Source: Eubacteriales bacterium
Lineage (GTDB): Bacteria > Bacillota > Clostridia > Monoglobales > UMGS1388
Length of the DNA stretch: 41,119 nucleotides
Assembly (NCBI GenBank): GCA_029004515.1
Contig: JAQVYH010000012.1
Coordinates: forward strand, 1-41,119
Direction of reading: 5' to 3'
The stretch's first letter is position 1. Every line of letters begins with the position of its first letter. Made by a program: the position numbers and the translations under genes. Shown here piece after piece: positions 1 through 41,119 of this stretch. The notes beneath the pieces are model-generated. The model was not told where the DNA came from. It worked only from the letters and a program-made list of their open reading frames with translations, and searched no databases.

Positions 1-53
1 GCATTTTTATCTATGCATACTCTGTACACAGAACAAACGAAAAAAGCGAGGGT

Positions 54-923
54 GTGCACAAAGCAAACGGAACAAACGGGAACGAGGCTACCGGGTGCAT
101 TTTGTATCAAACTCGTGTTCTTCTCCAGAAACGGTTTACAGTTGACTTTTTAACGAAAGAACTGAGGGTAAATAACGGCGAAGTACCCCAATATTATGTG
201 GAAAATTCGCACGAAGCCATCATCGCCCCGGAGGAATTTCAAGCGGTTCAGGATGAGATGGCGCGGCGTAAGGAACTGGGCAGAGCTTACAGCGACAAGG
301 CTTTTCACAACAAAATCTTCTGCGGCGATTGCGGCGGGTTTTACGGCCGCAAGGTCTGGCACTCCACGGATGAATACAAAAGCGTGATTTTTCAGTGCAA
401 CCAGAAATTCAAAAACGAAGATAGGTGCAGGACACCGAAACTGACCGAAAATGAAATCAAACAGCGTTTTCTCACCGCCTATAATGAACTTATGGGTAAC
501 AGAGAAAGCGTTATCACCGACTGCGAACTTATTAGGCAGACCCTTTGTGACACGGTAAAGTTGGATGCCGAGATGCAACAAGCACAGGATGAAATGACGG
601 TTGTCGCAGGACTCATGCAGGCTCATGTAAAAAAGAACGCCTCGGTTGCTCAATCCCAGACCGAATATGCTGCGGAAACCGAGCGGATTGAGAAGCGCTA
701 CAATGATGCTTTGGAGCAATACAATGCTCTTGAAGCGGAAAAGGGAAAGAAGATACGCAAGAACAAGGAATTGAAGGCTTTCTCCAAAATGCTGAAACAG
801 CAGCCTTTTGTAGTTGATGAATGGAACGAGCGCCTTTGGATAACACTCCTCAATAAGGCTACAGTCTACCATAATGGTAGAATCGTGTTCCAGTTTAAAA
901 GTGGTGCGGAGATAACGGCATAA
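54..923 (+). pseudogene. Serine site-specific recombinase, C-terminal remnant
   Basis: The frame encodes the C-terminal half of a large serine recombinase. From about base 115 it reads LLQKRFTVDFLTKELRVN, a typical recombinase-domain stretch. A zinc-ribbon follows (FCGDCGGFYGRK, then FQCNQ and RCRTPKL), then a coiled coil (about residues 165-235) and the usual C-terminal block ending FKSGAEITA. The N-terminal resolvase domain with the catalytic serine is missing. The first ~20 codons are not recombinase-like; they are the repeat at 56-127, so the frame begins in repeat sequence that abuts the truncated gene. It could be the end of a gene starting before the window, but the repeat junction argues for a deletion or insertion scar. 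Such recombinases move integrative elements; this one should be inactive. Confidence 0.72.
56..127 (+). repeat. Left copy of ~70 bp direct repeat
   Basis: Bases 56-127 match 5877-5948 with few differences. Shared blocks are GCACAAAGCAAACGGAACAA and, further on, TGCATTTTGTATCAAACTCG followed by TGTtCTTCTCCA. Similarity stops exactly after TTCTCCA: this copy runs on into recombinase coding sequence, while the right copy runs on into a non-coding two-hairpin unit. The two copies are in direct orientation about 5.8 kb apart and enclose the biotin operon. What the repeat is (mobile-element end, recombination site or dispersed intergenic repeat) is not known. Confidence 0.75.
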
Positions 924-964
924 CAGAAGACCGTAGAGCTGCAACTAACTACACACTTTTCCTA

Positions 965-1172
965 CGGGTCGACAGGTTGCAGGCGCAAAAAGCAGCACGG
1001 GAAGAAAAGGCTGATGTCCTTGGAGCGTTCATGCTTGAACTGCATGAAAGAGATGGCGTGATTTCGGAGTTTGATGATCGGTTCTGGCTCTGGACGGTCG
1101 AAAAAGTAACTGTTCAAAGCCGATGGACAACTGGTTTTCAGTTTTTTCAACGGACAGGAAACAGAAGTGTAA
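965..1172 (+). pseudogene. Second serine recombinase 3' remnant, frameshifted
   Basis: From about 965 the frame reads DRLQAQKAAREEKADVLGAF and then a recombinase tail, FDDRFWLWTVEKVTVQ. One extra A in the AAA at 1116-1118 breaks it. In the next frame the expected ending continues, ADGQLVFSFFNGQETEV with a stop at 1170-1172. This is therefore the last ~70 codons of a recombinase different from, but related to, the one just upstream, whose own C-terminus is already present at 923. It has no start codon or ribosome site of its own. Two successive recombinase tails suggest nested insertions of integrative elements, now decayed. Confidence 0.7.
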
Positions 1173-1179
1173 AATTGGA

Positions 1180-1216
1180 GCGCCCACAGGTTTTTGACAG
1201 CTTGTGGGTGCTTTTT
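1180..1216 (+). terminator. Rho-independent terminator after recombinase remnant
   Basis: The arms GCGCCCACA (1180-1188) and TGTGGGTGC (1203-1211) form a 9 bp stem with one G-U pair, followed by TTTTTT. It sits 8 nt after the remnant's stop and separates it from the biotin promoter. Confidence 0.75.
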
Positions 1217-1270
1217 TGAATCGCCGTTTAATGAAGACTTGCAAAGTCGGTATTTACATATAACAGGAAT

Positions 1271-1308
1271 CTATTGTCAACCATAAAAAGATGTATGGTT
1301 GACAATAG
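1271..1308 (+). promoter_or_regulatory. BirA operator of the biotin operon
   Basis: A perfect inverted repeat: arms CTATTGTCAACCAT (1271-1284) and ATGGTTGACAATAG (1295-1308) around a 10 nt spacer. The TTGTCAACC...GGTTGACAA core resembles known Firmicute BirA operators. The right arm contains the -35 hexamer, so bound biotinyl-AMP-BirA would block RNA polymerase. The downstream birA gene has the winged-helix domain needed for this, so the operon is probably autoregulated. Confidence 0.85.
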
Positions 1309-1327
1309 GCGCTGTATTTGATATACT
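1299..1327 (+). promoter_or_regulatory. Promoter of birA-bioYBDA
   Basis: TTGACA (1299-1304), a 17 nt spacer and TATACT (1322-1327): a near-consensus sigma-A promoter whose -35 box lies inside the BirA operator. Transcription should start near 1334, leaving a short leader before the GTG at 1353. Confidence 0.82.
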
Positions 1328-1352
1328 TATTTGTATTCAAAGGGGTGATGAA

Positions 1353-2327
1353 GTGTCAACCAAAGAAAAACTTATTGAACTGTTTGAAGCAAACAGAGGC
1401 GTATACTTCTCCGGTGAGGATATTGCTCAAAAGCTGTCTATGTCTCGAACCGCTATTTGGAAAGCTGTGAAAACACTTCAAAACGAAGGATACGCCATAG
1501 ATGCGTTGACGAATAAGGGGTACTGTCTTTCAGAGCAAACGGATATATTGTCCGAACAGGGCATTCAGAAGTATCTGCGCTCTGAAATCGCAGGTATAGA
1601 GATTTCCGTTCTTCCAACAACTTCTTCCACTAACGCTCTTGTCCGCGAAAAAGCAAATGCCGGAGTACCGGAAGGATATATGATTCTCGCAAATGAACAA
1701 ACAGTCGGTCGGGGCAGAGTAGGACGCAGTTTCTTTTCTCCGAAAGATACCGGAGTCTATATGAGCTTACTGCTTCGTCCAAAAAATTATTCTGCGGAAC
1801 AAGCGGTCAGAATTACAACAATGGCCGCTGTCGCTATATGTGAAGCGATTGAAGCAATATCAGATGAGAAAGCAGAGATTAAATGGGTGAATGATATTTT
1901 TGTCCGTGGGAAAAAGGTCTGCGGTATTTTAACGGAGGGTTCTTTCAGCCTTGAAAGCGGCTTGTTTGAATATGCCGTATTGGGAATTGGAATCAATATG
2001 TATCAGCCCGAAAACGGATTTCCCAAAGAACTGGAATCGATAGCCGGATCGGTCTTTCAGACACATCAGAATGATGCCAAAAATCGTTTAGTTTCAGAAT
2101 TTTTAAACCGACTTTATGTGTATTACACTGCACCGTGTCAGTCTGATTATGTGGAACAATATCGAAGCCGTAGCTTTGTGATTGGAAAACAGGTCACGCT
2201 TATGTCTGCAAATGAACCCAAAAATGCTGTTGTGCTTGGAATAGATGATAGCTGTCATCTGTTGGTACAATATAATGACGGAACAGAGGGCTGCTATTCT
2301 TCCGGTGAAATCAGTATTCGTTTCTAA
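1353..2327 (+). CDS. birA: Bifunctional biotin-protein ligase / biotin repressor
   Basis: Attaches biotin to the carrier lysine of biotin enzymes through biotinyl-5'-AMP and, when charged, represses the biotin operon. The 324-residue product has an N-terminal winged helix (about residues 1-60, with MSRTAIWKAVKTLQ as recognition region), the catalytic domain with GRGRVGRSF for biotinyl-AMP binding and KWVNDIFV, and a small C-terminal SH3-like domain (about 275-324), the usual group II layout. The frame is open upstream to 1299, but that sequence is the operator and promoter. GTG at 1353, preceded by AGGGGTGATGA, is the likely start. First gene of the operon, 16 nt before bioY. The operator directly upstream points to autoregulation. 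Confidence 0.93.
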   Translation: MSTKEKLIELFEANRGVYFSGEDIAQKLSMSRTAIWKAVKTLQNEGYAIDALTNKGYCLSEQTDILSEQGIQKYLRSEIAGIEISVLPTTSSTNALVREKANAGVPEGYMILANEQTVGRGRVGRSFFSPKDTGVYMSLLLRPKNYSAEQAVRITTMAAVAICEAIEAISDEKAEIKWVNDIFVRGKKVCGILTEGSFSLESGLFEYAVLGIGINMYQPENGFPKELESIAGSVFQTHQNDAKNRLVSEFLNRLYVYYTAPCQSDYVEQYRSRSFVIGKQVTLMSANEPKNAVVLGIDDSCHLLVQYNDGTEGCYSSGEISIRF

Positions 2328-2343
2328 AATAGGAGAGAAAGAA

Positions 2344-2898
2344 TTGAGAACAGAAAAAACGAAAAATCTAATTTTATGTGCCCTTTTCGTGGCGCTTATC
2401 GTTGTAGGAGCGTTTATCCGTATCCCTGTTCCGGTTGTCCCTTTTACATTACAGCTTTTATTTACAATGCTGGCGGGACTTATACTTGGAGGAAAACTTG
2501 GTGCCACTTCAGTCGGTATTTACATAGCAATGGGACTTTTGGGGCTTCCGGTATTTGCGGAAGGCGGCGGATTCGCCTATGTTCTGAAACCGAGCTTCGG
2601 CTATCTTATCGGATTCGCGGTTGCTTCCTATGTTACGGGTGTCTTTGCCAATAAAGTTCCGAATCCGGGGTATAAGCGTCTGCTTACGGCAAATTTCATC
2701 GGGCTTGGAATTGTTTATTTATTCGGAATGGTCTACTACTATCTGATGAGTTATTTCTATCTTGGAACACCCATCGGATTATGGCCGCTGCTCCTGTATT
2801 GCTTTATTTTGGCTGTACCGGGCGATATTGTATTGTGTATTCTCGGTGCAACACTTGGTAAAAGGCTGATCCCTATTATGAAAGAGAACAGGATGTGA
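2344..2898 (+). CDS. bioY: Biotin transporter substrate-binding subunit BioY
   Basis: Membrane S-component of the biotin ECF transporter; it binds biotin and works alone or with the shared EcfAAT module, which is not encoded here. The 184-residue protein is strongly hydrophobic with about six membrane segments. It carries the BioY pattern PVVPFTLQLLFTMLAG near the N-terminus and GLLGLPVFAEGGG, then FGYLIGF. AGGAGA at 2331-2336 sits 7 nt before TTG at 2344, which sets the start; an upstream ATG at 2245 would lie inside birA. Uptake is thus co-transcribed with synthesis, so both should switch on when biotin runs low. Confidence 0.9.
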   Translation: MRTEKTKNLILCALFVALIVVGAFIRIPVPVVPFTLQLLFTMLAGLILGGKLGATSVGIYIAMGLLGLPVFAEGGGFAYVLKPSFGYLIGFAVASYVTGVFANKVPNPGYKRLLTANFIGLGIVYLFGMVYYYLMSYFYLGTPIGLWPLLLYCFILAVPGDIVLCILGATLGKRLIPIMKENRM

Positions 2899-2905
2899 TG
2901 TTATA

Positions 2906-3877
2906 ATGACGGACTTAGAATCATTAACCGATAACGTTTTAAGCAGTGAACAGATTACCAAAGCAGAAGCAATATACTTGTATGAACAGCCATTAGACGA
3001 GCTTTGTGAAAATGCCGATAAAATTCGGAGGCGTTTTTGCTCCAATCAGTTTGATATCTGCACAATTATCAACGGAAAAAGCGGACACTGCTCCGAAAAT
3101 TGCAAATTCTGTGCGCAGTCTGCTCACAACCATACCTGCGCCGCACAGTATTCCTTGCTTCCGACGGAAGTAATCATAGCGCAGGCGAAAATAAATCACG
3201 AACAGGGTGTGCTGCGCTATTCTATCGTTACCTCCGGTAAGCGTCTGTCTGATGCGGAAGTAGACAAAATGTGTGAAGTAGTCCGGGAAATCAAAGAGAA
3301 AGTCGGCATTTCTGTCTGCGTTTCCTTTGGCTTGCTGAACGAGCAGCAGTTTCGGAAGCTGAAAGAAGCAGGTGTAACGAGGGTACATAACAACCTTGAA
3401 ACCTCACGAAGAAACTTTCCGAATATCTGCACAACACACACCTTTGATGATAAGGTACAGGCGATTCGTGCGGCGCAGGCGGCAGGGCTTTCGGTATGCA
3501 GCGGTGGTATTATGGGACTTGGCGAAACTCCAGAAGACAGAATTGATATGGCGATGAGTCTGCGTGAATTGGGCGTTAAAAGCGTACCGGTTAATATGCT
3601 GAACCCGATTCCCGGCACACCGTTTGAAAACAATAAAAAACTGACCGAAGAAGATATGCGGCGAATTGTTGCCGTATATCGGTTTATTCTTCCTGCGGCA
3701 TCCATTCGTCTTGCAGGTGGCAGAGGACTACTTCCCGATAAAGGTAAGGGCTGCTTTACATCCGGCGCTAATGCAGCAATTTCGGGTGATATGCTGACTA
3801 CAGCAGGAATTACGATGAAAACTGATATGAAACTTTTAAACAAACTTGGATACGAGGCGAGACTTTGCAATGAGTAA
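2906..3877 (+). CDS. bioB: Biotin synthase (radical SAM)
   Basis: Converts dethiobiotin to biotin by sulfur insertion with radical S-adenosylmethionine chemistry. The 323-residue length is normal. The radical-SAM cysteines are C62, C66 and C69 in GHCSENCKFCAQS. Later motifs fit BioB: VCVSFGLL, VHNNLETSR, CSGGIMGLGE, VPVNMLNPIPGTP and RLAGGRG. The ribosome site is weak (AGGATGTGATG, overlapping the bioY stop), so translation may be coupled to bioY, whose stop lies 7 nt upstream. The 3' end overlaps bioD by 8 nt. Confidence 0.95.
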   Translation: MTDLESLTDNVLSSEQITKAEAIYLYEQPLDELCENADKIRRRFCSNQFDICTIINGKSGHCSENCKFCAQSAHNHTCAAQYSLLPTEVIIAQAKINHEQGVLRYSIVTSGKRLSDAEVDKMCEVVREIKEKVGISVCVSFGLLNEQQFRKLKEAGVTRVHNNLETSRRNFPNICTTHTFDDKVQAIRAAQAAGLSVCSGGIMGLGETPEDRIDMAMSLRELGVKSVPVNMLNPIPGTPFENNKKLTEEDMRRIVAVYRFILPAASIRLAGGRGLLPDKGKGCFTSGANAAISGDMLTTAGITMKTDMKLLNKLGYEARLCNE

Positions 3878-4553
3878 GAATTTATTTATCACTGGAACCG
3901 GTACCGATGTCGGAAAGACCTATGTAACAGGGCTGATTGTTAAAAAACTCCGAGAAAACAAAAAGAATGCTGCCTATTATAAAGCGGCAATGAGCGGAAA
4001 TGACCGCCGAGCAGATGGCAGTCTGATTCCGGGCGATGCCTTACAGGTTAAAAATGCCTCAGGTATTGAACAGTCCCTTGAGGAAATGTGCCCTTACGTT
4101 TACGAAACAGCTGTATCTCCCCATTTGGCTTCAAAACTTGAGGGGAATCCGGTAGAAATGGAACGGGTCTTAAAAGGCTTTGACGATGTCTGCGGCAGAT
4201 ATGACTATGTTACGGCAGAGGGGTCCGGCGGAATTCTCTGTCCCCTTCGCTTTGACAAGCAGAAAATCCAACTGGAGGATTTTATCAAGGCTCGGTATTT
4301 GAGCTGCCTGATGATTGCGGATGCCGGACTTGGTACTATCAATGCGGTTGTGCTGACAGCGGAATATATGAAAGCACATCACATTCCTGTTAAAGGCATT
4401 ATCTTTAACCATTATGAGCAGGGCAATACACTGCACGAGGACAATTTATTTATGTGCGAATATATGACCGGGCTGAAGGTGTTGGCCTGCGTCAAAGATG
4501 GAGATACCGATCTGGATATCCCGTCTGAAGTATTGGAATCGCTGTATGGATAG
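3870..4553 (+). CDS. bioD: Dethiobiotin synthetase
   Basis: ATP-dependent carboxylation and ring closure of 7,8-diaminopelargonate to dethiobiotin. The P-loop GTGTDVGKT lies at residues 9-17 of the 227-residue product, and EGSGGILCPL corresponds to the family's second nucleotide/substrate loop. GLGTINAVVLTAEYM and GIIFNHYE are also typical. The start is ATG at 3870, which overlaps the bioB stop (ATGAGTAA); an in-frame ATG at 3846 lies inside bioB and has no ribosome site. The overlap implies translational coupling. Confidence 0.94.
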   Translation: MSKNLFITGTGTDVGKTYVTGLIVKKLRENKKNAAYYKAAMSGNDRRADGSLIPGDALQVKNASGIEQSLEEMCPYVYETAVSPHLASKLEGNPVEMERVLKGFDDVCGRYDYVTAEGSGGILCPLRFDKQKIQLEDFIKARYLSCLMIADAGLGTINAVVLTAEYMKAHHIPVKGIIFNHYEQGNTLHEDNLFMCEYMTGLKVLACVKDGDTDLDIPSEVLESLYG

Positions 4554-4571
4554 AGTGGAGGGAAAAATAAA

Positions 4572-5774
4572 ATGATTTGGTATCCTTACGAACAGATGAA
4601 AACAATGAAATCTCCCTATAAAATTGTAAATGCCGAGGGAGTTTACCTTTACACCGAAGATCAGAAACTGATTGATTCGGTATCCTCCTGGTGGAGTGTG
4701 ATTCACGGTTACAAGCACCCGGAACTCAACAAAGCTATCGAAACACAGCTTGAAAAGTTCGCCCATGTTATGCTGGGCGGACTCACTCACGAACCGGCTC
4801 AGAAGCTCTCTGACAAACTGCAAAGCTGGCTTCCGGGAGATTTGGATTATTGCTTTTTTTCTGACTCTGGCAGCGTTGCCGTTGAGGTCGCCCTTAAAAT
4901 CGCATTGCAGTATTATATGAACCGGGAAGAAACACATCGAACAATGGTGTTGGCACTGGAACACGCCTATCACGGGGACACTTTCAAAACAATGGAGGTA
5001 GGCGATGACGAGGACTACCATTTCGTGCTGAAAGCCTACGGTGAAAGCAAAAATGTCGTTCATATTCCTACTGAAATCGAAGCGTTGGAAAAGGCATTTG
5101 CGGAGTATCACACAAGACTGAATTGCTTTATTGTCGAACCATTGCTTCAGGGCGCGGGTGGTATGCGGATGTATGATATTTCTTTCTTGAAGAAAGCCAG
5201 AGAACTTTGTGACCAGTATGGTGTAATCCTTATTTTTGATGAGGTTGCAACAGGTTTCGGACGCACCGGGAACCGGTTTGTTGCCGATTTGGTTTTGCCG
5301 GATATTCTTGTTCTTGGCAAGGCACTGACAGGCGGATATATTGGTCATGCTGCTACCGTTGCAAATCGAAAAATATATGAAGGCTTTTATGACGATAATC
5401 CTGCCCATGCTTTGATGCACGGTCCCACCTTTATGGGTAACGCTTTGGCCTGCAGCGTGGCACTGAAATCCATTGAACTGTTTGAAAAACAGGATTATAT
5501 GTCCAAAATCCGCAGAATCAAACAAATCACTCACCGTGAAATGGAAGGCTTCTCCGATCCACGAATTAAGGAAGTTCGGATTATGGGGGCTTGTGTATGC
5601 GTTGAAGTATATGATCCTGTGACAATAAAAGGATATCAGCAGTTTGCTTATGAGCGTGGTGTATTCAGCCGTCCGTTCCTAAATTACCTATATGCAATGG
5701 TGCCGTATGTTATCCAGGAAGAGGAACTCATTAAGGTCTTGGACACGATGAAGGAATGGTTTGCTAAACTGTGA
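4572..5774 (+). CDS. bioA: Adenosylmethionine-8-amino-7-oxononanoate aminotransferase
   Basis: PLP enzyme of fold type I that transfers an amino group to 8-amino-7-oxononanoate, giving 7,8-diaminopelargonate. Family features: IWYPYEQM at the N-terminus, SVSSWWSVIHGY, the cofactor-contact segment SDSGSVAVEVALK, HAYHGDTF, IFDEVATGFGRTG, and the Schiff-base lysine K250 in LGKALTGG. At 400 residues it is somewhat shorter than many BioA proteins (about 420-450), but no motif is lost. GGAGGG upstream sets the ATG at 4572. Last gene of the operon. No bioF or pimeloyl-forming gene lies nearby, so its substrate must come from elsewhere in the genome or from outside the cell. Confidence 0.93.
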   Translation: MIWYPYEQMKTMKSPYKIVNAEGVYLYTEDQKLIDSVSSWWSVIHGYKHPELNKAIETQLEKFAHVMLGGLTHEPAQKLSDKLQSWLPGDLDYCFFSDSGSVAVEVALKIALQYYMNREETHRTMVLALEHAYHGDTFKTMEVGDDEDYHFVLKAYGESKNVVHIPTEIEALEKAFAEYHTRLNCFIVEPLLQGAGGMRMYDISFLKKARELCDQYGVILIFDEVATGFGRTGNRFVADLVLPDILVLGKALTGGYIGHAATVANRKIYEGFYDDNPAHALMHGPTFMGNALACSVALKSIELFEKQDYMSKIRRIKQITHREMEGFSDPRIKEVRIMGACVCVEVYDPVTIKGYQQFAYERGVFSRPFLNYLYAMVPYVIQEEELIKVLDTMKEWFAKL

Positions 5775-5787
5775 TTGCAAAATAAAT

Positions 5788-5828
5788 TGAGGCATCAACA
5801 TAACATCAGTTAATTGAGGTGCCTTTTA
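5788..5828 (+). terminator. Terminator of the biotin operon
   Basis: AGGCATC (5790-5796) pairs with GGTGCCT (5818-5824, one G-U pair) and is followed by TTT. It lies 15 nt after the bioA stop. The stem is short and the T-run brief, so termination may be incomplete. Confidence 0.6.
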
Positions 5829-5850
5829 AAAAATGTTCGGAAAATAGCAA

Positions 5851-6027
5851 GGGTGTTTACCCAACAAACGGAAACCGCACAAAGCAAACGGAACAAACGG
5901 AAACACGGCATGGGTGTGCATTTTGTATCAAACTCGTGTCCTTCTCCATTAGTAAACACGTCCGCTAATCGGCGGATGTGAGCAGTCACAAGGCTTCAAC
6001 CAATTTTGGTTGAGGCTTTTTTGTTGT
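5851..6027 (+). repeat. Right copy of direct repeat plus two-hairpin unit
   Basis: Bases 5877-5948 repeat 56-127. After TTCTCCA the sequence holds hairpin 1 (CACGTCCGC 5957-5965 with GCGGATGTG 5972-5980) and hairpin 2 (GCTTCAACCA 5992-6001 with TGGTTGAGGC 6008-6017, then TTTTTT), the latter a good terminator. The same order of elements, with different stem sequences, recurs at 13757-13888. No coding potential is seen. Confidence 0.65.
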
Positions 6028-6509
6028 GATAATGACTGTTGTAAATCGTAAGTATATGATGTATAATGCACCCATAAGAAAAAAATACCATTGAAACGAA
6101 GAAATGAGAGACACAAAAGAATCGTCCAATTGTGTTCTACTTACCTCATCCCTTTATAGAGTATTGTAATATCCCGTCAAATATTGCAATACATAATGAA
6201 AATTAGCCCGAATAAAAATGTCTAATTGAATTAATAGATTATATTAATATTTGCATAACAATAACAAGTATAAATGATGCTATTTTTTCACTTTAATCAA
6301 ATTTGAAAACTGAATACAACTTAATTATTGATTTCCAAACCATTTAGCAAAAAGCTTTCAGGGAAAAAGGCGGTTTATATTATTTACACTTATATGACGA
6401 AAAAAACTACGCGAATTGCTTTTAACGAACAAAAGAAAAAAGTTTTTCACCAAAATTCGGATTGCTATTTGTTCTATAGTGATGGAAAAATATTTATTAG
6501 GAGGATATG
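6028..6509. other. Non-coding, AT-rich region upstream of the glycosylase-like cluster
   Basis: No convincing gene. It holds a possible promoter (TTGTAA 6039-6044, 17 nt, TATAAT 6062-6067) and the inverted repeat at 6161-6192. From about 6200 to 6330 the sequence is very AT-rich. It reads as a long leader or regulatory region for the gene starting at 6510. Confidence 0.5.
6161..6192. promoter_or_regulatory. Inverted repeat, possible operator
   Basis: GTATTGTAATAT (6161-6172) and ATATTGCAATAC (6181-6192) are inverted copies with one mismatch around an 8 nt spacer. No T-run follows, so a protein-binding site is more likely than a terminator. It lies about 100 bp downstream of the TATAAT at 6062 and about 320 bp before the first glycosylase-like gene. 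Confidence 0.45.
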
Positions 6510-7220
6510 ATGAAGATGAAAGATTACACATGGAACGAAACGCTGATGGAAATTGAGAAGGCAAACAACCTCGCTGAACTGTTCGCACTATGGAAACACG
6601 CGCATACTGTCGAAGATAATTATGAGGAGACGACTACCGCAGATATGGAAAAGGAATCATTTATCACTGACGGGTACATATTTGAGGACACTTACAGTAG
6701 GGTTCTTTTCGTGCTTAAAGAAGTAAATCAGCGAGGGAAATCCGGCGCCAAAGACCCGTCTGAAAGAACACACATTACATGGTATCAGGACTTCATTAAA
6801 GTAGGGGAAAATATCAACCAATCTAAGCAGCATGAAAAAATGGGGCGTATGGCGTGTTATGTTTTGGACAAAAACGAGAGCCCACTCGAAGAAGAAATCA
6901 AGAATGGACTACGCCGCTCAGCATTTATGAATTTGAACAAGCGCGGCGGCAGCAACAAAGCAGAAAAAGTAGACCCATATGCAAGAAAATATGCGGAATT
7001 TATAAAAAAACAAATATCTCTGCTCAATCCTGATGTAATAGTCTGCCTTGGCACATTTGAGCAGGTTAAGGCACTTGTGGACACAAAAGACAAGCGAGTT
7101 ATAGATATGTGGCATCCCGCTTACAGAATGTCAGGGTTGAAAAGAGACCCTCAGTGTAAAACCGACAAAAATGTTGATTTGTATATGCGTGAGTTTATTA
7201 AGCGTTTTGAAAAACATTAA
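6510..7220 (+). CDS. Uracil-DNA-glycosylase-fold protein 1
   Basis: About 236 residues. The C-terminal half has the layout of the uracil-DNA glycosylase superfamily: a first-strand motif VLFVLKEVNQRG (about residues 65-76), FMNLNKRGG (139-147), a strand NPDVIVCLG (173-181) and a final MWHPAY (200-205) in the place of the family's HPSP loop. The N-terminal block NNLAELFALWK and the MNLNKRGG segment recur in the gene at 8698, so the two are paralogues. Motif 1 is neither GEAPG nor GQDPY, so activity on uracil cannot be assumed. AGGAGG at 6499-6504 gives ATG at 6510 (5 nt) or 6516; ATG at 6507 is too close. First gene of a cluster of five, 49 bp before the next. Confidence 0.7.
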   Translation: MKMKDYTWNETLMEIEKANNLAELFALWKHAHTVEDNYEETTTADMEKESFITDGYIFEDTYSRVLFVLKEVNQRGKSGAKDPSERTHITWYQDFIKVGENINQSKQHEKMGRMACYVLDKNESPLEEEIKNGLRRSAFMNLNKRGGSNKAEKVDPYARKYAEFIKKQISLLNPDVIVCLGTFEQVKALVDTKDKRVIDMWHPAYRMSGLKRDPQCKTDKNVDLYMREFIKRFEKH

Positions 7221-7269
7221 ACGCCTTTGTGATAGAATACAGGCACAATGCAAAAGGGAGATGATTTAA

Positions 7270-8283
7270 ATGTTTAAGCAACTCAAAAATGTACTGTTTG
7301 AATATAAAAACGGACGGGTAATTGCCGTCCCTGGGAAATATGTAACGAGAATTGAAATGGAGATAGGCAACTCATTTATTTCCAAATTTAACGAAGAACT
7401 TGTGCAACGAGCGTTTTATGTAAATAGTGCAGAGTTTAGAGTGCTTGATGAGTTTTTGGATAATCCGGTTATAGATGTATGTGGCAATGAGGTTCCTCCT
7501 CCTCATATTCAAAATCCGATTAAAGATGTAACTCTTGTGTATGCGGACGGTGAAGAAGAATTATACATTATGACAAGTGGCGACATAGGATTTATCTTCT
7601 TTACATTTGGACCAGAACCGATAGCTCAACAAGAACGGGACTCCAAACAGACACTTAAACGATTGTCACAACTTTCCGACGCAGATTTAACCAAAAACCT
7701 TGAGTGTATGTCTGTTTCGGAAATTGAATGGTTAGCACTGCACATTCTTTCCGAACACGAAATATATTCTCATGCAGCATGCCACCCGCATGCATTACTT
7801 TTGATTGATTTGCTTCAACACCGTGCGAAGGTTATGAACCGAGATTTCATATGGACGCAAGATAGTCTAAAAAAATTAATCCATGTTGAAAAAATACTTT
7901 GGGACGCTTTTCATAATACTAAACGGGAGGTAACCAAATTTCTTAAGTTATCACCGATGGTTGATGTGAAAGAATTGCATATAAGGCTGGTTCCTCAAAT
8001 TAAAGAAGAAAAACTAAGAAAGTACAGTTTTAAGAAGTTGTTGTCCAAATATGATCCCTTCATTGTGGTTCGCGACGAAACTGACGATTCTTGGTTTGAT
8101 AAGTATTCAAACGATTACAACCTAATGGGTGTAAATACTTCTGCAATATTTGAACCGTTGGAAACAACGCAGTGTTTTAGTGTACAGGATATAGTTGATA
8201 TCGAATCTGTTGATATTCAGGTAGAATACCACAAAACTTATAAAGCAATGCCAAAAGAAATTGGCATTGCAAATGAAGAATAA
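7270..8283 (+). CDS. Protein of unknown function, 337 aa
   Basis: No family recognised. AGGGAG ends 9 nt before ATG at 7270. The N-terminal ~115 residues look rich in beta strands (FEYKNGRVIAVPGKYVTRIE, then VTLVYADGEEELYIM); residues ~120-270 look helical (e.g. LKRLSQLSDADLTKNLECMS). No signal peptide or membrane segment is visible, so it is probably cytoplasmic. It lies between two glycosylase-fold genes on the same strand, and its end overlaps the upstream extension of the next frame, suggesting one transcript. A role connected with those proteins is inferred from position only. Confidence 0.7.
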   Translation: MFKQLKNVLFEYKNGRVIAVPGKYVTRIEMEIGNSFISKFNEELVQRAFYVNSAEFRVLDEFLDNPVIDVCGNEVPPPHIQNPIKDVTLVYADGEEELYIMTSGDIGFIFFTFGPEPIAQQERDSKQTLKRLSQLSDADLTKNLECMSVSEIEWLALHILSEHEIYSHAACHPHALLLIDLLQHRAKVMNRDFIWTQDSLKKLIHVEKILWDAFHNTKREVTKFLKLSPMVDVKELHIRLVPQIKEEKLRKYSFKKLLSKYDPFIVVRDETDDSWFDKYSNDYNLMGVNTSAIFEPLETTQCFSVQDIVDIESVDIQVEYHKTYKAMPKEIGIANEE

Positions 8284-8317
8284 AAATCGGATTAATAACA
8301 AGGATGAAGGAAGAATT

Positions 8318-8671
8318 ATGATTTCTGCTAAAATTTGTATCGGCCCGTTTTTCTATATTGATGGTAAATTTTTAACGCACAAAATTTCTGTGGAACAAGG
8401 CGATGTTCGTGGCGACAGGATTGATAATCCTTATTCCCACGAAAAACTATATGATGCCAATTATAGTAGCGGTGATTATATCAATGTGCCACGAGGACGA
8501 GTAATTTGGGATAATGCAAGTAACAAGGCGATAATTTATATCGATACTTGCATCGAAAAAGTCGATGGAGCAGTTAAGGAAATCGCCAAGGCTTTTGGTT
8601 TGACAGATTATTTTGTAGAACACGATGAACACTATGTTTGCCCAAATTGTATGAGAAACATTTGGGATTGA
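8318..8671 (+). CDS. Small protein of unknown function, 117 aa
   Basis: The likely start is ATG at 8318 after AAGGAAG; the frame is open upstream to 8261 but overlaps the previous gene there. The sequence begins ISAKICIGPFFYIDGKF and contains PRGRVIWDNASNKAIIYIDT. It ends with EHYVCPNCMRNIWD, where CPNC could be half of a metal site. The layout resembles a widespread but uncharacterised family of short proteins starting with a GPFF-IDG motif; that is recollection, not a search result. Cytoplasmic. The next gene begins 26 bp downstream, so the two are co-transcribed. Confidence 0.7.
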   Translation: MISAKICIGPFFYIDGKFLTHKISVEQGDVRGDRIDNPYSHEKLYDANYSSGDYINVPRGRVIWDNASNKAIIYIDTCIEKVDGAVKEIAKAFGLTDYFVEHDEHYVCPNCMRNIWD

Positions 8672-8697
8672 AATGGAAATGTAATGGAGGTAATGAA

Positions 8698-9459
8698 ATG
8701 AAGATCAGCAACATCAATAATTTGGATGAACTTTTTATCGCGTGGAAAGAATTTCAAACAAACGATGGTTTATATAATGTATTAAATAAATACTGCAAAA
8801 ATATTGCCACAACCGCATTTGCTGGCGATGGCGTAGTGGATAATGTAATATTTCAAAAGACTGGTTACAAAGTATTATACATTATGAACGAGAGCAACGC
8901 TGATTCATACGTAGATATTACAGAAGACCAATCAAATTGGTCCTTTACTAAAAATTTTAATGATTTCGAACAAACCGGCGAAAAATGGAAGCCATCATAT
9001 TTACTTACAAAAATTTGTGAAATGCAAAGAATTATATTGCAAAATGAATTAGGAGTAAAGATAAATATACAGCCATCTGCACTTACTTTTTCGGTAATGA
9101 ACTTGAATAAACGTGGTGGTGGAAAGCAAATTTCTCGTTCATATTTTGAAGAGTATTTTAAACCATATGTTGAAAAACACACTGATTTTATAAAAAGAGA
9201 GGTTGAAATAATAAACCCTGATTTAATTATTTGGTGTGGAGTAAATACTTATTCGTTAAAAGGATATGTTTTGCCGGATATTTATAAAAAGAAAACTTTT
9301 CTTATGTGGCACCCATCGTATACACGGATTTCAAAAGATCACGCACAATCTAAAAACTGCATCAGCGAAGCTGCTACACACAATGCCATAATCAGAAAAT
9401 ATATAGCAGAATTTGAAATGAGGTATCATAAATACATTAATCGATACATCAATGCTTAA
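8698..9459 (+). CDS. Uracil-DNA-glycosylase-fold protein 2
   Basis: 253 residues, paralogous to the gene at 6510: NNLDELFIAWKEF near the N-terminus, motif VLYIMNESNADS (59-70), VMNLNKRGGG (133-142), the strand NPDLIIWCG (173-181) and FLMWHPSY (201-208). This order matches the uracil-DNA glycosylase fold: first catalytic loop, central strand, final HPS-type DNA-contact loop. GGAGG ends 7 nt before ATG at 8698; an in-frame start at 8638 would lie within the upstream gene. The two paralogues agree best in the fold motifs and differ in between, suggesting different targets or partners. Substrate unknown. Confidence 0.72.
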   Translation: MKISNINNLDELFIAWKEFQTNDGLYNVLNKYCKNIATTAFAGDGVVDNVIFQKTGYKVLYIMNESNADSYVDITEDQSNWSFTKNFNDFEQTGEKWKPSYLLTKICEMQRIILQNELGVKINIQPSALTFSVMNLNKRGGGKQISRSYFEEYFKPYVEKHTDFIKREVEIINPDLIIWCGVNTYSLKGYVLPDIYKKKTFLMWHPSYTRISKDHAQSKNCISEAATHNAIIRKYIAEFEMRYHKYINRYINA

Positions 9460-9530
9460 TATAATCGATTGGGCAAAGTCATTAATTTTAGACTAGTATA
9501 GTATCATTTGAAAATGGAGGAAACTAACAT

Positions 9531-10126
9531 ATGTATTTGTATTCTGATAATGTGAAGTTTATGCCATACGTGGGCGAGCATTATACCACATCAAATGTAA
9601 AGGTTATGTTGCTTGGAGAATCCCACTATGCACATCCAACCGAAGCATATAAAAAATTTACGATTGATGTGGTAGAACGTTACATCAAAGATGGCGACAA
9701 TCCGAAATTTTTCAACGGAATTTTAAGAACGTTGTACGGAGAAGTGAGTGACAGCGAGCTCAATTTCAGAATATATGTTTTTATAATTATATTCAAGAGT
9801 TTGTAGGAGAACATCATAACGACAAAAAAACTAATACAATGTGGGAAGGTGCACGGCCTGCACTTATAAGTGTTCTTGAAGAATTACAGCCTGATGCGGT
9901 TATTTGTTTCGGTAAAACTATGTATAAAGAATTGCCCCCTGATGGAAAAGCGGGAGCAACATATACTGTTGAAGAAACAACTATTCGTTCATGGATATAT
10001 ACAGTAAAAAAAGAAATTCCTGTCTTTTGCGTTACTCACCCATCATACAAAGGCGGTTTTAATGCAGAGAAGTTCCATAATGTAATTAAAGAAATTCCTG
10101 TTTTTCATAAATTTTTATGCAGGTGA
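9531..10126 (+). pseudogene. Uracil-DNA-glycosylase-fold protein 3, frameshifted
   Basis: ATG at 9531 follows GGAGG at a normal distance. The first frame gives VKVMLLGESHYAHP (a GESHY form of motif 1) and then breaks near 9768-9772. The next frame carries on with NICFYNYIQEFVGEHHND, ELQPDAVICFG and VFCVTHPSYKGG to a stop at 10126. Adding a single A near 9770 would restore one ~198-residue protein with all fold motifs, so this is a one-base deletion, a sequencing error or a programmed shift. The gene is more distant from the other two glycosylase-like genes than they are from each other. It ends against a transposase fragment. Confidence 0.7.
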
Positions 10127-10230
10127 ATTTAAGCAAAAAGTTGTGGAATATATGCATGAGCACCAACTAAGTTACTGGGAAACTGAATAAGTGTTTGAGT
10201 TGCCAAAAGGATGCGTTCAGAATTGGGGCT
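10116..10230 (+). pseudogene. Transposase orfA-type fragment
   Basis: In one frame the bases read YAGEFKQKVVEYMHEHQLSY then WETE, a stop at 10188-10190, and then VFELPKGCVQNW. This looks like the N-terminal helix-turn-helix of an IS3-type transposase (GEFKxKVVEY...). Only about 35-38 codons remain, with an internal stop and no ends visible. It overlaps the last codons of the glycosylase-like gene in another frame. No further feature is seen between 10230 and 10312. Confidence 0.5.
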
Positions 10231-10312
10231 TTGACGTAACGCGGATAATTGATTCGGTCAGGGCGGTGGGCTGTTCCCGTAGGAAGGTGTTCCAAGCTAA
10301 CAAACCTCTGTT

Positions 10313-10873
10313 TCAGTATCTACAATCGTGATTGATTCGTTCTTCCCACCAGCCGAAGGCCATTCTGGATTGCACATGTTCTTTTCCCGGAGATGAAAAG
10401 AACAGCGCAAAGGAACTTCCGGGCGGAATGGTGTACATCCCTTGAAAGTCATGCTTTGTAAGAGTTTGATTGGGTTCAACCCTACGCGTGAATGTATAGA
10501 CCCCGCCGATGGGGGTATTATTTGTAATATTGCTCGCGCTCATGATGTTTACCCTTGGTAGGGAAGGGGGAGAGATGGCTTGGTTTCCGGCTGCAAAATT
10601 TCTTGATATCCTTGATTCCCCGGGAAGTGTGCTGCTTAACCAACCTTCAGCGGTAAAGGGCTCATCAGAGAAATTGGAAATTGTATAAGCATTTAAAAAC
10701 ATGTTTATATTGGATCCCTTAGGGTTGACCAAAGCACCCCAAGCGTTATAACTTCCACCAAAGCAGATCATATCCGTTTGCCCCAGAAAGTAGCTACCTA
10801 AGTACGAATGATATACGGCGTCCGATAAAACAACTACCTCTTTGGGTGCATTCTCTTTTATAAACGAGTTCAT
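10313..10873 (-). CDS. Small protein, paralogue of neighbour (DUF6143-like?)
   Basis: 186 residues. The start is ATG at 10873, with GAGGAGA 8 nt upstream on the minus strand; longer starts to 10930 would run into the previous gene. It shares with the next gene upstream the blocks YFLGQTDMICFG, NAWGALVNPKGSNINMF, TISNFS, NIxPxxTL-like segments, IPPGSSFALFF and a final FGWWEERI. This looks like a beta-rich, non-enzymatic fold. It resembles Clostridia proteins that I recall as DUF6143, unverified. There is no signal peptide. It is downstream of its paralogue (32 bp gap) and both follow a spore-wall type hydrolase on the same strand, so a spore-surface or spore-coat role is possible but only inferred. 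Confidence 0.65.
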   Translation of the reverse strand: MNSFIKENAPKEVVVLSDAVYHSYLGSYFLGQTDMICFGGSYNAWGALVNPKGSNINMFLNAYTISNFSDEPFTAEGWLSSTLPGESRISRNFAAGNQAISPPSLPRVNIMSASNITNNTPIGGVYTFTRRVEPNQTLTKHDFQGMYTIPPGSSFALFFSSPGKEHVQSRMAFGWWEERINHDCRY

Positions 10874-10905
10874 ATTGTGTTTCTCCTCAACATAAAAAGG
10901 TTGTT

Positions 10906-11445
10906 TCAGCATATTTTTTCTTCCCACCAAGTCAAAACTATAGTACCTTGTATGTTTTGCAAATCCTGTGATTGTAGGAGTATTGAAAACGTACCGCCCG
11001 GAGGGATAATTATGGATCCCTTATGCGAGTCGCTTACCAGGGTGGAATTCGGTGGGACGATTCTTCCAAAAATGTTAACTCCATTTAGAAGCGGTTCACT
11101 CAAATTAACCGCATTAAGCATGATAGCTTTTGGTTTTGGAGGCGGGCATATGGATTGATTAGACGGAGTTACCGTTGAGGAAGGTATAGCGTTCCGAGGC
11201 TGCCTTGCGTTGAGAAAAATTTCCCCGACAAAGCTTTGAGCTGAAAAGTTTGTAATTGTAAAAATATCGAAGTATAAATTTACGCCAGAGCCAATGGGGT
11301 TGAGTATACCTCCCCAAGCATCACAACGATTTCCAAAGTTAAGCATCTCCGTTTGGCCGATAAAATACCTCCCCAGCATGGAATTGAGAGCCGGAGTAGT
11401 TATATCCACAACCTCAATGGGCATTTTTCTATTTCTTTCAGTCAT
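10906..11445 (-). CDS. Small protein, paralogue of neighbour (DUF6143-like?)
   Basis: 179 residues, starting at ATG 11445 behind AGGAGA. Conserved with the next gene: YFIGQTEMLNFG, DAWGGILNPIGSGVNLYF, TITNFSAQSF, GSIIIPPGGTFSILL and LTWWEEK near the end. The two proteins are similar throughout but far from identical, so the duplication is old. Gly/Pro/Asn content and alternating hydrophobic residues suggest a beta sandwich. It is first in a two-gene unit and lies about 160 bp beyond the end of the LysM-GH18 gene, so it probably has its own promoter. Function unknown. Confidence 0.65.
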   Translation of the reverse strand: MTERNRKMPIEVVDITTPALNSMLGRYFIGQTEMLNFGNRCDAWGGILNPIGSGVNLYFDIFTITNFSAQSFVGEIFLNARQPRNAIPSSTVTPSNQSICPPPKPKAIMLNAVNLSEPLLNGVNIFGRIVPPNSTLVSDSHKGSIIIPPGGTFSILLQSQDLQNIQGTIVLTWWEEKIC

Positions 11446-11579
11446 ATCTTTTCTCCTATTCGAATCACTTTATATTATCATCATATTAATCGGCTCAATT
11501 AAATGATACACTTCAATATAGCGTATAATCAGTAAAAGTAAGATTTTCCACAATATTCGACTCTAAGCATCAATAGCTT

Positions 11580-11601
11580 TGCCGAATCCGCGGATTCGGC
11601 A
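11580..11601. repeat. Perfect 22 bp palindrome
   Basis: The arms TGCCGAATCCG (11580-11590) and CGGATTCGGCA (11591-11601) are exact inverted copies with no spacer. It lies 6 bp beyond the stop of the LysM-GH18 gene. No T-run follows on either strand, so it is not a normal intrinsic terminator; a dimeric protein site or an mRNA 3'-end cruciform is possible. Confidence 0.7.
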
Positions 11602-11607
11602 TACTCG

Positions 11608-12888
11608 CTATAACACTTTATTCACGCCAAACATTGAGCTTAGCACCAACCAGAGCTGTGGGAAAAAGCTTGTTATCGTCCAGACACTTATTCCGCCGAG
11701 ATTGTATTTATTCACAAGATCAAGCTTTGCTTTTACACTTCTTGCATCCTCAAACCATACTATATGCTCTTTTCCTTCGCTGTCATAATAATTATAATAC
11801 GGTGCCTTTGCCGTTTCGTCATATTTTATTTCTGCTCCAACCTCCGCTGCAAGTCTTACAGCAGCATTGTTTGAAAGTGAGCGTGCCGCAGTTCCCGGTA
11901 CATATGGAAGTGTCCAGTCATAGCCGTAGTTCGGCATACCCATAAGGATTTTTCTGCTCGGAATCACAGAAACTGCATATCTTAGCACGCGCTCAACCTC
12001 ATTAACTGGTGACACGGCTCTCGGAGGTCCGTAAGTGTATCCCCATTCATAGGTCATGATTATTATCCTGTCAGCTATTCTTCCGATCGCCCCGTAATCA
12101 TGTGCTTCATACAAAAGTCCCTGTTGTGTTCCGCTGATTTTGGGCGCAAGTGCTACTGACACCGTATAACCAAGCGGTCTCAATGTTTCTGCCATTCTGC
12201 GTACGAACTGTGTATAGCTATTCCTGTCATACGGATAAATATATTCAAAATCTACATCCAGCCCGTAATAGTTCTTGTTCTCAAGTGTTTTGATAATATC
12301 AGCAACGAGTGTATTTTGCACATTCTCATCTGTCAGAATCTGATGGGCAATATCACTGCTAAATCCTTTCCCATCTTGTATATTTGTAATCACCATTAGA
12401 GGAGCAACTCTTGATGCACGTGCAGTCCCGATTACCTGTTCATCTGCCACCTCACTGAGACTCCCGTCGGCATTTACAAGATACGAAAAAATACTGATAT
12501 ATGTCAGGTGCGGAAGCGTCAAATTTAGCGTTGCTTCACTTATATTAGGATATGCATAACCGTTTACGTCTATCGATCGAGTAATGTTGTCTGCGGTCGG
12601 TACGGATATAACCTCCCCTACGCTAATTCTTGCAGGATTAGTTGTTTGCGGATTTGCGGCAGCAAGCTGCTGAACACTTATCCTGTATTTCTTTGCAATT
12701 GAATAAAGCGTATCGCCGGGTTGAACAATATACCTTATATTATCCGGAATAATGACAAGCGACTGCCCAACTACAAGGGGATCTTGCTTTTGCAAACCGT
12801 TATCATCAAGTATTTTTTGCATCGGTACTCCGTATCGTCTTGCTATTTCGTAAACCGTTTCACCCGGTTTAACAACATGAATTATCAT
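11608..12888 (-). CDS. LysM-GH18 spore peptidoglycan hydrolase (SleL/YaaH type)
   Basis: 426 residues: LysM 1 (about 2-47, VVKPGETVYEIARRYGV), LysM 2 (about 52-97, IVQPGDTLYSIAKKYRI) and a glycoside hydrolase 18 barrel (about 110-420). The GH18 catalytic motif is YGLDVDFEYI with E215 as acid/base and D211, D213 before it; MTYEWGYTYGPP and GMPNYGYDW are also family-typical. This is the layout of SleL/YaaH, N-acetylglucosaminidases that degrade spore cortex during germination. There is no signal peptide, as is usual for proteins made in the mother cell and placed on the spore. Start: ATG 12888 behind AAAGGGTGA. It supports an endospore-forming host. Confidence 0.88.
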   Translation of the reverse strand: MIIHVVKPGETVYEIARRYGVPMQKILDDNGLQKQDPLVVGQSLVIIPDNIRYIVQPGDTLYSIAKKYRISVQQLAAANPQTTNPARISVGEVISVPTADNITRSIDVNGYAYPNISEATLNLTLPHLTYISIFSYLVNADGSLSEVADEQVIGTARASRVAPLMVITNIQDGKGFSSDIAHQILTDENVQNTLVADIIKTLENKNYYGLDVDFEYIYPYDRNSYTQFVRRMAETLRPLGYTVSVALAPKISGTQQGLLYEAHDYGAIGRIADRIIIMTYEWGYTYGPPRAVSPVNEVERVLRYAVSVIPSRKILMGMPNYGYDWTLPYVPGTAARSLSNNAAVRLAAEVGAEIKYDETAKAPYYNYYDSEGKEHIVWFEDARSVKAKLDLVNKYNLGGISVWTITSFFPQLWLVLSSMFGVNKVL

Positions 12889-13291
12889 TCTGTCACCCTT
12901 TCACAAATTATTCTTCTTTACATAACATAATATGATAAGATTCATTTTTCAGTTTCATTGATAGAATTTTATATAATGTTCAAAATTGACGTTGGGTCAA
13001 CTCGTTAAATGAAGCAAGCGAGAAGTTAGGGATAAAATACTTATTTTACATATTATATCTGTCAAATCATCTAATTTTTACGATGATATACTATTTGCTA
13101 TCAATATAAACGGTAAATATTGACTGAATTAAACAAATTCTTTCGTAAATAATAAACTCAGTATGGTTTGTAATTATATTAGCCTACTGAGTTTATTTGT
13201 TTATAGAAATTTATAATGAATAACAAAAAAACAATATAAAGCAGTCTTTATCGAAGGATAACGTTAATAAAGATCAATAGGAGGAATTCAC
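12889..13291. other. Intergenic region with a long inverted repeat
   Basis: Divergent spacer between the LysM-GH18 gene (minus) and the small gene at 13292 (plus). The only clear structure is AATAAACTCAGTA (13151-13163) with TACTGAGTTTATT (13185-13197), a perfect 13 bp stem with a 21 nt loop followed by TGTTTATAG. On the plus strand it could terminate a leader or a small RNA. A TATACT at 13087 lacks a matching -35 box. I see no other feature. Confidence 0.5.
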
Positions 13292-13558
13292 ATGGCAAAA
13301 AAAGGAATGTCCCGCCCAAACTGGACACATACAAAACCGCGCAACGAACAGGCGGCAGTACCCGAAATTAAAGGTAAAGCCAAACACGGCAAAGTAAAAG
13401 CCAATCCTATTATACCTGGCACCGAAGCACCGGCACTGAAAGTATACCATGTTACGCCCCATTCTGATAAATCTGAGCAAGAACTCGTATATGACAACGA
13501 TCTCGCAGCTGAAAATCTTCTAAACGATTTATCCGAAGCAGATAAGCAAAATCTATGA
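13292..13558 (+). CDS. Small basic protein, 88 aa, unknown function
   Basis: ATG follows GGAGGAATTCAC. The protein begins MAKKGMSRPNWTHTKPRNEQ and contains VPEIKGKAKHGKVKANPIIPG. It is rich in lysine and proline at the N-terminus and acidic at the C-terminus (NDLAAENLLNDLSEADKQNL), with little predicted structure. Near-identical openings are, from memory, common in small conserved hypothetical proteins of Clostridia and Bacilli; no function is known to me. It stands alone on its strand. Confidence 0.72.
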   Translation: MAKKGMSRPNWTHTKPRNEQAAVPEIKGKAKHGKVKANPIIPGTEAPALKVYHVTPHSDKSEQELVYDNDLAAENLLNDLSEADKQNL

Positions 13559-13756
13559 GTATTTAGGGACATCGGGTTGCTATTCTACGCTTTCTCACAT
13601 ATTTTATCTCTTAAGACAGTTTAATAAAGCTCGTCTTATATAAAAGTAAACACCGTAGATACTAAAAGACTACAATAGGAACAGGAAGAGTAAGATTCTC
13701 TTTAGTTATAGATTCCAATCGAACTTTTTTCTCTGCTTATGAGGTGGGTGAGCTTG

Positions 13757-13888
13757 GCAAACGGAATAAGCAGAAATGCACCCTGTGTCAAAATAATAAG
13801 CCTTTACCATTTTAAGAAATGTCCACTATTTTGTGGACATGGCAGCGATAAGGCTTCAATCGACTTTTTTTGTTGGTTGAAGTTTTTT
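13757..13888 (+). repeat. Diverged copy of the two-hairpin unit
   Basis: It contains GCAAACGGAA (13757-13766) and TGCACCCTGTGTCAAA, as in the unit at 5851-6027. Hairpin 1 follows (ATGTCCAC 13819-13826 with GTGGACAT 13833-13840), then AAGGCTTCAA and hairpin 2 (CTTCAATCGAC 13854-13864 with GTTGGTTGAAG 13872-13882, then a T-run). Stem sequences differ from the other unit but pairing is kept. Just upstream, CTGCTTAT and ATAAGCAG form another inverted pair. The rest of 13559-14031 holds no gene. Confidence 0.6.
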
Positions 13889-14031
13889 TATTTGAAATAA
13901 TTGGTATATTTTGCAAGAGCATGTTAAATAATAAGTAAATATTATATTAATAGCGAAAGCAAATGAAACCGTCTTCATACTTTCCCATGCATTCTAATGT
14001 ATTAGAAAATAATGTTTTGGAGGAGATAAGA

Positions 14032-14538
14032 GTGGCTAATGAATTAATGTCATTAAAAGCGACAAATGGAATTTTAAATGTGTTTGAAGATCGAGTAGAA
14101 ATTTCAAGAAAGACAGGCTTTGGCGTCCTTTCCCAAGGTATTAAAGGCGACAGAATACTGTTTTATAAAGATTTAAGTAGTGTAGAATTCAAAAAACCTT
14201 CAGTACTTGCAAATGGTTATATTAAATTTATAGTTACAGGAACATCTGATACTAATGCATCTGTAAATTTACTTGGAATGACAACGACTAACAGCCTGAA
14301 AGATCCAAACACTTTAATTTTACGTGCGTTCAACAAGCAAACACCCGCTGAATCTGAAAAGGCATATAATATTATTCTTAAAAAAGTCAAAGAAGCAAAA
14401 GCAAATTCAGGAAATACTGTTATACAACCCGTTATGAGTAATGCTGACGAGCTGTCTAAATATAAAAATCTCTTAGATCAAGGAGTTATTACACAAGAGG
14501 AATTTGATGCAAAGAAGAAACAACTCTTGGCACTATAA
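14032..14538 (+). CDS. SHOCT-domain protein with PH-like N-terminal domain
   Basis: 168 residues from GTG at 14032, which has GGAGG 8 nt upstream; ATG at 13963 is in frame but has no ribosome site. The last ~30 residues, ELSKYKNLLDQGVITQEEF then DAKKKQLLAL, are a clear SHOCT motif, a short helical module usually found at protein ends and thought to mediate oligomerisation. The first ~110 residues (ATNGILNVFEDRVEISRK, YKDLSSVEFKKP) look like a DUF4429/PH-type beta domain. No membrane segment. Monocistronic, with a strong terminator. Function unknown. Confidence 0.75.
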   Translation: MANELMSLKATNGILNVFEDRVEISRKTGFGVLSQGIKGDRILFYKDLSSVEFKKPSVLANGYIKFIVTGTSDTNASVNLLGMTTTNSLKDPNTLILRAFNKQTPAESEKAYNIILKKVKEAKANSGNTVIQPVMSNADELSKYKNLLDQGVITQEEFDAKKKQLLAL

Positions 14539-14603
14539 TAATAGCCCTTCTGATGAATGGGATCATGTTAAAAGAGGAACGAAGCATAGGTGAATTCAAG
14601 ATA

Positions 14604-14638
14604 AAAAACTCCTACTATACTAAAGTAGGAGTTTTTTT
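14604..14638 (+). terminator. Rho-independent terminator after SHOCT gene
   Basis: AAAAACTCCTAC (14604-14615) pairs perfectly with GTAGGAGTTTTT (14624-14635), followed by TTT. The flanking A- and T-runs make it bidirectional in form. Confidence 0.85.
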
Positions 14639-14683
14639 AAATATATTCATATTTGTTGGACTTTCGATACATACTGGGAATTA

Positions 14684-14712
14684 TTGACAAAACAACTATA
14701 GAATGATATAAT
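14684..14712 (+). promoter_or_regulatory. Consensus sigma-A promoter
   Basis: TTGACA (14684-14689), exactly 17 nt, TATAAT (14707-14712): a full match to consensus. The next strong start codon is more than 500 nt away (15226), so the transcript has a long leader that includes the short frame at 14830-15081. Confidence 0.8.
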
Positions 14713-14829
14713 ACATTAAAAAAGTGACATAAAACTACATATTTTTTGCAATATAATCCTTTTTCGGCTTATGATAGATTCCTGGTAGTTGATATATATT
14801 ATTGAATATAATAAAGCAGTTTTGATAAT

Positions 14830-15081
14830 ATGCATTTTGATTATGCTAGGATTCTTATTGCCTGTTTAGTACTCTATATAGGGGGGATTGTCTTGGGTAG
14901 TCTTTTCTTAAAAAAGAATGAATGTAGCGTTAATAGTTTCTATGTGATTTTTCTATGGGTTAATAAACTTTATGAAAGAACCTATATGATGAAATGCATG
15001 GGATTTTTCACGATGTCCCCGCCGCGTTTTGTCCGGCTTTTGAAAACTGCAACAAAAACTGAAAATATTAAGCTCTGTTAA
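14830..15081 (+). CDS. Possible small membrane protein, 83 aa
   Basis: A short open frame between the consensus promoter at 14684 and the sensor kinase. The N-terminus has one likely membrane helix (YARILIACLVLYIGGIVLGS), followed by KK and a basic tail. The ribosome site before ATG 14830 is poor. A better one (GGGGGGATT) precedes an internal TTG near 14893, which would give a 62-residue soluble peptide instead. No family recognised. It could be a leader peptide for the kinase operon or chance coding. Weak support. Confidence 0.3.
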   Translation: MHFDYARILIACLVLYIGGIVLGSLFLKKNECSVNSFYVIFLWVNKLYERTYMMKCMGFFTMSPPRFVRLLKTATKTENIKLC

Positions 15082-15225
15082 GTACTGGATATAGTACCTA
15101 GCGGGGCTTTTTGTGTATAAATAGACATTTTATGGCTTAGGATGTAGCAATTGCAGCTATGACAAGAACACTTATAAACAAATAACAGTTCAGTAACAGA
15201 GTACAAACAAGAAGGTGTGATAATT

Positions 15226-18171
15226 GTGAGATATAGTAAAAAGAAAGATGAACGTAGAGAAAGATATTCCTCGGTCAGCACATTAAAACATAAATACACT
15301 TATATTAGTACAATTATTCTTGTTATATTCATTTTAACAACGACGGCAACACTATGCTTTGCCACAGATAACAGCATCGGTTGGACAAAGGACGAGCTTG
15401 ACTTTATGAAAGCACATCCGGTGATTCGTCTTGGAGTAGATCCGGAGTTTGTTCCATTTGAGTTTATTGATGAAGATGGAGAGTACAAGGGAATCACCGC
15501 AGACTATTTTGCATTGATCAGCGAAAAGACCGGTTTGCAATTTGAAGTGGTAAAAGGCGTAACCTGGCCTGAGGCCTATGATATGGCACTTGCAGGAGAT
15601 GTTGATGCACTACCTGCCGTTGGAAAAACAAGAGAAAGAGAAGAACACTTTATCTTATCTGAACCGTACTACTTTTTTAAAAGAGTAATTGTAACCCATG
15701 ATACAGATACCAGCATATCAGGAATGGATGATTTAAGCGGAATGACAGTAGCTGTGCAAAGAAACAGTTCTCACCATAGCTACCTGTTAGCATATTCGAA
15801 TATAAACCTCAGCCTTTATGACTCTGCCGAGGCTGCGCTGGCTGCAGTGGCAACAGGCACAGAAAAGGCCTTTATAGGTAACCTCGCTACGACAAATTAC
15901 CTCATACGTTCAAACGGACTTACGAACCTTAGATTTGTATCCTTTGAGGCTGAAAAACAACAGGCATTGTACTTTGCGGTTCGCAAAGACTGGCCTGAGT
16001 TAGTAAGCATTTTCAACAAGGCGATGGATACCATAACCGATAGAGAGAAGCAGTCTATTAACAACAAGTGGATTGACCTAAAGACAGACGTAGATTATGG
16101 CCCTATCATTCGTATCTTTGCGTCATTTGGTGCTTTTATCTTTGTTGTTTTGGGGGTTTCGTTCTTCTGGATATTCCGACTGCAAAAAGAAATCAGTCAA
16201 AGGAAGATGATTCAACAAGACTTAGAAAAAGCAAAACAAGTGGCAGATGAGGCAAATGAGTTCAAGTCCAAATTTATGGCAAGGATGTCTCATGAAATTC
16301 GGACGCCACTAAACGCTATTACTGGTATGGCATATCTTTTGAAAAAGACCAGCCTTACATTAACGCAAAAAATGTACTCCGACAGGATTACTCAGGCGTC
16401 CTTCAATATGCTGAGCATAATAAACGACATCTTGGATTATTCAAAAATCGAAGCCGGGAAAGTGGAACTGGAAACCGCTTCATTTAGCATGGATCAGGTC
16501 ATTCAAGATGTTGTAAATATAGTGTCTTATAAAATTGAGGAACAGGAAATTGGTTTCAAGCTTTCTAAAGACCCGCTAGTTCCCAACTGGTTCTTCGGGG
16601 ACTCAAAGCGTATAGAGCAAATACTACTTAACATTCTGAACAACGCAGCAAAATTTACCAATAAAGGTGAGGTTTCCTTTGACATCCGTCTTATAGCAAA
16701 AGAAGACGAAAAATATCATTTGTCATTTACAATTAAAGATACCGGCATCGGGATAGATGAGGAGCAGGTAAAAAAACTATTTGTTCCTTTTACACAGGGT
16801 GACAGCAGTATAACCCGACGTTTTGGGGGTTCTGGCTTGGGCTTGTCTATCGTTAAAAACCTTCTTGATATGATGGGCGGGCAAATACAGGTATTCAGCA
16901 CACCCGGTGAAGGGTCAACCTTTGTCATTCATTTATCGTTAATGGTTGATAAGGAAAAAGAGGATTTATACAAAAAATCGCTGTCTAGAGGCCATTTCAA
17001 GAATGTCAAAACGCTTGTATTGGAGAAAACCGGAGCTAACATGAATCTGATTGAGAGCTATTTTAGCGCTTTCGGTATGCATTGCGAACTTACTACTTCG
17101 CAGGCAAGTGCTATGAGCATGCTTGAGGCAGCCGATGGCAACTTTGCGAAACCTTTCGACTTATTTATTGTGGATTATGAAACGCCTGAAAACGGTGGAT
17201 TTGAGTTCGTTGATACCATCCGAAATAACAAAAAGATTGTTAATAAACCGAAATTTATCATGCTGCTGCCAATGATGCGTGAGGATCTTTTTGATAAATT
17301 AAATGAATATGGGGTAGATATTGGGGTTGGCAAGCCCATTATACCATCGATTCTCTTCAATGGTATATTAAGTATATTCAAGTTGAGGGCGGTGTCTGCA
17401 ATGCAGCCCGCTATAAGTGAGAATATACCTCCTGAAGTTATGGATAAAGCTTGCAGCGTATTATTGGTTGAGGACAATACAACGAATCAATTAATTGCAA
17501 AATCACTTTTGCAGCAAATAGGTATTGATTCGATTATTGCCTCTAACGGCAAGGAAGCGGTGGAGTTATATAATCAATATAAAGATAAAATTGATCTGAT
17601 CCTAATGGATCTGCATATGCCCGTTATGAATGGTTATGAATCTGCAGAAATAATTAGGAAAACTTCTTCCACCGTGCCAATAGTTGCCATGACTGCTGAC
17701 GTAGTTTTAGGGGTGAAGGAGAAATGTGCGAAGAGTGGAATTTACTACTATATTAGCAAGCCCTTTGATCCCGATCAATTCCTCAAAATTATAATAGAAA
17801 TTATAATGACAAATCAGAATAAAACTATAGAAAAACCTAAGATACTCGATAGGGATTCAGGGCTGAAAAACATAGGCGGAGATGTTGGGATATATAAGAA
17901 GATTCTTGCGGAGTACTACAATGAAAACCAGGATACTTTGGACAAGCTTGCGTATGCGATTGAAGAAAAGCGATATGCGGATGCTGCGCAGATTGTACAT
18001 AAGGTTAAAAGTAGTTCGGGGAGCATTGGTGCAAAATCATTGTATGAGGTGTCGATTGAATTGCAAAAGGCATTGAATAGTGAAAAAGAAGAAGAAATAG
18101 GTCATCTGCACAAGGACTTCAGTCACAAATTAGGGAAGCTGCTTGAGGAAATAGCTGAATACAAAGACTGA
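15226..18171 (+). CDS. Hybrid sensor histidine kinase with SBP sensor, receivers and HPt
   Basis: 981 residues, membrane-anchored. Order: N-terminal membrane anchor (about 22-42), an extracellular SBP_bac_3-type solute-binding domain (about 50-285, RLGVDPEFVPFEFI), a second membrane segment (about 297-318), then HisKA with H356 in MSHEIRTPLNA. The HATPase follows (NILNNAAKF ~467, DTGIGID ~505, GGSGLGLSI ~533), then a degenerate receiver with D650 but no paired acidic residues. A full receiver (LLVEDN ~747, phospho-acceptor D795, KP near 848) and an HPt domain with H925 in VHKVKSSSGSIGA complete it. The layout is that of a BarA/EvgS-type phosphorelay. GTG 15226 is preferred over 15217, which lies on the ribosome site AAGGTG. 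The effector is probably the next gene, 37 bp downstream. The ligand is unknown; the binding domain suggests an amino acid or similar small solute. Confidence 0.9.
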   Translation: MRYSKKKDERRERYSSVSTLKHKYTYISTIILVIFILTTTATLCFATDNSIGWTKDELDFMKAHPVIRLGVDPEFVPFEFIDEDGEYKGITADYFALISEKTGLQFEVVKGVTWPEAYDMALAGDVDALPAVGKTREREEHFILSEPYYFFKRVIVTHDTDTSISGMDDLSGMTVAVQRNSSHHSYLLAYSNINLSLYDSAEAALAAVATGTEKAFIGNLATTNYLIRSNGLTNLRFVSFEAEKQQALYFAVRKDWPELVSIFNKAMDTITDREKQSINNKWIDLKTDVDYGPIIRIFASFGAFIFVVLGVSFFWIFRLQKEISQRKMIQQDLEKAKQVADEANEFKSKFMARMSHEIRTPLNAITGMAYLLKKTSLTLTQKMYSDRITQASFNMLSIINDILDYSKIEAGKVELETASFSMDQVIQDVVNIVSYKIEEQEIGFKLSKDPLVPNWFFGDSKRIEQILLNILNNAAKFTNKGEVSFDIRLIAKEDEKYHLSFTIKDTGIGIDEEQVKKLFVPFTQGDSSITRRFGGSGLGLSIVKNLLDMMGGQIQVFSTPGEGSTFVIHLSLMVDKEKEDLYKKSLSRGHFKNVKTLVLEKTGANMNLIESYFSAFGMHCELTTSQASAMSMLEAADGNFAKPFDLFIVDYETPENGGFEFVDTIRNNKKIVNKPKFIMLLPMMREDLFDKLNEYGVDIGVGKPIIPSILFNGILSIFKLRAVSAMQPAISENIPPEVMDKACSVLLVEDNTTNQLIAKSLLQQIGIDSIIASNGKEAVELYNQYKDKIDLILMDLHMPVMNGYESAEIIRKTSSTVPIVAMTADVVLGVKEKCAKSGIYYYISKPFDPDQFLKIIIEIIMTNQNKTIEKPKILDRDSGLKNIGGDVGIYKKILAEYYNENQDTLDKLAYAIEEKRYADAAQIVHKVKSSSGSIGAKSLYEVSIELQKALNSEKEEEIGHLHKDFSHKLGKLLEEIAEYKD

Positions 18172-18208
18172 TGGTTTATGGAGGATGAACAATCGAGGAG
18201 GGTAAGCA

Positions 18209-21118
18209 ATGTTAATTAAGATTTTGGTAGTTGACGATTCGTCATCAGATAGGATGATAATCAAAAATATGTTTAGTGATTACAGCATCCTGACAGCCAG
18301 TGATGGATTAGAAGCTATGCATATGCTTGGTGAGCATGAGGGAATCAATCTGATGATACTCGATTTGAATATGCCTAATATGGACGGGTTTCAAGTTCTT
18401 GAAGCATTGAAGGCGGATGAGCGGTTTCGAAAGCTGCGTATCATAGTGTTGACAAACTATGATGAATTGGACAATGAAATCAGGGGATTAAAGCTTGGCG
18501 CCGTAGACTATATCCGCAAACCGATTCATATGGAATCATTAAGGGCAAGAATTGATGTCCATGTGGAGTTGCTGCGTGTCCAGCACTCATTGGAGCAGAT
18601 AGTTGAAGAACAGACTTTTGCCTTTGACAGGATTTTCGAAGAGGCTCCTATAGGAATAGCAATTTCACATAACCGTGATCCGAAATGCTCAGATAATACT
18701 ATTGTTAGAATTAACTCAGAGTATGAGAAAATTACAGGAAGAACAAAAGAAGAACTCAATAACTTGGGCTGGGCAAATATTACTCATCCTGACGACTTGC
18801 AAGAAGATATGGATAATTTCAGGAAACTACAAGCCGGCGAAATTAGGAATTATTCACTGGAAAAAAGATATATTAAACCGGATGGAGCGGTTGTGTGGGT
18901 TTATTTGGTTGTTACTGCTCTTGCTCCAATCAATGAAAACATAATTAATTATATTTCTTTGATTCAGGACATCACGAGCCAAAAAGCAGTTAAAGCCGAG
19001 CTGATTGAAAGTGAAAAGAAATATCGAAGTATTACTGAAAATATGTCAGATATGGTCTGGCAGATGGATTTAAACATGAAAACGACCTATATAAGCCCCT
19101 CCGTTGAAAAACTACTCGGAGAATCTCCCGAAGAGCATATGCAGAAAAAGTTGGAAGACAAATTTCCGGAGCATGCGTTGCGCAAAATTCAATCCCTCTT
19201 ACTTGAGGAGATGGAAAATGAAAGAAATCCCCAAATCGATAAAAATAGGACGAGAACGTTCGAAATAGAACATTACAAAGCAGATAACACGGTTGTTTGG
19301 ATTGAGATGAATGTTTCTTATATCCGCGACGAAAATGGTAATGCGGTGGGATATCAGGGCTCCTCACGTGATATTACGGAACGCAAACTGGCTGAGATTG
19401 CATTGATGGAGAATGAGCGGAGGGAAGCTGTTCTATTATCGAATTTGCCAGGATTGGCATATAGGTGCAATTGTGACAGTGAATGGACTATGCAGTTTGT
19501 CTCAGAAGGCTGCTATGAACTGACAGGCCATATTCCGGAAAGCTTGGTCAATAACAGAGATTTATCTTTTAATGATTTAATTGTTCCTGAATACCGAGAA
19601 GCTTTGCGGAGCCAATGGGAACAAATACTTTCAAAAAGGCAGCCATTTAAATACGAATATGAAATTACGACTGCTAGCGGTGAGCGGAAATGGGTTCTAG
19701 AAATGGGACAAGGAGTATATAATGATGAGGGTGAAGTTGAAGCTCTTGAAGGAATAATTCTGGATATCTCAGACAGAAAAGAGATGGAGAACCGCCTCAG
19801 ATACATAACTGAGCATGACAATTGGACAGGCTTATATAATCGTGATTATTTGGAAGTTGTTCTGAATAACGACCTAAAGAAAAGGGATGGACTAAATAGA
19901 GCAGTTATAAGTATCAATTTGAGCAAAGTTCAGTTATTAACCGCTAATTATGGGTTTCACTATACACAGAACCTGATAAAAACAGCTACTGGAATACTGA
20001 TTCAGTATTGCTCCGACAACCGCTTGCTGTTCCAAACCTATGAAAATCGGTTTGTCTTCTATCTCATTGATTACAAAGGCAAAAACGAGCTGGTTGAATT
20101 TAGCCATATCATCGCAGAAGCCCTAGAGACCTTATTTGTAACTGAGCGAATAGGCGGCGGGATTGGAATATTGAAAATTGATCAGGATGATGACGAAATC
20201 GATGTGGATTTACTATTGAGAAGGCTTTTGATTGCATCAGAAAGGGCTATTTCTGTTTCGGAAAGAGACTTTGAAACTTGCTTTTACGATGCGGAGATGG
20301 AGGCCTCTGTTAATCGGGAAAGAGATATAAAAAAGGCGCTTTATGAGATTTCACAGAGCGAGCAAGGCGAGGAACTGTATTTGCAGTATCAGCCTATAAT
20401 AGATTTGCATACAGATTCCATCTGCGAATTTGAGGCATTGGCTAGAATAAGGACAGAAGAGCTTGGACAAGTCTCACCTCTTGAATTTATTCCGATGGCG
20501 GAGAAAACAAAGCTTATTATTCCGATTGGTGAAAAGGTAATTATCAATGCATTTCATTTTCTAAACAAGCTAAAAGACAGTGGATACGATCAAATTGGTG
20601 TTTCAATCAATGTTTCTGTTATTCAGCTCCTAAAACCTGATTTTCCATGTATGCTGATTGAATTAATGAGAGAGATGCAGGTTAATATCCGGAATGTTAG
20701 CATTGAAATTACGGAATCGGTCTTTGCCTCCAATTATGATTACATCAACGATATTATATTGCAACTGAGGAAATCAGGACTCCTCGTATATCTAGATGAC
20801 TTTGGAACCGGATATTCCTCACTGGCAAGAGAAAAAGAATTGAAAGTTGATTGCTTGAAAATCGACAAATACTTTATAGATAGGCTACTAGATACAGACC
20901 CAAATAAAGCTATAACAAGCGATATTATCTCAATGGCACATAAACATGGACATTGCACAATTGCAGAAGGAGTCGTGTACGAGGGCCAGCTGCAGTATCT
21001 AAGAGAAAACAGCTGCGACAGGGTGCAGGGATATCTGATCAGTAAACCACTTGATGAAAGAGATGCTCTTGCGTTTATAGAAAGGTATAATACCAAAACA
21101 TCTGCCGTGAGTTTGTAG
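18209..21118 (+). CDS. Response regulator: REC-PAS-PAS-PAS-GGDEF(degenerate)-EAL
   Basis: 969 residues, cytoplasmic. The receiver (1-120) has D9/D10, phospho-acceptor D52 and K104. Three PAS domains follow (about 140-255, 270-395, 405-520). The GGDEF-like domain (about 530-690) has YENRF where GGDEF should be, so it cannot be a normal cyclase. The EAL domain (about 705-955) keeps its catalytic motifs: FEALAR with E742, SIEITESVF, LDDFGTGYSSL, LKIDKYFI and EGVVYEGQ. It should therefore hydrolyse c-di-GMP. GAGGAGG precedes ATG 18209. The gene follows the hybrid kinase, whose HPt is the likely phosphate donor to D52. It lacks a DNA-binding domain; output is c-di-GMP turnover. Confidence 0.9.
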   Translation: MLIKILVVDDSSSDRMIIKNMFSDYSILTASDGLEAMHMLGEHEGINLMILDLNMPNMDGFQVLEALKADERFRKLRIIVLTNYDELDNEIRGLKLGAVDYIRKPIHMESLRARIDVHVELLRVQHSLEQIVEEQTFAFDRIFEEAPIGIAISHNRDPKCSDNTIVRINSEYEKITGRTKEELNNLGWANITHPDDLQEDMDNFRKLQAGEIRNYSLEKRYIKPDGAVVWVYLVVTALAPINENIINYISLIQDITSQKAVKAELIESEKKYRSITENMSDMVWQMDLNMKTTYISPSVEKLLGESPEEHMQKKLEDKFPEHALRKIQSLLLEEMENERNPQIDKNRTRTFEIEHYKADNTVVWIEMNVSYIRDENGNAVGYQGSSRDITERKLAEIALMENERREAVLLSNLPGLAYRCNCDSEWTMQFVSEGCYELTGHIPESLVNNRDLSFNDLIVPEYREALRSQWEQILSKRQPFKYEYEITTASGERKWVLEMGQGVYNDEGEVEALEGIILDISDRKEMENRLRYITEHDNWTGLYNRDYLEVVLNNDLKKRDGLNRAVISINLSKVQLLTANYGFHYTQNLIKTATGILIQYCSDNRLLFQTYENRFVFYLIDYKGKNELVEFSHIIAEALETLFVTERIGGGIGILKIDQDDDEIDVDLLLRRLLIASERAISVSERDFETCFYDAEMEASVNRERDIKKALYEISQSEQGEELYLQYQPIIDLHTDSICEFEALARIRTEELGQVSPLEFIPMAEKTKLIIPIGEKVIINAFHFLNKLKDSGYDQIGVSINVSVIQLLKPDFPCMLIELMREMQVNIRNVSIEITESVFASNYDYINDIILQLRKSGLLVYLDDFGTGYSSLAREKELKVDCLKIDKYFIDRLLDTDPNKAITSDIISMAHKHGHCTIAEGVVYEGQLQYLRENSCDRVQGYLISKPLDERDALAFIERYNTKTSAVSL

Positions 21119-21414
21119 TATAGTGTTTGACTAATATGAAAACATGCGAATATTTTAAGCAGCGAAGATGCCTGTTTGTATTGTTAGGATTTGCAAAGAA
21201 AAGACTAATAAATCACAAGGTGAATTTAAGGAAAGGCTGATTTTATATGAAATAAGGTTGACGCTGGATTATAACTATGATTTAATTTTATTAGGATCAA
21301 ATAAGGGAAGTCATCTTTTGGATTTTGATTTTGCATAGTCAATAGATCTTTATTTCATAGCTTAGATTATTCAATATTTACTATTGAATAAAAATATAAC
21401 AGAAGAGGGATAAA
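21119..21414. other. Intergenic region, nothing recognised
   Basis: AT-rich spacer between the EAL gene and the amidotransferase. No open frame with a ribosome site, no hairpin with a T-run and no clear promoter was seen. A short ATTCAATA...TATTGAAT inverted pair lies near 21369-21388. Confidence 0.4.
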
Positions 21415-22158
21415 AGGAACATTCATTGTTTACAACATGTTTTTTATGAGGGGCCCGGCAACATAATACTTTGGGCGCAAGCCAATGGACATAATATTAC
21501 CATTACAAAATTATATGATAACGACCCCTTTCCGTCGCAAAATGCATTTGATTGGCTTGTTATCTTAGGCGGAGGTATGAATATATATGAAGAGGATAAA
21601 TACCCCTGGCTAAAAGATGAGAAAATTTTTATTAAAGAATCAATCGAAGCAGGTAAGGTGGTAATTGGGTTATGTTTAGGCGGTCAGTTAATTGCTGATG
21701 TGATTGGCGGAAAAGTAAGAAAAAATGATTTTAAGGAAATTGGCTGGCTCCCTGTTCATTTTTGTGATTCAATGAAAGAAATTGACTTGTTTTCTTTTTC
21801 ACCTTCTGAACCAATTATGCTGCAATGGCATGAGGATACCTTTTATGATTTGCCTAAGGGCGCAATTTGCATTGCAAAAAGTAAAGCATGTGAGCATCAA
21901 GCATTTATCTATGGTGACAGAGTATTCGGTTTTCAATTTCACTTAGAGAACACAGCAGATATCATCCATCAAATGGTGGAAAGAAGCAGAGATATTCTGA
22001 CTGCCGATGCATATATACAATCACCTGAGGAAATCCTGGGGCATCCTGAATACATAGAACAGGTGCGTGAATGGATTCATAAATTTTTATCAAACTTAGA
22101 GGTATTAGAAATGAAAGGCAGCCTTTTAAAAGGAAACGTAAAAATGTTTATAAACTGA
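21415..22158 (+). CDS. Class I glutamine amidotransferase, start codon apparently lost
   Basis: Homology to stand-alone GATase1 proteins begins well before the first ATG of the frame (21577). From 21418 the frame reads NIHCLQHVFYEGPGNIILWA, a normal N-terminus for this family. Just before it, where ATG is expected 5 nt after AGAGGGA, the codon is AGG (21415-21417). The gene has thus probably lost its start by one substitution, or uses ATT at 21421, or the base is a sequencing error. The rest is intact: VILGGGMNIYEED, nucleophile Cys in GLCLGGQL, and His-Glu in FGFQFHLEN. The usual role is hydrolysis of a gamma-glutamyl amide; the substrate is unknown. Translation from 21577 would miss the first strands and oxyanion region. 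Confidence 0.72.
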   Translation, partial: RNIHCLQHVFYEGPGNIILWAQANGHNITITKLYDNDPFPSQNAFDWLVILGGGMNIYEEDKYPWLKDEKIFIKESIEAGKVVIGLCLGGQLIADVIGGKVRKNDFKEIGWLPVHFCDSMKEIDLFSFSPSEPIMLQWHEDTFYDLPKGAICIAKSKACEHQAFIYGDRVFGFQFHLENTADIIHQMVERSRDILTADAYIQSPEEILGHPEYIEQVREWIHKFLSNLEVLEMKGSLLKGNVKMFIN

Positions 22159-22189
22159 TATTGGACACTTTTTATTAAGGAATTAAAAA

Positions 22190-22413
22190 GTGTTATTAAC
22201 TGTTGATTTTGATGAGGGAAGATTTTCTTTTGTAGTATATTCATCATTCCCAACAGAGGAAAAGAAGCATCCATTTTTTGTGCATATTAATTTTAGAGAT
22301 AACATACCTGACAAATATATACCGATATAGACCTCTCTGACTATGGCGTGAATTGGAACAATGGTAAAGGATGGATGCCAATAGGAGTTCTACGATCAAG
22401 AAACAGTTTGTAA
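22190..22413 (+). pseudogene. Short frameshifted gene, unknown function
   Basis: From GTG 22190 the frame reads LLTVDFDEGRFSFVVYSSF and on to DNIPDKYIPI, then TAG at 22328. In another frame the sense continues directly as DLSDYGVNWNNGKGWMPIGV and LRSRNSL, with a stop at 22411-22413. Joined, this gives about 74 residues of plausible protein. No family recognised. It may be the tail of a larger lost gene. Confidence 0.4.
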
Positions 22414-22414
22414 A

Positions 22415-22502
22415 TAAGCCGTACAATCTAAGCTCTTCCCCTATAATTTCAGGCAAACCATCATAACCTTTATGGTAGCCGGGGAACTGCTTATACGGCT
22501 TA
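22415..22502. other. Nested long hairpin, possible structured RNA or palindromic element
   Basis: Three nested stems are visible: TAAGCCGTA (22415-22423) with TACGGCTTA (22494-22502); AGC-2 nt-TTCCCC (22431-22441) with GGGGAA-2 nt-GCT (22481-22491); ACCAT (22457-22461) with ATGGT (22472-22476). It begins 2 nt after the stop of the broken gene. There is no T-run, so it is not a simple terminator. The rest of 22503-22674 shows nothing. Confidence 0.5.
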
Positions 22503-22674
22503 CTAACTTTTCCATAAGCAAAGCGTTGTTATGACCGCCAAATTAATAGAAAGATAGCTGTTAGTATTGCGCTTTTTTTACTTAATAACAACAAAAATTG
22601 CCTTGCGTTTTATTTGCAAATGCTGACTGTAAATAGAGGGAATTACTATTAGAAATAAAATTTTAATAAAAAGG

Positions 22675-22703
22675 TTGACAAGTACTAAAATCTATGATAT
22701 ACT
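22675..22703 (+). promoter_or_regulatory. Promoter of cold-shock gene with ~120 nt leader
   Basis: TTGACA (22675-22680), 17 nt, TATACT (22698-22703). Transcription would start near 22710, leaving a leader of about 120 nt before ATG 22830. Long leaders on cold-shock mRNAs are known to act as temperature-responsive structures. Confidence 0.75.
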
Positions 22704-22829
22704 ATTTTTTGTAATCTATAATGCTTCAATTGTTCACATGTTTTTGTAAACTATTTATTCATTTGATGGTTTATAAAGACGTGTTTTTGTTATGTTGTAG
22801 ATATAATATTTATTATGGAGGTACCTATT

Positions 22830-23042
22830 ATGAATAACGGTACAGTAAAATGGTTTAATTCTGAGAAAGGTTTTGGCTTTATCACAAACGATAACGGCGG
22901 AGACGATTTGTTCGTACATTTTTCAGCAATCGAATCAACTGGCTACAAAACTCTTGAAGAAGGCCAGAAAGTAACTTTCAACATTGAGGCTGACCCAAAA
23001 AACAGCAGCAAGCTTCGTGCTGTTAATGTTTGTGTAGCTTAA
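22830..23042 (+). CDS. Cold-shock protein (CspA/CspD family)
   Basis: 70 residues, one cold-shock domain. RNP1 is KGFGFITND (KGFGFI) and RNP2 is LFVHFSAI, the nucleic-acid-binding strands. It opens with [17 protein letters not shown] as usual. It binds single-stranded RNA/DNA and acts as an RNA chaperone in the cytoplasm. GGAGG at 22817-22821 fixes the start at ATG 22830; the in-frame upstream start at 22815 overlaps that site. Monocistronic, with its own promoter and terminator. Confidence 0.95.
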
Positions 23043-23083
23043 TTGCTAAAACATTTAATGTAGAAAATTATTAGTATGAAAAG

Positions 23084-23114
23084 GGCTTGCCGGATTTTTT
23101 CGGTAAGCCTTTTA
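23084..23114 (+). terminator. Terminator of cold-shock gene
   Basis: GGCTTGCCG (23084-23092) pairs with CGGTAAGCC (23101-23109, one G-U), followed by TTTT. Confidence 0.85.
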
Positions 23115-23213
23115 TACATTTTTACCCTTAATTCACAAAAAAGTAGATAGTAATATAAGTGAGATTAAAGGCTACTGGTGAGTGGCATTTATTTTGCCTC
23201 TGAAAAAAAATAC

Positions 23214-23242
23214 TTGACAAATCAAGAAACCAGGTATAGAAT
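23214..23242 (+). promoter_or_regulatory. Promoter of the T-box operon
   Basis: TTGACA (23214-23219), 17 nt, TAGAAT (23237-23242). It starts the transcript just before the T-box leader. Confidence 0.65.
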
Positions 23243-23249
23243 TAGTTTT

Positions 23250-23525
23250 AATAACTGTGACGAAGATGGCAAATATACAAAGCGATGAGAGATATGGCGG
23301 TTGGTGCGAGCCAAAAGTGGAGTATGTTTTTAGCCTTTCACTTCTGAGTTGAAGAAGGGAAAACCTTGGGTGAGTAGTTTCTTCCGCGAACGCTGCGTTA
23401 GTGCAAAGAGCTTATAGGAGCTTAAAGTGGCATATATTTATATATGCAAGAAGAGTGGTACCGCGGATTTATAAATTCGTCTCTTTAACAAATTTACTAT
23501 AATTTGTTGAGGAGATTTTTTTTAC
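23250..23525 (+). promoter_or_regulatory. T-box leader (probably tRNA-Phe responsive)
   Basis: The T-box sequence AGAGTGGTACCGCGG lies at 23452-23466. The apical Stem I motif GATGAGAGA...GGTTGGTGCGAG (about 23285-23320) is present. The terminator is a 14 bp stem, TCTCTTTAACAAAT (23480-23493) with ATTTGTTGAGGAGA (23502-23515), then a long T-run. Uncharged tRNA should stabilise the antiterminator and switch on the genes below. In the specifier region the strand GTATGTTTTTAGCC offers UUU (Phe) followed by A, which suits the downstream phenylalanine genes; the exact triplet is my reading and less certain. Confidence 0.9.
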
Positions 23526-23645
23526 TCAAAAAATTCTTTTAAGCTCCCAAAGATGGGAGGAGCTGAAAATTTTCGTTTTGTTTTTATCGGCAGTCTGGGA
23601 TGAGTACCTTAAAACAAGACTATGCTAATTTCAAGGAGGTAAAAA

Positions 23646-24038
23646 ATGGACACATTAAAAAGATTGCAAGAAGAGTACAAAAATGATCGGTTTGCAACAA
23701 ATGCAGGGTGTGTATTTGTCGAAGCAAGCGCTGATAAAGTGGTATGTGAAATGCCTATATGTGAAAATTTACTCAATGCACACGGTGGAGTTATGGGTGG
23801 AGCAATATTCACTCTTGCGGATTTAGCTTTTGCTGTTGCATCAAATTTAGCAGGTATTCCATCAGTTGCAATAGAATGTAATATACGATTTTATTCTGCT
23901 ACAAAGGGCGAAAAACTAATTGCAACCTGCATAAAAGACAAGGAAGGTCACAATCTTGGTCATTATACAGTTGAAATAAAAGATGATTTAGATAAAAAAA
24001 TTGCAGGATATACTGCAATAGCATTTCATAAAAATTAA
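23646..24038 (+). CDS. PaaI-type hotdog thioesterase
   Basis: 130 residues, a single hotdog domain. ENLLNAHGGVMGGAIFTLAD contains the NxHGGxxxxLxD-like active-site pattern of PaaI acyl-CoA thioesterases, and NIRFYSATKGEKLIA is the conserved central strand. The expected activity is hydrolysis of an acyl- or aryl-CoA thioester in the cytoplasm. AAGGAGGT precedes ATG 23646. It is the first gene behind the T-box and lies 29 bp before the DAHP synthase gene, so it is expressed with phenylalanine synthesis. PaaI proteins act on phenylacetyl-type CoA esters in phenylacetate metabolism, which makes a link to aromatic acids plausible but unproven. Confidence 0.85.
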   Translation: MDTLKRLQEEYKNDRFATNAGCVFVEASADKVVCEMPICENLLNAHGGVMGGAIFTLADLAFAVASNLAGIPSVAIECNIRFYSATKGEKLIATCIKDKEGHNLGHYTVEIKDDLDKKIAGYTAIAFHKN

Positions 24039-24067
24039 GTAGTACAACAGAAAGGAGAGTACAAATT

Positions 24068-25096
24068 ATGAATTTAACATTTGAAAGAAAACTCCCAATG
24101 CCTCAGGAAGTTAAGGAAATGTGTCCTCTATCGAAGGACTTACAGAGCCTTGTTGAGAAGAGGAACAAAGAAATTGCGGATATATTCACGGGTCAAAGTG
24201 ATAAGCTCTTGCTTATCATAGGTCCTTGCTCTGCAGATAATGAGGATAGTGTTCTTGATTATATTGGCAGACTGAAAGTAGTTCAGGAAAAGGTTAAGGA
24301 TAAGGTTTATATTATACCTCGCATCTATACAAATAAGCCACGAACAACGGGGGATGGCTACAAGGGTATGCTTCATCAGCCAAACCCGAATGAGGAGCCT
24401 GATATGTTCAAGGGCATTATGTCAATAAGGAATATGCACATAAGAGCCTTGAGGGAAACTGGGTTTTCTTGTGCAGATGAAATGCTTTATCCTGAAAACT
24501 ACAGATATTTAGACGATGTTCTGGCGTATGTTGCAATAGGTGCACGTTCTGTAGAAAATCAGCAACACAGACTGACAGCAAGCGGGATTTCTGTTCCTAC
24601 AGGCATGAAGAACCCAACAAGTGGAGATTTGTCTGTTATGATGAATGCAATAACCGCGGCGCAGCACAAGCACACGTTTTTATATCGTGGTTGGGAAGTT
24701 AGTTCGCAGGGCAATATGCTAGCCCATGCCATCCTAAGAGGATACGTCAATAAACATGGGCAGTCACAGCCCAATTATCACTATGAGGATTTATCACTTC
24801 TTTGCAAATTCTATGCAAAATCGGGTCTTAGCAATCCAGCGGCAATTATCGATACGAATCACGCAAATTCAGGGAAAAAACATCTTGAGCAAATGCGTAT
24901 AGCAAAGGATGTTATGCACAGCAGAAGACATGATTCTTCAATCAATAACATAGTTAAGGGATTTATGATTGAAAGCTATATCGAAGAAGGTTCACAAAAG
25001 ATTGGTGAGTGCATTTATGGTAAGTCGATTACTGACCCTTGTCTTGGCTGGGAAGATAGTGAAAAATTGATTTATGACCTTGCAGAATTAGTATAA
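24068..25096 (+). CDS. aroF: 3-deoxy-7-phosphoheptulonate synthase (DAHP synthase, type I alpha)
   Basis: Condenses phosphoenolpyruvate and erythrose-4-phosphate, the first step of the shikimate pathway. 342 residues, close to E. coli AroF/G/H. Active-site and metal motifs: GPCSADNED, TNKPRTTGDGYKG (a variant of KPRTTVGWKG), GARSVENQQHR, DTNHANSGK and SITDPCLGWED. The N-terminal ~45 residues match the extension that binds feedback inhibitors in this class, so phenylalanine or tyrosine inhibition is likely. A strong AGGAGAG site precedes ATG 24068. Second gene of the T-box operon; which of the three isozyme names applies is uncertain. Confidence 0.92.
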   Translation: MNLTFERKLPMPQEVKEMCPLSKDLQSLVEKRNKEIADIFTGQSDKLLLIIGPCSADNEDSVLDYIGRLKVVQEKVKDKVYIIPRIYTNKPRTTGDGYKGMLHQPNPNEEPDMFKGIMSIRNMHIRALRETGFSCADEMLYPENYRYLDDVLAYVAIGARSVENQQHRLTASGISVPTGMKNPTSGDLSVMMNAITAAQHKHTFLYRGWEVSSQGNMLAHAILRGYVNKHGQSQPNYHYEDLSLLCKFYAKSGLSNPAAIIDTNHANSGKKHLEQMRIAKDVMHSRRHDSSINNIVKGFMIESYIEEGSQKIGECIYGKSITDPCLGWEDSEKLIYDLAELV

Positions 25097-25120
25097 TGAT
25101 ACTAGAAAAGAGGGTAGAAT

Positions 25121-26263
25121 ATGGATTTGACAGAGAGCAGAAAGCTGATAGATAAAATAGATAGTGAAATCCTAGAACTTTTTATAAAAAGAATGGAAGT
25201 AGCTTCGGATATTGCTGATTACAAAAAAGCCAATGGAATGGAAGTTATGCAAAAGGGCAGAGAAAGAGTGGTTTTGCAGAATGTATGCAAGCAGGCAGGC
25301 CCCGATATGGAGAACTACGCAAGAATCCTTTTCACAACTCTGTTGGATTTAAGCAAAAGCTATCAAAACAGTAGAAACTCCCAAAGAGATGGAGCGCTCC
25401 ACTCAAAGATAATAGAAGCCTTGGATAGCACTCCAAAGATTTTTCCTAAAAGCGGTGTTATCGCCTGTCAGGGGATAGAGGGAGCATATTCCCAGATTGC
25501 TTGTGATAAGCTGTTTAAGAACCCTGATATTCATTATGTGAAAACTTTTGAAGATGTGTTTAATGCGGTTGACAACGGTATTTGTGATTATGGAATTTTG
25601 CCTATCGAAAATTCTATCCACGGAACAGTAAACGCAGTATATGACCTTATGAGGAATTATCAATTTCACATAGTAAAAAGCATTAAGCTAAAGGTCAATC
25701 ATGCTCTTATGGCAAAGGCGGGTGTGGAGATTTCTCAAATAAAAGAGATTATTTCCCACGAGCAGGCATTAGGTCAATGCTCGGAGTTTTTAAAAAAATA
25801 TCCCGATATAAAGATTACTGTGTGCGTTAATACTGCTGTTGCTGCGAAGACAGTCGGTGAGTCTAACAGACATGATATTGCAGCTATATCATCACCTGAT
25901 TGCGCCTCCTATTATGGGCTTTCAATATTGGATGAAAGGGTTGCAAATTCTGATAGTAACTTTACAAGGTTTATTTGTATATCCAAAAAGCTTGAAATAT
26001 ATCCAGGTGCAGATAGAGTAAGTATTATCATGAACTTGCCTCATATTCCGGGCTCTCTTAACTCAATCATCATGAAATTTGCCACAGCAGGACTAAACCT
26101 TACAAAACTTGAAAGCAGACCCATCCCTGGGAAGGATTTTGAGTTTTCATTCTATTTTGATTTGGAAGCTTCAATCTATTCGGAGGAAACAATATCTATT
26201 TTAGATGAGCTTGCGACGGGTGAGAATAATTTCGTGTTTCTTGGAAGCTATGTTCAGGTGTGA
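25121..26263 (+). CDS. pheA: Bifunctional chorismate mutase / prephenate dehydratase
   Basis: Converts chorismate to prephenate and then to phenylpyruvate. 380 residues in three parts: AroQ-type chorismate mutase (about 1-88, IDKIDSEILELFIKRM), prephenate dehydratase (about 107-285) and a regulatory ACT domain (about 293-375). Dehydratase motifs: QGIEGAYSQIA, LPIENSIHGTVNAVYD, HEQALGQC, NTAVAAK and NFTRF. The ACT domain has PGSLNSIIMKFATAGLNLTK and ESRP, the phenylalanine-binding signature, so feedback by Phe is expected on top of T-box control. It lies 24 bp after the DAHP synthase gene. Only a transaminase step is then needed to make phenylalanine. Confidence 0.95.
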   Translation: MDLTESRKLIDKIDSEILELFIKRMEVASDIADYKKANGMEVMQKGRERVVLQNVCKQAGPDMENYARILFTTLLDLSKSYQNSRNSQRDGALHSKIIEALDSTPKIFPKSGVIACQGIEGAYSQIACDKLFKNPDIHYVKTFEDVFNAVDNGICDYGILPIENSIHGTVNAVYDLMRNYQFHIVKSIKLKVNHALMAKAGVEISQIKEIISHEQALGQCSEFLKKYPDIKITVCVNTAVAAKTVGESNRHDIAAISSPDCASYYGLSILDERVANSDSNFTRFICISKKLEIYPGADRVSIIMNLPHIPGSLNSIIMKFATAGLNLTKLESRPIPGKDFEFSFYFDLEASIYSEETISILDELATGENNFVFLGSYVQV

Positions 26264-26328
26264 AATACTTAAAAAATTTCTCATATATAATAGATGCGTT
26301 GTAGCTGAATAAACAGGCGGTGAATATA

Positions 26329-27012
26329 TTGGATGCGACTAATCTTAGAATAATTGCAAGAATTAAAACTGATTTTGACAGCAAATTTGGTGTGCCAAGG
26401 CAGAGCGGACTTGTTAAAAATCTGATGGGGACAATTGTCTTTGAACCTGAATATAGAAACCCGGATGCGCTCCGAGGTCTAGAGGGATTCTCTCATATAT
26501 GGCTTGTGTGGCAATTATCCGAGGCAATAGTGGAGGGGTGGTCCCCTACAGTAAGACCACCTCGTCTTGGTGGGAACAAACGAATGGGTGTTTTTGCAAC
26601 TCGTTCACCATTTCGTCCTAATCCGATTGGTCTTTCATCAGTTAAGCTTGAGGAGATCAAGACAGATCCGCAGTATGGAACAGTTCTTGTGGTTTCAGGT
26701 GCAGATTTGATGGATGGCACTCCTATCTATGATATCAAGCCATATCTTGCATTTACTGACAGCCATCCCGATGCTAAGGGTGGATTTGCTGATGATAAAT
26801 TCGGAGATAAGCTTAATGTTGTATTTCCTGATGAGTTGCGTAAGCAAATCCCCTGTGATAAAAGAGACTCACTAATCGAGGTGTTATCTCAGGACCCACG
26901 CCCGCATTATCAGGACGACCCAGACAGAATCTATGGAATGAGCTTTGCAGGATTTGATATTAGATTCAAAGTAGATGGGGATACATTGATAGTTTGTAAA
27001 ATAAAAAAATGA
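26329..27012 (+). CDS. trmO: tRNA (N6-threonylcarbamoyladenosine37-N6)-methyltransferase TrmO
   Basis: Methylates t6A37 to m6t6A in threonine tRNAs with S-adenosylmethionine. About 227 residues, the TsaA/YaeB beta-barrel family: KFGVPRQSGLV, FSHIWLVWQL, RPPRLGGNKRMGVFATRSPF followed by RPNPIGLSSVKL, DGTPIYDIKPYLAFTD and a C-terminal domain with DPRPHYQDDP. AGGCGGTG sits 8 nt before TTG 26329; GTG 26320 in the same frame is the alternative. It lies 65 bp after pheA with no visible terminator, so it may be read through from the T-box operon. The shared terminator starts within its stop codon. Confidence 0.9.
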   Translation: MDATNLRIIARIKTDFDSKFGVPRQSGLVKNLMGTIVFEPEYRNPDALRGLEGFSHIWLVWQLSEAIVEGWSPTVRPPRLGGNKRMGVFATRSPFRPNPIGLSSVKLEEIKTDPQYGTVLVVSGADLMDGTPIYDIKPYLAFTDSHPDAKGGFADDKFGDKLNVVFPDELRKQIPCDKRDSLIEVLSQDPRPHYQDDPDRIYGMSFAGFDIRFKVDGDTLIVCKIKK

Positions 27013-27047
27013 ACGACGGTGAGTATAAAAACCGTCGTTCATTTTTT
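27011..27047. terminator. Bidirectional terminator between trmO and gdhA
   Basis: GAACGACGGT (27011-27020) pairs perfectly with ACCGTCGTTC (27031-27040). An A-run lies before and a T-run after, so it ends transcription from both converging genes. The left arm begins inside the trmO TGA stop. Confidence 0.9.
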
Positions 27048-27077
27048 ATTGATATATAGAAATCAATGAAAAGCTAA

Positions 27078-28505
<1,428 letters not shown>

Positions 28506-28638
28506 TAGAACAAACTAAATTTTATGAATTTTTTTGCAAGAAAATATCTCTTGACTTGCAGATTTTGACTTCTTTCACTATTTTTTATTCGCATATGGCC
28601 AAAATGTGAAACATATGAAATGTATTGTGGCATGACCC

Positions 28639-28667
28639 TTGACATACCAAGCTGTTTGTTGTATATT
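28639..28667 (+). promoter_or_regulatory. Promoter of nfnAB
   Basis: TTGACA (28639-28644), 17 nt, TATATT (28662-28667), giving a leader of about 70 nt. It lies back-to-back with the gdhA promoter, about 135 bp away. Confidence 0.72.
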
Positions 28668-28744
28668 ATACTAATGATGAATTTCTTTGGGGAGTTATCT
28701 TTATCCTCAAAAAATCGATGTAATTCAGGTAAGGAGTGTAGCAA

Positions 28745-29596
28745 ATGTCTTATAAAATTTTGACAAAAAAAGTGCTCAACCCTCAGATTTTTCTTATGGA
28801 AATCGAAGCGCCACTCGTTGCAAGACGCGCAGAGCCAGGTCAGTTCATTGTTTTAAGAATAGATGAATTTGGCGAAAGAGTACCTTTCACAATCGCTGAT
28901 TTTGACAGAGAGAGGGGTACTGTAACTATAATAGTACAGGCAGTTGGAAAGACAACACAGGAACTTTCAAAGTATGAAGAAGGGGATTTAATACTTGACT
29001 TTGCAGGTCCTTTAGGAGTGCCCACAGAGCTTGAAGGCCGCAAGAAGGTTGCTGTAGTTGGTGGTGGTCTTGGTACTGCTATTGCATACCCACAGGCAAA
29101 GAAGCTTCACAGCATGGGTGCTGATGTTACAGTTATCACAGGTTTTAGAGATAAAGACCTTATTATACTTGAAGATGAGCTTAAGGCTGTATCCAATAAG
29201 CTTATAATCACAACTGATGATGGATCAAACGGTCTTCAGGGCTTCGTTACTGACAGACTTAAGGAGCAAATTGAAGCTGGTGAAAAGTTTGATACAGTTA
29301 TTGCAATCGGTCCTCTTATGATGATGAGAGCTGTTTGTAATCTTACTAAAGAATATGATATTCCTACAGTCGTTTCAATGAACCCTGTTATGATTGATGG
29401 TACAGGTATGTGTGGCGGTTGCAGAGTTATAGTAGACGGACAGATTAAATTTGCTTGTGTTGATGGACCAGACTTTGACGGTCACAAGGTTGATTGGCAG
29501 TTGGCTCTTAATCGTAGTCAGATGTTCAAAAAGCACGAAACAGAAGCTAAAGAAGAACACACTTGTCGCATGGGAAGGGGTAATAACAATGCCTAA
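28745..29596 (+). CDS. nfnA: NADH-dependent reduced ferredoxin:NADP+ oxidoreductase, subunit A
   Basis: FAD- and [2Fe-2S]-containing small subunit of NfnAB, which uses electron bifurcation to link NADH, reduced ferredoxin and NADP+. 283 residues: ferredoxin-reductase FAD domain (about 1-95, GERVPFTIADFD), NAD(H) domain (about 98-215, VAVVGGGLGTAIAYP) and the C-terminal cluster motif GTGMCGGCRV...FACVDGPDFDGH. TAAGGAG precedes ATG 28745. The 3' end overlaps nfnB by 8 nt. The same family was once called sulfide dehydrogenase beta subunit, but the pairing with the 462-residue partner fits Nfn. Confidence 0.93.
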   Translation: MSYKILTKKVLNPQIFLMEIEAPLVARRAEPGQFIVLRIDEFGERVPFTIADFDRERGTVTIIVQAVGKTTQELSKYEEGDLILDFAGPLGVPTELEGRKKVAVVGGGLGTAIAYPQAKKLHSMGADVTVITGFRDKDLIILEDELKAVSNKLIITTDDGSNGLQGFVTDRLKEQIEAGEKFDTVIAIGPLMMMRAVCNLTKEYDIPTVVSMNPVMIDGTGMCGGCRVIVDGQIKFACVDGPDFDGHKVDWQLALNRSQMFKKHETEAKEEHTCRMGRGNNNA

Positions 29597-30977
29597 TATG
29601 TCACCTATTAAAAACCCAATGCCTGAACAGGATTCTTGCGTAAGAAATAAGAACTTCCTTGAAGTAACAACAGGTTACACAGAAGAGATTGCTATTGATG
29701 AAGCAAAAAGATGTCTTAACTGTAAACACAAGCCATGTATAGAAGGTTGCCCTGTTTCTGTTAAGATTCCTGAATTTATCTCACTTGTTGCAGAGGGTAA
29801 GTTTGAAGAAGCTTATCAAAAGATTATCGAAACAAACTCTCTCCCTGCTGTATGTGGTCGTGTTTGCCCACAGGAAAAGCAGTGTGAATCTAAGTGTGTA
29901 AGAGGTATCAAGGGCGAGGCTGTTGCTATCGGCCGTCTTGAAAGATTCGTAGCAGACTATCATATGGCTAATGTTGAAGACAAAATTAGTATACCCCAGA
30001 GCAATGGTAAAAAGGTTGCTGTTGTAGGATCAGGTCCTTCAGGACTTACAGCTGCCGGTGACCTTGCAAAGCTTGGTTATGATGTTACAGTCTATGAGGC
30101 TTTCCACACAGCAGGCGGCGTTCTTATGTATGGTATTCCGGAGTTCAGACTTCCAAAGGATATTGTACAAAAGGAAATCTCAAATCTTAAGGCTATGGGT
30201 GTTAAGATTGAAACAAATGTTGTTATTGGAAAGACAATCCTTGTTGACGAACTTATGGAAGAGTTTGGCTACGATGCAATTTTTATCGGTTCAGGCGCAG
30301 GACTTCCATCATTTTTGGGCATAGAAGGTGAAGCGCTCAACGGTGTTTATTCTGCAAATGAATTCCTTACAAGAATTAATCTTATGAAGGGTTATAAGTT
30401 CCCTGATTATGATACTCCAGTATATATTGGTAAAAGTGTAGCGGTATTTGGTGGCGGTAATGTTGCTATGGATGCTGCAAGAAGTGCAAAAAGACTTGGC
30501 GCAGAAAATGTTTACATTATTTATCGTAGAGGTCTTGAAGAGCTTCCTGCAAGAGAGGAAGAAGTTCATCATGCACAGGAGGAAGAAATCGAGTTTAGAC
30601 TTCTCCAAAACCCAACTCGCCTTATTGGTGATGAAAAGGGTTGGCTTAAGGGTGTAGAGGTTATCAAGATGGAACTTGGCGAACCTGATGCAAGTGGTCG
30701 TCGTCGTCCTGTTGCTATCGAGGGTTCAGAAGAAATAATCGATATCGACACAGCAGTTATTGCTATCGGTCAGACTCCAAACCCACTTATTAAGCAGACA
30801 ACAAAGGGTCTTGATATCAACCATAGAGGTTGTATTGTAGCTGATGAAACAGGAGCAACATCAAAGCCATTTGTATATGCTGGCGGTGATGTTGTAACGG
30901 GTGCTGCAACAGTTATACTTGCTATGGGAGCAGGTAAGGCAGCAGCAGAAGCGATTCATAAAGAGTTAAGCAAATAA
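29589..30977 (+). CDS. nfnB: NADH-dependent reduced ferredoxin:NADP+ oxidoreductase, subunit B
   Basis: Large subunit of NfnAB, homologous to the glutamate synthase small chain; it binds two [4Fe-4S] clusters, the bifurcating FAD and NADP(H). 462 residues. Cluster ligands lie near the N-terminus: CLNCKHKPCIEGCP and CGRVCPQEKQCESKC. FAD site: VAVVGSGPSGLTAAGDLAKL; NADP site: VAVFGGGNVAMDAARSAKRL; the C-terminal FAD loop is PFVYAGGDVVTGAATVILAM. ATG 29589 follows GGGAAGGGG and overlaps the nfnA stop, indicating coupled translation and equal amounts. It is not the GltD of a glutamate synthase: no gltB is near and nfnA is its partner. Confidence 0.94.
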   Translation: MPNMSPIKNPMPEQDSCVRNKNFLEVTTGYTEEIAIDEAKRCLNCKHKPCIEGCPVSVKIPEFISLVAEGKFEEAYQKIIETNSLPAVCGRVCPQEKQCESKCVRGIKGEAVAIGRLERFVADYHMANVEDKISIPQSNGKKVAVVGSGPSGLTAAGDLAKLGYDVTVYEAFHTAGGVLMYGIPEFRLPKDIVQKEISNLKAMGVKIETNVVIGKTILVDELMEEFGYDAIFIGSGAGLPSFLGIEGEALNGVYSANEFLTRINLMKGYKFPDYDTPVYIGKSVAVFGGGNVAMDAARSAKRLGAENVYIIYRRGLEELPAREEEVHHAQEEEIEFRLLQNPTRLIGDEKGWLKGVEVIKMELGEPDASGRRRPVAIEGSEEIIDIDTAVIAIGQTPNPLIKQTTKGLDINHRGCIVADETGATSKPFVYAGGDVVTGAATVILAMGAGKAAAEAIHKELSK

Positions 30978-31005
30978 GTGAGGAACAATAAACAGCACAT
31001 AGCGA

Positions 31006-31070
31006 ACAAACCTCACCACTCGGAGTATACTAATACACCTTCGGGACGGGCTAAAGCCCTTTCGGTTTGT
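31006..31070. repeat. Structured tandem unit A
   Basis: A 63 nt core (31007-31069) about 86% identical to unit B 161 bp downstream, with no length change. The ends pair: ACAAACC (31006-31012) with GGTTTGT (31064-31070). Inside are a GTAT...ATAC stem and GGGC-TAAA-GCCC. It follows the nfnB stop by about 30 nt and has no coding potential. Confidence 0.7.
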
Positions 31071-31114
31071 CCACTCTGCACAATTTCTTGTCCCTCTTAT
31101 AAAGACGAAAATAT

Positions 31115-31146
31115 AAGAACCTTGCTATGGCAAGGTTCTTTCTTCT
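31115..31146 (+). terminator. Terminator downstream of nfnAB
   Basis: AAGAACCTTGC (31115-31125) pairs perfectly with GCAAGGTTCTT (31130-31140) around TATG, followed by TCTTCTTT. It lies between the two structured units. Confidence 0.75.
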
Positions 31147-31164
31147 TTATTCGCTTTGCTCTCT

Positions 31165-31233
31165 GCCCAAACCTCACCACTCGTAGTATCTGTATACAAC
31201 TTCGGGACGTGCTAAAGCCCCTTCGGTTTGGGC
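31165..31233. repeat. Structured tandem unit B
   Basis: Second copy of the 63 nt core (31168-31230). The closing stem is longer here: GCCCAAACC (31165-31173) with GGTTTGGGC (31225-31233). The inner GTAT...ATAC stem is kept while its loop differs from unit A (CTGT for ACTA), which is what a folded RNA under selection would show. Confidence 0.7.
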
Positions 31234-31273
31234 ATTCTGCACTATTTTTCCGTTGCCTTTTGCAATTAGTCAT

Positions 31274-31303
31274 AAAAAGAATTTGCACGGGCAAATCCTT
31301 TTT
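31274..31303. terminator. Terminator of the desulfurase operon (both directions)
   Basis: AAAAAGAATTTGC (31274-31286) pairs with GCAAATCCTTTTT (31291-31303) with one mismatch around a 4 nt loop. The A- and T-runs allow function in either direction. On the minus strand it lies about 35 nt after the desulfurase stop. Confidence 0.7.
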
Positions 31304-31338
31304 GTTTCACATTCTACATTCTTATTTTACATTTAAGG

Positions 31339-32457
31339 CTATTGCGTGGCAATAGTCCTTACTGCCCATATAGCTTGGTCAATTTCACTTTCTGTTGTAA
31401 AGTGACATAGGCTAAGGCGCACCATTCCTGATTTCAGTGTGCCCATAGACTCATGTGCCAAAGGTGAGCAGTGTAGTCCGCCACGGCAGGCAATATGATA
31501 TTTTGAGTCAAGCTCGGTTGCAACCGTTACACTGTCTTTATCAAATACATTAAAGCTTACAATACCTGTTCTATCCAGCGGTGATTGTGTTCCGTAAAGG
31601 GTAATATTATCAACAGAAGAAAGTCCCTGCATAAGCCTTTCTGTAAGAAGTATTTCCCTTTGACGAATGTTTGCAATGCCCAGTTTTTTAATATATTCAA
31701 CGCCCTTTAGTAGACCAGCAATTCCATTTGTATTAAGGGTGCCACTTTCATATCTGTCAGGTGGAAAATTCGGTTGAAAAAGACTTTCCGAAACACTCCC
31801 TGTTCCACCCTCTTTAAGTGGTGTGAGGGTGATGCCCTCTTTTATATAAAGACCTCCTGTGCCCTGTGGACCGTACAAAAGCTTGTGCCCTGCCACCGCA
31901 AGAAGGTCGATGTTGTCATCCTCAACATTTATAGGGAGCACCCCTGCTGTCTGTGCACAATCCACCAAAAAGAGGATGTTGTGCCTTTTTGCAAGCTGTC
32001 CGATTTCCCTTATAGGATTTATCGTCCCTGTAATGTTTGACCCGTGTGTTGCTATAATCAGTTTTGTGTTGCTTTTTATATGCTTCTCAAATTCATCTGC
32101 AGTTACTCGTCCCTCTTTACTAGGCTGTGCAATGGAATAATTTGCACCTGTAGCTACAATCGGGCGAATAACAGAGTTGTGCTCCATGCCTGATACTATC
32201 ACATGGTCATCTTTTTTTATAAGACCCTTAATTGCGAGGTTAAGAGCCTCTGTTGTGTTGGAGGTAAATACAAAGTTTTGTGGTTTTGATACACCAAAAA
32301 GAGAAGAAATTTCTTCTCTGCACTGATATATCACTTTTGATGCGTTTATAGATGCGGTGTTACCGCCTCTGCCCGGATTACCGTAGCTTTTCGACAGGGC
32401 AGCGAAAACCTCTTTTGGTTTGTGGAAGGTTGTGGCGGCGTTATCAAGATATATCAC
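31339..32457 (-). CDS. Class V aminotransferase / cysteine desulfurase family protein
   Basis: PLP enzyme, 372 residues, of the CsdB/SufS-like group that removes sulfur or selenium from cysteine or selenocysteine. Motifs: YLDNAATTFHKP at the start, FTSNTTEALNLA, HNSVIRP, DCAQTAGVLPI, the Schiff-base lysine in AVAGHKLLYGPQG and the reactive cysteine in CRGGLHCSPLAHE. It starts with GTG 32457, whose GTGA overlaps the TGA stop of the DUF3343 gene, so translation is coupled. This pair recurs in Clostridia, often near selenium genes, so sulfur or selenium delivery is plausible; no selenium gene is seen here. Confidence 0.88.
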   Translation of the reverse strand: MIYLDNAATTFHKPKEVFAALSKSYGNPGRGGNTASINASKVIYQCREEISSLFGVSKPQNFVFTSNTTEALNLAIKGLIKKDDHVIVSGMEHNSVIRPIVATGANYSIAQPSKEGRVTADEFEKHIKSNTKLIIATHGSNITGTINPIREIGQLAKRHNILFLVDCAQTAGVLPINVEDDNIDLLAVAGHKLLYGPQGTGGLYIKEGITLTPLKEGGTGSVSESLFQPNFPPDRYESGTLNTNGIAGLLKGVEYIKKLGIANIRQREILLTERLMQGLSSVDNITLYGTQSPLDRTGIVSFNVFDKDSVTVATELDSKYHIACRGGLHCSPLAHESMGTLKSGMVRLSLCHFTTESEIDQAIWAVRTIATQ

Positions 32458-32711
32458 GGCGTTTGAACCTCCCTGAAGTCACCATCGACAGATTTGAAAA
32501 CCGCCATTATATCTGCACCTGTCTGGCTTGCAGCATCTACCACATCCTGATAGTTATTTGCTTTTATCCTAAGCGAGTAGGAACAACCATTCATCTGTAT
32601 TGACTTTGGTGAGTGCAACAATATAGCGGATATTCCCCTTTTTTCGAGAGCTTTTTTTACCCCTGTTGCCACCGTAACAGAGTGAAACATTACATAATAA
32701 TCCTCTCTCAT
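32454..32711 (-). CDS. DUF3343 domain protein
   Basis: 85 residues, beginning MREDYYVMFHSVTVATGVKK, with LLHSPKSIQMNGCSYSLRIK and a final DFREVQTP. The order (thiol-type NGCSYSLR motif after a short alpha-beta unit) is that of DUF3343. ATG 32711 has TAGGGGGA upstream on the minus strand; a longer start at 32735 lacks a site. It is first in a two-gene unit with the desulfurase and overlaps it by 4 nt. The conserved cysteine in NGCS could accept sulfur or selenium from the desulfurase. That role is inferred. Confidence 0.85.
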   Translation of the reverse strand: MREDYYVMFHSVTVATGVKKALEKRGISAILLHSPKSIQMNGCSYSLRIKANNYQDVVDAASQTGADIMAVFKSVDGDFREVQTP

Positions 32712-32782
32712 ACATATTCCCCCTAATTTCATCAATGAATTACCTCAATTATATATTATGAGATAAAAGTTATAAATGTCCA

Positions 32783-32811
32783 TTTACTTTTTTTTCCTGA
32801 TATGCTATACT
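32783..32811 (+). promoter_or_regulatory. Promoter of ychF
   Basis: TTTACT (32783-32788), 17 nt, TATACT (32806-32811), about 45 nt before ATG 32859. Confidence 0.6.
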
Positions 32812-32858
32812 TATAAAAATAGCTTGAACTGCGTATTATTTGAAAGGATTGATATATA

Positions 32859-33953
32859 ATGAAACTAGGTATTGTGGGTCTTCCTAATGTAGGTAAGAGT
32901 ACCCTTTTCAATGCTATCACCAAGGCGGGTGCGGAGGCGGCAAATTATCCTTTCTGTACTATAGAGCCTAACGTAGGTGTTGTACCAGTGCCTGATTATC
33001 GTCTTGACGAACTTGAAAAGATGTATAATCCGGAGAAGGTAACACCAGCAATAATTGAATTTGTTGATATTGCAGGCCTTGTTAAGGGTGCAAGCCGCGG
33101 TGAAGGTCTTGGTAATAAATTTCTCTCACATATTCGTGAGGTTGATGCAATTATCCATGTTGTAAGATGTTTTGAGGACTCTAATGTTGTTCACGTTGAC
33201 GGTAGTGTTGACCCACTTCGTGATGTTGAAACTATCAGAATCGAACTTATCTTTGCTGACCTTGAGATTGTTGACAAGCGTATTGATAAGACAAAGAAGA
33301 TGATGAAGTCAGGGGATAGGAAGTTCGCTCTTGAGCTTGCGGTTCTTGAGAAGCTAAAGGCCTCTCTTGAAAGTAATATTGATGCGAGAAATGTTGACCT
33401 TTTAGATGAAGAAAAGGAAATCATCTGGGATTTACCACTTCTTACATTCAAAAAGGTAATTTATGTTGCAAATGTTGCGGAGGATGAGGTGTCCGAGGCA
33501 GATGGCAACCCATTTGTACAGACTCTTGCAAATTATGCAACAGAGCAGCAGTGTGCTTGTATTCCTATATCAGCAAGAATCGAAGAAGAAATTGCACAGC
33601 TCTCCGATGAAGAAAAGATAGAGTTCTTGCAAGACCTTGGTATTGAAAAATCAGGTCTTGACCGTCTTGTTGAGGCAAGCTATGAGCTTCTAGGGCTTAT
33701 CAGTTATCTTACAGCAGGTCAGCCAGAGGTCAGAGCTTGGACAATTACCAAGGGAACAAAGGCACCGGGTGCTGCAGGCAAGATTCATACAGATTTTGAG
33801 AGAGGCTTTATCCGTGCAGAAGTTGTTGCGTACAAGGACCTTATGGAATGTGGCAGTATGACGGCGGCTAAGGAAAAGGGACTTGTCCGCAGCGAAGGCA
33901 AGGAATATGTTATGGAAGATGGAGACGTTGTTCTCTTCAGATTTAATGTATAA
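32859..33953 (+). CDS. ychF: Ribosome-associated ATPase/GTPase YchF (Obg family)
   Basis: 364 residues, full length. P-loop [13 protein letters not shown] (residues 6-18), switch region with [18 protein letters not shown], Walker [20 protein letters not shown] and a C-terminal TGS domain (about 275-360) with [20 protein letters not shown] and FRAEVV-like [12 protein letters not shown]. The NKxD base-recognition motif is altered ([12 protein letters not shown]), as in YchF proteins that prefer ATP. It binds ribosomes and is linked to translation and stress responses. AAAGGA precedes ATG 32859. Confidence 0.95.
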
Positions 33954-33985
33954 TATATTGTTATAGGGAAAGGATGGGAAAAGAT

Positions 33986-34615
33986 ATGTCAGAGAATAAT
34001 GTAATTATAACAATTGCAAGGCAATTTGGAGCAGGCGGAAACAGAGTTGGCAGAATTATTTCAAAAGAGCTTGGAATTCCTTTATATGACAAAGAGTTGA
34101 TCATCCGTGCATCTAAAGAAAGTGGATATAGCGAGGAGCTTTTCCATCAGCTTGATGAGCAGAACACACATAGCTTTTTGTATTCACTTGCTATGGGTTC
34201 ATACCTTATGGGGCACCATATTTCAGGTTCTGTTGAGCTTCCTCTTAATGAGAGATTATTTATAATACAGGCAGAGGTTGTCAAGAAGATTGCTTCCGAG
34301 GGACCTTGCGTGTTTGTTGGCCGTTGTGCAGATTATATCCTTCGTGATGACTTTAATATCACAAGTGTATTTCTTCATGCAGATATCAAGGATCGTATGG
34401 ATTATGTTTCAAAGGCATATGAGCTAAAGACTGAAAAGGCAAAGGATCGTATAAATAAAGTTGACCGCCAGCGTTCAGGATATTATAACTATTTTGCCCA
34501 TGACCAGTGGCTTGATATGTTACATTATGACCTTACAATCAACACATCGTCTGTAGGTATTGAGAAATCAGCAGAGTTTATTAAAGACTTTGCCCTTGCA
34601 AAAGCCAATAAATAG
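33986..34615 (+). CDS. Cytidylate kinase-like family protein
   Basis: 209 residues from ATG 33986; ATG 33974 in the same frame abuts the ribosome site GGGAAAGG. The P-loop-like N-terminus is ITIARQFGAGGNRVGRIISK, the pattern of AAA_26/cytidylate-kinase-like proteins; then YDKELI and FVGRCADYIL. The lid region is RINKVDRQRSGYYNYFAHDQ. These proteins are common in Clostridia and differ from true Cmk, and their substrate is unknown. It is 32 bp after ychF and probably in the same transcript. Confidence 0.85.
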   Translation: MSENNVIITIARQFGAGGNRVGRIISKELGIPLYDKELIIRASKESGYSEELFHQLDEQNTHSFLYSLAMGSYLMGHHISGSVELPLNERLFIIQAEVVKKIASEGPCVFVGRCADYILRDDFNITSVFLHADIKDRMDYVSKAYELKTEKAKDRINKVDRQRSGYYNYFAHDQWLDMLHYDLTINTSSVGIEKSAEFIKDFALAKANK

Positions 34616-34681
34616 AAATGAATCAGGGCATAGGGAGTGATATATATCCTTATGCCTTGTTTTTTAAATGAGGGACAAAAA

Positions 34682-37273
34682 ATGAGAAAGAAAAGTTTAT
34701 TATTAGCATTAGTATATCTTTTTGTTACATGCTTAAATTGCTTCCCTGTAATGGTAAGCGCTGAGGCAACTGTAGAAGTCAAAGCCGATAATGATTGGGA
34801 TGGTAATAAATCCTGGCAATCGGCAACTATGACAGCGACAGGTACGCAGGGATTATATATTGTAACGAATACAGATGCAGGCTACTCCTTTGCATGGGAG
34901 CCGTCCACGGGGACTATTACTGCAAGTGATAAGGTATATACAGATAAGGTTGTTGTTCCGTCGATGATTGATGGAGTGGCAGTTAAGACTGTAGGTGGAG
35001 ACACATTCAGAAAGCCAATATCGACAGGCAAATATGTGGTCGTATCAGAGGGGATCACCTCTCTTGCTACCAATTCATTTCGTGATAACGGAGTGGTTGT
35101 CGGAGTAAGACTTCCCAAATCACTTACATCAATAGGAGCATTATCCTTCTTGTGCACATACAAGCTGACTGATATTAATCTGGGTGAAACATCTGTTACT
35201 ACAACGGGTGCAACGGTCTTTAAGCAGAGCACAGGACTTAAGGAGATTACACTTCCAAAGACATTGTCTATTATTAATTCAGAAACCTTTTATGAATGTT
35301 CCTCTCTTGAGAATATCACATTTCTTGGCGATTTGGTGGAGTGCAAAACTTCCAATGCGTTTTCCGGTACAAATAACTTAAGGAATATTACCTTCAGAGG
35401 TAATAATGCTCCAACAAGTAATGTCGTTTTAACCTCGGCAGGTATGGATTATAATGTTAGTGTTCATTACCCTCAAGGCGGAGTTGGGTATACTTCCCAG
35501 GAGTTTATCTCTGCATTCAGAGAGGGTACAAGATTTATAGAGATGCCTACTGCGATAAGCTATGCAAATGGCAAGCCCAATTTGGGTGAGAAAATCACAT
35601 CGTATATAGAGTATGCCAACACGGATATTATGGAAAGTGACGCCTTATGTGTATGGCAAAGGTCCACAACACCAACCTTTGATTCATATGAGAATGCAGT
35701 AGAGCCTTTCACCATGCGTAGCAATAGCACAAGCGAATACACCATAACTGATAAAGACAAGGGGAAATACATCAGGTTTTTCGCCCAGCTTCCAAATGAA
35801 GCAGGTGAGATTGACGGTTCAAGACATTGCACGAGTAATGCAATTGGACCAATAGATTCCTTTACAGTTGATTTGCAGGTCGTTGGCCCTGTGGTTGGTG
35901 ATATGTTTTACACCGTTGATGGAATCGGGCAGTATAATGGAAAGGTAAAAGCGTACAACTCGACAGCAACTGAGCAGCATTTCACATTAGTAGCTGCATG
36001 GTTTAATAATGACAAATCCCTCTCGCAAATTAAAAGTGAGCCTTTCACAGTGCCTGTAGGTAGTGAAACACTGCTTGGCTACTATGAAGATGATTACATA
36101 GGCAGCACATTAATAAATGATGACTTGGAAAATAACTACCTAAAGATTTTTGTAATAAAAGATAAATTCGCAATAAGCCCATTGGCAAACAGTATAACAA
36201 TCTTGGGGATATATGATGCCATAAAAGCGGTGGAGATGAGCGCCCCGTCAGGAATGTACACAAAGGAGCAAATTTCCTTTGTAAGAGATAATGTAAGGCA
36301 GGGGAAAGAACCGTGGACATCAGCATATGATATGCTTATTGAGGATGCAGATAATTGGCTTAATGAGGAGCCAACTCCATCAAATCATTGGTATGTACCG
36401 GGTTATTATACAAATGAATCTGGGCATATCGCGGCAAGGGCGGTACTTATGGCGGATTTGAAGTCTGCATATGCCTGCGGACTGGCATATCAGCTAACAG
36501 GCAACAGAAAATATGCCGACCAGACTGTCAGGGTTCTTAACGCTTGGTCGAGAACCCTTTCGACAATGGGCTCGGAGGATAGCGGATTGGTTTTTGCATA
36601 TGTGGGCAACGGATTCCCATTATCAGCAGAGCTTGTTAAGGATTATGACGGTTGGAGGGCAGAGGATAAAGGACTTTTTGATTCTTGGATGAATAATGTG
36701 TATCTTGCCTTTGCGAGTAAGGTTGGTGGTTCTGGCAACTCTGGAGATTGGGGAGTTTTTGCAAGATGTGCCGGCAAGGCTTATCTTGGCAAGAGTCTTG
36801 ATAGCGAAATTACCGAGCTTGAAAGGCTTATTACTGACTATATCGACCCAGCTACAGGCTCTCTGCCTAAAGAGAATGAGCGTGGCAGTAATGGTATGTG
36901 GTACACTTACTTTGCTCTTGCTCCTATGACCGCAGCTTGTCAGATTATTTATAATACAACAGGTGACAATTACTTCACATGGAAGTCACCCAAGAACACA
37001 AGTGTTAAACAGGCTCTTGATACATTCTTCTATTATTGTAATAACAAAAGTGAATGGCCTTATTCATCCTCGGTAGGATATCCGTCAACACTTGAGAGTA
37101 ACTCCTGGCCACTTCCATTGTGGGAGGCTATGGGAGGTATTTATAACGAGCAACGATATACCGATTATGTAAAGACATACAGACCTTTGTATGGTCCATT
37201 TAACAGTAATGTTTATCATCATATAACGTGGTTCTATCCGACATTGATGTATAAGTCTTTGCAAATAAAATGA
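34682..37273 (+). CDS. Secreted BspA-like LRR protein with alginate-lyase-like domain
   Basis: 863 residues from ATG 34682 behind GAGGGA. Signal peptide (about 1-28: RKKSLLLALVYLFVT, cleavage after VSAEA-like). Then BspA/LRR_5 repeats (about 60-225: SLATNSFRDN, LPKSLTSIGALSF, GLKEITLPKTLSI, SLENITF), an Ig-like stretch (about 275-500) and an alginate lyase-like helical domain (about 515-863: RKYADQTVRVLNAWSRTL, NSGDWGVFARCAGKAYLG, WYTYFALAPMTAACQIIY). The last domain matches PF05426-type polysaccharide lyases or related uronate enzymes. A likely role is surface binding and cleavage of a uronic-acid polysaccharide. There is no LPxTG or S-layer anchor at the C-terminus, so it is probably released. 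Confidence 0.8.
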   Translation: MRKKSLLLALVYLFVTCLNCFPVMVSAEATVEVKADNDWDGNKSWQSATMTATGTQGLYIVTNTDAGYSFAWEPSTGTITASDKVYTDKVVVPSMIDGVAVKTVGGDTFRKPISTGKYVVVSEGITSLATNSFRDNGVVVGVRLPKSLTSIGALSFLCTYKLTDINLGETSVTTTGATVFKQSTGLKEITLPKTLSIINSETFYECSSLENITFLGDLVECKTSNAFSGTNNLRNITFRGNNAPTSNVVLTSAGMDYNVSVHYPQGGVGYTSQEFISAFREGTRFIEMPTAISYANGKPNLGEKITSYIEYANTDIMESDALCVWQRSTTPTFDSYENAVEPFTMRSNSTSEYTITDKDKGKYIRFFAQLPNEAGEIDGSRHCTSNAIGPIDSFTVDLQVVGPVVGDMFYTVDGIGQYNGKVKAYNSTATEQHFTLVAAWFNNDKSLSQIKSEPFTVPVGSETLLGYYEDDYIGSTLINDDLENNYLKIFVIKDKFAISPLANSITILGIYDAIKAVEMSAPSGMYTKEQISFVRDNVRQGKEPWTSAYDMLIEDADNWLNEEPTPSNHWYVPGYYTNESGHIAARAVLMADLKSAYACGLAYQLTGNRKYADQTVRVLNAWSRTLSTMGSEDSGLVFAYVGNGFPLSAELVKDYDGWRAEDKGLFDSWMNNVYLAFASKVGGSGNSGDWGVFARCAGKAYLGKSLDSEITELERLITDYIDPATGSLPKENERGSNGMWYTYFALAPMTAACQIIYNTTGDNYFTWKSPKNTSVKQALDTFFYYCNNKSEWPYSSSVGYPSTLESNSWPLPLWEAMGGIYNEQRYTDYVKTYRPLYGPFNSNVYHHITWFYPTLMYKSLQIK

Positions 37274-37278
37274 TAAAT

Positions 37279-37324
37279 AAAAAACCTTCTTTTGGGGAAA
37301 AACTATCCTAAAAGGAGGTTTTTT
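37279..37324 (+). terminator. Terminator hairpin that also covers the adhE ribosome site
   Basis: AAAAAACCTTCTTTT (37279-37293) pairs along 15 bp with AAAAGGAGGTTTTTT (37310-37324, one G-U pair) around a 16 nt loop. The 3' arm ends in TTTTTT, as in a terminator, and contains AAGGAGG (37312-37318), the only ribosome site for adhE, 7 nt before its ATG. Confidence 0.82.
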
Positions 37325-37325
37325 C

Positions 37326-39953
37326 ATGCCAACGAAGGAAAAGGTTGCATCTTCCTCAACAATTATAGATAAGGAAGAGCTTGAGGCATCCCGTATGGTT
37401 GATGAGCTCGCAAACAGGGCAGAGGTGGCTCTTGATGAATACATGAAGATGGATCAGGACCAGGTTGATGAGGCTGTTCATGCAATGGCACTTGCAGGAA
37501 CTGATAATCATATGTATCTTGCCAAACTAGCCGTTGAGGAAACGGGCAGAGGAGTGGTGGAAGACAAGATAATCAAGAATATGTTTGCCACTGAGTCCAT
37601 ATGGAATTCTATTAAAAATCAAAAAACAGTTGGAGTAGTTAATGAAAATGAGTTGGAGGGGTTTGTGGAGGTTGCAGAGCCTGTGGGAATTATCGCAGGT
37701 GTTACACCTGTGACAAATCCGACGTCAACAACTATGTTCAAATGCATTATCGCCGCCAAAACCAGAAATCCTATAATTTTTGGCTTTCATCCGGCGTCAC
37801 AGCGCTGTTCAGTTGAAGCGGCAAGAATAATGCGTGATGCTGCTATAAAGGCAGGAGCGCCCAAGGATTGTATCCAATGGATAGAAAAACCATCGGTTAA
37901 GGCAACTAATGCACTTATGAACCATCCGAAGGTGTCATTAGTTCTTGCGACAGGCGGCTCATCAATGGTTAAGGCGGCGTATAGCGCAGGCAAGCCTGCT
38001 CTTGGTGTAGGTCCCGGTAATGTTCCTTGCTATGTTGAGAAGTCAGCCAATCTTGAAAGAGCAGTTACTGATATTATCCTATCAAAAACCTTAGATAACG
38101 GTATGATTTGCGCATCAGAACAGGCAATTATTGCAGATAAGGAAATTTCACAAAAGCTTGAGCAGTTGCTAAAGGAAAAAGGTTGTCATTTTACCGATGC
38201 TAACGAAACCGAGCTTTTGACAGCATATGCAATTGATAGTGAGCGAGGAATGGTAAATCCTGATGTGGTTGGTAAAAAGCCTGTGTGGATTGCAAAACAG
38301 GCAGGTTTTGATGTGCCCGAGAATACCAAAATTCTGATTGCAAAGCTACCAGAACCGAGCAGAAACTACCCGCTTTCTTTGGAAAAGCTTTCCCCAATTC
38401 TTGCATATTTTGAAGCGGATGATGTGAATCAAGCCTTTGATTATGCATCTGCTATGCTTGATTTAGGTGGTCTTGGGCATTCTGCGGTTGTGCACACTGA
38501 GAACGAGGGGATTATGAAAGCTTACGGACAGCTTATGAGAGTTGGCAGAGTGATGGTCAATACTCCTTGCTCACAGGGTGCAATAGGTGATTTGTATAAT
38601 ACTAATACTCCATCACTAACATTAGGTTGCGGTTCGTATGGAAGAAATTCCACCACATCAAATGTTTCAACTGTGAACCTTATTAATAAAAAGAGATTGT
38701 CAAAAAGAAGGGTCAATATGCAATGGTTCAGATTACCTCCTAAAATCTTTTTTGAATGGGACTCTATTCAATACCTTGCAGCAATTCCCAATATATCAAG
38801 AGCCTTTATCGTAACGGATGAGGGCATGGTCAAGCTTGGTTATGTCGATAAAATACTATATTATCTTCGCAAAAGGGAGATTTATTGTCACAGTGATATT
38901 TTCTCGGATGTAGAACCTGACCCATCCGTTGAAACAATTCGTCGTGGTGTTGCAGCTATGAAGCTTTTTAATCCTGATGTGATTATTGCTCTCGGTGGCG
39001 GTTCTGCTATGGATGCGGCAAAAGCTATGTGGCTATTTTATGAACATCCAGAAACTAGCTTTGAGAATTTAAGGCTTAGATTCTTAGATATCCGCAAACG
39101 AACATTTCCTTTCCCTCATCTTGGCAAGAAAGCACAGCTTGTTGCAATCCCTACAACATCGGGAACTGGCTCCGAGGTAACAGGGTTCTCAGTTATTACC
39201 GATAAGCAGAATGGTGATACAAAATATCCTCTTGCGGATTACGAGCTTACTCCTGACGTAGCAATCATTGACCCACAGTTTGTAACTACTTTGCCAAAGA
39301 CAATAACTGCCGATACAGGTCTTGATGTGCTCACTCATGCGATAGAAGCTTATGTTTCCGTTCTTGCATCAGACTACACAGATGCTCTTGCACTAAAAGC
39401 CATTGAATTGGTTTTTGACTATCTTCCTAGGGCATATGAAAACGGTGAGGACTTGGTGGCAAGGGAAAAGATGCATAATGCTTCGTGTATAGCAGGTATG
39501 GCGTTCACCAACGCATTTTTAGGGATTAACCATTCCCTTGCTCATAAGCTTGGCGGAGAGTTCCACATCCCTCATGGTAGAGCCAATGCAGTTTTATTGC
39601 CTTGTGTTATAGAGTACAACTCACAACAGCCAACTAAATATGTGACCTTTCCTAAATATGAAAAGTTTATTGCCCCTATGAAGTATTTACAGATCGCACA
39701 GCATCTTAATCTTCCTGTGAAAGACGAAATGCAAGGTGTTGAAGGCCTTGCAAATAAAGTAAGAGAGCTGATGAATAAGCTCGGGATGCCCACATCGCTA
39801 AAGGAATGTGGTGTTTCGGAAAAAGAATTTTTTGCAAAGTTACCCACTCTAGCGGAAAAGGCTTTTGAGGATCAATGTACAACTGCTAATCCCAGATATC
39901 CTCTTATGTCCGAGTTGGAAGAAATATATACAAAAGCATATTACGGAAATTAA
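37326..39953 (+). CDS. adhE: Bifunctional acetaldehyde-CoA / alcohol dehydrogenase
   Basis: Reduces acetyl-CoA to acetaldehyde and then ethanol with NADH, the main electron sink in ethanol fermentation. 875 residues: CoA-acylating aldehyde dehydrogenase (about 1-440; EPVGIIAGVTPVTNPT, GPGNVPCYVEKSAN, catalytic C262 in DNGMICASEQ), a linker, then iron-type alcohol dehydrogenase (about 455-870; NPDVIIALGGGSAMDAAKA, TTSGTGSEVTGFSV and metal ligands in HAIEAYVS and GINHSLAHKLGGEFHIPHG). Length and motifs are complete. ATG 37326 has AAGGAGG at 7 nt, but within a strong hairpin. No separate promoter was seen in the short gap, so expression may depend on read-through and unfolding of that hairpin. 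Confidence 0.96.
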   Translation: MPTKEKVASSSTIIDKEELEASRMVDELANRAEVALDEYMKMDQDQVDEAVHAMALAGTDNHMYLAKLAVEETGRGVVEDKIIKNMFATESIWNSIKNQKTVGVVNENELEGFVEVAEPVGIIAGVTPVTNPTSTTMFKCIIAAKTRNPIIFGFHPASQRCSVEAARIMRDAAIKAGAPKDCIQWIEKPSVKATNALMNHPKVSLVLATGGSSMVKAAYSAGKPALGVGPGNVPCYVEKSANLERAVTDIILSKTLDNGMICASEQAIIADKEISQKLEQLLKEKGCHFTDANETELLTAYAIDSERGMVNPDVVGKKPVWIAKQAGFDVPENTKILIAKLPEPSRNYPLSLEKLSPILAYFEADDVNQAFDYASAMLDLGGLGHSAVVHTENEGIMKAYGQLMRVGRVMVNTPCSQGAIGDLYNTNTPSLTLGCGSYGRNSTTSNVSTVNLINKKRLSKRRVNMQWFRLPPKIFFEWDSIQYLAAIPNISRAFIVTDEGMVKLGYVDKILYYLRKREIYCHSDIFSDVEPDPSVETIRRGVAAMKLFNPDVIIALGGGSAMDAAKAMWLFYEHPETSFENLRLRFLDIRKRTFPFPHLGKKAQLVAIPTTSGTGSEVTGFSVITDKQNGDTKYPLADYELTPDVAIIDPQFVTTLPKTITADTGLDVLTHAIEAYVSVLASDYTDALALKAIELVFDYLPRAYENGEDLVAREKMHNASCIAGMAFTNAFLGINHSLAHKLGGEFHIPHGRANAVLLPCVIEYNSQQPTKYVTFPKYEKFIAPMKYLQIAQHLNLPVKDEMQGVEGLANKVRELMNKLGMPTSLKECGVSEKEFFAKLPTLAEKAFEDQCTTANPRYPLMSELEEIYTKAYYGN

Positions 39954-39956
39954 TAA

Positions 39957-39976
39957 AAAGGGCGTGATGCCCTTTA
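39957..39976 (+). terminator. Weak terminator-like hairpin after adhE
   Basis: AAAGGGC (39957-39963) pairs with GCCCTTT (39969-39975) around GTGAT. No real T-run follows, so termination would be weak. Confidence 0.4.
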
Positions 39977-40036
39977 CATATAAAGAAACAATCATTATTA
40001 AAAACTTCTGCTTTTTTTAGCAAATGAAAACAAGGG

Positions 40037-40065
40037 TTTACAAAAAAAACAAAATAGAGTATAAT
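40037..40065 (+). promoter_or_regulatory. Promoter of the PqqD-like gene
   Basis: TTTACA (40037-40042), 17 nt, TATAAT (40060-40065): one base from consensus. It starts a new unit after adhE, with a leader of about 30 nt. Confidence 0.78.
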
Positions 40066-40099
40066 ATTTCTATATAAAAATTAAGGAATGGGTGATTTT

Positions 40100-40375
40100 A
40101 TGGATCAGATTCTCAAGATTAAAGAAGGATTCATGCTCAAAAACATCGCAGACAATTATGTTGTTGTTTCTGTTGGAGAGGGCAATGTTAATTTTAATTC
40201 AATGATTACTACCAACGAAACAGGATCATTTCTTTGGGAGATACTCAAAGATGGTGCAACAAAACAGCAGCTAGTGGATGCTTTGCTTGCTGAATATGAT
40301 GTTGAAGAGGAAATTGTAGCAGCAGATGTTGAGAGATTTGTTCAAAAGCTTGAAGAAAAGAACATTCTTGCATAA
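40100..40375 (+). CDS. PqqD-family peptide-chaperone-like protein
   Basis: 91 residues from ATG 40100; ATG 40088, in frame, lies only 1 nt from AAGGA and is less likely. It reads GFMLKNIADNYVVVSVGEGN, NSMITTNETGSFLWEIL, then LLAEYDVEEEIVAADVERFV, the winged-helix PqqD pattern (receptive N-terminal strands, LWEIL helix, D-x-FV-x-L end). PqqD domains bind leader peptides of ribosomally made, modified peptides and present them to the modifying enzyme. It is 42 bp before an ABC exporter gene with its own ribosome site, so the two form an operon that continues beyond the window. Confidence 0.82.
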   Translation: MDQILKIKEGFMLKNIADNYVVVSVGEGNVNFNSMITTNETGSFLWEILKDGATKQQLVDALLAEYDVEEEIVAADVERFVQKLEEKNILA

Positions 40376-40417
40376 TTGTTTGATATAATCCTTTTTAATT
40401 TAAAGGGGAGTTTTTAT

Positions 40418-41119
40418 TTGAAAAATAAAGCTTTACTCTGGATAAAGAATGCTGCGGGGAAGAATATCATCGCTGTATTAATTCTGACTGGTATTGGTAT
40501 GGTTTATTCCTATGTGGGTGTGAGGTTCGCCCTCGCATCACGAGGAGTAATTGACTCAGCAGTGTATCATGACAATCAATTTATTAATAAAATAATTGTT
40601 ATTGCTTCACTTCTTGTTATACAACTGATTCTTAGCATTACATATAATTATTTAAGCGTGTATATTTCAGGAATGATGTCAATTAATTTGAGAGAAAAGG
40701 TTTTCAAAAGCCTTATAAATAAGGATTGGCAGAGCTTGGTTTCATATCATTCCGGCGATTTGATGAATCGCATATACAATGATGTAAATGTTGTTGTTAA
40801 TGGTGTTATGGGAATAATCCCCGATGGTATGATGCTTATAACCAAGGCTTTATTTAGCTTTGTGGCTCTTTATTCTCTTGACAAACGGTTTGCGCTTATT
40901 TGCCTATGTGTATTTCCTATAGTTCTGATTATCGCAAGACTATACAGTAAACGCATGAAAAAACTTCACAAAGCTTGCCAGGAAACGGAAGGGCAGACTC
41001 GTTCTTTTATGTTGGAAAGTTTGCAGAATGCTTTGGTTATCAAGACATTCCGTGGCGAAAAGGTCGTAATAGATAAGTCAAGACATCTTCAATGGAACAA
41101 TTTCCAACTAAAGCTTAAA
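40418..41119 (+). CDS. ABC transporter, permease part of exporter (partial, runs off window)
   Basis: The frame is open from TTG 40418 (AAGGGGAG 8 nt upstream) to the last base: 234 codons with no stop. It encodes the start of an ABC_membrane type exporter: membrane helices near residues 14-30, 60-85 and 140-175, the coupling region LREKVFKSLINKDWQSLVSY then HSGDLMNRIYNDV, and SKRMKKLHKACQETEGQTRS before ESLQNALVIKTFRGEK. This is the typical fold of half-transporters whose ATPase domain lies C-terminal, here outside the window. The PqqD-like neighbour suggests export of a small peptide, but a general multidrug/lipid exporter is equally possible from this part alone. Confidence 0.85.
   Translation, partial: MKNKALLWIKNAAGKNIIAVLILTGIGMVYSYVGVRFALASRGVIDSAVYHDNQFINKIIVIASLLVIQLILSITYNYLSVYISGMMSINLREKVFKSLINKDWQSLVSYHSGDLMNRIYNDVNVVVNGVMGIIPDGMMLITKALFSFVALYSLDKRFALICLCVFPIVLIIARLYSKRMKKLHKACQETEGQTRSFMLESLQNALVIKTFRGEKVVIDKSRHLQWNNFQLKLK

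What the first reader, a model, noticed from the sequence alone, without database searches (positions are those of the whole stretch)
6510..10126. Cluster of three uracil-DNA-glycosylase-fold proteins with two unknown partners
Seen: three proteins with the same motif order (first-strand loop, NPDVIVCLG-type strand, HPSY/HPAY loop) lie in one run, interleaved with a 337-residue and a 117-residue unknown. The first and second are paralogues sharing NNLxELFxxWK and MNLNKRGG; the third is a more distant GESHY type. Known: glycosylases of this superfamily usually occur singly as repair enzymes, and DNA glycosylases have been reported as phage defences. Inferred: the position between recombinase and transposase remnants suggests an accessory module, perhaps defence against phages with modified bases. 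This is the best candidate for an undescribed system here.
Basis: partly seen in the sequence, partly recalled or inferred. Interest (0 to 1): 0.78.

Follow-up and report, generated by a model that had tools for sequence, protein, structure and literature searches.

The report
Mobile cluster of glycosylase-fold genes
A clostridial bacterium carries an acquired patch of DNA with three genes of the uracil-DNA-glycosylase fold (enzymes that cut bases out of DNA); their relatives elsewhere are mobile, often sit beside sensor-type regulators and swap parts of the glycosylase gene, as expected for a defence against foreign DNA, but nothing has been tested in the laboratory.

Summary
In detail: genes A, D and E (window 6510-10126) belong to the uracil-DNA-glycosylase (UDG) superfamily; A and D are paralogues. 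E is broken by a one-base deletion; a relative has it intact. The five genes are not one conserved system: A occurs alone (82% identity) in another family of the order, C-D-E occurs together in a third genome, and B has no convincing relative. The region is AT-rich and horizontally acquired; the host also has housekeeping UNG and HDG genes. The A/D family is rare (42 loci in about 85,000 species genomes, nearly all Clostridia). (1) A WYL-domain regulator lies within three genes in 14 of 50 loci; PolC-like fragments, nucleases and restriction genes recur. (2) The glycosylase is the variable part: D in the third genome is a mosaic of two alleles, exchanged over the segment with the first catalytic loop, and in two Ruminococcus flavefaciens loci the glycosylase differs between near-identical neighbours. 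(3) E relatives are plasmid cargo in enterobacteria, even on 2-kb plasmids. Best reading: a mobile, diversifying family of defence-type DNA glycosylases working like Brig1/Brig3. Activity, target and immunity are untested.

The parts
6510..7220 (+). Gene A: UDG-superfamily protein, 236 aa, A/D family
   Evidence: Pfam PF03167 3e-5; AF2 pLDDT 89.6 and PDB matches all UDG superfamily; 82% identical copy in another family of the order; dN/dS 0.31
7270..8283 (+). Gene B: 337-aa protein of unknown fold, near-orphan; not part of the conserved block
   Evidence: No Pfam match; one weak partial hit in 390 other genomes; none in plasmids, phages or IMG/VR; single-sequence model unusable, pLDDT 35.5
8318..8671 (+). 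Gene C: 117-aa protein with C-terminal CPNC-type motif; travels with D and E
   Evidence: 89% identical copy directly before D in G054; C-like genes near UDG-like genes in L044, L067, L082
8698..9459 (+). Gene D: UDG-superfamily protein, 253 aa, paralogue of A
   Evidence: BLASTP to A 3e-24; same motifs; in C-D-E block in G054
8830..9117 (+). Codons about 45-140 of D: exchangeable central segment carrying the first catalytic loop
   Evidence: In G054 this segment matches the C123 allele (0.88-0.95 nt) while the rest matches window D (0.88-0.98 nt); permutation p 5e-5
9531..10126 (+). Gene E: GESHY-type UDG-superfamily gene, broken by a one-base deletion near 9757
   Evidence: Intact 199-aa copy in G054 with Pfam UDG 9e-8; relatives on 103 plasmids

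Best explanation
A-(B)-C-D-E is a mobile, partly decayed accessory cluster of UDG-superfamily DNA glycosylases: an undescribed clostridial family (A, D) plus a second, plasmid-associated GESHY family (E). Most likely mechanism: the glycosylase flips an unusual base out of DNA into the pocket formed by the KExN loop, the NxNKRGG strand and the H(P) loop and hydrolyses its glycosidic bond; the abasic sites then stall replication of the invading DNA or are finished off by nucleases such as those co-encoded in related loci. A WYL regulator, often encoded next to relatives, would switch the operon on when it senses nucleic acid such as single-stranded DNA. Shown: fold and homology, conserved candidate catalytic residues, mobility, WYL and nuclease neighbours in related loci, allele swapping, purifying selection. 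Inferred: catalysis, substrate (a modified base of phage or other foreign DNA), immunity, and the role of WYL.
For: Fold and motifs: (E71 in 97% and N73 in 87% of 39 relatives; N141, K144, G147 in 100%; H202 in 97%). Not needed for ordinary repair: the genome has UNG (GQDPYH, C109) and a family-6-like HDG (C51). Mobility. Neighbours: WYL within 3 genes in 14 of 50 loci, adjacent in 10 (Fisher p 7e-6, not corrected for relatedness); WYL-UDG-exonuclease-DUF1643-ResIII helicase order in R. flavefaciens; PDDEXK nuclease, GESHY protein and PolC-like gene in L090; type I RM, HNH, ThsB-like TIR and DUF2779/Cas4-like genes at single loci. Diversification: mosaic D; glycosylase at about 0.56-0.60 nt identity between flanks at mostly 0.86-1.0. 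Precedent: Brig1 and Brig3 are UDG-superfamily enzymes giving immunity by excising modified phage bases (PMC11078745, PMC13160076); WYL regulators co-localise with defence (PMC9122601) and can bind ssDNA (PafBC PMC11804915, DriD PMC12340889).
Against: No meaningful PADLOC match for the window proteins (2023 library, before Brig) and most of the 50 loci lack a recognised defence neighbour. The window itself has no WYL gene beside the cluster. The catalytic acid is not invariant in the E family (GLSHY on the 2-kb plasmids). E is broken here. TM-scores to known UDGs are modest. No activity or phage data exist.
Confidence: 0.5

Rival explanations
1. An accessory DNA-damage response: a WYL-controlled base-excision set (UDG-like glycosylase, DnaQ-like exonuclease, PolC-like protein) that repairs unusual lesions in the host's own DNA.
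For: The WYL activators PafBC and DriD respond to ssDNA from damage; exonuclease and PolC-like genes recur near the glycosylase.
Against: Rare, patchy distribution; UNG and HDG already present; several PolC-like neighbours keep only parts of the polymerase domains; swapping of the glycosylase between conserved flanks is not expected of a repair enzyme with a fixed substrate.
Confidence: 0.22
2. The UDG fold is used without excision: a DNA-binding or competition factor of mobile elements (for plasmid maintenance, or to tether or shield DNA), as UDG-fold proteins such as vaccinia D4 and UdgX have acquired other roles (own knowledge).
For: E relatives are almost confined to plasmids, including 2-kb ones, and the first-loop Glu is Leu in one lineage.
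Against: A/D family keeps the acidic first loop in 97% and the last-loop His in 97%.
Confidence: 0.13
3. Passenger genes: a decaying insertion with no current function in this host.
For: E is frameshifted; B is an orphan; the five genes are not a unit elsewhere.
Against: A, C and D are open, with dN/dS 0.31-0.38 against copies in other families; relatives form regular operons. The dN/dS reflects the lineages joined, not only this host.
Confidence: 0.15

Closest known systems
Brig1, Brig2 and Brig3 defence DNA glycosylases (PMC11078745, PMC13160076)
   Same: UDG-superfamily accessory glycosylases; the Brig1 model also resembles family-4 UDG (4ZBY); often near defence genes; Brig3 is encoded with a helper protein.
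Family 4/5 uracil-DNA glycosylases and UdgX
   Same: Nearest in sequence profile and fold; similar order of first loop, NxxK strand, NPxxI strand and H(P) loop.
   Different: First loop is KExN, not GEAPG/GEQPG; no conserved cysteines for an Fe-S cluster.
WYL-regulated defence systems (BrxR, CapW; PMC9122601, PMC9122588)
   Same: WYL-domain regulator encoded beside an accessory enzyme gene in 14 of 50 related loci.
   Different: The partner is a glycosylase rather than BREX or CBASS; no regulation shown; none beside the window's own cluster.

Membership tests
UDG superfamily (PF03167) | Sequence profile match above the curated cut-off | tested here: met
   A 24.5 and E (intact copy) 32.7 bits against 24.3; D 13.7 is below, but D is a paralogue of A
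UDG superfamily (PF03167) | UDG fold | tested here: met
   Model of A pLDDT 89.6; all 50 listed PDB matches are UDG-superfamily enzymes, though distant. D and E were not modelled
Family 4/5 UDG | GEAPG-type first loop and four cysteines holding an Fe-S cluster | tested here: not met
   KExN loop, no conserved cysteine among 39 relatives
Family 1 UDG (UNG) | GQDPYH first motif | tested here: not met
   Absent from A, D, E; present in the host's own UNG
Brig-type defence glycosylase | Excises a modified phage base and protects against phage | not testable with these tools
   Needs enzyme and plaque assays
Brig-type defence glycosylase | Sequence homology to Brig1/Brig3 beyond the superfamily | not tested
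Brig-type defence glycosylase | Found in defence islands | tested here: inconclusive
   RM, ResIII, PDDEXK, TIR and HNH neighbours at some loci only
Brig3-BapA two-gene system | ASCH-domain partner that removes glucose | tested here: not met
   B and C have no ASCH or other significant Pfam match; the B model is unusable

The most novel reading that the evidence does not exclude
A WYL-controlled, cassette-swapping glycosylase restriction system: a conserved operon frame (WYL regulator, exonuclease, DUF1643, helicase or PolC-like protein) into which interchangeable glycosylase alleles or base-recognition segments are exchanged, so that the host keeps pace with phages that change their DNA bases, in analogy to swapped specificity subunits of type I restriction.
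Probability: 0.25. Interest if true: 0.85.

Novelty: new variant of a known kind. Interest (0 to 1): 0.62.

Why it matters
Phage defence by a DNA glycosylase of this superfamily was reported in 2024 (Brig1), and few families are known. If the A/D and E families are defence enzymes they add two: a clostridial one with adjoining regulators and allele swapping, and one already spread on enterobacterial plasmids (103 PLSDB records; one allele in 65 of 5,426 complete E. coli genomes), where it can be tested at once in laboratory E. coli. A naturally swapped segment that spans the first catalytic loop makes the basis of base specificity directly testable.

Tried and rejected
Five-gene conserved system: rejected; no other locus found has all five and B has no convincing relative. 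Phage-borne genes: no hit for A, B or E in phage records and none for A/D, B, C or E in IMG/VR. B as a BapA-like (ASCH) helper: no Pfam match, unusable model. B as a relative of a 190-aa protein next to C in L067: a hint only (phmmer E 0.44 in the neighbour set), not accepted. C as an exclusive hallmark: rejected; C-like genes also sit beside purA in other Clostridia without a glycosylase. Mosaic D from a chimeric assembly: unlikely, since the G054 copy is 0.88-0.98, not 1.0, identical to either parent allele and comes from another assembly. Flanking repeats or Rfam families marking an insertion: none convincing.

Full report
What is there. Five genes on the + strand, 26-71 nt apart, occupy window 6510-10126: A, B, C, D and a broken E. 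They lie between bioA (ends 5774) and a minus-strand DUF6143 gene. GC falls to 0.32-0.40 across them, against 0.42-0.46 upstream and about 0.42 downstream.

The glycosylase fold. A and the intact relative of E exceed the Pfam UDG cut-off; D does not, but aligns with A over almost its whole length (BLASTP 3e-24). A model of A built on 39 relatives has pLDDT 89.6, and the 50 PDB structures listed are all UDG-superfamily enzymes (T. maritima UDG, SMUG1, UdgX, family 4, UNG, MUG/TDG). The similarity is distant (best E 1.7e-3, TM about 0.3-0.5). The A/D family keeps D54-G55, a (V/I)LF-type strand ending in K-E-x-N, N-x-N-K-R-G-G, N-P-x-x-I and a last-loop H that is often H-P. The order resembles family 4/5 UDG (own knowledge of those motifs), but there are no conserved cysteines, so it is not a family 4/5 enzyme. 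The E family has G-(E/L)-S-H-Y, F-Y-N-Y and H-P.

Not a five-gene unit. Among 51 genomes of the order, an 82% identical A occurs without B-E in a different family (G004). C-D-E occurs in the same order in G054, another family of the class, with C at 89% and an intact 199-aa E, followed by the start of a WYL gene at the contig end. The DNA similarity begins at C and stops after E. B gave one weak partial hit in 390 other genomes. The window's genome holds a third relative on contig C123, next to a fused phosphatase-like/PolC-like gene. It also has its own UNG and HDG, so ordinary uracil and hypoxanthine repair is already covered.

Distribution and neighbours. A scan of 84,980 species genomes with one motif pattern returned 42 loci, nearly all Clostridia. 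Around 50 glycosylase loci, a WYL-domain regulator lies within three genes in 14 and is directly adjacent in 10 (Fisher p 7e-6 against other positions in the same loci); in seven of these it is upstream on the same strand with gaps of 3-55 nt. Five are related R. flavefaciens-type loci, so the independent lineages are nearer ten and the p-value is optimistic. In two R. flavefaciens loci the order is WYL, UDG, DnaQ-like exonuclease, DUF1643, ResIII/SNF2 helicase. PolC-like genes occur in seven loci, five of them within about two genes. L090 combines an A/D-type UDG, a PolC-like gene, a PDDEXK nuclease and a GESHY protein, the third place where the two UDG types meet. Single loci have type I RM, HNH, TIR and DUF2779/Cas4-like genes nearby.

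The glycosylase is the variable part. The D gene of G054 matches window D at 0.88-0.98 nucleotide identity in alignment codons 1-40 and 141-256, but matches the C123 allele at 0.88-0.95 in codons about 41-140, where its identity to window D falls to 0.53-0.70. Among 148 informative codons the pattern is one block (permutation p 5e-5). On A the block corresponds to the stretch from the DG motif through the first catalytic loop and the following helices to just before MNLNKRGG. In Brig3 several base-contacting residues (N50-E55, Y97-F101) lie in the comparable early part of the protein (PMC13160076); that equivalence is positional inference only. Independently, two R. flavefaciens loci share WYL (0.87-0.97), exonuclease (mostly 0.86-0.92, one 100-nt stretch 0.69) and DUF1643 (1.0) genes, while the glycosylase between them drops to about 0.56-0.60 after its first 35-40 codons, with one better-conserved stretch at 0.80. 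dN/dS of A, C and D is 0.31-0.38. A conserved frame with an exchanged enzyme is typical of specificity determinants in an arms race and is not expected of a housekeeping repair enzyme.

E on plasmids. tblastn with the intact E finds 103 plasmids, mostly enterobacterial and conjugative, at about 36% identity over 130 aa. One allele is in 65 of 5,426 complete E. coli genomes, with 65 of 67 places on plasmids; it lies in a small block near a DNA methyltransferase and a DEAD/DEAH helicase on an IncN plasmid, and on an otherwise different 12.5-kb plasmid. Another lies on plasmids of 2.1-3.7 kb as nearly the only cargo. The records seen call it 'hypothetical protein'. In the 2-kb lineage the first-loop Glu is Leu, so activity there is doubtful.

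Mechanism. By analogy with Brig1 (excises alpha-glucosyl-hmC from T4 DNA) and Brig3 (excises 5hmC), I propose excision of an unusual base in incoming DNA, abasic sites and stalled replication, helped by nucleases. WYL proteins regulate defence (PMC9122601), and PafBC and DriD bind ssDNA, so induction by nucleic acid is a reasonable inference. Substrate, catalysis and immunity are not shown. A damage-response role is the main rival.

State in this window. A, C and D are open and constrained; E has lost one base near 9757, and no WYL gene lies beside the cluster. The copy here is at best partly functional; more complete family members are elsewhere.

Noticed in passing
L008:2662-4191, L010:7370-9814, L044:6371-7570, L067:1534-3657, L090:1157-3370, L082:14166-14984, L091:1-1908: PolC-like proteins, several shortened to parts of the polymerase domains, recur beside or near A/D-type glycosylase genes; one (L008) is fused to a phosphatase-like domain.
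   Followed up: partly
L101 (2,059 bp), L112 (2,177 bp), L104 (3,688 bp): Tiny E. coli plasmids whose only obvious cargo is a GLSHY UDG-fold gene annotated as hypothetical protein.
   Followed up: partly
L048:6816-7196, L049:4002-4355, L050:4230-4586: A C-like small protein directly follows purA (adenylosuccinate synthase, by eye) in three genomes of one clostridial genus.
   Followed up: no
L071:3032-5209, L076:689-2866, L093:8001-9835: Two different A/D-family glycosylase genes in one locus; L071 and L076 share the order, L093 has it reversed.
   Followed up: no
L056:9340-9888, L057:9262-9810: DUF1643 with an NPSA-type motif sits in the WYL-glycosylase operon; it may be a further UDG-fold member (not tested).
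   Followed up: no
window 54-923: Part of a serine recombinase (Recombinase and zinc-ribbon domains) at the window edge, separated from the cluster by the biotin genes.
   Followed up: partly
L044:11036-12076: A macrodomain-like protein (by eye) lies about 2.3 kb from the phosphatase-UDG-PolC-C operon.
   Followed up: no
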